NCBI GenBank assembly: GCA_005889135.1
Contig: VBEK01000127.1
Span: 1-48,100, forward strand
DNA length: 48,100 nt
Reading direction: 5' to 3'
From: Chloroflexota bacterium
Lineage (GTDB): Bacteria; Chloroflexota; Dormibacteria; Dormibacterales; Dormibacteraceae
The notes under the pieces are model-generated. The model was not told the origin of the DNA. It saw only the letters and a list, made by a program, of their open reading frames with translations, and made no database searches. Shown in pieces: positions 1 to 48,100 of the stretch; the first letter of the stretch is position 1; the number at the start of each line of letters is the position of its first letter. The position numbers and the translations under genes were made by a program.

Positions 1-971
1 TCGATCTGCTCGCGCTCGCGGCCGGTCACCTCCAGGTAGCGGAGCGTCTGGTGGTCGACCGGGAACAGCGCCGACGTGGCGCCGTACTCGGGGCACATGT
101 TGCTGAGCGTCGCGCGGTCAGGCACCGAGAGCGACGACAGGCCGTCGCCGCAGAACTCGACGAACTTGTCGACGACGCCGTGCTTACGCAGCATCTCGGT
201 CAGCGTGAGCACGAGGTCGGTGGCGGTGGAGCCCGCGGGCAGCGCGCCGTGGAAGCGGACGCCGACGACGATCGGCGTGCCCAGGTACGCGGGCTGGCCG
301 AGGATCGCGGCCTCGGCCTCGATGCCGCCCGTGCCCCAGCCCAGAACGCCCAGGCCGTTGACCATCGTCGTGTGCGAGTCGGTGCCCATCAGCGTGTCGG
401 GGATGGCGACCTTGTGCCCACCGATGTCTCGCACCTGCACCACCTTCGCGAGGTACTCGAGGTTCACCTGGTGGCAGATGCCCATGCCCGGCGGCACGAG
501 CGAGAAGTTGTGGAACGCCTGCTGCGCCCAGCGCAGGAGCGCGTAGCGCTCGCGGTTGCGCTCGATCTCCTTCTGGATGTTGCGCGTGTAGGAGTCGCGG
601 AAGCCGAACGAGTCGACCTGCACCGAGTGGTCGATGATCAGGTCGACCGGCACGAGCGGGTCGACCTTGCCGGCGTCCTTGCCCGCTCGCTTCATCGCCG
701 AGCGCATCGCGGCGAGGTCGACCACCGCGGGCACTCCGGTGAAGTCCTGCATGAGCACGCGGGCCGGCAGGAAGGGCAGCTCCGCCTCGGCGTGCGGAGG
801 CGCGGGCCAGTGCGCGAGCGCGGTGATGCTCTTTTCGTCGGCGACGCCGGCCTCGACGAGGCGGATCAGTCCCTCGAGGAGGACCTTGACCGTCATGGGC
901 AGGCCTTCGCCCAGGTCCTGGAGGGGGTAGAAATCGAGATTCGTTCCGCCCAGGCGCGCACTGCCGATCAC
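1..971 (-). CDS. acnA: aconitate hydratase (AcnA/IRP1 type), N-terminal part
   Basis: Aconitase interconverts citrate and isocitrate in the TCA cycle using a 4Fe-4S cluster in the cytoplasm. The translation shows AcnA-family signatures: [10 protein letters not shown], the segment [26 protein letters not shown], and [22 protein letters not shown]; the gene leaves the window before the cluster cysteines. I chose the GTG at 971 because no ATG, GTG or TTG lies upstream in frame and a -10-like TATCTT (979-984) ends 7 nt before it, as for many genes here. A strong AAGGAGG lies on this strand at 1003-1009 but has no in-frame start at a useful distance and overlaps the -35 of the divergent malE promoter. 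The N-terminus starts slightly later than in typical AcnA proteins, so the exact start is less certain than the family. Confidence 0.93.
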
Positions 972-1007
972 AGAGGCAAAGATACCGCGCCCAAAAGAAC
1001 CGCCTCC

Positions 1008-1036
1008 TTGACAGGATCTGGCCCCCGGACTAGATT
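1008..1036 (+). promoter_or_regulatory. sigma70-type promoter of the malE operon
   Basis: TTGACA at 1008-1013, a 17-bp spacer and TAGATT at 1031-1036 give a near-consensus housekeeping promoter, one of the best in the window. It points at malE, with a start expected near 1043 and a leader of about 70 nt. It sits in the divergent gap with aconitase. Confidence 0.75.
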
Positions 1037-1051
1037 CCCGGCAGCCCGGCT

Positions 1052-1067
1052 TTGACCGGCGTTGACC
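1052..1067 (+). promoter_or_regulatory. TTGACC direct repeat in the malE leader (possible operator)
   Basis: TTGACC occurs at 1052-1057 and 1062-1067, exactly 10 bp apart, about one helical turn, just downstream of the expected malE transcription start. This is a reasonable place for a repressor of a sugar-uptake operon. No regulator gene lies nearby, so the role is inference. Confidence 0.3.
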
Positions 1068-1113
1068 CGTGCTTTTCGTGGACTCGGACACTCAAGGAGG
1101 GGAAGGAATCTCG

Positions 1114-2358
1114 ATGGCCTGGAACCGATGGGCTAAATCGGTCGGGGTCGCGCTGCTCACGATGGCGGCGCTCCTGCTGGCGGCGTGTGGCGGGTCGGAG
1201 AACAACACCGGGACCACGCTCAACCGCAGCGGCACGATCACCATCTGGCACAACTGGGAGGGCAGCTACCTCGACGCCAAGAAGGCGATCTTCGACGCTT
1301 ACACGAAGCAGTACCCGAACGTCACGATCAACCTCGTCCACAAGCCGAACCTGACCGACGCGGTGACCACCGCGGTGCCGGCCGGCCAGGGCCCCGACGT
1401 CATCGCCTGGGTGGACGACGTCCTCGGCAAGTTCGTCAAGCTCGACATCATCCGCCCCCTCGACGGCCTCGCCGGCGTCGACATGGCCTACATGAACGCC
1501 AACTTCAGCAAGGCCGCGGTGGACGCCGACACCTTCGAGGGCAAGATCTACGGCATGCCCGAGACGGTCGAGGCGATCACGATGATCTACAACAAGGACC
1601 TCGTCTCGAGCGACCAGGTTCCGAAGACGACGGACGCCCTGCAGTCGTTCGCCGCGTCGTTCCAGTCCTCGCACCCGGGCAAGTACGGCGTCGTCTGGAA
1701 CACCAAGGACGCTTACTTCAACGCTCCGTGGGTCTACGGCTTCGGCGGCTACTACGTCAAGGCGGACGGAACCGTCGGCCTGACGACCGACGGCACCAAG
1801 GCCGGCTTCAACTTCATCTCCAGCTTCCGCGGCAAGATCCCTGCGGCCGTCGACTACGGCGTCGCCGACACGCTCTTCAAGGAGGGCAAGGCCGCGATCA
1901 TCATCAACGGCCCGTGGTCGGTCGCGGACTACGGCAAGGCCAACGTCAAGTACGGCCTGGCCACGCTGCCGACCGCGAACGGCAAGCCCGTCTCGCCCTT
2001 CGTCGGCGTGAAGACGCTGATGGTCTCGACCAACGCCTCCAACCCGGCGCTGGCGGTCGACGTCATCAAGTGGTTCGACAACAAGGACAACGAGGTCGCG
2101 CAATCGGTCGCGAACAAGGAGATCCCGGCCAACAAGCTCGCCCTGGCCGACCCCCAGGTGCAGGCGATCGAGCAGGTCAAGGGCTTCGGCGCGCAGGTGA
2201 GCAACGGGGTGCCGCTCCCGAACACGCCCTACATGTCGGCGCTGTGGGACCCGGTCGCGAAGGCGCTGGAGGCGGTCTGGACCGGCAAGCAGTCGGTCGA
2301 CGCCGCGCTCAGCGACGCCCAGAAGGCGGCGCTGGCGAACATCTCCCAGCTCAAGTGA
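1114..2358 (+). CDS. malE: maltodextrin-type ABC transporter substrate-binding lipoprotein
   Basis: Extracellular solute-binding protein family 1, 414 aa. It is predicted to capture oligosaccharides outside the membrane and hand them to MalF/MalG. The N-terminus is a lipoprotein signal with lipobox LAAC, Cys at residue 25; the mature part begins with the family pattern ITIWHNWEG and carries GQGPDVIAWVDD and the MalE-like stretch YGMPETVEAITMIYNKDL. The ATG at 1114 has AAGGAGGGG and GGAAGGAA upstream. A strong hairpin after the stop may raise MalE over the permeases. No ATPase gene (MalK) lies in the window; a shared ATPase elsewhere is likely. The maltodextrin assignment rests on the neighbours (GH15, GH13, malQ). 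Confidence 0.88.
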   Translation: MAWNRWAKSVGVALLTMAALLLAACGGSENNTGTTLNRSGTITIWHNWEGSYLDAKKAIFDAYTKQYPNVTINLVHKPNLTDAVTTAVPAGQGPDVIAWVDDVLGKFVKLDIIRPLDGLAGVDMAYMNANFSKAAVDADTFEGKIYGMPETVEAITMIYNKDLVSSDQVPKTTDALQSFAASFQSSHPGKYGVVWNTKDAYFNAPWVYGFGGYYVKADGTVGLTTDGTKAGFNFISSFRGKIPAAVDYGVADTLFKEGKAAIIINGPWSVADYGKANVKYGLATLPTANGKPVSPFVGVKTLMVSTNASNPALAVDVIKWFDNKDNEVAQSVANKEIPANKLALADPQVQAIEQVKGFGAQVSNGVPLPNTPYMSALWDPVAKALEAVWTGKQSVDAALSDAQKAALANISQLK

Positions 2359-2374
2359 GAGGTTGAAGCTCTAC

Positions 2375-2403
2375 GAGGACGGCGGCGTCAGGCCGCCGTC
2401 CTC
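2375..2403 (+). terminator. hairpin between malE and malF (attenuator or mRNA stabiliser)
   Basis: A perfect 12-bp stem (GAGGACGGCGGC with its complement) and a 5-nt loop lie 16 nt after the malE stop. The following TCCTTCTCTA is only moderately T-rich, so partial termination or 3'-end protection of malE mRNA is more likely than a complete stop, because malF follows without an obvious promoter. Confidence 0.6.
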
Positions 2404-2432
2404 TCCTTCTCTAGTGGCCTAGGGGCCACCGG

Positions 2433-3344
2433 ATGTACAGAACCAGCCTCCGGCTGACGCTGACCTACCTGTCCCCGATGGTCGTCGGGGTCGGCCTGAT
2501 CAGCCTTTTTCCGATCCTCTACAACGTCTACATCTCGTTTACGAACCAGAACCTCTATCACTTCCGCCAGTACTCCATCGTCGGCTTCGTCAACTACGGC
2601 AAGCTCTTCCAGGGACTCGACGCCGACTTCTTCATCGTCCTCGGACGCACGTTCCTGTTCGTCGCCATCTGCATTCCTCTCTTCCTCGCCGTGGGCATGG
2701 CGGCGGCGATGGCGCTCAACCATCCGTCGGTGCGCTTCAAGCCGTTCTGGCGCGTGGCGCTAATCGTGCCGTGGGCGGTGCCCAGCTACATCACGGCGCT
2801 GGTGTGGAAGTTCTTCTTCAACGAGGACTTCGGCACGCTGAACCAGCTCTACCGGGTTGTCGCCGGTCCGCATGCCGGGCTGCCGTGGCTGAGCGATCCG
2901 ACGTGGGCCTTCGCCTCGATCGTCATCGCCAACGTCTGGATGTCGTACCCGTTCTTCATGATCGTCATCCTCGGCGCGCTGCAGAGCATCCCGAGCGAGC
3001 TGTACGAGGCCGCGGCGGTCGACGGCGCTCCCGCCTGGAGCCAGTTCAGGCGCATCACGGTGCCCCTGCTCCGTCCGGCCATCCTGCCGGCGACGATCCT
3101 CAGCGCGATCGTCACGTTCAACGTCCTGAACACGGCCTACCTGATCACCAAGGGAGGCCCGTTCATCAGCGCCGCCAAGCCGGGCGCGACCGACTTCGTC
3201 ATGGTCTACGCGTTCCGGGTGGCGTTCCAGCTCTTCAACTACAGCTACATCGCGGCGTTCGCGGTCGTCATCTTCTTCCTGCTCTTCACGGTCACGCTGG
3301 GCAGCCTGCGGTTCACCGGACTTGTGCGTGAGGAGGCGAGATGA
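2433..3344 (+). CDS. malF: sugar ABC transporter permease, MalF-like
   Basis: A 303-aa inner-membrane permease with six predicted membrane segments, starting with the hydrophobic stretch after MYRTSLRLTLTYLSPMVVG. The ATPase-coupling EAA loop is visible as YEAAAVDGAPAWSQFRRITVP near residue 195. It lacks the large periplasmic loop of E. coli MalF, as is usual for Gram-positive-type sugar permeases. With MalG it would form the channel fed by MalE. Its stop overlaps the malG start (ATGA), implying translational coupling. Confidence 0.88.
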   Translation: MYRTSLRLTLTYLSPMVVGVGLISLFPILYNVYISFTNQNLYHFRQYSIVGFVNYGKLFQGLDADFFIVLGRTFLFVAICIPLFLAVGMAAAMALNHPSVRFKPFWRVALIVPWAVPSYITALVWKFFFNEDFGTLNQLYRVVAGPHAGLPWLSDPTWAFASIVIANVWMSYPFFMIVILGALQSIPSELYEAAAVDGAPAWSQFRRITVPLLRPAILPATILSAIVTFNVLNTAYLITKGGPFISAAKPGATDFVMVYAFRVAFQLFNYSYIAAFAVVIFFLLFTVTLGSLRFTGLVREEAR

Positions 3345-4183
3345 GGACGGGGGCGTTCTCGCGCTACGGCGTGCCGATCCTGATCCACGCCTTCCTGGTC
3401 GCGATGCTCATCTTCGCCCTGTTCCCGGTCTTCTTCGTCCTCCAGGCCGCGTTCAGGCCGGGGCAGTCGCTGTACTCGCTGACCCTCAGCCTATGGCCCG
3501 ACCATCCGACGTGGGACAACTTCGTCTACATCTGGACCAGGGTGCCGTTCCCGACGTGGCTGAAGAACAGCCTGGGGATCGGGATCGGGACGATGATCGC
3601 GGGTCTCATCGGCTCGGCCACCGGCGCGTACGCGCTGGCGCGCTTCCGCTTCGCGGGCAAGCGCATGACGCTGATCCTGCTGCTCGCGATCCAGGCCTTC
3701 CCGACGGTGCTGGCGCTGGTGCCGATCTACATCATCCTCAGGACCGTCGGCCTGATCGGCTCGCCGTTCGGACTGATGCTCGCCTACGTGGCGGGGGCGC
3801 TGGTGTTCAGCACCTGGAACCTCAAGGGTTACTTCGACACCATCCCGCGCGAGCTCGACGAGGCGGCCCTGATCGACGGCTGCACCGTGACGCAGGCGTT
3901 CATCCGCATCGTGCTCCCGCTCTCGCTGCCGGCGCTGGCGGTGACGGCGCTGCTGATGTTCCTCACCGCGTGGAACGAGTGGGTGATGGCGCAGACGCTT
4001 CTGCTGAGCGAGGACGCGTACACCGTGCCGGTCGGGCTGTGGGGCCTGCAGGACAACTACCGCATCCCGTGGGGCTACTTCGCCGCCGGCTCGCTGCTGG
4101 TCTCGATCCCGGTGATGGTCCTGTTCCTCGGCCTGCAGCAGTACTTCCGCTCGGGCCTCACGGTGGGCGGCGTCAAAGGCTGA
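3341..4183 (+). CDS. malG: sugar ABC transporter permease, MalG-like
   Basis: A 280-aa second permease subunit with a typical MalG start (short cytoplasmic tail, first membrane helix about residues 12-32), several further helices, and an EAA loop reading LDEAALIDGCTVTQAFIRIV near residue 180. It overlaps malF by 4 nt. The gene after it appears to start on a CTG that overlaps the malG TGA (CTGA), extending the coupled series to the glucoamylase. Confidence 0.88.
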   Translation: MRTGAFSRYGVPILIHAFLVAMLIFALFPVFFVLQAAFRPGQSLYSLTLSLWPDHPTWDNFVYIWTRVPFPTWLKNSLGIGIGTMIAGLIGSATGAYALARFRFAGKRMTLILLLAIQAFPTVLALVPIYIILRTVGLIGSPFGLMLAYVAGALVFSTWNLKGYFDTIPRELDEAALIDGCTVTQAFIRIVLPLSLPALAVTALLMFLTAWNEWVMAQTLLLSEDAYTVPVGLWGLQDNYRIPWGYFAAGSLLVSIPVMVLFLGLQQYFRSGLTVGGVKG

Positions 4184-6210
4184 GACCTAGCCCGCATCGC
4201 CTTGTCGTCGTCGCCGGCGGGCTGGTGGCCGCCCTGGCGCTCGCCGCCATCTTCGTCGTCTTCCGTCCGCAGCCGGAGTGGACCGCGGACCTCGCACCGG
4301 TCGCGAGCGTCGCAGCCGACCACTGGACGACGGGGAACAAGGACGCGATCGGCACCTCCGCGAACCGCCAGTCCAACGTCTGGTTCACGGCCGCACACGG
4401 CACGCTGGCCGACGTGCTGTACCCGACCGTCGACGCCGACAACCTGCGCCAGCTGGGGTTCATCGTCACCGACGGGTCGACCTTCTTCTTCGACGCGGCG
4501 CTGCAGGGGCAGGCGAGCTCCAGGGTGATCGACGACCGCGCGCTCAGCTACGTGCTGCAGGTCGACGACCCCACACACGGCTTCAGCCTCGCCACCGAGA
4601 TCGCGACCGACCCGGACCGCGCCGTGGTGGTCGTGCGTGGGCATCTCGCGGGCAAGACGTCGGGGCTGTCGGTGTACGCCTACCTGGTGCCGCACCTTGG
4701 CGGCTCCGGCGCGGGGCAGACCGCGTTCTTCGAGGGCGCGCGAGGCTACGTGAGCAAGAAGGGCGTCTGGCTGGCCGCCTCGACGCCGTCCGAAGTGCGT
4801 ACGGCCGGCTACCTGGGTCGCGGCGATGGCTTCGAGCAGCTGCACCGGCACGCGCTGTCGAATCGCTACCGGCAGGCGGGGCCGGGACGGGTGACGCTGA
4901 CCTGGCAGGCCGGATCCGGCGCGGGCTCTTTCGTGACCGCGCTCGCCTTCGGCTCCACGCGCGCGGAGGCCGACTCGGCGCTCGACGCGACGCTGGGGCG
5001 AGGCGCCCAGGACGTGTTCGACTCCTACCGCGCGGGCTGGCGCCTTTACGCTTCGCGCCTTACGCCGCCGCCGGACGCCGCTCCGCTTTTCTTCTACAGC
5101 GCCGAGGTCATCAAGATGGCCGAGGACAAGCTCCATCCGGGCGCGATCGTCGCGTCACTCGCGCGGCCGTGGGGCGACGCGGCGCCGGACGACGACGGTG
5201 ACGTCGGCTACCGCAAAGTCTGGCCTCGCGACCTGTACCACGCCGCGAGCGCGCTCCTCGCCGCGGGCGACCTGGCGACGGCGTACGACGCCCTGCGGTT
5301 CATGGGCAAGCAGCAGCGTTCGGATGGCTCGATGCCGCAGAACACCGACCTCGCGGGCAAGCAGGTGTGGAACGGGCAGCAGATGGACGAGACGGCGGAC
5401 GCGATCCTCCTGCAGGTGCGACTCTACGAGAAGGCCTCGGGTGTGGACATCCCGAAGGCCGCCGACTACCTCGCGGCCAACGGCCCGATGACCGGCCAGG
5501 AGAGGTGGGAGGAGGCCGCAGGTTACTCGCCGGCGACGATCGCGGCCGAGACCGCCGCTCTTCGCAGCGCGGCGAGGTGGAGCGACCGCACGCATCTCTT
5601 CGCCGGCCGCGCGGTGGTTTGGAGGAAGACGGCCGGCGCGTGGGACGCGGCGCTCGAGTCGTGGACCTTCGTCCTCGCCGGTGCGGCCGGCGTGAACTAC
5701 TACCTGCGGATCTCTCCGAACGGCAAGCCCGACAGCGAGGAGCCGATCAGCATCGCCAACAACGGCGGAGTGTGGGACCAGCGCGAGATCGTCGACCCCA
5801 GCTTCCTCGAGCTCGTCCGCCTCGGCGTCCGGAGCGCGGACGACCCACGGATCGTGTCGACCTTGAATGCGATCGACAACGTGTCTCGGGCCAAGCTTGG
5901 CTGGTATCGATACCCTCACGACGGCTACGGGGAGCGGAACCCGGGTTCGGCTCCGCCGGGCCAGGGGCACCTGTGGCCGCTGCTCACCGGCGAGCGCGGC
6001 GTCTACACCGTGCTCGCGGGCGGCGACGCCAGGAGCTACCTGGGCGAGCTTCTGCTCCGCGCCGGTCCGGAACACCTGCTCGGCGAGCAGGTCTGGGAGG
6101 CAGACGGATCCCCGACAGGCTCAGCCCGGCCGCTGGTCTGGGCCCACGCCGAGTACATCATCCTCGCGAAGGCGGTCGCGACCGGAACCGTCGACGACCG
6201 ACCCGTCTAG
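4180..6210 (+). CDS. GH15 glucoamylase / glucodextranase-like enzyme
   Basis: Predicted exo-acting glucohydrolase, 676 aa, releasing glucose from alpha-glucan ends; probably exported or membrane-anchored. An N-terminal positive and hydrophobic stretch (residues 1-27) precedes a glucodextranase-N-like beta domain (about 45-290) and the GH15 (alpha/alpha)6 barrel. Seen motifs: RKVWPRDLY (about 345), QERWEE (440-445, holding the expected general acid) and WAHAEYI (654-660, expected base Glu658). ATG, GTG and TTG are absent between the end of malG and 4225. Starting at the GTG at 4225 would remove the charged n-region, so I prefer the CTG at 4180, which overlaps the malG stop. The 3' 90 bp, including the WAHAEYI codons, are antisense to the end of the GH13 gene. 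Confidence 0.85.
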   Translation: MRPSPHRLVVVAGGLVAALALAAIFVVFRPQPEWTADLAPVASVAADHWTTGNKDAIGTSANRQSNVWFTAAHGTLADVLYPTVDADNLRQLGFIVTDGSTFFFDAALQGQASSRVIDDRALSYVLQVDDPTHGFSLATEIATDPDRAVVVVRGHLAGKTSGLSVYAYLVPHLGGSGAGQTAFFEGARGYVSKKGVWLAASTPSEVRTAGYLGRGDGFEQLHRHALSNRYRQAGPGRVTLTWQAGSGAGSFVTALAFGSTRAEADSALDATLGRGAQDVFDSYRAGWRLYASRLTPPPDAAPLFFYSAEVIKMAEDKLHPGAIVASLARPWGDAAPDDDGDVGYRKVWPRDLYHAASALLAAGDLATAYDALRFMGKQQRSDGSMPQNTDLAGKQVWNGQQMDETADAILLQVRLYEKASGVDIPKAADYLAANGPMTGQERWEEAAGYSPATIAAETAALRSAARWSDRTHLFAGRAVVWRKTAGAWDAALESWTFVLAGAAGVNYYLRISPNGKPDSEEPISIANNGGVWDQREIVDPSFLELVRLGVRSADDPRIVSTLNAIDNVSRAKLGWYRYPHDGYGERNPGSAPPGQGHLWPLLTGERGVYTVLAGGDARSYLGELLLRAGPEHLLGEQVWEADGSPTGSARPLVWAHAEYIILAKAVATGTVDDRPV

Positions 6211-8325
6211 CGTGCGCAGGTTCAGGGTGACGATCATCCGCTCGTCGCCCAGCGCCCGCTCGTAGGCGAGCTCGTCGCCCTCGGCGCGCAGCGTGCGTCG
6301 CATCCCGCGTCGCAGAGCGGGCGACTGCGCGCGAAGGCGGCCGAGTCGCTGGAAGTGGGCGAGCAGGTCTCGGTCCTGCGCCTCGCCCCAGAGCATGGGC
6401 AGCCGCGCCTCCGCGTTCTCGACCACCGCGTCGTAGCGCTGCGTGAGGCCGACCTCCGTGCCGTAGTAGACGACCGGCGCGCCGGGCGAGGTCATGAGCA
6501 GCGTCGCGGCGAGCTTCAGCCGGCGCTTGTCGCCACCGGCCATCCACAGGAACCGGTTCATGTCGTGGTTGTCGAGCAGCGTCGCGAGCCCGAGCCCGGG
6601 GAACTTGCCCTCGTGCTCGTCCATCCAGCGGGCGAAGGAGGCGATGTCGGTGGTCCCCTTCGCGAAGGTGCTGCGGACCATGAACGCGAAGTCGAAGTCG
6701 AAGATGGCGTCCAGGCGTCCGGCGTAGCGCGCGAGCCAGTCGAAGTGGCCGGTCGCCTCGCCGAGCACGAGGGCGTCGGCCTTGACCTCGCGCAGGCCGG
6801 CTCGCAGCTCGACCCAGAAGGCCGGGTCGGCGCCCGCCACGTGGTCGCAGCGCACGCCATCTGCGCCGTACGCGGTGATCCAGTGCCGCGCGGCCTCGAC
6901 GAGGTAAGCGCGGACCCGCCTGCTGCCGGTGTCGAGCTCGGGGAGGACGATGTGGTCGTAGAAGCAGCGGTAGTAGTGCGGCCACTGCCAGAAGCGATAG
7001 AACTCGGCCGCCTCGCCGCCTTGCTCGATCGCGTCTCGGAACAGATGGTGGCCGCGCCCGGTGTGGTTGGGGACGAAGTCGAGCAGGACGCGCATGCCCC
7101 GCTCGTGCGCGGCCGCGACCAGTCGCTTCAGCGCCGATTCGCCGCCGTAGCGCGGCTCGACGGCGAAGAAGTCCTCGTGGTCGTAACCGTGGTGGGAGGG
7201 CGTCTGGTGGACGGGGGTGAGCCAGATCGTGTTACAGCCGAGCCCGGAGATGTGGTCGAGGTGCTGGCGGACGCCGTCGAGGGTGCCTCCATACAGCGCG
7301 GTCGATGAGCCCGGCTTCGGCAGCCGGCCTTCGGTCCTGGCGAAGCGGTCGACCATCAGCTGGTAGATGACCGCGTCGTGAACCCAGTCGGGAGGTCCCT
7401 CCGGGCTCGACCTGGCGAACTCCTGGCCGCCGGGCCGGGGATCCGCGTCTGATGCCCAGAGCGTGGGCGCGTCCGTCCGCTCGACCTTGACCTTGTAGAG
7501 GCCACCGTCGGTCGGCTCGATCCTGATCGCGGCCGGTTTCAGGTCGGCCCGGACCTCGACCTCCGCCGCGGGGTCGCCGCCGGCCGCGACCAGGCCGGAG
7601 TGAAACGCGCCGCCGTAGAGGGCGCGCTTGCGGCGCACCTCCTGGGCCAGCGCCTGGTGAACGAAGAAGAAGTCTTCGCCGCCCTCGACCGGCGGCACCA
7701 GGGCATGGACGGCGATCAGGAACAGCGCGTGCCCGCGAAGGTCCAGGCCGGACTCCGTGGCGAGAAGGCCCAGGCGGTTCGCGCGCCGCACGGCCTCGTG
7801 CAGCCCGGCCGCGGTTGCCTGCCGAAGCTCGGGTGGCGTGGCCGCCAGGTGCGCCGGGAGGCGGTCACGCAGCGGCGACCCGTACGCAAAGCGCAGGTGC
7901 TTCTGGAGTCCCCACGCGAGGAGGCCGTCGACCGCGCGGTGGGCGAGGGCCCACGCGAAGAACGCCTCCGCGGCGCCGCGCTCCCCGCACACGTCCATCG
8001 CGTGGGCGATGACCACGTCGTCGCCAGGCTCGGCGAGGAACGCGCCCGAGACCTCCTGGTGCAGCGCGAGCACGAGCACGCTGCGCGCGTAGAGATCGGC
8101 CACCGCCTCGCGGTTCTCGAGGTCCGTGATGCGGTCGACGACGATCGCGCGTGTGGCCCCGGCCAGCGGCGGCGGGTCGTCAGCGATGGTGGTGATCGCA
8201 TCGCCCACTGCCGCATGCCGTGCGGCGCCGGCGCGCACGACGTTGGTGCCGCGCACGTACTCGAGGCCCGGGCCGAACATGTAGGCGAGGATGCGGCCGT
8301 TGCCGACGGGCGCGAACTCCTTCAT
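6121..8325 (-). CDS. GH13 alpha-amylase family enzyme (maltogenic amylase/cyclomaltodextrinase-like)
   Basis: A 734-aa protein with about 310 residues of N-terminal region, not recognised in detail, before a GH13 barrel beginning DWVHDAVIYQLMVDRFA. Conserved regions are intact: DFVPNH (416-421), GVRCDH with nucleophile Asp494, LGEATG with acid/base Glu523, and LLDNHD with Asp588. It would hydrolyse or transfer alpha-1,4 glucan links. There is no signal peptide, so it is probably intracellular. Its ATG overlaps the malQ stop (ATGA), making an operon with malQ. The last 30 codons lie over the glucoamylase 3' end and look unlike a GH13 C-terminal domain, so the tail may be a run-on to the first available stop. 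Confidence 0.9.
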   Translation of the reverse strand: MKEFAPVGNGRILAYMFGPGLEYVRGTNVVRAGAARHAAVGDAITTIADDPPPLAGATRAIVVDRITDLENREAVADLYARSVLVLALHQEVSGAFLAEPGDDVVIAHAMDVCGERGAAEAFFAWALAHRAVDGLLAWGLQKHLRFAYGSPLRDRLPAHLAATPPELRQATAAGLHEAVRRANRLGLLATESGLDLRGHALFLIAVHALVPPVEGGEDFFFVHQALAQEVRRKRALYGGAFHSGLVAAGGDPAAEVEVRADLKPAAIRIEPTDGGLYKVKVERTDAPTLWASDADPRPGGQEFARSSPEGPPDWVHDAVIYQLMVDRFARTEGRLPKPGSSTALYGGTLDGVRQHLDHISGLGCNTIWLTPVHQTPSHHGYDHEDFFAVEPRYGGESALKRLVAAAHERGMRVLLDFVPNHTGRGHHLFRDAIEQGGEAAEFYRFWQWPHYYRCFYDHIVLPELDTGSRRVRAYLVEAARHWITAYGADGVRCDHVAGADPAFWVELRAGLREVKADALVLGEATGHFDWLARYAGRLDAIFDFDFAFMVRSTFAKGTTDIASFARWMDEHEGKFPGLGLATLLDNHDMNRFLWMAGGDKRRLKLAATLLMTSPGAPVVYYGTEVGLTQRYDAVVENAEARLPMLWGEAQDRDLLAHFQRLGRLRAQSPALRRGMRRTLRAEGDELAYERALGDERMIVTLNLRTLDGSVVDGSGRDRLREDDVLGVGPDQRPG

Positions 8326-9944
8326 CGCCCGGCGGCCCGCATGTGCGCGGCGATGCGCAGCACGCCGTCGGCCTCCTCGATCTCTTCCAGCGTCTGCGGC
8401 AGCGCGAGGCGCCAGTTGGGAAACTCGTCGACCGTGCCCGGCACGTTGGGGCGCTCGTGCACGCCCAGCGCATCCTCCATCGAGGCCAGCACCATGCGCG
8501 GCCGCCCACTCGCAAGTTGGGCGTAGACGGCGACGGCGACGTCCACCGGCGGAGTCGATTCGGGCAGGCGCGTCAGCTGCACCAGCTTCTCGCGGAGATG
8601 GTGGAGGCGGTGCTCGGGCTCACTCCGGGTCCAGATGCCGGCCACCGTCGGCAGGTCGTGCGTGCCGAGCGCGGCCACCGCGTCGGGAGGCCAGGTCGAC
8701 GGCTCCGAGCTCTCGAACCACACCAATCGATACGAGAGCGAGCCCTTCTCCTTGAGCTGGCGACGGACGATGGGCTCGACCAGGCCAAGGTCCTCGCCGA
8801 TGACGAACGCCCTCGCGCGCCGGCTCTCGTTGGCGAGCAGGGAGAGAAGCGGGCGCGCGGGGTACTTGACGTAGGCGCCCTGCCTGGCGGTCATCCCGTC
8901 GGGGATCCAGAACAGGCGGAAGAGGCCCATCACGTGGTCGAGTCGAATGCCCGCGGCATGCCGGCCTGCGCTGCGGACTGCGTCCACGAAGGGCTCCCAC
9001 CTCGCGTCCTCGAGCCGCCACGGGTTGATTGGTGGCAGCCCCCAGTCCTGGCCGTCGCGGAAGAACTCATCCGGCGGCGCGCCCACGCGCATGCGTGGGG
9101 CGATGGAGTCGCGCCATCGCCATGCGTCGTAGCCGTCCGATGCGAACCCGACCGGTACGTCGGTGATGAGGCCGATCTCCCGCGAGGCGCGCTTGAGCTG
9201 GCGGTCGAGGTGGAACTGGAGCCACTCGTGGAAGGCGACGCGCTCGGGGTCGGGAGCCGTGGGTGTCGATGGCCAGCTTCGCCACGCCGGCCCGTAGGTC
9301 TCGCACAGGGCGTTGAAGGTCGCGAAGGTGCGCAGGGCGCGGCCCTGACGGGCGACGTACGAGGCGAGCCCGCGTGGGCGCGGCGCGGCGCGGAAGATCT
9401 TCTCGAGCGCCGCCGCCTTCAGCTGGAACACACGGTCGTAGTCGATGAGCCGCCCGGTGTTCAGGGGCAGGGCGGCCTCGCGCTCCTGAGCGAGGTCGAC
9501 TTGCTTCGCGCCCTCGACGTCTTCGACGCGCAGATAGACGGCGTTGCGGAACCGGCGGGTGGACGCGTAGTAGGGGGACGGCTGGTAGGGGAGCGTCGGA
9601 GTCTGGGCGCCGAGGGGATTGAGGAGCACCACCGACGCGCCGGCCTTGCGTGACCAGCGCGCGAAGCGGCGAAGGTCGGCGAAGTCGCCCACGCCCCAGC
9701 TCTCGCGCGAGCGCAGCGCGTACAGCTGCACGGCCCAGCCCCAGGCGCGCTCCGGCGCCGGGTGGCAGGGCTCCTCAGGCAGGCGCGGCTCCGGGACCGA
9801 CGGCGGGTCGTCCGTGGTCGCGCCCATCGAATCGAGGATCGCCTGCTCGACCTCGGGCGGGGTCTCGACGACGTCGCCCTGCCAGCCGTGATAGTCGGGC
9901 AGGATTCCCCAGCGGGCGGCGCGGGCGGAGGCCAGGGAGATCAG
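8322..9944 (-). CDS. malQ: 4-alpha-glucanotransferase (amylomaltase, GH77)
   Basis: MalQ disproportionates maltodextrins in the cytoplasm. GH77 motifs are clear: RLDHVMGLFRLFWIP (nucleophile Asp336 in the numbering used here), IGEDLG (Glu384) and GTHDLPTVAG (Asp430). The first ATG (9827) would give 501 aa, but conserved MalQ N-terminal sequence continues upstream in frame (ARWGILPDYHGWQGDVVE), and no ATG, GTG or TTG exists between 9827 and the in-frame stop upstream. The CTG at 9942-9944 overlaps the TGA of the preceding gene (CTGA) and gives 540 aa, so I annotate a CTG start. It is followed directly by the GH13 gene. Confidence 0.9.
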   Translation of the reverse strand: MISLASARAARWGILPDYHGWQGDVVETPPEVEQAILDSMGATTDDPPSVPEPRLPEEPCHPAPERAWGWAVQLYALRSRESWGVGDFADLRRFARWSRKAGASVVLLNPLGAQTPTLPYQPSPYYASTRRFRNAVYLRVEDVEGAKQVDLAQEREAALPLNTGRLIDYDRVFQLKAAALEKIFRAAPRPRGLASYVARQGRALRTFATFNALCETYGPAWRSWPSTPTAPDPERVAFHEWLQFHLDRQLKRASREIGLITDVPVGFASDGYDAWRWRDSIAPRMRVGAPPDEFFRDGQDWGLPPINPWRLEDARWEPFVDAVRSAGRHAAGIRLDHVMGLFRLFWIPDGMTARQGAYVKYPARPLLSLLANESRRARAFVIGEDLGLVEPIVRRQLKEKGSLSYRLVWFESSEPSTWPPDAVAALGTHDLPTVAGIWTRSEPEHRLHHLREKLVQLTRLPESTPPVDVAVAVYAQLASGRPRMVLASMEDALGVHERPNVPGTVDEFPNWRLALPQTLEEIEEADGVLRIAAHMRAAGR

Positions 9945-10495
9945 GCCAGAGCGCGAAACGGTTCCGGCTCGAAGTCTGTGAGGGCAGTCTTCCAGCCAGC
10001 GAGCGCGGTCATCACCGCGGGGTCATCTCGGACCAGCCATGAGAGGTGACGGAGCGCGTGCTCGATCACCGCCTCGACGCCGATCACGGCGGGCGCGGTC
10101 GTGGCGCCGCCTCGCGCCAGCTCGGCGCGGCGAACCGGGACCGGGAGCAGCGAGTCCCTGGCGAGGTCGCCGGGCGGCTCGATCGCGGCGACGTAGGTGA
10201 GGATCACCCGTCCCTCCTCGTGGCGCCACGAGGTCGAGTGGACGACGATCGCGTTCAGCGGATACCACTTGAGGACATCGAGCACCACGTCGGCCGGCCG
10301 CGCCGACGACGGCAGGCCCACGCGCAGCGACTCGGCGTGGAGCGGCTTCATCCAGTAGAAGCCGTCCCCTTCCAGGCCGACGGGCAGCACCTCCAGCGTC
10401 TGGGCGACGAACTGCGGCGACCAGGGCACCGAGGAGACCGGCCCGCCCATGGTCTCGAGAAGCTTGTCGACCCGGGGCTTACTTCTGGGCGCCAC
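9941..10495 (-). CDS. conserved hypothetical protein upstream of malQ
   Basis: A 184-aa protein not recognised as a known family. It is soluble by appearance, with no membrane segment, and has a central stretch with alternating hydrophobic residues (AIVVHSTSW, RVILTYVAAIE) and a His/Trp-containing C-terminal part (ALRHLSWLVRDDPAVM). The start is GTG 10495, overlapping the DUF1059 gene by 17 nt, or possibly ATG 10450. Its stop overlaps the apparent malQ CTG start, so DUF1059-hypothetical-malQ-GH13 form one tightly packed operon. A role in glucan metabolism is only suggested by position. Confidence 0.65.
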   Translation of the reverse strand: MAPRSKPRVDKLLETMGGPVSSVPWSPQFVAQTLEVLPVGLEGDGFYWMKPLHAESLRVGLPSSARPADVVLDVLKWYPLNAIVVHSTSWRHEEGRVILTYVAAIEPPGDLARDSLLPVPVRRAELARGGATTAPAVIGVEAVIEHALRHLSWLVRDDPAVMTALAGWKTALTDFEPEPFRALA

Positions 10496-10646
10496 TGCCC
10501 TCGACCGACCGCCAGATGGACCGGACCTCGGCGGGGGTGATCTCCTGGTGGTGCTCGTTGCGGCCGTGGGCCTGGACGGCTGCGATGACCGCCGACTTCG
10601 AGCCGCGGGTGCTCCACCCGCAGCGGCAGGTGACCTCCATCTGCAT
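10479..10646 (-). CDS. DUF1059-like small protein
   Basis: A 55-aa cytoplasmic protein with a CxCGW motif at the N-terminus and a C-terminal TPAEVRSIW stretch, the layout of DUF1059 proteins (a Cys pair, a His-rich middle HGRNEHHQE, then a short helix). The function of the family is unknown; the Cys and His residues suggest metal binding. A -10-like TAGGCT at 10655-10660 ends 8 nt before the ATG, so the mRNA is probably leaderless. It is divergent from the aldehyde dehydrogenase with 42 bp between starts. Confidence 0.7.
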   Translation of the reverse strand: MQMEVTCRCGWSTRGSKSAVIAAVQAHGRNEHHQEITPAEVRSIWRSVEGSGAQK

Positions 10647-10688
10647 GGGACAAGAGCCTACCTCGCGGGCGCGTACGATGCTCTGCGC

Positions 10689-12182
10689 ATGGCCATCGCG
10701 GAAGACCTTGAAGTCGCGCGGTTTCTCAAGGACCAGCCGAAGAAGCTGTTCATCGGCGGTCGCTGGGTGGAGTCGGCAAGCGGCCGGCAGTTCGGGGTCG
10801 AGAACCCGGCCACGGGCGAGTCGCTGGCCGCCGTCGCCGAGGCGGGCGCCGAGGACGTCGACCGGGCGGTGGCCGCGGCGCGTCGCTCGTTCGACTCCGG
10901 CGTGTGGCGCGACCTGCCGCCGGCGGAGCGGGCAAGGGCGCTGTGGAAGGTCGGCGACATGATCGAGGAGCGGGCTACCGAGTTCGCTCAGCTCGAGACG
11001 CTGGACAACGGCATGCCGATCAACGATGCGCTGCTGTTCCACGCCCCGCTCGCGGCGGCAACCTTCCGCTACTACGCGGGGTGGGTCACCAAGCTGGACG
11101 GCGCAACCCAGCAGGTCTCGCTGCCGGGCAGGTACCTGAGCTACACGCTGCGCGAACCGGTGGGCGTGGTCGGGCAGATCATCCCGTGGAACTTTCCGCT
11201 GCTGATGGCGGCATGGAAGGTCGCGCCGGCGCTCGCGTGCGGCAACAGCGTCGTGCTCAAGCCCTCGGAGGAAACGCCTTTGAGCGCGCTGCTGCTGGCC
11301 GAGCTGCTCCAGGAGGCGGAGGTGCCCGACGGCGTCGTCAACGTCGTGCCCGGCCGCGGGGAGATAGCGGGTGCTCGGCTCGCGGCCCACCCGGACGTGG
11401 ACAAGGTGGCGTTCACCGGGTCGACCGAGGTCGGCAAGCTGATCGCGCGCGCCTCGGCGGACAGCAACTTGAAGCGGGTCAGCCTCGAGCTCGGCGGGAA
11501 GTCGCCGAACATCGTGTTCGCCGACGCCGACCTGACGCGCGCGGTGTCGGGCGCGTTCTTCGGCATCTTCTTCAACCAGGGCCAGGTGTGCTCGGCGGGC
11601 TCGCGCCTATTCGTGCAGAAGAAGGTGTACGACGAGACGCTCGACGAGCTGCTGAAGACGGTCAAGGAGACGCGCATCGGGCCGGGCATCGACCCGGTGA
11701 CCCAGATGGGGCCGCTGGTCTCGAAGGCACAGCAGGAGCGCGTGCTGGGCTACATCACGCTGGGGAACAAGGAGGGGGCGCGGATGCTGTCCGGCGGCGG
11801 CCGGCCCGCTGGGCTGGAGGAAGGCTACTTCGTCGAGCCGACGGTTTTCGCCGACGTCGACGGTCGCATGACCATCGCGCGCGAGGAGATCTTCGGTCCG
11901 GTGTTGTCGGCGATTCCTTTTGACGACGAGGACGACCTGGTCGCGAAGGCGAACAGCACGATCTACGGGCTGGTGGCGGGGGTGTGGACCTCGGACGTGG
12001 CCCGGGCGCACCGCGTGGCACACGCGCTGAAGGCGGGCACCGTGTACGTGAACTGCTACCACATCGTCGATCCGGTGACGCCGTGGGGTGGGTACAAGCA
12101 GAGCGGATGGGGGCGGGAGCTCGGGCCCTACGCGCTCGACCTCTACACCGAGCTCAAGAACGTGATCGTCGACATCTCCTGA
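10689..12182 (+). CDS. NAD(P)-dependent aldehyde dehydrogenase
   Basis: A 497-aa member of the ALDH superfamily, oxidising an aldehyde to the acid; substrate not determinable from sequence. Motifs: PWNFPLLMAAWK (cofactor binding), FTGSTEVGK, LELGGKSPNIV with the general base Glu, FFNQGQVCSAGSR with the catalytic Cys, and EEIFGPVLS. Length and motif order match the betaine/phenylacetaldehyde-type branch. A -10-like TACGAT at 10674-10679 ends 9 nt before the ATG. The M23 peptidase gene starts 1 nt after its stop. Confidence 0.93.
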   Translation: MAIAEDLEVARFLKDQPKKLFIGGRWVESASGRQFGVENPATGESLAAVAEAGAEDVDRAVAAARRSFDSGVWRDLPPAERARALWKVGDMIEERATEFAQLETLDNGMPINDALLFHAPLAAATFRYYAGWVTKLDGATQQVSLPGRYLSYTLREPVGVVGQIIPWNFPLLMAAWKVAPALACGNSVVLKPSEETPLSALLLAELLQEAEVPDGVVNVVPGRGEIAGARLAAHPDVDKVAFTGSTEVGKLIARASADSNLKRVSLELGGKSPNIVFADADLTRAVSGAFFGIFFNQGQVCSAGSRLFVQKKVYDETLDELLKTVKETRIGPGIDPVTQMGPLVSKAQQERVLGYITLGNKEGARMLSGGGRPAGLEEGYFVEPTVFADVDGRMTIAREEIFGPVLSAIPFDDEDDLVAKANSTIYGLVAGVWTSDVARAHRVAHALKAGTVYVNCYHIVDPVTPWGGYKQSGWGRELGPYALDLYTELKNVIVDIS

Positions 12183-12183
12183 G

Positions 12184-12843
12184 GTGAGCCGCGCTGGGGC
12201 GGCGCTGCTGGGCGCCGCCGTACAGCTGATCATCGTGGTGCCGGGAGACGGGCCGGCGGGTGCGCCGGCGGGGCCGTCGCCTCCCACTGTCGCGGCGGTT
12301 GCGCCGGAAGATGTCTTCCAGCGGCCGTTGGGGTCGTGGTCTCCGCACTGCCTCGGCTTCGGCAGCCAGTGGCGCTACTGCAACGGCGTCGCGCTGCGCG
12401 CGTGCGCGTCGGGCGCGGTGTGGCTGCACACCGGGGTGGACATCGTCGCGGCGGTGGGGGAGCCGGTGTCGGCGGCCGGGGATGGGGTGATCGCGGGCTA
12501 TCTGACCGATCCGCAGTTCCGCGGCGGGGTGTTGATCGTTCACACGACCACGTTTGGGACGGTCATCACGCAGTACTGGCACGTGTGGTTGCGCTCGGGG
12601 TTCAAGGTCGGGTCGGGGGTGCGGCGGGGGCAGGCGTTCGCGGACGTCGCGGACATGGGGGCGCGGACGCACCTGCACTTCGCGGTGTTCAACGGGGGGT
12701 TTGAGGCACACGCGTGGAACGGGGCCCTGCCGCCGAGCGCGTGCTCGGGGTTTCCGGCGTTTCCGTACAGGTTTGTGGACCCCAACGTGTTCCTGGAAGC
12801 GCATCAGGCACCGGTGCGGCTGCCTCGAGGGGTTCGGTACTAG
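12184..12843 (+). CDS. M23 family (LytM-like) metallopeptidase
   Basis: A 219-aa predicted cell-wall endopeptidase. A hydrophobic N-terminal segment (residues 4-20) fits export, followed by a Pro/Ala-rich linker and the M23 domain with HTGVD (first His and Asp ligands), YWHVW and THLHF (HxH) in the normal order. The GTG start lies one base after the aldehyde dehydrogenase stop, so it is probably co-transcribed. Its stop is followed within 11 bp by the first palindrome array. Confidence 0.85.
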   Translation: MSRAGAALLGAAVQLIIVVPGDGPAGAPAGPSPPTVAAVAPEDVFQRPLGSWSPHCLGFGSQWRYCNGVALRACASGAVWLHTGVDIVAAVGEPVSAAGDGVIAGYLTDPQFRGGVLIVHTTTFGTVITQYWHVWLRSGFKVGSGVRRGQAFADVADMGARTHLHFAVFNGGFEAHAWNGALPPSACSGFPAFPYRFVDPNVFLEAHQAPVRLPRGVRY

Positions 12844-12853
12844 GTACTCATTT

Positions 12854-12918
12854 CCCGCGAGTCGGCCATTTCGCGGGTTTCTGTAGAGACCAGGGCCCGC
12901 GAGTTGGTCATTTCGCGG
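12854..12918. repeat. palindromic repeat array C (2 units, 42-bp period)
   Basis: Two near-identical imperfect palindromes start with CCCGCGAGT at 12854 and 12896, exactly 42 bp apart. Each has CCGCGA and TCGCGG arms around a YGGYCATT centre. CATTTCCCGCG just upstream looks like the remains of a third unit. The array lies between the M23 stop and the promoter of the DUF559 gene. The period equals that of arrays A and B although the palindrome differs. Confidence 0.75.
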
Positions 12919-12933
12919 AAAACGTCCGACGTC

Positions 12934-12976
12934 GTTAACACCCTGGATTGCGAAAGCGAGGCTCCAAGTCCATCCT
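12934..12976 (+). promoter_or_regulatory. TTAACA-box promoter of the DUF559 gene
   Basis: GTTAACACCCTGGATTG (12934-12950) places TTGCGA (-35, 12948-12953) 17 bp from CATCCT (-10, 12971-12976), which ends 7 nt before the ATG. The box-to--10 offset of 37 nt equals that in the phospholipase D and comEA promoters. Confidence 0.45.
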
Positions 12977-12983
12977 CGGCTCG

Positions 12984-13853
12984 ATGGGACGCACTCCAAT
13001 CGTGCCGGACGCGCTGACTCGTGGACCGTTCACGCTTCACGAGGCGCGCCAGGAGGGCCTCGACCGATGGCACCTGGAGGGTCTGAGCTGGAGACGGATC
13101 GCTCGTGGGACCTACATGTGGGCGGGTCTCCAGGAGACTGTGATGCACAGGATCGCGGCAGCCCAACGGCGCCTCCCGCCCGCCGCCGTTTTCTCCGGCC
13201 TAACTGCTGCGTGGCTTCACTACATCGAGGTCCTGCCCTGCGATCTGATCGAGGCGACCGTCCCACCGGAGACAGCCCTGTACCGGCGATCGGGGATACG
13301 CATCCGCCGGGCAGCGTTGCCCGATGCCGACGTGGTCGTGCGGCGAGGCTTCCGCGCGACCGGCATCGTTCGCTCTCTTGCCGACATATGCGCCATCACG
13401 AGCCTGACGGACGGTGTTGTCGTCACGGACGCCGCCTTGCACTCCCAGCGTGTGAGGCTGTCGCAACTATCGGAATGGGCGGACAGGCATGCCGCCCGTC
13501 GTGGCATACGCAATTTCAGGCGAGTAATCGCGCTGGCCGAACCTGACACGGAATCGCCGATGGAATCGCGACTGCGCATGGTCCTCTTTCTCGGTGGCCT
13601 GCCCAGGCCGAAGGTGCAGGTGCCTATCTACGACACGAAGGGACGCTTCGTGGGGCGGCCGGATCTCTATTACGAGGAGGCGAGGCTGGGCATCGAGTTC
13701 GACGGCGGTGTGCACCGCGACACCTTGGTCGAGGATGACCACCGACAGAACCTGCTGCTCAACGCAGGTATACGGCTGCTCCGATTCACCGCCAGAGACG
13801 TGTTTCGAAACCCCGCCTCCGTAGTCGCCCAGGTTCGCGCGATGCTTGGCTAG
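12984..13853 (+). CDS. AbiEi-like / DUF559 protein with PD-(D/E)XK-type C-terminal domain
   Basis: A 289-aa protein. The N-terminal part (HEARQEGLDRWHLEGL, RIARGTYMW) resembles the winged-helix region of AbiEi-type antitoxin proteins; the C-terminal part (about 215-289) has the DUF559/Vsr-like pattern GRPDLYY, IEFDG, R-x-x-LL and LLRFTARDVF, whose Asp and Glu residues match a nuclease fold. This architecture is frequent in Actinobacteria; its role is not established, though a defence or toxin-antitoxin origin is often supposed. No partner toxin gene is adjacent. Base composition looks less GC-rich than its neighbours, which may mean transfer. An alternative TTG start exists at 12948 but would overlap the likely promoter. 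Confidence 0.75.
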   Translation: MGRTPIVPDALTRGPFTLHEARQEGLDRWHLEGLSWRRIARGTYMWAGLQETVMHRIAAAQRRLPPAAVFSGLTAAWLHYIEVLPCDLIEATVPPETALYRRSGIRIRRAALPDADVVVRRGFRATGIVRSLADICAITSLTDGVVVTDAALHSQRVRLSQLSEWADRHAARRGIRNFRRVIALAEPDTESPMESRLRMVLFLGGLPRPKVQVPIYDTKGRFVGRPDLYYEEARLGIEFDGGVHRDTLVEDDHRQNLLLNAGIRLLRFTARDVFRNPASVVAQVRAMLG

Positions 13854-17462
<3,609 letters not shown>

Positions 17463-17497
17463 GGTGACAACTAAGCCTACGCGAGGCCCCTCTTGCG

Positions 17498-18955
17498 TCA
17501 GTCGGGGACCGGACTCCACACCTGGAAACGGCCGTCGTCGTAGATCAAGCTGCGGCCGCTCGAGGCCAGGGCGGCGAGCTCGCGCTGCCGCCTGGAGACG
17601 TCGGTGGGGCCGCCGAGATACGCCTGGCGGTCGATGACCACGTAACTGCTCGCGTCGAGCCTGTCGGGGAAGTCGTTGATCTGGTGGCGGTTTGCGAGCC
17701 ACACATCGAGGGCGCTGTCGGCGTTGACGGGGGCGTCGGACGGGATGACGGCCGTCGCCTGCGCCAGCTGGGCCACCACGTTCGGGCGCGTGTAGACGGA
17801 GTCGGGCGCGCGCAGCGACGGCGGGACGCTTCCGGTGAGGTAGGCGATCACCAGCGCGGGGGCGATCGGAAACAGAGCTAGCGCCGGCGACAAGGGCCGG
17901 CGCTGCAGCCACCAGCGCCCGCCGACCGCGGCGGCCGCGAGCAGCGGAAAGAGCAGCGGCAACACGTAGTGCAGGTGAAGGAGGTTCTGGGGCGCGTGCT
18001 CGCTGAGCACGGCGGCGAGGTAGGGCGGGATCGCCAGGAGCGACCACCGCGGCGCCAGGAGCGGCAGGGCCCCGAGCGAGGCGATGACGCCCGCGACCAT
18101 GAGCAGCGCCTCCGGGCGGGCAACCGCGGACAGGACGGCGAGCGGCGTGACCGGCATGTCGGGGTTCAGGCCGACGAGCCAGCCGTAGTAGGAGAGGTCC
18201 GTGTAGCCGGAGTCGCGGAAGTAAGGCTGCACGAGGCCCGTGCCGACGAGCAACCATCCGCCGGCGAGGTAGAGGAGGAATCGCCAGTGCTTGCTCACGC
18301 TGGGCGCTCCGTACGACCGCATCAACAGCGCGAGCACGGCGAGCGTGTAGACCTGGTCCTCCTTGCAAGCGAGGCTGAGCACGCAGAGCGTCCACATCGC
18401 GATCCGCCGGCCACGCAGGCCCGCCCAGGCCGCGAGCAGGGCGAAGGGGAGGGCCAGGTTCTCAGGGTGGAAGAAGTCGCCGGCCGCCTCCTGGATGGCG
18501 GCCCAGAAAGGGATTGGCGCAGCCAGCGCGACGGCCAGCCACGGCGAGGCGGGCCGGTCGGCGGGCAGCATCGCCCGGAGGAAGAAGTAGGCGGCGGGGC
18601 CGGTCGCGGCCAGACCGGCGGAGCCGAGGATGAGGAGCACGATCGGGCTCGGCCACAGCCTCTCCACGGCCGCGACTGGAATGAGGATGGGCTCGAGGTG
18701 GATGCCGAGGAGATCCGCGCGCGCAAAGCTCGAGTAGAACCCGTGGCCGCGCGAGACGTTCCACACGACCTGCTGCTGATAAGCGAGGTCCCAGGCGAGC
18801 GCGGTCATGCCGTAGGCGCGCTGGAGCTCGGCGTACAGGATCCAGCCAAAGGAAGCCGCCGCACCCAAGAAAGGCACCGCCGGGAAAGCCCACCACGCCT
18901 CCGTCGCGACCCGGTCGGGCCGCACGCCCTCCACGTGCAGTGCCTCGGCTGACAT
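17498..18955 (-). CDS. DUF2079 polytopic membrane protein
   Basis: A 485-aa protein with about ten hydrophobic segments after a short cytoplasmic tail. Family signature: [23 protein letters not shown] and [13 protein letters not shown] near the N-terminus, as in DUF2079 proteins, thought to be GT-C-like glycosyltransferases. The C-terminal region (from about residue 380) looks soluble and contains [20 protein letters not shown]. It is divergent from a dolichol-phosphate-mannose-type glycosyltransferase, 33 bp between starts, suggesting joint work on lipid-linked sugars. A -10-like TAAGCT (18966-18971) ends 10 nt before the ATG. Confidence 0.82.
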
Positions 18956-18981
18956 CCGCGTCCGGAGCTTAGCTGCATAAT

Positions 18982-19023
18982 CCGGGCGATGGCCCGCCAC
19001 GCCCGGGCGATGGCCCGCCACGC
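18982..19023 (+). repeat. perfect 21-bp tandem duplication over the glycosyltransferase start codon
   Basis: A 21-bp unit beginning CCGGGCGATGGCCCGCCAC occurs at 18982-19002 and again at 19003-19023 without mismatch. It duplicates the start codon and its surroundings, giving two in-frame ATGs (18989 and 19010). Confidence 0.9.
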
Positions 19024-20005
19024 GGCCACCGAGACTCCGCACGTCTCGGTCATCGTCCTCGTCTACAACGAGGTCGACAGCGTCGAGCCACTGCACCGCG
19101 AGCTGATGGGTGTGCTCGACGCGATCGGCACCTCTTTCGAGGTCCTGTACATCGACGATGGGAGCCGCGACGGCAGCAACGAGAAGCTGGGCCAGATCGC
19201 GGCGCGCGACGAGCGTGTGCGCGTCGTCAGCTTTCGCCGCAACTTCGGCCGGACGGCCGCGGTGCAGGCGGGGATCGATCACAGCCGGGGCGCGGTGCTC
19301 GTCTTCTTCGACGGCGACATGCAGAACGACCCGCACGACATCCCTCACCTGCTCGAGAAGATGGACGAGGGCTACGACGTCGCCAGCGGCTGGCGTCGAG
19401 CCAGGGCGGCGTCGCGGTCGCGTGCGCTTTTGTCGAGCATCGCGAACGGCGTGATGGCTCGGCTGACCGGGGTCGGCGTCAGCGATTTCGGCTGCACGCT
19501 GAAGGCGTTTCGACGTGAGGTGATCGAAGGCGTGAGGCTTGATGGCGAGATGCGCCGGCTGCTGCCGGTCTACGCCGCCGAGGCCGGCGCGCGCATCACG
19601 GAGCTCCCGGTCAACCACCGGCCGCGCACGTACGGAAAATCGAAGTACTCGCTGGCCGCCAGCTCGAGGGTTCTTCTGGACCTCGTGGCGGTCAAGCTGG
19701 TGGGCGGCTCGCCCCGACCGGTGTACTCGCTGGGGGTCGCTGCCGCCGGCGCGTGGTTGCTCGCCCTCGCGGCCGGGGTGGTCGTGGCCGTGCAGAGGGT
19801 GGTGCCGCCTTACGTGCACGTGCACGCCAACCTGCTGGTCGTCGCGGCCGTGGGGTTGGCGATCATCGGGGTCCAGCTCTTTCTCGCCGCGCTGACGGTC
19901 CAGCGCTCGGAACCGACGTACGTGGTGCGTGAGGTCATCGCCCGCCCTCCGCACCGCCAGCCCGGGCCGATGGAGAGGACCGCCGGCCGGGCCACCCTCC
20001 GTTAG
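18989..20005 (+). CDS. family 2 glycosyltransferase, dolichol/polyprenyl-phosphate sugar synthase type
   Basis: A 338-aa DPM1/GtrB-like enzyme, expected to move a sugar from a nucleotide donor to polyprenyl phosphate on the inner membrane face. GT2 motifs: VSVIVLVYNE, IDDGSRDGS, FDGDMQNDP (metal-binding DxD-like), FGCTLKAFRREV and NHRPRTYGKSKYS. Two C-terminal membrane helices lie at about 245-268 and 280-305. A -10-like CATAAT (18976-18981) ends 7 nt before the first ATG, which favours 18989; the second ATG of the duplication is possible. The TAG stop lies inside the first palindrome of array A. Confidence 0.88.
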   Translation: MARHARAMARHAATETPHVSVIVLVYNEVDSVEPLHRELMGVLDAIGTSFEVLYIDDGSRDGSNEKLGQIAARDERVRVVSFRRNFGRTAAVQAGIDHSRGAVLVFFDGDMQNDPHDIPHLLEKMDEGYDVASGWRRARAASRSRALLSSIANGVMARLTGVGVSDFGCTLKAFRREVIEGVRLDGEMRRLLPVYAAEAGARITELPVNHRPRTYGKSKYSLAASSRVLLDLVAVKLVGGSPRPVYSLGVAAAGAWLLALAAGVVVAVQRVVPPYVHVHANLLVVAAVGLAIIGVQLFLAALTVQRSEPTYVVREVIARPPHRQPGPMERTAGRATLR

Positions 20006-20142
20006 TCGCGACTATCCAGACATTTCTCACGCCAGAACCTGCGTTAGTCGCGACTATCGCGCGTTCTCGAGCGCGGAATGGGTGGATAGTCGCGACTATC
20101 GCGCGTCTTCGAGCGCGGAATGGGTGGATAGTCGCGACTATC
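20001..20142. repeat. palindromic repeat array A (4 units, 42-bp period)
   Basis: Four copies of the 16-bp palindrome GATAGTCGCGACTATC start at 20001, 20043, 20085 and 20127, each exactly 42 bp apart; the first two have GTTAG in place of GATAG. The 26-bp spacers 2 and 3 differ by two bases (GCGCGTTCTCGAGC versus GCGCGTCTTCGAGC, then the same end); spacer 1 is diverged. The array begins inside the stop codon of the glycosyltransferase gene. Confidence 0.92.
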
Positions 20143-20156
20143 CGTGGTCTTTCGCC

Positions 20157-20213
20157 CCCTCACCCCGACCCTCTCCCCTGACGGGGAGAGGGAGTTCTGG
20201 CCCCGGGTGAGGG
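20157..20213. repeat. nested inverted repeat (CCCTCTCCCC type)
   Basis: An inner perfect 10-bp stem (CCCTCTCCCC, loop TGAC, 20169-20192) sits inside an outer 9-bp inverted repeat (CCCTCACCC at 20157 and GGGTGAGGG at 20205). Elements of this wording are scattered in many GC-rich bacterial genomes and look like a REP/MITE-type sequence. It may act as a transcription barrier between the glycosyltransferase and the next gene. Within the 331-base gap 20006-20336 I see array A, this element and the promoter at 20234, and nothing else. Confidence 0.75.
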
Positions 20214-20233
20214 CCGTTGATCTACATACGACT

Positions 20234-20278
20234 CTTAACAGTTCCTTAAGAGGCGATCGAAAAGGTTCGGAGTAGCGT
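20234..20278 (+). promoter_or_regulatory. TTAACA-box promoter of the secreted protein/HD-GYP operon
   Basis: CTTAACAGTTCCTTAAG (20234-20250) is an inverted repeat of CTTAA/TTAAG with a 7-bp centre. TAGCGT (-10) lies at 20273-20278, an offset of 39 nt, the same spacing as in the promoter after leuS. The start would be near 20285, leaving a leader with a Shine-Dalgarno site. Confidence 0.45.
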
Positions 20279-20336
20279 TGTCGAACCGCTGGGGTTGGGG
20301 TTTAGATCCAGCGTTTTTTGGAGGGTAGGGAAGCAA

Positions 20337-20738
20337 GTGAAGAGGGTGGTGGTGGCCGCCGCACTGGCGGCAGGGATCCTGTTGTGCTCGCCCACGTCTG
20401 CCGGCGCTTGGGCCACGTACTGCGACTGGGACCCGCTGGTCCTGATCGTGACGCCCGGCGGACACGTCGTCCCGGTCTACGACAGCGTCTGGACGGCCTC
20501 GCCCCTCTCCCTCGGGCTGCCCCTGGAGAGCTACACGGCGACCCGCGTCTACGATCCCGCGGGCCATCCCCAGACGGCGGTCGACATGAAGATCTACACG
20601 CCGACCGGTCTGCTGCTCCGTTACAAGGTGCATGACATGGTGACCAGCGGCCTGTTGGGCTCGGGCACCGTCTATGCCCAGGCCGACGGCTGGAGCGGCC
20701 AGTCCGTCCACCTCAGGTTCACCCTCTCCACGCCCTAG
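20337..20738 (+). CDS. small secreted protein of unknown function
   Basis: A 133-aa protein with a clear Sec signal peptide (KRVVVAAALAAGILLCSPTSAGAWA, cleavage after AGA/AWA) and a mature part of about 105 residues that alternates polar and hydrophobic residues, suggesting a beta-sandwich. It has a single mature Cys (YCDWD). No family recognised. The GTG start is chosen because AGGGA lies about 6 nt upstream and the charged n-region begins there. The HD-GYP gene follows after 5 bp, so they probably share the TTAACA-box promoter. Confidence 0.7.
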   Translation: MKRVVVAAALAAGILLCSPTSAGAWATYCDWDPLVLIVTPGGHVVPVYDSVWTASPLSLGLPLESYTATRVYDPAGHPQTAVDMKIYTPTGLLLRYKVHDMVTSGLLGSGTVYAQADGWSGQSVHLRFTLSTP

Positions 20739-20743
20739 GCGAA

Positions 20744-22063
20744 ATGGCACCGCGCCGGCGCTCCGAGCTGTACCGGCTGGGCGTCGGCGCGGTCGCGCTC
20801 GCGATCTTCGTCACCACGCTCGGCCGGCTTCAGGCCGGCGGCCTGGACTGGTGGCTGGTGGCGTCGCTGTCCGCGACGGGCCTGCTGGCGCTCGAGTTCC
20901 CCCTTCACATCAGCCTCAGCGTGAAGGTCAGCGTCGCCAGCGCGGTCTTCTTCGCCGCCGTGCTGCTGCTCCCGGTGGCGCAGGCGGCTGCGCTGGTCGG
21001 CGCGCTGCAGGCGCTGGACATCTCCGTCGCCGCAGTGCGCAAGATCCGGCGCACGCGTGAGCGGCCGCCGCTGCGTGCGATCGCGATCAACCTCCTCTTC
21101 AACGGCGGCCAGGCGTACCTGTCGGCCCTTATAGGCGGGCTGCTGCTCCAGTCCGCCGGCGTCTCCGCCCGCACGGGGCTGGCCGGCGCCGAGGGCGCGC
21201 TCGCCCTGGTCGCCGCGGCCGTCGTGATGTACGGGGTCAACATCTTCCTCGTCTCGCTTGCGGTCGCCCTCGCCACCTCGCGCAGCCCGTTCCCGCTGTT
21301 CCTCAACACCCAGCGGCTCGTCTACGTCCAGTTCGCGAGCCTCTACCTGCTCGGCGCGGTCGCAGCCTTCGCCTCCGCGCGGTTCTCCTGGCTGCCGTTG
21401 CTTGCGATCGTGCCCGCCACTCTCGTCTACCACTCGCTGCGGCAGCGGGTCGAGATGCGGCGCGACGCCATGCGCGCGATGGAGCGGATGGCCGACGAGG
21501 TCGACCGCCGCGATCCTTACACGTTCAACCACTCGCAGCGCGTCGCCGTCTACACGCACGCGATCGCGCGCAAGCTCGGATTCAGCCCGGCTGAGGTGGA
21601 TCTCCTCGAGCTGGCGGCGAAGGTGCACGACATCGGCAAGATCCGAGTCCCGGACTCGATCCTGCTCAAGCCCGCCGCCCTGACGCCGGCCGAGCGGCGT
21701 GTGATGGAGACCCACCCGCGGCTCGGCTACGACATCCTCCGCCCGCTCTCCGACTACCACAAGGTGCTCGACCTGGTGCTCACCCACCACGAGCGCTACG
21801 ACGGGCGCGGCTACCCGAACGGCACCGTCGGCCGGCGCCTGCTTCTGATCGCCCAGGTCATCCCGGTCGCCGACTCGCTGGACGCGATGACCACCGCGCG
21901 GGCGTACCGCGGCCCCAAGCCATGGGCGTCGGCGATGGAGGAGCTTCGCCGCGGCGCGGGCACCCAATGGAATCCGCAGGTGGTGGAGGCGGCGGTCGCG
22001 GTACTGTCGCAGGTGCAGCCGGCGCCCGCCGCCGTCTCGACCGCCGCGGTCGCTTCGGCCTAG
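20744..22063 (+). CDS. membrane-anchored HD-GYP domain phosphodiesterase
   Basis: A 439-aa protein: six or seven membrane helices (about residues 10-225), then an HD-GYP domain, which hydrolyses cyclic di-GMP. Seen: HSQRV (about 265), KVHDIGKIRVPD (about 296, the HD pair), THPRLGYDIL, HHERYDGRGYP (about 348, the GYP motif) and PVADSLDAMTT. All expected metal and GYP residues are present, so activity is likely. The membrane part could sense an envelope signal. Its stop overlaps that of the convergent winged-helix gene. Confidence 0.9.
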   Translation: MAPRRRSELYRLGVGAVALAIFVTTLGRLQAGGLDWWLVASLSATGLLALEFPLHISLSVKVSVASAVFFAAVLLLPVAQAAALVGALQALDISVAAVRKIRRTRERPPLRAIAINLLFNGGQAYLSALIGGLLLQSAGVSARTGLAGAEGALALVAAAVVMYGVNIFLVSLAVALATSRSPFPLFLNTQRLVYVQFASLYLLGAVAAFASARFSWLPLLAIVPATLVYHSLRQRVEMRRDAMRAMERMADEVDRRDPYTFNHSQRVAVYTHAIARKLGFSPAEVDLLELAAKVHDIGKIRVPDSILLKPAALTPAERRVMETHPRLGYDILRPLSDYHKVLDLVLTHHERYDGRGYPNGTVGRRLLLIAQVIPVADSLDAMTTARAYRGPKPWASAMEELRRGAGTQWNPQVVEAAVAVLSQVQPAPAAVSTAAVASA

Positions 22064-23178
22064 GCCTTCACCGGCGCAAAGCGGACCTCGTGCCGCGCGC
22101 CGGGCGCGAGGAAGTCGAGCAGGCGGAGGCTCTCCTCCTCGACGCGGTTCGCATCAGGATTGGGCAGCGCCTTCTCAAACGGCGTGACGACCATCGCGAC
22201 GCCCTCACCGCTCGTCACCGGGATCCATGCTCCGCGCACGAAACCGTCGACCAGCACCGAGCCCTTCATGATCCCGCTGCTGCTGAACAGGCCGACATGG
22301 CGTCCCTGCGGAAGGATGCGGGTCCGGTCGGCGTGCGCCAGCAGGATGTTGTCGTAGTCGGGCAGGAGGCGGACGGGCGCCTCGACATCGGCCGAAGGCC
22401 GCGGCGCCCTTGGAAGGTCGAACAGCTCCCGTCCGTGCGTGTCGCGGAACGCGCGCAGCTTCGGCCGTAGGCGCTCGAAGACCGGCTTCGTCCCCAGGCC
22501 AGACCAGGCGCGCATGTCGGCGGGCGAGGCCGGGCCGAAGGCGGCGAGGTAGCGGAGCACGAAGTCCTCGTCGCGGAAGGCGGGGCCGGGCTCCCGGCCG
22601 AGCCACGCGTCGAAAGTGGTCAGCGCGACCGGTCCCTTACCTCGCCACGCGCCACGCGGCGTGGTGAAGACGAGCGGCACCATGTAGCGGACGCCGTAGG
22701 CGAGGGCGAGGCCGTCCTGGCCCGGAAAACGCAGCGCAAGCTTCTTCGCCAGCTCGGCGATGGTGTGCGGCCTCTCGCCCATGATCTGGCGGCCGGCGCG
22801 ACGGACCGCCGCCAGGTCGGCGTCCCGGAGGCCGCGGCCCCACGGACTTCCGTGGGTGAAGCCGCGCTCGCCGAGGCGCATGAAGAGGGGCTTGATGCCG
22901 AACGCGTCCCGCGCCGTGACGAGGTGGATGGTGTTGCGCATCAGCGAGAGGCGCACGGCCTGCCTTCCCTCGACCAGGCGAGAGAGATCCTCGTGGCGGA
23001 AATCGCGGATGCGCGACCACAGGCCGACGTAGGGCAGGTCGGGCGCCTGCGCCTGCATGCCGACCAGGTGCTCGAGGGTCGCCGCCGCGGTCATGGCGCG
23101 GCGGTGAAGGAGCAGCTGGCGGGCGAGCAGCGCGCGGTTCAGCGCGCGGCGATCGAGGACCGGGGTCGCTTTGGGCAC
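22060..23178 (-). CDS. winged-helix DNA-binding domain protein (AlkX/YcaQ-like, PF06224)
   Basis: A 372-aa protein of the HTH_42 family. Typical features are the start RALNRALLARQLLLHR, the Gln-containing stretch LVGMQAQAPDLPYVGLWSR, the segment LMRNTIHLVTARD and the C-terminal LLPDYDNILLAHADRTR. E. coli YcaQ of this family unhooks interstrand cross-links; other members are called DNA-binding without known activity, so repair glycosylase action is inference. The GTG start at 23178 is 15 bp after the stop of a small membrane protein gene on the same strand, a probable operon. Confidence 0.82.
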   Translation of the reverse strand: MPKATPVLDRRALNRALLARQLLLHRRAMTAAATLEHLVGMQAQAPDLPYVGLWSRIRDFRHEDLSRLVEGRQAVRLSLMRNTIHLVTARDAFGIKPLFMRLGERGFTHGSPWGRGLRDADLAAVRRAGRQIMGERPHTIAELAKKLALRFPGQDGLALAYGVRYMVPLVFTTPRGAWRGKGPVALTTFDAWLGREPGPAFRDEDFVLRYLAAFGPASPADMRAWSGLGTKPVFERLRPKLRAFRDTHGRELFDLPRAPRPSADVEAPVRLLPDYDNILLAHADRTRILPQGRHVGLFSSSGIMKGSVLVDGFVRGAWIPVTSGEGVAMVVTPFEKALPNPDANRVEEESLRLLDFLAPGARHEVRFAPVKA

Positions 23179-23193
23179 CCGGCCATTGTCTGA

Positions 23194-23364
23194 TCAGACG
23201 CTGGTTTGAAGCTTCGGTCGCTCCGCAGCCTGGCGGTAGCTCTCGATCTTGGCCCGGAGCTCGCGCCGGCGCGCTGCACCACGGTCAGGGTCGAGGAAGT
23301 ACATGGCCGTGGCCGCCAGGGCCATCCACATCATCCAGCGCGTCGTTCGCGAGCGCAGGAACAT
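23194..23364 (-). CDS. small single-span membrane protein
   Basis: A 56-aa protein with one hydrophobic helix (WMMWMALAATAMYFL) followed by DPDRGAARRRELRAKI, a pattern common to short YtxH-like membrane proteins in GC-rich bacteria (hydrophobic span, FLDP-x-x-G, then a basic helix). It ends with a charged tail. It precedes the winged-helix gene by 15 bp. The function is unknown. No other frame in this stretch gives a plausible protein. Confidence 0.65.
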   Translation of the reverse strand: MFLRSRTTRWMMWMALAATAMYFLDPDRGAARRRELRAKIESYRQAAERPKLQTSV

Positions 23365-23396
23365 CACCCAAGAAACGGGCGCGGCCCGGACCCTAC

Positions 23397-23452
23397 TTGA
23401 CGGCCGGGCCGGGAGGTGTTATCTCCGACCGATCGGCCGCCGTGCGGCGGCC
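23397..23452 (+). promoter_or_regulatory. promoter and leader hairpin of the amino-acid permease gene
   Basis: TTGACG (23397-23402), a 16-bp spacer and TTATCT (23419-23424) form a good promoter. Close to the expected start, GGCCGCC-GTGC-GGCGGCC (23435-23452) makes a 7-bp hairpin followed by CTTTG, then GGGGAGGGGG before the GTG. The hairpin may be an attenuator or a stabiliser; no riboswitch class was recognised. Confidence 0.5.
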
Positions 23453-23474
23453 TTTGTCCGGGGAGGGGGAGCAA

Positions 23475-24932
23475 GTGAGCACATCCGGCGCCGCGACCAG
23501 GCTGCAGCGAGACGCGGTCGGCCTGGCGCCCGTCCTGTTCCAGTCGATCACCCACATGGCCCCGGCCGCGGCCGTGGCGTTCTCCATCATCTTTGCGGTC
23601 ACGTACGCGGGCGGGGCGACGCCGCTCGCGGTCCTGCTGGCATTGGTCGCGTGTCTGTTCGTCGCCATCAGCATCGGCCAGCTGGCCAGGCACCTGCCCT
23701 CGGCCGGCGGCCTGTACACCTACAGTGCGCGCGGCCTGCATCCGACGGTCGGCTTTTTCGTCGCCTGGGGGTTCATGCTCGCCGAGCCGCTCGTGGCCCC
23801 GCTGCTGTACCTGATCTTCGGCAACGTCATCAGCGCCTACCTCAACGCCCACTTCGGCACCCCGACCTGGTTGTGGGCGCCGCTCGCCGCGCTCGCGGGC
23901 ATCGGCGTATGGGTCCTGGTCTACCGCGGGGTCCGGATCTCGACCGAGACCGGCGTTGCGCTCGGCGCATTTGAGATCGTCGTCTTCCTCGCCCTCGGGA
24001 TCACGCTGATCTTCGCCGCCGGCTCCAACAACACCCTGAGCGTCTTCAACCCTTCGACCGGTAACTCGAGCGGCCTCGGCTCGGTCTTCGCCGGCATGGT
24101 GTACACAGTGCTGGCATTCATCGGATTCGAGGCTTCGGCGCCGCTCGGCGAAGAGGCAAAAGATCCGAAGAGGACGATCCCGCGCGCGGTGATCCTCTCC
24201 TGCGTGCTGATCGGCGTCTTCTACCTGATCTGCTACTACGGCGCCATCGTCTACTTCGGCCCGGACAAGGCGGCCGACCCGAAGAACGGGTTCTTCTACT
24301 TCAACGGCGGGGACCCGTGGGACGGCCTTGCGTCCGCGGTCTGGGGGCCGTTCGCGATCCTCGTCCTGCTCGCGATCGTCAACAGCGCGTTCGCCAACTC
24401 CAACGCCGGCGCCAACGCGGCGACTCGCGTCGGCTACTCGCTGGCGCGGGCGGGGATCCTTCCCCGCGCGCTCGCGAACGTGCACCCGCGATTCAAGACG
24501 CCTTACGTCGCCGTCCATGTCCAGGGTGCGCTGGGCATCGCCCTCGCCCTCGTGCTGGGCTTCGCGCTCGGCGGTCCTCTGCTCGCCTTCGCGCTCTTGG
24601 GCACCGTGGCGACGCTGGTGATCGTGTGCATCTACATCCTCACCAACCTCGCCAACATCGTCTTCTACATGCGCGAGCATCGCGACGAGCTGAACGTGGT
24701 CTGGAACGTGATCGTGCCCGTGCTCGGGATCCTGATCTTCATCCCGGTGCTGGTCGCGTCGTTCGGGATCGACTTCTTCGGCCTAGGCATCGTCGCCCTC
24801 GCGCCGCCGGCCAGCTACGCGCCGTGGGTCGTGGTGGCGTGGTTGGTCATCGGTGCGGTCCTGTACTTCTACCTGCAGTCGCAATCCCCGGCCGCGATCA
24901 AGGAGACGGCGACAACTTTCATCGAGGCCTGA
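23475..24932 (+). CDS. APC family amino acid permease
   Basis: A 485-aa transporter with about twelve membrane segments. The N-terminal pattern LQRDAVGLAPVLFQSITHMAPAAAVAFS and the later LPSAGGLYTYSARGL and FIGFEASAPLGEEAKDPKRTIPRA are those of the amino acid-polyamine-organocation superfamily. The substrate cannot be read from sequence. The GTG at 23475 has a strong purine-rich site upstream. The drug/metabolite transporter gene starts 40 bp later. Confidence 0.9.
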   Translation: MSTSGAATRLQRDAVGLAPVLFQSITHMAPAAAVAFSIIFAVTYAGGATPLAVLLALVACLFVAISIGQLARHLPSAGGLYTYSARGLHPTVGFFVAWGFMLAEPLVAPLLYLIFGNVISAYLNAHFGTPTWLWAPLAALAGIGVWVLVYRGVRISTETGVALGAFEIVVFLALGITLIFAAGSNNTLSVFNPSTGNSSGLGSVFAGMVYTVLAFIGFEASAPLGEEAKDPKRTIPRAVILSCVLIGVFYLICYYGAIVYFGPDKAADPKNGFFYFNGGDPWDGLASAVWGPFAILVLLAIVNSAFANSNAGANAATRVGYSLARAGILPRALANVHPRFKTPYVAVHVQGALGIALALVLGFALGGPLLAFALLGTVATLVIVCIYILTNLANIVFYMREHRDELNVVWNVIVPVLGILIFIPVLVASFGIDFFGLGIVALAPPASYAPWVVVAWLVIGAVLYFYLQSQSPAAIKETATTFIEA

Positions 24933-24972
24933 CGGGCGGAAGACCGCGTGCGGCCGCCAGGTTAGACACCTG

Positions 24973-25890
24973 GTGAGCCGCCGCGGCCTTCTCCTGTTCG
25001 TCGCCATGTGCGTGATCTGGGGCATCCCCTACCTGTTCATCCGCGTGGCCGTGAGCGAGCTCTCGCCGCCGACGCTTGTCTTCTTCCGCACGACCGTGGG
25101 GGCGCTGATCCTGCTGCCGTTCGCGCTGTCGCGAGGCGGCCTGGGCTCGGTGCGGGGCAAGTGGGTGCCGCTGCTGTTCTTCGCCGCCTTCGAGGTGGCG
25201 TTGCCGTGGCTCCTGCTGTCGAGCGCGGAGCAGCACATCTCGAGCGCGCTGGCGGGGCTTCTGATCTCGGCCGTGCCGCTGGTGGGCGTCGTCATCGCCA
25301 CCGTGCTCGGGAACCGCGATTACCTTCGCCTGTCGACGCTGTCCGGGCTGGTGGTGGGGCTGGCCGGCGTGGCCTTGATCGTGGGTCTGGACGTCCGCGC
25401 CTCTGACCCGATCTCGCTTCTCGAGATGGCCGGCGTCGCGGTCGGGTACGCGCTCGGGCCCGCGATCCTGTCCCGATACCTGACCAGCGTGCCGAGCGTG
25501 ACCGTGAACGGCCTGTCGCTGGCGATCTGCGCGATCGCCTACGCTCCGGTCGCGGCGCTGCACTGGCCGCTGACGGTGCCCAGCCTCGCCGTCATCGCCT
25601 CCCTCGCCGTGCTGTCGATCGTCTGCACCGCGCTCGCCTTCCTGCTGTTCTTCGCCCTTGTCGCCGAGATCGGGCCGGTGCGCTCGACGGTGATCACGTA
25701 CGTGAACCCGGCCGTGGCCGCGGTCCTGGGCGTGGCGGTGCTGCACGAGAGCTTCACCCTTGGCATGGGCCTGGGCTTCGTCCTGGTGCTGGCCGGCTCG
25801 ATCCTGGCCACGCGGAAGTCGGGTGCGCCGGCGGCCGCCGAGGCGGCGGCCGCGATTCCTGAACCGAGGCGGGAAGAGGCCGTCAGCTAG
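24973..25890 (+). CDS. EamA/DMT family transporter
   Basis: A 305-aa membrane protein with ten predicted helices in two EamA repeats. The first begins LLFVAMCVIWGIPYLFIRVAV, a typical EamA opening; the second half has PVRSTVITYVNPAVAAVLGV and HESFTLGMGLGF. Members export metabolites or drugs; the substrate is unknown. The C-terminus is an Ala/Glu-rich tail. The GTG start is set by the onset of the hydrophobic region. Confidence 0.87.
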   Translation: MSRRGLLLFVAMCVIWGIPYLFIRVAVSELSPPTLVFFRTTVGALILLPFALSRGGLGSVRGKWVPLLFFAAFEVALPWLLLSSAEQHISSALAGLLISAVPLVGVVIATVLGNRDYLRLSTLSGLVVGLAGVALIVGLDVRASDPISLLEMAGVAVGYALGPAILSRYLTSVPSVTVNGLSLAICAIAYAPVAALHWPLTVPSLAVIASLAVLSIVCTALAFLLFFALVAEIGPVRSTVITYVNPAVAAVLGVAVLHESFTLGMGLGFVLVLAGSILATRKSGAPAAAEAAAAIPEPRREEAVS

Positions 25891-25903
25891 GCGTTTCGTC
25901 TGT

Positions 25904-27133
25904 GTGAAGCCGACCGGCCGGCTTGCCGCCGCCCTCGGACAGGCGATCGTGCCGGTGCTTGTGGCGGCGGGTGGTGCGATCCTGCTCTCGGGCTGCACCA
26001 GCTGCCAGTCGACGGTGCGGACCACGGCCATGACGGTCATCGCGGGGGGTTCTTACGACGTGGTCGTGGCCGACCAGCCTGGACAGCGGCTGTACCTCGC
26101 CGACCGGACGGCGAAGGGCGTCGACGTGGTGGACATCTCGTCGCCGCAGCCTGTCTTCGTGAGCACAATTCCGCTGACGGCCGCTCCCCACGGCCTGGCT
26201 CTCGACACCGCTTCGCACAGGCTCTTCGCGGCCCTCGGCAACGGCGCGGTCGCGGTCATCGACACCGGTCCGCGCTCATCGAACCAGGTGGTGGCGAACA
26301 TCCAGACCGACTCCTCGAGCCTCGACCTGATCGACTACAGCGCGCAGACCGACAGTCTGTACGTAGGTTCCGATCGCACGGTGCTCGTGGTCGACGCCGC
26401 CCGGGCGCAGGTGACGAAGCGGATCACGACGGCCATGACTGTCGGTCAACCGAGGTTCGACCCGGCCGACGGCATGGTGTACGCGACTGTGAGCGGCACC
26501 GACTCGCTCGTCCAGATCAACCCGGCGACCGGGTTCGTGACCCGAAGCTACGTGATCGCCAAGTGCCGGCCCAACGGGGTCGGCATCAATCCGGCCCGCC
26601 AGCTGGCGCTGGTATCGTGCGGCGGCAGCATCGCCCTGGTCAACCTCGAGAGCGGCGCGCAGCGTGTGACTCGCGTCGTGCAGGGTGGCGACGTCGTCAC
26701 CTACGAAGCGGCCGCGGATCGCTTCGTCGTCGCCTCGCCCCACGACATGGACGAAAGTGCCATCGGTGTCTTCGCCGGCGACGGGTCGTTCATCGGCTCG
26801 GTCCCGGCGACCTCGTCGGCTCACGCGGCCGCGTTCGACAGCGCGCACGGTCTCGTTTACGCGCCGGGTCCTGTGGGGTTGATGAGCTTCGCGCCGGCGG
26901 CGTGCGCGCCGCCGCCGGACTGGTTGCGGTTCGTGGGTGGGCTGTCGGTATTCGCCGTGCCGCTCCTGCTCGCCACGCTGTTCCTCGTCCTGGTCGCGCG
27001 GGCGCTCGCCCGGCGCCGCGCCGGACTGGGAGGGCCTACCTACGAGGAGCTGCAGGCCGAGGACCTGGAGTTCGAGCGCGAGCGGATGCGCGCCCTCGAG
27101 GATGGGATCCTCGGCCCGCGCGTCGCCGACTAA
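25904..27133 (+). CDS. beta-propeller (YVTN/NHL-like) lipoprotein with C-terminal membrane helix
   Basis: A 409-aa protein starting with a lipoprotein signal (lipobox LSGC), then repeats of the YVTN type: GQRLYLADRTAKGVDVVDIS, SHRLFAALGNGAVAVID, TDSLYVGSDRTVLVVD, DGMVYATVSGTDSLVQIN, and HGLVYAPG. A hydrophobic helix (FVGGLSVFAVPLLLATLFLV) and an acidic, charged tail follow. The propeller would lie outside the membrane, tethered at both ends. Ligand unknown. It starts 13 bp after the EamA stop. Confidence 0.75.
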   Translation: MKPTGRLAAALGQAIVPVLVAAGGAILLSGCTSCQSTVRTTAMTVIAGGSYDVVVADQPGQRLYLADRTAKGVDVVDISSPQPVFVSTIPLTAAPHGLALDTASHRLFAALGNGAVAVIDTGPRSSNQVVANIQTDSSSLDLIDYSAQTDSLYVGSDRTVLVVDAARAQVTKRITTAMTVGQPRFDPADGMVYATVSGTDSLVQINPATGFVTRSYVIAKCRPNGVGINPARQLALVSCGGSIALVNLESGAQRVTRVVQGGDVVTYEAAADRFVVASPHDMDESAIGVFAGDGSFIGSVPATSSAHAAAFDSAHGLVYAPGPVGLMSFAPAACAPPPDWLRFVGGLSVFAVPLLLATLFLVLVARALARRRAGLGGPTYEELQAEDLEFERERMRALEDGILGPRVAD

Positions 27134-27139
27134 AGCCTC

Positions 27140-28750
27140 CTACAAGCCGACCGCCGCGGCAAAGGTGTCCGTGTCGCCGAAGGTTGCAGCACACGCGCTG
27201 TTGGGGTTCGGCGCCACGGCCGACTTGGTTCCGGCGTACACCGCCGACCTGTAGGCGTTGACCGCCGCGCACGCGGTGGCGCTGCGCGTGTCGGTCCAGA
27301 CCACCCACGCGGTCCTGGCGCCGGCGACGATCCCGATGTAGTCGCCGATGAACTGCTCCATCAGGTTGTTGTAGGAGGAGCCGTCGGGGTTGGAGCTGGC
27401 GGTCGACACGCGGACCGGCGCGGACCAACCGGTCGAGGTCGACTCGACGATGTAGGCGTCGTAGACCTGGACTCCCGTCTGAAACGGGTTGCCGGCCGGA
27501 GGCGCGGTCAGTGCGTCAAAGGCGACCGCGACGACGCCGGAGGTGGTCACCGCCGGCTCGGGGAAGAAGGCGTTCCGTCCAGCGATGCTCGCGATCGTGC
27601 CGAGCGAGCTCCACCTGAGCCCGTCGGTCGAGACCGCGCCGGTGACGATGCCGTGCCCGCCGGCGAAGTCGCACCACACGACGTAGACCTTGTTCGAGGA
27701 CGGGTCGGCGGCGGGGTGCGGGAAGCAGTCGACGCGGGCGCTCATGCCGGGCACGCGGTTGAAGAGGTCGACGGCGTCGAAGGGCGTGCCGCGGAGTGGG
27801 TAGTCGGTGACCTGCGCGATGGTGATGGGCGCGGTGTAGGTGTCGCCGCCGTCCTTAGACGTGGTCACGACCTGCAGGCTTGGGAGCTTCGTCGAGTCGG
27901 CGTTCTCGGTCCAGAACACCTCGACGGTGCCGTCCGACGCGACCGTCATCTGGCCCGTCTCGCGAAAGCCTTGGGGCGTGTTGTTGTTCGTGGCGCTGAT
28001 CTTGACCGCGGCCGTCCAGGTCCGGCCCTCGTCGTCGGAGTGGGCGGTGTAGATCTTGACGTTGCCGTTGCCGGCGCAGCTGTTGCAGAAGACGGCCCAG
28101 TTCATGTAGAGACGGCCGAAGTGCGGGCTGCCCGCGACCTTGTCGACCGCGATCCACTCGTGGTCGACGAAGTTGCTCTTGTTGTTGGTCGAGGTGGCGA
28201 CGACCGGGTTCGACCATGTGAGCCCGTCGTCGTACGTCCGCGAAACCGTGCCGAGCTCCCCGCCGAGCTCGGGGAACGGGTCCGCCAGCGAGGCGTAGTA
28301 CACGACCGCGCCGCAGGAGTAGCTGAACGCGCCGCTTGCGCAGCGGCGGGGGCCGAAGTCGAGGCTCGGGTCGCCGCCCGACGTGCGGCCGATCGTGTCG
28401 AACCCGGGGAGGTAGCCGCCGGCCCAGGTCGCGCCGCCGTCGGCGGAGCGGTAGAAGGCGCTGGTCGGTGCCCCGGGCTTGAAGGGGCAGGGGGAGCTCA
28501 GAGGGGCGGTTGTGCCGGGGCACAGCGGTTGCGAGAGCTCGTCGTTCGCGCCGGCGACCAGGACTCCGGTGAGCGGGTTCCGCGTGATCGCGGGCTCGTT
28601 CTGCTTGTCTTTGGGGAAGAGGACGCTGTGGTCCAGGTCGACGAGGTTGTTGGCGCCGGGCGTGGGACCGGCGGCGGCCTGCGCGGGGGCCGGGACGATT
28701 AGAGCTACGAGGGCGAGCAAACCGGCGAGCAACGCGAGCTTGGGCCGCAT
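27140..28750 (-). CDS. secreted BNR/Asp-box (sialidase-like) beta-propeller protein
   Basis: A 536-aa exoprotein with a Sec signal peptide (residues 1-26, ending APAQAAA). Asp-box-type motifs SADGGATW, YDDGLTW, SDDEGRTW, SKDGGDTY and STDGLRW mark a BNR-like propeller. These proteins are often annotated as exo-alpha-sialidase, but the Asp boxes only define the fold; I cannot identify the sialidase catalytic residues, so enzymatic activity is uncertain. Several Cys pairs suggest disulfides. The ATG has GGGAGGTG about 9 nt upstream. It ends only 6 bp from the convergent lipoprotein gene. Confidence 0.75.
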   Translation of the reverse strand: MRPKLALLAGLLALVALIVPAPAQAAAGPTPGANNLVDLDHSVLFPKDKQNEPAITRNPLTGVLVAGANDELSQPLCPGTTAPLSSPCPFKPGAPTSAFYRSADGGATWAGGYLPGFDTIGRTSGGDPSLDFGPRRCASGAFSYSCGAVVYYASLADPFPELGGELGTVSRTYDDGLTWSNPVVATSTNNKSNFVDHEWIAVDKVAGSPHFGRLYMNWAVFCNSCAGNGNVKIYTAHSDDEGRTWTAAVKISATNNNTPQGFRETGQMTVASDGTVEVFWTENADSTKLPSLQVVTTSKDGGDTYTAPITIAQVTDYPLRGTPFDAVDLFNRVPGMSARVDCFPHPAADPSSNKVYVVWCDFAGGHGIVTGAVSTDGLRWSSLGTIASIAGRNAFFPEPAVTTSGVVAVAFDALTAPPAGNPFQTGVQVYDAYIVESTSTGWSAPVRVSTASSNPDGSSYNNLMEQFIGDYIGIVAGARTAWVVWTDTRSATACAAVNAYRSAVYAGTKSAVAPNPNSACAATFGDTDTFAAAVGL

Positions 28751-28770
28751 CTTGTGGACACCTCCCGGGT

Positions 28771-28821
28771 TAAGCCGGCCGACGGCGGTGAGCAAACAGC
28801 TTAAGCCGGTCTTAAGACCGG
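28771..28821 (-). promoter_or_regulatory. palindrome cluster upstream of the BNR protein gene
   Basis: CCGGTCTTAAGACCGG (28806-28821) is a perfect 16-bp palindrome. TTAAGCCGG occurs twice, at 28771 and 28801. On the gene's strand CTTAAGACCGGCTTAAG has the same CTTAA-n7-TTAAG build as the box at 20234. This is a plausible operator for the BNR protein gene; no -10 at the matching distance is seen. Confidence 0.45.
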
Positions 28822-28840
28822 TGCGAGTCCGGAGTTCGGC

Positions 28841-29902
28841 TCAGGCCGGTTGTTCGAAGGCCGACTTGATGGCGGCCTCGCCGGCCGCGGCCGTGAACTC
28901 CATCACCTGGCGCAGGCTCTGAGCGACGTCCGGGTCCTGGGGCTCCTCCCAGAGAAACGAGCGAGCTACCTTTGTCCGCCCTTCCCCCTCCTCGCTCAGG
29001 CGTGTCGTGATGTACATCGTCGTGGGCTGGTCCGCGATCAGGGTCAGCTCCCGGCCCGGCTCGAGATTCACGACGCGCATGCTGACGACGCTTCCGCCGT
29101 GGTGGCAGTGGAACTCGGCGCCGAGGTCTTCGCCGCGCGCGCCCGCGACCGCCTCCACATCGTCGGAGATGAGATAGCGCTCCATGACCTTGGGCTCGAG
29201 GAGGCGTTTGTAGATGCTCTCCGCGCTCGCCTCGACGACGACCTCGGAGTTCACGATCGCCTCCTCTGGCAGGACCCGCTTGCGCTCCGTCGCCTGAGCC
29301 AGGTCCCAGAGGTAGCCGATCTCCTGGTAACCGCCGTGGATGGCGCCGACGTCGAACTCTTCGGAGTGCGGGGTGAAGCGGGCGCGGGTCTCGTCAGGGA
29401 GACGCTCGAGCACGGCGTCGGTGACGAGCAGGTACTCCTTCGAGGGCACCTTGTTCTTGAGCAGGCGGTGGGGAACGATCACGTCCGCACCGTGCAGCTG
29501 CTCGACGTTGCCCAGCCGCTGGCGCGAGAACTTGCCGTGGTGGACGACGAACTTCAGCTTGAGGACGCTGATCCGCGCGCACGCGTTGCAGGGGCAGGTG
29601 GTCACCGCCTGCATGTCGCGGAGGCGGCGATGAAAGGCGACGAACGTGCCCTCGAGGGCCTTGATGACGTCGGGCGTGGAGAGGCCGGTGATGAAGAGGA
29701 TGGCGTCGCCCTCGACCTGGGAGACGTCCATGCGGCCCTGGAGGCTGCGCACGACGGTGTCGAGGAGCTCGTGCAGGATCGACCAGCTGTGGTCGACCTC
29801 GGTCTGCTGGACGAAGGCCGAGTAGCCGGAGATGTCGGCGAGAACGAGCGCGCCTTCCTGGAGGCCCGCGAACAGCTCGGGGCGGTCGCTCTGGCTCGCC
29901 AT
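28841..29902 (-). CDS. DUF2652 cyclase-like domain fused to an SRPBCC domain
   Basis: A 353-aa soluble protein. Residues 15-200 resemble the class III nucleotidyl cyclase fold (LVLADISGYSAFV with a metal-type Asp; VEGDAILFI with the second), matching DUF2652; a Cys cluster TCPCNACARI follows. From about 220 an SRPBCC/START-like lipid-binding domain begins (VVVEASAESIYKRLLEP, MRVVNLEPGRELTLI). Whether it makes a cyclic nucleotide is unknown; substrate-specifying residues could not be judged. A -10-like GATAAT (29909-29914) ends 6 nt before the ATG. Confidence 0.78.
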   Translation of the reverse strand: MASQSDRPELFAGLQEGALVLADISGYSAFVQQTEVDHSWSILHELLDTVVRSLQGRMDVSQVEGDAILFITGLSTPDVIKALEGTFVAFHRRLRDMQAVTTCPCNACARISVLKLKFVVHHGKFSRQRLGNVEQLHGADVIVPHRLLKNKVPSKEYLLVTDAVLERLPDETRARFTPHSEEFDVGAIHGGYQEIGYLWDLAQATERKRVLPEEAIVNSEVVVEASAESIYKRLLEPKVMERYLISDDVEAVAGARGEDLGAEFHCHHGGSVVSMRVVNLEPGRELTLIADQPTTMYITTRLSEEGEGRTKVARSFLWEEPQDPDVAQSLRQVMEFTAAAGEAAIKSAFEQPA

Positions 29903-29954
29903 CGCCGGATTATCGCCTCCCGCGATTGGCGATAGTCATACTGGGTTGCGGCTG

Positions 29955-30734
29955 ATGGGTGACGTGTTGAGCCTGGCGCGGCGCCGGCCGTTCACGTCCG
30001 CGGTGATCCTGCTGATCGTCGCCGTGTATGTGGTCGAGATCGCGCAGAGCCGGCCGGCCTTCTGGCTCGAAGGCAAGGGAGACCTTCCCGACATCGCCGC
30101 GTTGGGCGTCGTCTGGACGCCGGCGATCGGCGACGGGGAGTGGTGGCGGCTGATCACGGCCTCGTCCCTCCACGCAGGCCTCCTCCACATCGCCCTGAAC
30201 TGCTACGCGCTCGTGGTCATCGGGGGCGCGGCGGAGGCGCGCTTCCGCTGGTGGCGGACCGCGGTCATCTTCCTCGTGGCGGCGGTCGGCGGCAACATCG
30301 CCGCGGCGGCGATCCAGCCCGGGGCTGCGTCGCTGGGCGCGTCGGGCGGGGTCATGGGCTTGGCGGGTGCGGTGGTGGTCGGCGCGGTGTGGTCCGGCGA
30401 AGGGCTGGCGCGAAGCCAGTGGGTCATCGGGGCGATCATCGCCACGGTCGCCTTCGGCTTCATCAACCCGGGGATCTCGAACGCCGCCCACATCGGGGGG
30501 CTCATCGCGGGAGGCGCGGTCTCGCTGCCGCTGGGCTTGACGGCGCGGTTGCGAAGGACGCAGCGGCCAGCCCCGGCCCCGAAGACGCAGGCGAGGGGGA
30601 CAGCTCCGGGGAGGGCTACGGCGACGGGGATGAATCCGCGGCAGGTGGAGTTCCAGCGGCGGATCGACGCGGCGATGGCCAAGGCGAGGGCCGAGCGGGA
30701 GGAGGACGCACGTCGTGCCAGCTCAGGTGAGTGA
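29955..30734 (+). CDS. rhomboid family intramembrane serine protease
   Basis: A 259-aa protein with six membrane helices. Rhomboid features are complete: H-A-G-L-L-H-I-A-L-N-C-Y in helix 2, the GASG motif with catalytic Ser130, and NAAHIGGLIAG with catalytic His179. The C-terminal tail from about 205 is Pro/Ala-rich, then a charged helix. The natural substrate is unknown. The ATG at 29955 is preceded by CATACT (29937-29942); a TTG at 29946 is an alternative. Its TGA lies in the first of two imperfect direct repeats flanking array B. Confidence 0.87.
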   Translation: MGDVLSLARRRPFTSAVILLIVAVYVVEIAQSRPAFWLEGKGDLPDIAALGVVWTPAIGDGEWWRLITASSLHAGLLHIALNCYALVVIGGAAEARFRWWRTAVIFLVAAVGGNIAAAAIQPGAASLGASGGVMGLAGAVVVGAVWSGEGLARSQWVIGAIIATVAFGFINPGISNAAHIGGLIAGGAVSLPLGLTARLRRTQRPAPAPKTQARGTAPGRATATGMNPRQVEFQRRIDAAMAKARAEREEDARRASSGE

Positions 30735-30966
30735 CGCCGCCTCCACTGGCACAATCGCGCGATAGTCGCGACTATCGACGTTCTCGTGCGTCGCTACCGG
30801 TGGATAGTCGCGACTATCGACGTTCTTGCGCGTCGCTACCGGTGGATAGTCGCGACTATCGACGTTCTTGTGCGTCGCTACCGGTGGATAGTTGCGACTA
30901 TCGACGCATTTGCGATCCCTGAATAGTCGCGCCGATTCAGGAGAGTGACACCGCCACCAACGGAAC
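30724..30966. repeat. imperfect 29-bp direct repeats flanking array B
   Basis: The segment beginning CAGGTGAGTGACGCCGCC at 30724 and the one beginning CAGGAGAGTGACACCGCC at 30938 match at 23 of 29 positions. The left copy contains the rhomboid stop codon. They enclose the array, as would be left by an old insertion or segmental duplication. Confidence 0.5.
30761..30902. repeat. palindromic repeat array B (4 units, 42-bp period)
   Basis: Four copies of GATAGTCGCGACTATC start at 30761, 30803, 30845 and 30887, exactly 42 bp apart; the last has GTTGCG in place of GTCGCG. The 26-bp spacers (GACGTTCT..., ending CTACCGGTG) differ from each other at one or two positions. A decayed half-copy (AATAGTCGCG) follows at about 30922. 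The palindrome and period equal those of array A, 10.6 kb away. The rest of 30735-31008 holds the flanking direct repeats and nothing else that I recognise. Confidence 0.92.
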
Positions 30967-31008
30967 GGGGAATGGCGGACCCTCCCTTACAAGGCCCTCG
31001 GGAGCTTG

Positions 31009-31284
31009 CTACGCGTGCTCCTGGTCGTGTGGCTGATCGAGCAGCTCGGCGACGAACTCGCGGCCGCCCGGATTCTGCTCAATCACTTTGGCGAGCCGGC
31101 CAGGCGGGTCCTTGCGAAGCTCTTCGGCCAGCAGTTCCTGCAGCGCCGGATCGATCTTCGCGAGGTTGCCGGGGTTGAGGTCGCGCCTGACGGTGCGCTT
31201 CGCGGCTTTGATCGCAAGCCATGTCCCGCCGGCCACGAAAAGGACTGGAAAGCCAAAGACGATGACCAGGATCCAGTCGCTCAT
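31009..31284 (-). CDS. small membrane protein of unknown function
   Basis: A 91-aa protein with one N-terminal helix (WILVIVFGFPVLFVAGGTWL), a basic segment (KAAKRTVRRDL) and a cytoplasmic charged region LAEELRKDPPGRLAKVIEQN. Not recognised as a family. A -10-like TATGCT (on this strand, 31294-31299) ends 9 nt before the ATG, so it is probably leaderless. The same sequence read on the other strand gives CATAAC, a possible back-to-back -10. Confidence 0.6.
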   Translation of the reverse strand: MSDWILVIVFGFPVLFVAGGTWLAIKAAKRTVRRDLNPGNLAKIDPALQELLAEELRKDPPGRLAKVIEQNPGGREFVAELLDQPHDQEHA

Positions 31285-31442
31285 CGCGGCGCGAGCATAA
31301 CCTCGGCGGCGTGGATTTTCAGCCGCCCGTCACCGACGGGATCCTCACGTGGCGCGCCGTGGACGACGCGTCCATGAGATTGGCTGTCAAACCGAACCGA
31401 ACGCTGTCGTGCTGTCAAGCAGCACCGCGGTCGCTTGAACTT

Positions 31443-31518
31443 TGGTGGACCTGAGGGGAGTCGAACCCCTGACCTCGTGAGTGCGATTCACGCGCTCTCC
31501 CAACTGAGCTACAGGCCC
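31443..31518 (-). tRNA. tRNA-Ala (anticodon CGC)
   Basis: A 76-nt cloverleaf: acceptor GGGCCTG pairing with CAGGTCC, including the alanine identity pair G3-U70; D arm GCTC-AGTTGGGA-GAGC; anticodon arm CGTGA-ATCGCAC-TCACG with anticodon CGC; T arm AGGGG-TTCGACT-CCCCT; discriminator A and encoded CCA. A -10-like TATACT lies upstream on this strand (31548-31553). The 158-base gap from 31285 to here holds a 47-codon open frame (31311-31454, starting VDFQPPVTDG) that runs into the tRNA; I do not annotate it. Confidence 0.96.
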
Positions 31519-31632
31519 ACAGTCGTCGCACCGAGCGCAGAGAGCCGAGTATAAACATCCCCACGAAACCGGAGCCTTCGGCGTGAAGTCGCGGGGGCCC
31601 GCGCCAAAGGCGCTCCTATACTCGCCTTCCTG

Positions 31633-32238
31633 ATGGCCTCGTTGTTCCGGCGCAACCGCGTGCCCGAAGGCGTCGATCCGGCGCGCATCCCGCCGGGCCA
31701 GACCCTCACCGCGCCCGACCGCTGGCCCCTCCTCCACTTCGGCCCCGTGCCTAAGGTCGACATCGCGAAGTGGGAGTTCAACGTCTTCGGGGCAGTGGAG
31801 AATCCGCTCACGCTCGACTACGGCGAGCTGCGCGCAATGCCGTCGAAAGAGGTGGTCGCCGACATCCACTGCGTCACGGGGTGGAGCCGACTTGGCGATC
31901 GCTGGACGGGAGTGCCGATCCGCGAGATCCTCGACCGCGTCAAGCCCAGACCCGAGGCGAAGTACGTGACCGCGCACTGCGACTACGGCTATACGACCTC
32001 GGTCCCGTTGTCTGTCCTCGACAGCGAAGAGAACCTGCTCTGCTACGCGTGGAACGGCGAGGACCTCACCCCAGAGCACGGCTGGCCCTTGCGTCTTTTC
32101 GTGCCCTCGAAGTACTTCTGGAAGTCTGCGAAGTGGTTGCGCGGGCTAGAGTTCATGGAACGCAACCGGCTAGGTTTCTGGGAGCAACGTGGCTATCACG
32201 ACGAAGCAGACCCCTGGAAAGAGACAAGGTACTGGTAG
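31633..32238 (+). CDS. sulfite oxidase-like molybdopterin-dependent oxidoreductase
   Basis: A 201-aa compact protein of the oxidoreductase molybdopterin-binding family (MsrP/YedY-like fold). The motif DIHCVTGWSRLGDRWTGVP carries the Mo-coordinating Cys80; PLRLFVPSKYFWKSAKWLRG and the C-terminal FWEQRGYHDEADPW are family hallmarks. No signal peptide is seen, so it is probably cytoplasmic. The physiological substrate is unknown. A -10-like TATACT (31617-31622) precedes the ATG by 10 nt. Its last 50 bp overlap the next gene. Confidence 0.88.
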   Translation: MASLFRRNRVPEGVDPARIPPGQTLTAPDRWPLLHFGPVPKVDIAKWEFNVFGAVENPLTLDYGELRAMPSKEVVADIHCVTGWSRLGDRWTGVPIREILDRVKPRPEAKYVTAHCDYGYTTSVPLSVLDSEENLLCYAWNGEDLTPEHGWPLRLFVPSKYFWKSAKWLRGLEFMERNRLGFWEQRGYHDEADPWKETRYW

Positions 32239-32965
32239 CGGCCTAGCCGGGCCGCCGATCGTCACATTCACCTCCGACTTCGGCTCCGGGTCGCCTCTTG
32301 TCGCGGCGATGAAGGGCGTGGTGCTGGCGGGCTGTCCCACAGCGACGCTGGTCGACGTCTCGCACGAGGTGCCGCGCTTCGACGTATCGGCGGGCGCGTT
32401 CATGCTCTTCGCCGGCACCCGCCACTTCGGCGGAGGCTCGGTCCACCTGGCGGTGGTGGATCCGGGCGTCGGCTCGACGCGTCGGCGGCTGATCGTCCAG
32501 GCCGGCAGCCGCTACTACATCGGTCCGGACAACGGCCTGTTCGCGATCGTGATCGACGAGGTGGGGATGCAGGCGGTGCACGAGCTGGCGCCCCGCCCGC
32601 ACGGCGCGCCTACGTTCGAAGGCCGCGACGTGTTCGCGCCCGCGGCGGCGGCGCTGGCGTCGGGTGTGCCGCTGTCCTCGCTGGGGCCGCAGACCGATCC
32701 GCCGGTCGGCCTGCCCGACAGCGGACCGCGCGTCTTGTGGACGGACGGGTTCGGCAATCTGGTCACTAACCTGAAGCCGCCGGTACGCCGGCTGCGCATC
32801 CACAACCACGACATCGTGGCCACGGCCAAGACGTACTCGGAGGCGCGGCCCGGCGAGCCCTTCGTCTACGTCGGCAGCATGGGCTACCTCGAGGTGGGTA
32901 TGCGAGAGGCGCGGGCGGACCGGCTGCTGGGCGCGCGTCCCGGCATGCGGGTCGATCCGATCTAG
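32189..32965 (+). CDS. SAM hydroxide adenosyltransferase (DUF62; chlorinase/fluorinase superfamily)
   Basis: A 258-aa enzyme that hydrolyses S-adenosylmethionine to adenosine and methionine in characterised relatives. Motifs: TFTSDFGSGSPLVAAMKGV, VDPGVGSTRR, GPDNGLFA, FEGRDVFAPAAA and DGFGNLVTNL. The usual hydroxide-type residues cannot be separated safely from halogenase-type residues by eye, but the standalone context favours the hydrolase. The GTG at 32189 is the only workable start and has GGGAG upstream; this forces a 50-bp overlap with the molybdopterin enzyme gene. Confidence 0.87.
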   Translation: MAITTKQTPGKRQGTGSGLAGPPIVTFTSDFGSGSPLVAAMKGVVLAGCPTATLVDVSHEVPRFDVSAGAFMLFAGTRHFGGGSVHLAVVDPGVGSTRRRLIVQAGSRYYIGPDNGLFAIVIDEVGMQAVHELAPRPHGAPTFEGRDVFAPAAAALASGVPLSSLGPQTDPPVGLPDSGPRVLWTDGFGNLVTNLKPPVRRLRIHNHDIVATAKTYSEARPGEPFVYVGSMGYLEVGMREARADRLLGARPGMRVDPI

Positions 32966-32976
32966 CCGCGACTCTT

Positions 32977-33019
32977 CTTAACAGGCTGGGTTGGAATCCA
33001 CGCCGGCGCTCGATAGCGT
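32977..33019 (+). promoter_or_regulatory. TTAACA-box promoter of the phospholipase D gene
   Basis: CTTAACAGGCTGGGTTG (32977-32993) runs into TTGGAA (-35, 32991-32996); after 17 bp comes TAGCGT (-10, 33014-33019), which ends 9 nt before the GTG at 33029. Box and spacing match the comEA promoter exactly. Confidence 0.5.
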
Positions 33020-33028
33020 GTGCCCGCT

Positions 33029-34030
33029 GTGGTTCGAGTGGTCTGCCTGCTCTTCCTCCTCCTTCTCTCCCTGGCGGGCTGCTCGAGCCCGGCCTCGCCG
33101 CGGCCGCCCGACGCCGGCCTCGTGTCGCCGGACGGTGGTGAGGTCCGGCTGTGGCAGGACGCGGCGATCTTCACGCTTGTCGGCCGGCTCATCGACACAG
33201 CGCGCGAGCGGGTGCTGGTCGAGGTCTACGAGCTCGGGCGCCCCGACCTGGTCGACGCGCTGAGCGCCGCCCGGGCGCGCGGCGTGCGGGTGCGCGTGAT
33301 CACCGACCCGACCGTCGAGGCAAGCCGCCGCTCGCTGGAGCGACTGAAGTCTGCCGAGGTTCCGGTGCGCCCCTACCCGGTGGACGACCGTCGCCACCAG
33401 ATCGACCACGTGAAGATGCTCGTCGCCGACGCCGAGGCGGCGGTGGGAGGCATGAACTGGGGCGCGCACAGCGACCGCAACCACGACTACGTGCTGGAGA
33501 CGCGGGTCGCCGCACACCTCGAGCGGCTGCTGCTGATCTTCGAGCAGGACTGGAGCCTAGCGGGCGGCCACCCGGCGCCGCTGCACCAGCTCGCGTCGGC
33601 GGTCGGCCAAACCTCACCCGGCGATGAGATCCGCAAGATGCTCGAGGCGGCGTTCGCCACCGCCCGGCGGCGCATCCTGGCCGAGATCTACACGCTCACC
33701 GACCCGCGCACCGTCGTCGAGCTCGTGCGGGCCCATCGCCGCGGCCTGGACGTGCGCATCGTCCTGGACCCTAACCAGGCCTACAACCTCCGCGCGGGGC
33801 ACATGCTGCGCGAGGCTGGCGTGGATGTCCGCTGGTACCCGGTTCCGCCCGGCGTGCTGCTGCACGCCAAGGTCGGGCTCTTCGACGCCACGCTCATCGT
33901 CGGCTCCGCGAACTGGACCCTGAGCGGGCTGGGCGTCAACCACGAGCTGGACATCGAGACGGAGGACGCGCAGGCGGTGGCGGCCTACGGGTCCAGGTTC
34001 GAGGCGGATTGGAACCGGTCCGCGGCCTAG
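33029..34030 (+). CDS. phospholipase D-like lipoprotein with two HKD motifs
   Basis: A 333-aa protein with a lipoprotein signal (lipobox LAGC) and two PLD domains: HVKMLVAD with GGMNWG (His127) and HAKVGLFD with GSANW (His279), both complete HxKxxxxD signatures, so catalysis is likely. Relatives include cardiolipin synthases, phosphatidyltransferases and Nuc-type nucleases; surface anchoring and the two-domain size leave these open. The GTG at 33029 is preferred to 33020 because the -10 (33014-33019) would place the transcript start after 33020. Shares its promoter type with comEA-comEC. Confidence 0.87.
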   Translation: MVRVVCLLFLLLLSLAGCSSPASPRPPDAGLVSPDGGEVRLWQDAAIFTLVGRLIDTARERVLVEVYELGRPDLVDALSAARARGVRVRVITDPTVEASRRSLERLKSAEVPVRPYPVDDRRHQIDHVKMLVADAEAAVGGMNWGAHSDRNHDYVLETRVAAHLERLLLIFEQDWSLAGGHPAPLHQLASAVGQTSPGDEIRKMLEAAFATARRRILAEIYTLTDPRTVVELVRAHRRGLDVRIVLDPNQAYNLRAGHMLREAGVDVRWYPVPPGVLLHAKVGLFDATLIVGSANWTLSGLGVNHELDIETEDAQAVAAYGSRFEADWNRSAA

Positions 34031-34093
34031 CGCGTCGGGATCGCGGCCGCCGCCGATCTACGGCGGGTCTCGCGAAACTGAGCCGGCCTGACT

Positions 34094-34750
34094 CTAGCTC
34101 TGCGGCGGAGGCCCGGCGGAGCCGGCGGGGGGCGGTCCGCTCTGGCCGGCGGCGGGCGGGAGTGAGCTGGACTGACCGGCTGAGGGCGTGGTGCTGAAGC
34201 TGACCTGGGGCACGGCGCGATCGCCCTCGTCGGCCTGGAAGAAGCCGAATGGTTTGAAGCCCAGGACGCCGGCGATCAGCGACGTCGGGAGGGTCTGGAG
34301 CTTGGTGTTGTAGTCCCTGACGTTGCCGTTGTAGAAGCGACGCGAGAACTCGAGCTTGTCCTCGGTCGCGGTCAGGTTCTCCTGCAGGTTGGTGAAGGCG
34401 GAGATGGCCTTCAGCTCCGGGTAGTTCTCGGACACCGCGAACAGGCTGCGCAGGCTCTGCGAGAGCATGTTCTCGGCCTGGCCGATCTTCTGCGGGTCGC
34501 CAGTGGCGCCGGCCGCGACCGCGTTGGCGCGGGCGTTGGTGACCGCCTCCAGGGTGCCCCGCTCGTGGCCCATGTAGCCCTGGACGGTGTTGACCAGGTT
34601 GGGGATCAGGTCGTGGCGGCGCTTGAGCTCGACGTCGATCTCGGACCACGCCTCCTGGGTCCGGTTCCGCGACGTGACCAGGCCGTTGTACGTGAGGACC
34701 AGCCAGGCCAGGATGAGGACGACGACGACCCCGAGGATGACCCACTCCAT
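34094..34750 (-). CDS. lemA: LemA family protein
   Basis: A 218-aa protein with one N-terminal helix (residues 3-21) and the LemA coiled-coil helical domain: YNGLVTSRNRTQEAWSEID, RRHDLIPNLVNTVQGYM, ENYPELKA, and EFSRRFYNGNVRDYN. Residues 170-218 are a Gly/Ser/Pro/Gln-rich tail, longer than in typical LemA. The role of LemA in bacteria is unsettled. AGGAGGGCG precedes the ATG. The bS22 gene lies just upstream on the same strand. Confidence 0.93.
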   Translation of the reverse strand: MEWVILGVVVVLILAWLVLTYNGLVTSRNRTQEAWSEIDVELKRRHDLIPNLVNTVQGYMGHERGTLEAVTNARANAVAAGATGDPQKIGQAENMLSQSLRSLFAVSENYPELKAISAFTNLQENLTATEDKLEFSRRFYNGNVRDYNTKLQTLPTSLIAGVLGFKPFGFFQADEGDRAVPQVSFSTTPSAGQSSSLPPAAGQSGPPPAGSAGPPPQS

Positions 34751-34759
34751 CTCGCCCTC

Positions 34760-34858
34760 CTAGGCGTGCGCCCTACGCTGCCAGCGCGTCTTCTTGAGCA
34801 TCTTCTTGTGCTTGTGCTTGCGCATCTTCTTGCGCCGCTTCTTGATTACCGAGCCCAC
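34760..34858 (-). CDS. bS22-type small ribosomal subunit protein (AURKAIP1/COX24 domain)
   Basis: A 32-aa very basic peptide beginning MGSVIKKRRKKMRKHKHKKM and ending RWQRRAHA, matching the mycobacterial bS22 pattern (GSVIKKRRKRM...KKKHRKLLR-RTR-QRR) almost position by position. In mycobacteria this protein sits on the 30S subunit near the decoding centre; this is family knowledge. GTG start with GGGAG five bases upstream. It precedes lemA by 9 bp and may be co-transcribed. Confidence 0.88.
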   Translation of the reverse strand: MGSVIKKRRKKMRKHKHKKMLKKTRWQRRAHA

Positions 34859-34892
34859 TCCAACTCCCAGTGCGTGTTTGATCGAACGCTTG

Positions 34893-34912
34893 TGATTCGG
34901 CCGCGAATCATA
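34893..34912 (-). promoter_or_regulatory. promoter -10 and inverted repeat of the bS22 gene
   Basis: On the minus strand TATGAT (34907-34912) is a likely -10. It overlaps a 7-bp inverted repeat TGATTCG-GCCG-CGAATCA (34893-34910) covering the expected transcription start, a typical operator position or a 5'-end hairpin. Confidence 0.45.
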
Positions 34913-34968
34913 CCGTAGCCGGGTTCTTGCCGTCCCGGCGCCGAGTGAGCCCTACACTCAGGCCGCGC

Positions 34969-36102
34969 ATGTACTTCACCGACGCCCACGAGGAGCTGCG
35001 GCTGCACATCCGCAAGTTCCTCGAGAAGGAGGTGCAGCCGCACCTCGAGGAGTGGGAGGAAAAAACCTTCCCCGACTCGATCTTCCGCCGCTTCGGCGAG
35101 CTCGGCTTCCTGGGCCTCCGCTACCCGCCGGAGTACGGCGGGCAGGGCGGCGACTACTTCTCGGCGGTGGTGCTGTCGGAGGAGATGGCCCGGGTCGGGA
35201 GCGGAGGCCTGGGCATGGCCGTCGCGGTCCAGGCCGAGATGGCCACCCCGCCCGTCTTCAAGTTCGGCACCGAGGAGCAGAAGCGCCGCTGGCTCGTGCC
35301 CGCAATCCGGGGCGAGCAGATCGCCGCCCTGGCCATCACCGAGCCGGACGCGGGCTCCGACGTGGCGGGCATCACCACGGTCGCACACCGCTTCGGCGAC
35401 GAGTTCATCGTCAACGGCCGCAAGATCTTCATCACCAACGGGGCCCGATGCGACTGGGCGCTGGTCGTGACGAAGACCGACCGCGACCGCGGTCACTCGG
35501 GCTTCAACCTGCTGCTGATCGAGAAGGGCACCAAAGGGTTCGAGGTCACGCGCACGCTGCAGAAGCTCGGCATGCACTCCTCCGACACCGCCGAGCTCCT
35601 CTTCGAGGATTGCCACGTCCCGGCCGGCAACCTGATCGGCGAGGAGGGGGAGGGCTTCAAGAACCTCATGTGGGAGCTTCAGGGCGAGCGCATGATCGCG
35701 GCCGCCGGCGCGATCGCCGGGGCCCAGCGCGTCTTCGAATACACGATGGAGTACGCACGCAACCGCAAGGCGTTCGGCAAGCCGATCTCCGACTTCCAGG
35801 TGATCAAGCACCGCCTCGTCGACATGGGGACGAAGGTCGCCGCGGTGCAGGCGTTCGTCTACCAGACGGCGCAGCAGTGGGACCGCGGCGAGTACCCGGT
35901 GCGCGAGATCTCGCAGGCCAAGCTGCTGGCCACCCAGGTGGCGTGCGACGTCGCGGACGACGCCATTCAAATTCTCGGCGGCCACGGCTACATGCGCGAG
36001 TTTCCCGTCGAGCGCGCCTGGCGCGACGCCCGTCTCGCGCGCATCGGCGCGGGGACGGACGAGATCATGAAAGAGATCATCGCCAAGTCCTACGGAATTT
36101 GA
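34969..36102 (+). CDS. acyl-CoA dehydrogenase
   Basis: A 377-aa FAD-dependent dehydrogenase of the standard ACAD fold: ALAITEPDAGSDVAGITT (FAD/substrate loop), GRKIFITNGARCDWALV, RKAFGKPISDFQ, and ILGGHGYMREFPVERAWRDAR. The place of the usual C-terminal catalytic Glu reads IGAGTDEI, without Glu in the MCAD position; a Glu in ELQGERMIAAAGAI fits the alternative site used by isovaleryl-CoA and long-chain enzymes. Substrate unknown. A -10-like TACACT (34953-34958) ends 10 nt before the ATG. The next gene starts on a TTG overlapping its TGA. Confidence 0.92.
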   Translation: MYFTDAHEELRLHIRKFLEKEVQPHLEEWEEKTFPDSIFRRFGELGFLGLRYPPEYGGQGGDYFSAVVLSEEMARVGSGGLGMAVAVQAEMATPPVFKFGTEEQKRRWLVPAIRGEQIAALAITEPDAGSDVAGITTVAHRFGDEFIVNGRKIFITNGARCDWALVVTKTDRDRGHSGFNLLLIEKGTKGFEVTRTLQKLGMHSSDTAELLFEDCHVPAGNLIGEEGEGFKNLMWELQGERMIAAAGAIAGAQRVFEYTMEYARNRKAFGKPISDFQVIKHRLVDMGTKVAAVQAFVYQTAQQWDRGEYPVREISQAKLLATQVACDVADDAIQILGGHGYMREFPVERAWRDARLARIGAGTDEIMKEIIAKSYGI

Positions 36103-37745
36103 CCGCCGAGCCGGTCCTGTTCGCCGGATGCAAGCCCGAGGTGGCGGCCTTTGGGGAGCGCATCCTCGCCGTCGGTCCAGGCGCGCGCGCGGCGGCCGGG
36201 CGGAAGGCCGAGGTCGTGCGCCTGAGCGGCGAGGTGTGGCCGGGCCTGATCGACTCGCATATCCACCTCGAGGGCCTGGCCGACCGCAAGCTGACCGTCG
36301 ATCTCAACGGCAGCGCCAGCCTCGACGAGGCGCTGCGGCGCGTGAAGGAGCGCTCGAAGTCGCTGCCAAGGGACGCGTGGGTCGTGGGCGCCGGTTGGTA
36401 CAACGACGGCTGGCCTGACGCGTCCTTCCCCTCGCGGCGGCGGCTCGACGCCGCGGCGGGCGGACGTCCCGCCTATCTGCGGCGGAAGGACGGGCACTCG
36501 GCGTGGGTTTCGACGGAGGCGCTGCGCATGGCGGGCGTCGAACGAGGCGCCGCGGACCCTTCCGGCGGAACCATCGACCGCGACGCCGAGCGCGAGCCGA
36601 CAGGCATCCTGCGCGAGACGGCGATGCAGCTCGTCTTCCGCCTGGTGCCGCGCGAGACGGACGACGAGTTGGACTCGGCCATGGGCGAAGTGCTCGCCGA
36701 CCTCGCGCGGCTCGGGCTGACCGGCGTGCACACGATGGACAGCGCGCGAGGGCTCGCGTCGCTGCAGCGCCTGCACGCCAAAGAGCTGCTGCCGGTGCGC
36801 GTGACCTACAACCTCCCGCTCGCCGACCTGGCGCACGCCGAGCGCATCGGCATCCGCTCGGGATGGGGCGACGGGTGGCTGCGGATCTGGGGAGTGAAGG
36901 CGTTCGTCGACGGCTCGCTGGGGAGCCGTACGGCCGAGATGCTCGATGGCTCGGGGACGGCGCGACTGGCGCAGCCCGAGCTCGTCGACATGATCGAGCG
37001 CTGCGCCCGCGCCGAGCTGAACGTGTGCCTGCACGCCATCGGCGACGGCGCAGTCCGCCGCGCGATCGACGCACTGGCGCCGCACAAAGACGCGTGGCGG
37101 AGCTGGCGGCCGCGCATCGAGCACGCGCAGTGCGTCAACCCCAAAGACATGCCGCGTATGGCTCGCGCCGGCGTGATCGCCTCCATGCAGCCGATCCACG
37201 CCGTCGCCGACCGCGAGCTCGCGGATGCGCTGTGGCCGGCGGTCACGCAGCACGCGTACGCGTGGCGCGCCCGGCGGCCGCGCATCGAGCACGCGCAGTG
37301 CGTCAACCCCAAAGACATGCCGCGTATGGCTCGCGCCGGCGTGATCGCCTCCATGCAGCCGATCCACGCCGTCGCCGACCGCGAGCTCGCGGATGCGCTG
37401 TGGCCGGCGGTCACGCAGCACGCGTACGCGTGGCGCGCCCTCGAGCGCGCGGGTGTGCGGCTGGCATTCGGCTCGGACGCGCCGGTGGAGACGGCCGACC
37501 CGCTTGCCGGGATCGAGGCCGCGACCACCTGGCGCCGGCAGGCGAAGTGGCATCCCGACCTCGCCCTGACGCGCGCGGCGGCGCTGCGGGCCTACACCTC
37601 AGGGGCGGCTTACGCGGCCGGCATGGAGGACGAGGTTGGGGCGTTGCGGCCGGGAAGGATGTGCGACCTGACCGTGGTCGACGCCGGCAAGGTCGTCGCC
37701 ACCGTCGCCGGCGGCAGGGTCACGTGGCGGCGAAAGCGCGCCTGA
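36099..37745 (+). CDS. amidohydrolase, YtcJ-like (Amidohydro_3), with internal duplication
   Basis: A 548-aa metal-dependent hydrolase. Ligand motifs: PGLIDSHIHLEG (HxH), GVKAFVDGSLGSRTAEM, LHAIGDGA, IEHAQ and FGSDAPVE. Related enzymes act on amides, imides or cyclic compounds; substrate unknown. The TTG start overlaps the ACAD stop (TTGA). A 56-residue block (from PRIEHAQ to the end of HAYAWRA) is present twice in tandem with identical DNA, doubling the metal-site IEHAQ strand; normal relatives have one. The protein may be misfolded or this may be an assembly artefact. The 3' end overlaps the convergent HIT gene by 26 bp. Confidence 0.85.
   Translation: MTAEPVLFAGCKPEVAAFGERILAVGPGARAAAGRKAEVVRLSGEVWPGLIDSHIHLEGLADRKLTVDLNGSASLDEALRRVKERSKSLPRDAWVVGAGWYNDGWPDASFPSRRRLDAAAGGRPAYLRRKDGHSAWVSTEALRMAGVERGAADPSGGTIDRDAEREPTGILRETAMQLVFRLVPRETDDELDSAMGEVLADLARLGLTGVHTMDSARGLASLQRLHAKELLPVRVTYNLPLADLAHAERIGIRSGWGDGWLRIWGVKAFVDGSLGSRTAEMLDGSGTARLAQPELVDMIERCARAELNVCLHAIGDGAVRRAIDALAPHKDAWRSWRPRIEHAQCVNPKDMPRMARAGVIASMQPIHAVADRELADALWPAVTQHAYAWRARRPRIEHAQCVNPKDMPRMARAGVIASMQPIHAVADRELADALWPAVTQHAYAWRALERAGVRLAFGSDAPVETADPLAGIEAATTWRRQAKWHPDLALTRAAALRAYTSGAAYAAGMEDEVGALRPGRMCDLTVVDAGKVVATVAGGRVTWRRKRA
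37105..37440 (+). repeat. perfect in-frame 168-bp tandem duplication inside the amidohydrolase gene
   Basis: Copy 1 (37105-37272) and copy 2 (37273-37440) are identical in all 168 bases, including synonymous positions, and keep the reading frame (56 codons). The bases just outside the repeat differ (T versus C before it), which fixes the borders. Confidence 0.95.
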
Positions 37746-38205
37746 GCTTGGCGGAGGTCTGAGTCAGCGCCTCGTTGACGATCTTCACGTCGTCGATCAC
37801 GGCCATGAAGTTGGTGTCGCCGTTCCAACGGGGGACGAGGTGAAAGTGGACGTGGTCGGGGATGCCCGCGCCCGCGGCGCGGCCGATGTTCACGCCGGCG
37901 TTGATCCCGTCCGGGTTCATCGATTCCCGGAGCACGGCGAGGGTGCGCCGCACGGCGCGCATCAGGTCGGTCGTCGCCCCATCGTCGAGGTCTTCGAGCG
38001 TGGCGACGTGCGCGACCGGGGCCACCATCGCGTGGCCGGGGTTGTAAGGGAACTTGTTGAGGATCACGATCGCGCCCTCCGGTCGCCAGAGCACGAGGTC
38101 GGCGTCAGGATCATTCGGGTCTGCGATCACGCGGCAGAAGAGGCAGCCGGGTCGCTGCTCCCCGCCGATGTACTCCATGCGCCAGGGCGCCCACAGCCTC
38201 TGCAT
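37720..38205 (-). CDS. HIT family hydrolase/phosphorylase
   Basis: A 161-aa protein of the histidine triad superfamily, Ap4A phosphorylase-like branch: start [19 protein letters not shown] (Cys pair), ILNKFPYNPGHAMVAP, and the active-site HVHFHLVPRW. It would cleave nucleoside phosphate links. Its ATG shares base 38205 with the TTG of the divergent EamA gene, so regulatory sequence must lie in the neighbouring coding region. AGAGGA about 10 nt upstream may be its ribosome site. Confidence 0.88.
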   Translation of the reverse strand: MQRLWAPWRMEYIGGEQRPGCLFCRVIADPNDPDADLVLWRPEGAIVILNKFPYNPGHAMVAPVAHVATLEDLDDGATTDLMRAVRRTLAVLRESMNPDGINAGVNIGRAAGAGIPDHVHFHLVPRWNGDTNFMAVIDDVKIVNEALTQTSAKLRRAFAAT

Positions 38206-39053
38206 TGATCTACGTCCTCTTCTTGCTGACAGTCACTGCCGTCTGGGGCTGGACCTTCGTCCTGGTCAAGGACGCAGTCACACAGTACCCGACGCTGCCG
38301 TTCTTGCAGATCAGGTTCGCGCTCGCGCTGGTCGTGATGGCGCTGGTCGTCCACCGCCTTCCGACGCGACGGGAGCTTCGCGTGGGCGCGGTGATCGGGA
38401 CGGTGCTCGCGGCCGGCTACCTGGCGCAAACCGCGGGCCTGACCATCACCAGCCCTGGCAACGCTGGGGTGATCACGGGGATGTTCGTGGTCTTGACGCC
38501 GCTTCTCAACCGTGTGTTCGGCGCGCCGATCCACTGGTGGACGTGGGCCGCGACACTCGTTTCGCTGGCGGGCCTGATCCTGCTGACCGGCGGGCCGACC
38601 GGCATGAGCGTCGGCGACCTGCTGGTGCTTGCGTGCGCCGTGCTGTTCGCGCTTCACATCGTGCTCCTCGGGCGCTGGTCGCCCGGCACCTCGGCGGCGC
38701 CGCTGGCGATGGTGCAGATGGGCGTGTGCACCGTGCTCTTCAGCGCCGGCGGCACGTGGTCGCTGCGCTGGCCGAACGCCGGGGTGTGGTTCGCGATCGT
38801 GATCACGGGCCTGTTCGCGTCCGCGTTCGGCTACTTCGTGCAGACGTGGGCGCAGGCTCACATCAGCGCCAACCGGACGGCGCTCATCCTGGCCACCGAG
38901 CCTGCGTGGGCGCTGGTCGCGGCGGTGGTCCTGGCCGGGCAGCGGTTTGGCCTGGTGCAGGCGATGGGCGCGGCGCTGGTGCTCGTGGCGATCCTGGGCC
39001 ACGAGGGGGCGTCACTAAAATTTGAGAGCCATGGCCAGCCGTCCCCGCCGTAG
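38205..39053 (+). CDS. EamA/DMT family transporter
   Basis: A 282-aa protein with ten hydrophobic helices in two EamA halves; openings [19 protein letters not shown] and [16 protein letters not shown], with [12 protein letters not shown] and [18 protein letters not shown]. The substrate is unknown. The first start is TTG 38205, whose T is also the last base of the divergent HIT start codon; TTG 38223 is an alternative that would give 6 bases of real separation plus. Its 3' end contains the leuS promoter hexamer and start (23-nt overlap). Confidence 0.85.
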
Positions 39054-41487
39054 CGCCTACATCCCCCAGGACATCGAGCCCAAGTGGCAGAGGACCTGGG
39101 CCGAGCGCGGCGTGATGAAGGCTTCAGACAGCTCGCCGAAGCCTAAGTACTACGACCTGGTCATGTACCCATACCCGTCGGGCGACCTGACGGTCGGGCA
39201 CGCGCGCAACTACGTGATGGGCGATGCCCTGGCGCGGATGAAGCGGATGCAGGGATTCGAGGTGCTGCATCCGTTTGGGTGGGATTCGTTTGGTCTGCCG
39301 GCCGAGAACGCGGCGACCAAGCGCGGCGGTGGTCTGCACCCGAGGACCTGGACGCTCAACAACATCGCGAAAGGCAAGCGTGAGCTGAAGATGCTGGGCA
39401 TCCTCTACGACTGGGACCGAGAGGTCACCGTCAGCGAGCCCGATTACTACAAGTGGACGCAGTGGCTGTTCCTCTTGATGCTGGAGCGAGGCCTGGCGTA
39501 CCGGGCAATGGCGCCGGTCAACTGGTGCCCGGTCGACAAGACCGTGCTGGCCAACGAGCAGGTGATCAACGGCCGCTGCTGGCGCCACCCCGACGTGGAA
39601 GTCGAGAAGCGCGACCTGGAACAGTGGTTCCTGAAGATCACCGACTACGCCGATCGCCTGCTGGACGACCTGGCGATGCTGGAGCGCTGGCCGCAGAAGG
39701 TCCGCGTCATGCAGACGAACTGGATCGGCCGCAGCATGGGCGCGGAGGTCGACTTTCCCGTCGTCGGCATGCCGGACGAGTCGATCCGCATCTACACGAC
39801 GCGGCCGGACACGCTGTTCGGCGCGACCTTCATGGTCCTCGCGCCGGAGCATCCGCTGGTCGAGCGCATCACCACCGAGAAACACCGGGCCCGCTTGCGC
39901 GAGTACGTGGAGAAGGCGCGCAAGGAGACCGAGATCGAGCGCCTGTCGACCGAGCGCGAGAAGACGGGCGTGGCGACGGGCGGCTTCGCCGTGAACCCTG
40001 TCAACGGCGAGAAGATCCCCGTCTGGGTCGCCGACTACGTCCTGGTCACCTACGGCACCGGCGCGATCATGGCCGTGCCCGCGCACGACGAGCGCGACTT
40101 CGAGTTCGCGCGGCGCTACGACCTGCCGATTCGCGAGGTCATCGCGCCTCCCACCGGACCGCAGAAGATGCTTCGCGAGGCGTACATCGGCTCGGGCACG
40201 ATGGTGAACAGCGCGCAGTTCGACGGCCTCGATTCGGGCGAGGGGATCGAGCGCATCTGCGACTGGCTGGAGGAGCGTGGGATCGGCAAGCGCTCGGTCA
40301 AGTACCGGCTACGCGACTGGCTGATCTCACGCCAGCGCTACTGGGGCGCGCCCATCCCGATCGTCTACTGCCCCAATCACGGCATCGTCCCGGTGCCGAA
40401 AGAGCAGCTGCCAGTCGAGCTTCCCCCGGAGTACAAACCCCTGTCCGAAAACCCGGACTGGTACGAAACCACGTGCCCGTTGGGAGACGGCCCCGCACGA
40501 CGCGAGACCGACACCATGGACACGTTCATCGACTCCTCGTGGTACTTCATGCGGTACGCGAGCCCGCACGACGATCGCGAGCCTTTCGACCCCGAGCTGG
40601 TGAATCACTGGATGCCGGTCGATCAGTACACGGGCGGTGTCGAGCACGCGATCCTGCACCTGCTCTACTCGCGCTTCTTCGTCAAGGTGCTTCACGACGC
40701 GGGCATGGTCGAAGCGTCGGAGCCGTTCATGCGCCTCTTCAACCAGGGCATGGTCAAGCGGTTCGGGCAGGTGATGTCGAAGTCGGCGGGCAACGGCGTC
40801 TCCATCGACGAGCTGGCGGGCGCGCAGGGCGCGGACGCGGGCCGGATCTACGAGATGTTCATCGGCCCGCCGGAAGAGGACGTCGAGTGGACGGACGCGG
40901 GGCTGAACGGCGTGGTGAAGTTCCTCCAGCGCGTGTGGCGGCTGGTGCTGGAGCCGGCGGCGGTGGCGGGCGAGAGCGGCCCATTGGGCGCGACCGTCGA
41001 CAGCGCGGCGCTGCGGCGCAAGGTCGCCCAGACGGTGGGGAAGGTGACCGAGCACTACGACGAGCTCCGCTTCAACACCGCGGTCGCGTTCCTGATGGAG
41101 CTGGCAAACGCGATGCAGGACTATCTGCGCGGCGGCGGGGCCCGGGACACCGCGTGGGAGGAGGCGGTGCGGACGCTGCTGAAGCTGCTCAACCCGCTGG
41201 CTCCGCACGCGTGCGAGGAGATGTGGGAGCGGCTGGGCGAGCAGGGGATGCTGGCGGACGCGCCGTGGCCGGTGTTCGACCCAGGCCTGGCCGCCGAGCC
41301 CAAGATCGTGCTCGTCGTCCAGGTGGCGGGCAAGCTGCGCGACCGGCTGGAGGTCCAGGCGGGGTTGAGCGAGGCGGCGGCGGTCGAGGCCGCGCTCAAG
41401 AGCGAGAAGGTGCAGGGGGCGCTGAACGGCGGCAAGCCGTCGAAGGTGGTCTACGTGCCCGACCGGCTGATCAACCTGGTGCCTTAA
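39031..41487 (+). CDS. leuS: leucyl-tRNA synthetase
   Basis: An 818-aa class I synthetase charging tRNA-Leu. Seen: [20 protein letters not shown] (HIGH region, about 50-65), the editing domain ([20 protein letters not shown]), [11 protein letters not shown], and [11 protein letters not shown] (KMSKS, about 581), then the anticodon-binding and C-terminal domains. A -10-like TAAAAT (39016-39021) ends 9 nt before the ATG, inside the upstream gene. A TTG at 39022 is a less likely start. A TTAACA-box promoter begins at its stop codon. Confidence 0.97.
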
Positions 41488-41527
41488 CAGGCAGGGTTGA
41501 CTGGCGCCCCGGGGCGCGCCGTACGCT
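41483..41527 (+). promoter_or_regulatory. TTAACA-box promoter downstream of leuS
   Basis: CTTAACAGGCAGGGTTG (41483-41499) overlaps the leuS stop. TTGACT (-35, 41497-41502), a 19-bp spacer and TACGCT (-10, 41522-41527) follow. The box is identical to that of comEA in its first 14 bases. No coding gene lies downstream on this strand, so the transcript is probably the RNA described next. Confidence 0.45.
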
Positions 41528-41533
41528 GCGCCT

Positions 41534-41702
41534 CCGCACTACCTGCCCCAGGGTGGGTGGGGGGTCAGCGGGTGGGAACAACGCCCCGCTGGTGTGGCGC
41601 TGTCGGGCGCCAAAAGGGTCTATTAAGCCCAGGGATGCACTCTTTTGGCGACAAACAGGTCTATCCGGGCTGGTGATGCGCTCCCTTTGCGCAAAAGCGC
41701 AT
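41534..41702 (+). ncRNA. candidate structured RNA with two related hairpins
   Basis: No protein-coding frame is convincing in the 226 bases between leuS and the next gene. Hairpins seen: AGCGGG/CCCGCT (41570s), TGGCGC/GCGCCA, then hairpin 1 CGCCAAAAG/CTTTTGGCG (41608-41650) and hairpin 2 GCG(A)CAAA/CTTTGCGC (41648-41692). The loops share GGTCTAT, a GGCY or GCCC run, and GATGC-CTC, so hairpins 1 and 2 are an imperfect direct repeat with partly compensating stem changes. TGCGC-AAAA-GCGCA (41688-41701) could end the RNA or compete with hairpin 2. It does not match tmRNA, RNase P or SRP RNA by eye; 6S RNA cannot be excluded. It could instead be the 3' region of the minus-strand gene. Confidence 0.35.
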
Positions 41703-41713
41703 GCCTCGGCGGG

Positions 41714-42121
41714 TCAGTCCTGCGGCACCGGGACCCGCATCCCCGAGTCGAGCGCGTAGTTCGCCACGAGCTTCGAGCCCGCCGCCACCGTGATATTCGT
41801 CGGCCCGCTGGCCACGCGCATGTAGGTGTTGAACCTCACCACGTAGCCGCCCGGCTCCAGGCGGATCGAGTAGCTCCCGTTGTTGTCGGTCACCGTCCGG
41901 CCGACCACCTTCGTCCCCTGGAGGTAGTCGATCTCCAGGCTCGGCATGGGCTTGCCGGCGCAGGTCGACCCCGCTTGCTCGACCGGCGCGCACGGTACAA
42001 CCAGCACGCGGCCGGTAACCGTGCCGGTGTTCGTGGTCGGCGACGGCCTGTCGCCCGGGAACGTGTAGGCGCCGCACGCAGTACACACCAGGCAGAGGGC
42101 CCCGAGCAACGCTTGCCTCAT
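41714..42121 (-). CDS. small secreted/lipoprotein with carboxypeptidase-regulatory-like beta-sandwich
   Basis: A 135-aa protein with an export signal (MRQALLGALCLVCTACGAYT, possible lipobox before Cys at CTAC). The mature part, GTVTGRVLVVPC, VVGRTVTDNNGSYSIRLEPGGYVVRF, is a carboxypeptidase regulatory-like (CarboxypepD_reg) domain, often found in surface proteins. A Cys pair (VVPCAPVEQAGSTC) may form a disulfide. The ATG at 42121 is chosen for its signal; the open frame continues upstream into the antisense of tRNA-Gln, which is not coding. Confidence 0.7.
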   Translation of the reverse strand: MRQALLGALCLVCTACGAYTFPGDRPSPTTNTGTVTGRVLVVPCAPVEQAGSTCAGKPMPSLEIDYLQGTKVVGRTVTDNNGSYSIRLEPGGYVVRFNTYMRVASGPTNITVAAGSKLVANYALDSGMRVPVPQD

Positions 42122-42205
42122 CACCAGACCGAACGCCGGCAGGCGGTTTGAGGTCACGCCCGCATCGGGGAGGATGCGCGGGGCGAACGCTATGTTGGTA
42201 CCCGA

Positions 42206-42279
42206 TCCCGGGTGGCCAAGAGGTAAGGCAGAGGACTTTGGATCCTCGACCGAAGGTTCGAATCCTTCCCCGGGAACCA
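42206..42279 (+). tRNA. tRNA-Gln (anticodon TTG)
   Basis: A 74-nt cloverleaf: acceptor TCCCGGG with CCCGGGA, D arm GGCC-AAGAGGTAA-GGC, anticodon arm GAGGA-CTTTGGA-TCCTC with TTG, T arm GAAGG-TTCGAAT-CCTTC, encoded ACCA end. TATGTT at 42191-42196 is a likely -10. The TTAACA box for comEA begins 9 bp after its end. Confidence 0.96.
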
Positions 42280-42288
42280 CGTCAGTCT

Positions 42289-42331
42289 CTTAACAGGCAG
42301 GGTAGTCACGCCGCCATCTCGACCCTAGCCT
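42289..42331 (+). promoter_or_regulatory. TTAACA-box promoter of comEA-comEC
   Basis: CTTAACAGGCAGGGTAG (42289-42305), TAGTCA (-35 position, 42303-42308), a 17-bp spacer and TAGCCT (-10, 42326-42331), which ends 7 nt before the ATG. The box-to--10 offset (37 nt) equals that of the phospholipase D promoter. Confidence 0.5.
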
Positions 42332-42338
42332 CGATGCC

Positions 42339-42923
42339 ATGCGCATCCCGCTTCGGATCCCCGTTCGCCTCGTCCCCGGCTGGAGGCGTCTCGCGATTCT
42401 CGCCGGCCCGCTGACGCTGGCCGTCGCCATCGTCGCCGGCGCCTACCTCTATCACGCGGCGGCGCCGCCCGCGCCCACTGCGCCGCCGGTCCGCGACCCG
42501 GTCCTCGACCTGCCCGCCGACCCAGGTCTGCTGATTCACGTCGTCGGGGCGGTAGAGAACCCAGGCCTCTACCGCCTGCCCCGCGGCGACCGCGTCTTCG
42601 ACGCCATCGCCGCTGCGGGCGGCCTGAGCGCCGACGCCGACACGTCGAAGCTGCCCGACTACGCCGGACGGCTGCGCGACGGGGAGCAGATCAAGGTCGC
42701 GTTCGCGAAGACGTCGTCGGGGACGGTGATCGCGCGCGTCAACCTCAACCAGGCGACGCTCGAGGAGCTCGAGTCCATCCCCGGCTTCACCTCCGCCTTC
42801 GCGCAGGAATGCATCGATTACCGCACCAACTTCGGCGGCTTCCAGAACACGCGCGAGCTGGTCGAGATCCTGGGCATGAGCGAGTCCGACTATGTCGTCG
42901 CGCGCAAGTTCGTGACCCTGTGA
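42339..42923 (+). CDS. comEA: ComEA-like DNA receptor (SLBB and helix-hairpin-helix domains)
   Basis: A 194-aa competence protein: N-terminal membrane anchor (about 18-42), Pro/Ala linker, SLBB domain (IHVVGAVENPGLYRLPRGDRV, about 65-125), and two helix-hairpin-helix motifs at the end (VNLNQATLEELESIPG; NTRELVEILGMSE). It would bind incoming DNA at the cell surface and pass it to ComEC. The stop overlaps the comEC GTG (GTGA). The promoter carries the TTAACA box. Confidence 0.92.
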   Translation: MRIPLRIPVRLVPGWRRLAILAGPLTLAVAIVAGAYLYHAAAPPAPTAPPVRDPVLDLPADPGLLIHVVGAVENPGLYRLPRGDRVFDAIAAAGGLSADADTSKLPDYAGRLRDGEQIKVAFAKTSSGTVIARVNLNQATLEELESIPGFTSAFAQECIDYRTNFGGFQNTRELVEILGMSESDYVVARKFVTL

Positions 42924-45133
42924 CCCGCTACCCCGGGCTCGTTGTCGCCGTCGCCTGGTCGGCGGCGTTGGCCGCGGCCGTCGTGCTGCTGCCCGCGCGG
43001 CCGATGGTCGGCGTGGTGGCCATCGCCGCGGCGATGCCCGTCGCCGCGCTCGCGGCGCTTCTGCGCCCAGCGCTGCTCTGCCTCGCTCTCGCCGCCGCCC
43101 TGCTTGGCGTCGGTCGGGCTGAGCTTCCCGCCGCGGATCCCTTGCTGCCCGCGCGCGCCGCCTCCCTGGCCGGGAGTGTGGTCGCGATCACGGGACAGGT
43201 CGTCGATGACGGCCGGCCAGTCGGCGGCGGATCCGAGGCCCTGGTCGAGCCCGCGCGGATCGCAATCGGTGGCGCCGCCATCCACGACATCGGCGACCTC
43301 ATGGTCCGCTGGCGCGGGCCGGAGCAGGCAGGGTTCGCGGACCAGGTCAAGGCTGCCGGCACGCTGGTCCTGCCGCGCGACATGCCCACGTTCGACCGCC
43401 GCGCCTACCTCGCCCAGCGCCATGTCTACCTCCAGCTCGACGCGACGAGCTTCGACGTGTCCCGGCCCGGCGGCGGTCTCGGCGCCCTGCCCTCGTGGTT
43501 GCGCAAGCGGTACACCGCGGCGGTCGACGCCGCTCTGCCCGCGCCGCACGCGGCGATGCTGCTCGGCATCGTCCTGGGCGTCCGCCAGGGAATTCCGGCC
43601 GCGCTCGAGAACGCCTTGATCGCGACGGGCCTGGTCCACCTGCTCGTGCTCAGCGGACTGAAGGTCGCGGTCTTCGCACGCATGGTCCAGGGCGCGCTCG
43701 CGCCCATCCTCGGCCGGCTTGCGACCTGGCCGGCGCTCGCCTTGATTGGCCTCTACGCGCTCGCCGGCGGGGCGACTCCGGCGGCGATTCGCGCCTCGGC
43801 CATGGGCGGCCTGGCGATCGCGGCCGCCAACCTCGGCCGCCCGTCGCATGTCTGGACCTCGCTCGCCGTCACGGCGGCGGCGATGCTGGGATGGCGGCCG
43901 GAGCTGGCGTGGGACGTCGGCTTCCAGCTCTCGTTCGCCGGCACGGCGGCGATCATCTTGTTGACGCCCCCGATCACGCGACGCGTGCGCTTCCTGCCGC
44001 ACATGCTGCGCGAGCCGTTCGCGGTCACCTGCGCCGCGCAGGTCGGCACGCTGCCGATGATGGCGACCGACTTCCACGTGATCTCGCCGGTCGGGCCGAT
44101 CGCCAACGCGCTCACGTTGCCCATCCTTCCCTTTCTAGTCACCTCGGGCCTGCTCCTCGGAGCGCTGTCGTTTGCGCCCGAGCTGGCGCGGGCAATCGCC
44201 ATCCCGATCGCCGGCATGCTCGCCTACATCGAGCAGGTCGGCTACGTGCTCGCCCGCGCGCCGGGAGCCGCCTTCACCGTGCCCGCGTTTCCGAACTGGC
44301 TGGGCCTCGCTTACTACTCGGCGCTAGGGCCGGCGATCGGGGGCGCCGGCGCCTCGGGCCACCGGCGGCGTGCCGCCTTCGCGGCCGCCGCGATCGCACC
44401 CGTGCTTATCTCCGCGACCGCGCTCGCGGCCTGGGCGAACGCGCCGCCGCAGGTGATGATCCTTGACGTCGGCGACGGGCAGGCCGTGCTCCTCCGCGGT
44501 CCGCAAGGCGCGATCCTCATCGACGGGGGACCGAGCCCCGCGAAGCTCGCCGACGGTCTCGGTACGCAGCTGCCGCCGTGGCAGCGCCGGCTCGACGCCC
44601 TGGTGATCACGGCGCCCGGACTCGGCCACGCCGGCGGTCTGGCGGGCTTCGACCGCGCCGTAAACCGCGTCCTCGTGCCCGGAGTCGCGCTGACCGGATC
44701 GGCGTGGCGGACAGCCGCGCTCGAGCAGCTGACGCGTGGCGCGGTCATTCAACAGGTGGTGGCCGGAGACATCCTTTCGGTGGCGGGCCTCGAGCTGCAA
44801 GTCGTCGCCCCGGAGCGCGGCGCCCCGGGCGACGTGGCCGGGGCGGCCGGCGTCGGCTTGCGCGTGGTGGCGCCTGGCGGCAGGTCCTTCTGCGACCTGA
44901 GCGACCTCGACCTCGACGCCCAGACGAGCGCCGCCACGCGACTGCGCGGTCCGTGCACGTACCTGCTGCTCCCCAACGGCGGCCGGAGCCGGTTGTCGCC
45001 AGACCTCGAACGAGTCGCGGTGACAACCTCCACGCAGCTCATCGCGTCGCGTTCGGCAGGACGGCTTGCCACAGGTTCTCCACCCCACGTCCTGCGCACC
45101 GACCAGGAGGGCGCGATCACCTTGCCGTTGTAA
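42920..45133 (+). CDS. comEC: ComEC DNA-uptake channel with degenerate metallo-beta-lactamase domain
   Basis: A 737-aa polytopic protein that transports single-stranded DNA across the membrane. N-terminal DUF4131-type region, then the competence core (GLVHLLVLSGLKVAVF, PAAIRASAMGGLAIAA, WDVGFQLSFAGTAAIILLTPP, VGTLPMMATDFHVISPVGPIAN), and a C-terminal MBL-like domain from about residue 512. In it the usual DVGQGD reads DVGDGQ and the usual T-H-x-x-x-D-H reads TAPGLGH, so most metal ligands are missing and nuclease action is unlikely. The GTG overlaps the comEA stop. Confidence 0.93.
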   Translation: MTRYPGLVVAVAWSAALAAAVVLLPARPMVGVVAIAAAMPVAALAALLRPALLCLALAAALLGVGRAELPAADPLLPARAASLAGSVVAITGQVVDDGRPVGGGSEALVEPARIAIGGAAIHDIGDLMVRWRGPEQAGFADQVKAAGTLVLPRDMPTFDRRAYLAQRHVYLQLDATSFDVSRPGGGLGALPSWLRKRYTAAVDAALPAPHAAMLLGIVLGVRQGIPAALENALIATGLVHLLVLSGLKVAVFARMVQGALAPILGRLATWPALALIGLYALAGGATPAAIRASAMGGLAIAAANLGRPSHVWTSLAVTAAAMLGWRPELAWDVGFQLSFAGTAAIILLTPPITRRVRFLPHMLREPFAVTCAAQVGTLPMMATDFHVISPVGPIANALTLPILPFLVTSGLLLGALSFAPELARAIAIPIAGMLAYIEQVGYVLARAPGAAFTVPAFPNWLGLAYYSALGPAIGGAGASGHRRRAAFAAAAIAPVLISATALAAWANAPPQVMILDVGDGQAVLLRGPQGAILIDGGPSPAKLADGLGTQLPPWQRRLDALVITAPGLGHAGGLAGFDRAVNRVLVPGVALTGSAWRTAALEQLTRGAVIQQVVAGDILSVAGLELQVVAPERGAPGDVAGAAGVGLRVVAPGGRSFCDLSDLDLDAQTSAATRLRGPCTYLLLPNGGRSRLSPDLERVAVTTSTQLIASRSAGRLATGSPPHVLRTDQEGAITLPL

Positions 45134-45146
45134 GTACGATCGCGAG

Positions 45147-46118
45147 ATGCCCCGGGCGACCTCCCGCGCAGCCGCGACCGCGGCCGCGACCGCGCTCCTG
45201 CTCCACGGCGAGGAGCGGTTCCTCGTCGACGAGAGGGCGCGGGCCACTCTTGCCGACTGGAGCCCGGACCTCGTCTCCGACTTCGGCCTGGAGACGATGG
45301 AGGGGAGCGGGCTCACCCCCGCGCGCCTGCAGGACGCGGTCCTACAGGCCCCCTTCCTCGACCCCTACCGGGTCGTGTTCGCGCGCGCCATCCCGCCGGC
45401 CAGGGCCGAGGGGCTGGCGTCGGCGGTGGCGCAGATCCCGCCGACCACGCGCCTGCTGATCACGGTGGCGGGGCGGCTCGGCGCGACCAACAAGCTGGCG
45501 AAGGCGTTCACCGCCGCCGGCGGCAAGGTCGAGGAGATGCCGCGCCTCGTGCGCCGGGCCCTGAGCGACTGGGCGTCCAGGCGCGCCGTAGAAAGACACG
45601 GCCTCACCCCTTCGATCGCAGCCCAGGTCGTGCGTGTCTCGCCGCCCGACCTCGGCATCATCGACTCCGAGCTGACGAAGATCGCGGCCTACAAGGCCTC
45701 CGGCGCGAAGCTCACGCCCGAGGTGGTCACCGAACTGCTCGCCGGCGGACGGGAGGACGAGATCTTTCGCCTCACCGACCATCTGCTGCCTCACCCCTCG
45801 GCGCAGGCGTTCGACGTCGCCCGCAACCTGACGCGATCCGGTGTCGGGGGGACGTTGATCGCCTACCGCATGGCGCGGCACATCGCCCTGGTGCTGGAGG
45901 TCAAAGCCCGGCAGGAGCGCGGCGAGTCGCTGTCGCAGGTGCAGAGCGACATGACCGAGCACAACTTCGTCATCCAGAAGGCTTTCGACGCCGCCCAGCA
46001 GGCTCGCAGCGACAACCTCGAGGAGGCGCTGCGGCGGATCCGCGACTACGAGTGGGAGGTCAAGTCCGGACAGGTCGACGCCGAACTGGGCCTCGAGGTC
46101 CTGCTGGCGCGCCTCTAG
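45147..46118 (+). CDS. holA: DNA polymerase III subunit delta
   Basis: A 323-aa clamp-loader subunit. HolA features: LLLHGEERFLVDERARATL at the N-terminus, LLITVAGRLGATNKLAKAF, and the C-terminal collar helices FDAAQQARSDNLEEALRRI and QVDAELGLEVLLARL. Position after comEC and facing rpsT is the conserved arrangement in many Gram-positive-type genomes. TACGAT (45135-45140) ends 6 nt before the ATG. Convergent with rpsT, 21 bp between stops. Confidence 0.93.
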   Translation: MPRATSRAAATAAATALLLHGEERFLVDERARATLADWSPDLVSDFGLETMEGSGLTPARLQDAVLQAPFLDPYRVVFARAIPPARAEGLASAVAQIPPTTRLLITVAGRLGATNKLAKAFTAAGGKVEEMPRLVRRALSDWASRRAVERHGLTPSIAAQVVRVSPPDLGIIDSELTKIAAYKASGAKLTPEVVTELLAGGREDEIFRLTDHLLPHPSAQAFDVARNLTRSGVGGTLIAYRMARHIALVLEVKARQERGESLSQVQSDMTEHNFVIQKAFDAAQQARSDNLEEALRRIRDYEWEVKSGQVDAELGLEVLLARL

Positions 46119-46139
46119 GCGCGCGCCGGCCGGCCCTAA

Positions 46140-46487
46140 CTACTTCTTCTTCGGCGCGGGAGCGGGAGCGGGTGCGGCCGCGCCCTTCTTGCCCTTGGCG
46201 GGCGGGGGCGCGGCGGCGGCCAGCTTGGCCATCTGCCTCGCCAGTCGCGACTTGCGCCGGGCGGCGTTGTTGCGGTGCAGCACGCCCTTCGCTGCGGCGC
46301 GGTCCAGGGACTGAATGGCTGAGAGCAGCGAGGTCTCGCGATCACCCGCCTCGGCGCCCGAGCCGCGCAGCGAGCGCCGCGCCTTGATGATCAGCGTCTT
46401 GACCTCGGAGCGGGTCGCGCGGTTGCGCGCAGAGCGGCGGCCGCCGGCGCGAGCCTGCTTCTTCGCCGAAGCCGTGCGCTTAGCCAT
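46140..46487 (-). CDS. rpsT: 30S ribosomal protein S20 with extended Ala/Pro/Lys tail
   Basis: A 115-aa S20 (bS20). The core is normal: MAKRTASAKKQARAGGRR, RNRATRSEVKTLIIKARR and LDRAAAKGVLHRNNAARRKSRLA. S20 is usually 85-90 aa; here about 25 extra residues, rich in Ala, Pro and Lys (ending APAPAPAPKKK), follow. A perfect -10 TATAAT lies on this strand (46528-46533), 40 nt before the ATG, back to back with the -10 of the carbonic-anhydrase-like gene. Confidence 0.95.
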   Translation of the reverse strand: MAKRTASAKKQARAGGRRSARNRATRSEVKTLIIKARRSLRGSGAEAGDRETSLLSAIQSLDRAAAKGVLHRNNAARRKSRLARQMAKLAAAAPPPAKGKKGAAAPAPAPAPKKK

Positions 46488-46526
46488 GCGTCATCACCAG
46501 CCTGGAGCTTGCAATCACGAATTCAG

Positions 46527-46533
46527 CATTATA
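46527..46533. promoter_or_regulatory. back-to-back -10 elements of rpsT and the gamma-CA-like gene
   Basis: The 7-bp CATTATA reads TATAAT on the minus strand (towards rpsT) and CATTAT on the plus strand (ending 8 nt before the GTG of the next gene). The two -10 hexamers overlap by five bases, the form of symmetric bidirectional promoter. Confidence 0.55.
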
Positions 46534-46540
46534 GGGGCCA

Positions 46541-47065
46541 GTGGAATTCGAGCTCGGCGGCAAGCGCCCGCGCGTGCACCCCGACGCATACGTCGCCCCC
46601 ACCGCCGTGCTGGTCGGCGATGTCGAGATCGATGCGGGCGCGAGCGTCTGGTTCGGCGCGGTGCTGCGAGCCGACGAGTCCGAGATCAAAGTCGGCGCCG
46701 GCGCCAACGTGCAGGACAACGTGGTCATCCACTGCGCGGAGAACCTGCCGACGGTCATCGAGACCAACGCGACCGTGGGCCACTCGGCGCAGCTCGAGGG
46801 GTGCGTCGTCGAAGCGGGCGCGCTGGTCGGGATGGGAGCGACGATGCTGCAGCGCAGCCGGCTCGGCGCCGGCTCGATGCTCGCCGCCGGCGCGGTGCTG
46901 CCCGAGGGCGCACAGATCCCGCCGGGTCACCTGGCCGCGGGCGTCCCCGCCACCGTGAAAAAGGCGCTCGGCGGCTCGTCCGAGAGCTGGGTCGGCAGCT
47001 CCGCCGAGCACTACCGGAGACGCGCCGTCAGGTACCGCGCCGACCTGAAGCTGCTGTCGGATTGA
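46541..47065 (+). CDS. gamma-carbonic-anhydrase-like hexapeptide-repeat protein
   Basis: A 174-aa left-handed beta-helix protein: AVLVGDVEIDAGASVWFGAVLR, QDNVVIHC, TVGHSAQLEGC and GMGATMLQRSRLG are the family pattern. Of the three zinc histidines, two are present (VIH and GHS); the third, normally LHGC, is LEGC here, so Glu replaces His. Carbonic anhydrase activity is therefore doubtful. GTG start by the -10 spacing (8 nt). Its TGA overlaps the ispE TTG start (TTGA). Confidence 0.88.
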   Translation: MEFELGGKRPRVHPDAYVAPTAVLVGDVEIDAGASVWFGAVLRADESEIKVGAGANVQDNVVIHCAENLPTVIETNATVGHSAQLEGCVVEAGALVGMGATMLQRSRLGAGSMLAAGAVLPEGAQIPPGHLAAGVPATVKKALGGSSESWVGSSAEHYRRRAVRYRADLKLLSD

Positions 47066-47814
47066 CCATCGCGCTGCCGGCGCGGGCGAAGCTCAACCTC
47101 GACCTCGAAGTCATCAAGCGGAGGGACGACGGCTACCACGAGCTGCGAACGACCATGCAGACGATTGAGCTGCACGACCTGCTGGTCATCACCAGATCCG
47201 ACGCCACCGAGCTGACTGTTACGGGGCTCGAGCTCGGCAACAATGACAACTCCGTGTTGCAGGCCCAGCAGGCGCTCGAGCGCGCCGTGGATCGAAAGCT
47301 GCCGGCGAGGTTTCATCTCCACAAGCGCATACCACCGGGCTCGGGCATGGGTGGCGCGAGCTCGGATGCGGCCTCGGCGCTGCGCGCGTTGAAGGCGCTG
47401 TACGGCCCCGACCTCGACCCCGACCTCGACCTCGAGCCGGTCGCCGCAGAGGTGGGTTCGGACGTGCCCTTCTTCCTGCGCGGCGGCGCAGCCATCGTCG
47501 AGGGAAGGGGCGAGCGTGTGACGCCAACGCCTATCCCCATCAAGCCCATCTGGTTCGCGATCGCCTGGCCGGGTATCGAGCTGTCGACCCAGGCCGTTTA
47601 CCGGGCGTGGGACGAGGTCAAGGGCGAGGGCCTGCGCCGCGCGGCGGAGCACGTCGAGCCGCGCCTGCACGAGTTCTCGAAAAAACTGGGCGCGGGGTGG
47701 CGGATCACCGGCAGCGGCTCCGCGTTCTTCCGCCAGGCCGGGAGCGAGGACGAGGCGCGGACCGCGATCAAAGGCCTGGACTGCTGGACAGCGGTCAGCC
47801 AGGCGGTCGCGTGA
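47062..47814 (+). CDS. ispE: 4-diphosphocytidyl-2-C-methyl-D-erythritol kinase
   Basis: A 250-aa GHMP kinase of the MEP isoprenoid pathway. Motifs: ALPARAKLNLDLEVIKRRDDGYHEL (N-terminal substrate site), IPPGSGMGGASSDAASALRAL (ATP loop), VGSDVPFFLRGGAAIVEGRGE and ITGSGSAFF. It is somewhat shorter than typical IspE (about 280-300 aa), but all motifs are present. The TTG start overlaps the upstream TGA, implying coupling. It would supply isoprenoid precursors, also needed for the undecaprenyl carrier used with MurT products. Confidence 0.92.
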   Translation: MTIALPARAKLNLDLEVIKRRDDGYHELRTTMQTIELHDLLVITRSDATELTVTGLELGNNDNSVLQAQQALERAVDRKLPARFHLHKRIPPGSGMGGASSDAASALRALKALYGPDLDPDLDLEPVAAEVGSDVPFFLRGGAAIVEGRGERVTPTPIPIKPIWFAIAWPGIELSTQAVYRAWDEVKGEGLRRAAEHVEPRLHEFSKKLGAGWRITGSGSAFFRQAGSEDEARTAIKGLDCWTAVSQAVA

Positions 47815-47839
47815 GCTTCCGCCACGGCGCGAAGCGCCG

Positions 47840-48100
47840 ATGTTGAGGAAGACGGCCGCGGTCTGGGCCGGCAAGGCCACCGGCGCATTGAGCCGCATCA
47901 CCCGCCGCGGCGGGGGCACGACTCTGCCCGGCGACGTGGCGAGGGCGATCGACCCGAAGATCCTCACCCGCCTCGCGCAGGACCTGACCCAGGGCGCGGT
48001 CGTCATCACCGGCACCAACGGCAAGACCACGACCGCGCGCCTGGTCACGTGGCTGTTCGAGGGCATCGGTCAGCGCGTCGTCAGCAACCGCGCCGGCGCC
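47840..48100 (+). CDS. murT: MurT-like Mur ligase family protein, N-terminal part
   Basis: The first 87 codons are visible; the gene runs off the right edge. The sequence LSRITRRGGGTTLPGDVARAI and the P-loop VVITGTNGKTTTARLV are those of MurT, which with GatD amidates the D-Glu of lipid II. The ATG at 47840 lies 25 bp after ispE. A GTG overlapping the ispE stop meets a stop after a few codons and is rejected. Assignment to MurT rather than another Mur ligase rests on the RRGGGTxLPG stretch. Confidence 0.82.
   Translation, partial: MLRKTAAVWAGKATGALSRITRRGGGTTLPGDVARAIDPKILTRLAQDLTQGAVVITGTNGKTTTARLVTWLFEGIGQRVVSNRAGA

Follow-up and report, generated by a model that had tools for sequence, protein, structure and literature searches.

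What is the short palindrome that recurs in 42-bp steps at two separate places of a single Chloroflexota contig, and how did it come to be there? The window, meaning the whole 48,100-nucleotide stretch that was analyzed, is contig C107 of a 2.95-Mb assembly in 221 contigs (genome G000, here the own genome). The first-pass annotation regarded its two arrays, A and B, as selected binding sites combined with local duplication of the repeat unit. The duplication and the conservation of the sites stand, but the arrays are not only host binding sites, because doublets of the same kind form both ends of an element that carries a nuclease gene. The palindromes resemble copied end sequences of a so far undescribed type of small mobile element, centered on the gene of a DNA-cutting enzyme, and most are scattered just behind host genes.

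Palindrome arrays in the window

Array B had been described as four copies of one palindrome in 42-bp steps, which both a palindrome scan and TRF (30761-30906, period 42, 3.5 copies, 96% matches) bear out at the positions given in Table 1. The core, said to be identical throughout, is a perfect palindrome in three of the four copies and carries one mismatch in the fourth. As also described, the three spacers of array B are near-identical among themselves and unlike those of array A, and the decayed copy expected after the last unit could be located. Across the window, we observe 10 palindrome matches at up to 3 mismatches, against 0.71 expected and a maximum of 4 over 100 shuffles. CRISPR was rejected, as the array B spacers are near-identical and not unique and the only Rfam matches in the window are two tRNAs. 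Gene calls were made with our own simple finder, which missed the nuclease genes described below; for the rhomboid-family gene, Pfam was run on a longer ORF (29832-30734).

Table 1. Coordinates of the repeat units and neighboring genes in the window
Feature	Position	Strand	Remark
Array B palindrome 1	30761..30776	.	core GATAGTCGCGACTATC
Array B spacer 1	30777..30802	.	26 bp
Array B palindrome 2	30803..30818	.	
Array B spacer 2	30819..30844	.	
Array B palindrome 3	30845..30860	.	
Array B spacer 3	30861..30886	.	
Array B palindrome 4	30887..30902	.	one mismatch, GATAGTTGCGACTATC
Decayed fifth palindrome of array B	30923..30936	.	2 mismatches in 14, offset 35
Array A	20001..20142	.	four palindromes, 42-bp steps
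Rhomboid-family gene	29955..30734	+	3' end toward array B; start from our own gene finder
Predicted gene	31009..31284	-	convergent with the rhomboid gene across array B; in-house gene finder only
Paralogous AbiEi-DUF559 nuclease gene	13002..13850	+	48% identical to the palindrome-flanked nuclease G000:C200

The gene ending at 20005 takes its TAG stop codon from the first palindrome of array A, and the first spacer of this array is of a different type from its second and third. In the retrieved orthologous stretches, not all of which cover the exact site, no palindrome at up to 2 mismatches corresponds to array A or B. In nine relatives, the aligned parts of the genes on either side of array A (window 20005-20337) are separated by approximately 3.5 to 10 kb, so DNA seems to have been lost here in the own genome, perhaps through recombination between arrays.

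Other repeats are found in the window as well. Directly after array A (20156-20195) lies another dispersed hairpin-like repeat, of the type CCCTCACCCC..CTCTCCCC..GGGGAGAGGG, with many matches genus-wide; related hairpins fill one palindrome slot in other species. A sequence of about 44 bp (31557-31600), located upstream of a tRNA-Ala on the minus strand, has dozens of matches in genus genomes, mostly at 82-89%, and a 168-bp tandem repeat (37090-37440; 2.1 copies, 97% matches) is located inside the predicted gene 36099-37745.

A fixed spacing with variable spacers

The own genome contains 271 palindromes at up to 2 mismatches, and the reversed pattern is found 0 times. Besides the window, we sampled approximately 356 kb of this genome, nearly all of it around palindrome sites, and examined 35 of its arrays. 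Internal copies are mostly GATAGTCGCGACTAAC and the end copy is GATAGTCGCGACTATC (or its other strand), joined by 26 bp, with some arrays, array B among them, holding the symmetric form only. At own loci picked by a 14-mer only, 106 of 108 sites are paired at 41-43 bp (101 of them at exactly 42 bp). The same is true of all 24 sites of relatives at loci picked by a 16-mer only (23 at 42 bp and one at 41 bp), and both sets were fetched without regard to spacing. In the arrays examined, the palindrome and its 42-bp spacing are kept and the spacers vary between loci, as the first reading of the window had proposed. Its view that duplication of units in place makes the spacers of a locus alike is likewise supported, for example by L036, where a near-identical three-unit block of 126 bp is repeated.

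The center of the palindrome differs between genomes. Among 119 paired sites of the own genome, 113 have CGCG, 3 have CCGG, and 3 have another center, whereas the 145 paired sites of relatives, from loci that were mostly pattern-fetched, comprise 106 CCGG, 39 CGCG, and no other. Isolated nonsymmetric centers exist (G006:C146 and G011:C47). All that spacers have in common are two tracts, one of pyrimidines near positions 6-9 and one of purines near positions 18-21. By reading, the REP foot tags GTAG and CGTC are both absent from the consensus GATAGTCSSGACTATC, and CGTC is present in the partner variant CTTCGTCCGGAC.

Distribution across genomes

A loose doublet pattern matched 14 of 17 genomes of the genus and none of 93 other genomes of the class. 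The CCGG palindrome was found at up to 2 mismatches in 15 of the 17 genus genomes, and the two palindrome-free ones (G004 and G015) contain only more distant homologs of the nuclease. A still looser pattern in a 400-genome sample of the phylum yielded one further convincing doublet, in another genus of the same family (G017); the other matches beyond the genus look sporadic. Named contigs with doublets are from Chloroflexi MAGs (58 of 58 among the matches listed, G000 possibly not being among them), presumably of soil origin, since the sample names give depths in centimeters. The genomes are fragmented MAGs, with several doublets lying at contig ends.

A nuclease gene enclosed by palindrome doublets

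In five genomes, an ORF, with a broken frame in G001, lies between two doublets or arrays separated by about 1 kb. The encoded nuclease has approximately 300 residues, and three of the four intact copies are 59-74% identical to the first. Pfam detects DUF559 in all four (1e-8 to 8e-8) and AbiEi_1 above the cut-off in one, and PADLOC reports AbiEi in the two copies scanned (1e-15 and 9e-13). A class-wide search recovered one full-length copy in each of 10 genus genomes (E ≤ 8e-139; next full-length match, 2e-105), with broken or partial copies in others, several of them beside doublets (G003:C9 and G011:C14).

All 10 full-length copies, whose proteins we refer to as the P clade, have a doublet on both sides of the gene. 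The resulting element of about 1.1 kb (1054-1145 bp) consists of a palindrome, 26 bp, and a second palindrome, followed by the AbiEi-like/DUF559 gene and then again by a palindrome, 26 bp, and a palindrome. In two nuclease loci, the stop codon of the gene falls within a palindrome. The outer 58 bp of the element ends are 0.41-0.79 identical when inverted, those of G000, G009, and G006 being more alike in direct orientation. By flank homology, the ten genes represent four sites (G000 and G009; G007, G010, G012, G014, and G016; G005 and G006; G011). In the tree, the ten P-flanked proteins form one clade with support of 98/100, within which the two CGCG genomes are sisters (98/96). Four proteins were left out of this tree for stops, and the long branch of L322 is an artifact of reading this sequence on the wrong strand.

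A 45-row structure model reached a pLDDT of 91.4. Foldseek matched this predicted model to AbiEi (6y8q, E 6e-5, the sole match below 0.001) and to the I-Bth0305I catalytic domain (3r3p, probability 1.00, E 0.029, TM 0.79 of target). In sequence and modeled fold, the N-terminal half resembles the DNA-binding antitoxin AbiEi, and the DUF559 half, with its predicted catalytic fold, resembles the homing endonuclease I-Bth0305I. One report describes DUF559 as often present in Vsr-like PD-(D/E)XK endonucleases (PMC12907096).

Counting against the reading as an element, the full-length P-clade nuclease is missing in 5 of the 15 palindrome-bearing genomes. None was seen in G008 (95% complete, 83 sites) or G013 (63%, 55 sites), G001 carries a broken copy, and G003 and G002 hold fragments only. 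There are also genomes in which the gene is present yet sites are few (4 in G012, 9 in G005, and 11 in G014). Given those five genomes, and a site number that does not track gene presence, the palindromes need no nuclease to persist. Homologs were absent from the phages and viral contigs searched, and plasmids yielded six weak records, four of which were retrieved.

Related nucleases with other palindromes

We examined 41 other AbiEi-DUF559 loci (20 from the class-wide search, 20 further ones, and the window gene 13002-13850) for quartets, that is, doublets on both sides at 41-43 bp, at a score of at least 60, a threshold that we set. Nine of them have quartets of other palindromes, seven different ones in all, both in other genera (L322, L327, L337, L338, and L351) and in the same genus (L344, L350, L354, and L355, of which L350 is the weakest). 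As controls, six other offset sets were scored in these loci, together with 168 genes drawn from three genomes, and neither control gave a quartet. Among the ten P loci, one (L314) scores slightly below the threshold, even with a doublet on each side. In the remaining 32 of 41 loci, some of them at contig ends, no quartet was found, which also counts against the element; no quartet was detected around the window gene or in the 4 actinobacterial homologs retrieved out of 6.

A looser one-flank test placed 17 of 18 strong pairs among 82 nuclease flanks at 41-43 bp. The 240 control flanks gave 4 strong pairs, 3 of them at 42 bp, namely, the two arrays of the window and, in G018, a tandem pair. 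Since this spacing recurs among related nucleases whose palindromes differ, the enzyme seems to diverge together with its palindrome.

The G018 pair, of palindrome GGGGGACCTGTCCCCC at 42 bp, is intergenic (L379 1877-1934, G018:C1). In samples of 115-251 kb, the palindromes of G034, G018, and G023 are not dispersed. A second palindrome, of the CGAGTGCCGGCACTCG type, forms solo 42-bp pairs behind genes in G000 and G006 (L031 7697-7754 and L244 7665-7722), and the search matches include no nuclease gene at these two loci.

Placement behind genes, gain and loss

The 35 own arrays are located in 17 convergent and 14 tandem gaps, with 1 in a divergent gap, 1 inside a gene, and 2 at contig edges, whereas the background comprises 38 convergent, 146 tandem, and 53 divergent gaps (chi-square P = 3e-6). 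For 48 arrays of relatives, the corresponding numbers are 17 convergent, 24 tandem, 2 divergent, and 5 at contig edges, against a background of 21, 82, and 25 (P = 0.002). Where a 3' end faces the array, the stop codon lies within 30 nt of it in 26 of 31 own cases and 35 of 44 in relatives. This proximity is what would be expected of host-functional 3'-end sites (a transcription roadblock, an insulator, or sites of a nucleoid protein) kept by selection, the nuclease gene merely happening to lie inside one array. Doublets are indeed kept in the five genomes that lack the full-length nuclease, and one slot holds other hairpin-like repeats in other species.

The first-pass annotation had suggested comparing loci across related genomes. 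Nine of the 35 own arrays are alignable at both flanks in a retrieved relative locus, and six of these nine share the slot with a doublet. At such shared slots, both palindromes are retained and the best spacer identity (0.41) equals chance (0.40 for random spacers), in line with what had been anticipated and with host sites. However, most of the relative loci had been retrieved through their palindromes, which biases this comparison, and slots viewed free of this ascertainment are mostly empty or otherwise filled. We therefore regard purifying selection at orthologous slots as suggestive only and do not use it as proof.

Slots do change among related species. At position 5053 of L045, doublets with unrelated spacers are observed in G006, G008, G013, G010, and G000; seven other genomes (G004, G007, G011, G014, G016, G003, and G012) have other repeat-like, mostly hairpin-like sequences in their place, and G009, G005, and G015 have almost nothing there. 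Two in-frame palindrome units are inserted in the glutamate synthase ORF of the own genome (1441 residues; L033 6125-6182, G000:C90), adding about 29 codons in a loop, and are absent in all 14 relatives with a readable locus. Doublets whose spacers differ at only 2-4 of 26 positions occur in unrelated places, at three loci each in G003 and G008. In G006:C59, a doublet lies within a nuclease pseudogene of another clade, with the same 10 bp on both sides as a direct repeat. Across 113 arrays, direct repeats of at least 9 bp surround 9 (2.2 expected) and those of at least 10 bp surround 4 (0.8 expected), a weak excess. A CTAG/YTAR target duplication, prompted by one slot, was rejected, since the joint test was not significant (own, 5 versus 3.0 expected; relatives, 4 versus 2.8).

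Such emptied or exchanged slots speak against selected host sites, as do the two genus genomes without any palindrome, the two-sided flanking of the gene in all ten genomes with a full-length copy, and the recurrence of the same architecture with other palindromes. We consider this explanation unlikely.

A second alternative makes the AbiEi half a repressor, the doublets its operators, and the dispersed copies a regulon. According to PMC7319586, AbiEi proteins are autorepressors that bind paired inverted repeats, two of 23 bp in their own promoter, so one flank of the element could be an operator; in the five forward-read nuclease loci, a gap of 63-87 bp separates the matched start from the end of the upstream doublet or array. 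A regulon is nevertheless improbable, as divergent promoter gaps are avoided (1 of 35 own arrays versus 53 of 237 background gaps, and 2 of 48 versus 25 of 128 in relatives) and a doublet is also located downstream of the nuclease gene.

Bidirectional terminators or mRNA stabilizers of the REP kind, acting at the RNA level, appear very improbable. In their favor, array B RNA folds 8.4 standard deviations below shuffles, which palindromes yield for free, spacers carry a T-rich tract on the side of the preceding palindrome and an A-rich one toward the following, and in relatives pairing of the two bases next to each palindrome slightly exceeds that in shuffles. Against them, own flanks show no excess pairing and rather a deficit, mixed CGCG/CCGG doublets are unable to pair fully with each other, and no terminator-like site was called near array B. 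An intrinsic terminator was rejected on the flank complementarity, negative in the own genome with the slight excess in relatives, and on the missing call. Integron attC sites were dropped on inspection against their core motifs.

A proposed nuclease-based mobile element

We conclude that a nuclease-based mobile element probably has the doublets as its ends, that the 42-bp arrays are probably non-autonomous, REPIN-like copies of these ends, and that the nuclease is the candidate agent for moving the doublets. The distance of 42 bp corresponds to four helical turns of DNA. The AbiEi half would bind the palindromes on one face of the DNA, and two bound palindromes would make one functional end. 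The nuclease half would cut DNA and thereby drive insertion, perhaps duplicating roughly 9-15 bp of the target. Behind genes, where they do the least harm, doublets mobilized in trans may accumulate, and arrays would grow by tandem duplication of the 42-bp unit.

More tentatively, these elements could represent a class of transposable element outside the DDE, tyrosine, serine, and HUH types, in which a homing-type nuclease is fused to an AbiEi domain, palindrome pairs four helical turns apart serve as mobile ends, each enzyme lineage has its own palindrome, and non-autonomous doublets and arrays spread through host 3' ends. The titles and abstract openings found by searches of the open literature (subscription papers and bioRxiv being outside this scope) contain no account of DUF559 genes flanked by palindromes, and the palindrome sequence itself gave a single hit there, 12 bases long, in a paper on an unrelated subject.

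Bacteria commonly carry short interspersed palindromes, and to our knowledge their engine is usually unknown outside RAYT-linked families. Here, a repeat and a candidate enzyme share their location in ten genomes, and the same spacing returns with different palindromes in other genera, which makes the question of what moves orphan palindromes directly testable. In addition, the enzyme-palindrome pairs offer a natural series from which DNA recognition by the AbiEi fold could be read, and a possible function emerges for part of the little-studied DUF559 family.

Comparison with known systems

I-Bth0305I is a homing endonuclease of the EDxHD class, and the predicted catalytic half of the enzyme described here matches its catalytic domain. 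It differs from I-Bth0305I-like homing endonucleases in being fused to an AbiEi-like domain, in the doublets on both sides of its gene, and in the dispersed doublets without a gene. BOX, STAR, and Rickettsia palindromic elements are likewise short interspersed repeats, some of them variable in unit number or in-frame in genes; we know of no nuclease gene linked to them.

With the AbiE type IV toxin-antitoxin systems, whose AbiEi binds paired inverted repeats (PMC7319586), the enzyme shares an AbiEi-like N-terminal half; unlike in AbiE, its second half is a nuclease domain. The four intact elements inspected hold, inside their approximately 1.1 kb, one long ORF each, compared with the additional AbiEii/DUF1814 toxin gene of AbiE.

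Closest in logic are the REPINs and REPtrons. As described in PMC3116915 and PMC3733652, REPINs are extragenic doublets of 16-mers at a fixed spacing with less conserved spacers, form tandem clusters, and include repeats that flank the enzyme gene, all of which is shared with the palindromes described here. RAYT tyrosine transposases move REPINs, whereas the candidate enzyme here is the AbiEi-DUF559 nuclease; a RAYT/Y1 transposase was rejected as the mover, with PF01797 found in 0 of the 17 genus genomes (incomplete assemblies), whereas the control search gave matches in 5 of 14. Unlike in REPINs, each 16-mer here is a perfect palindrome by itself.
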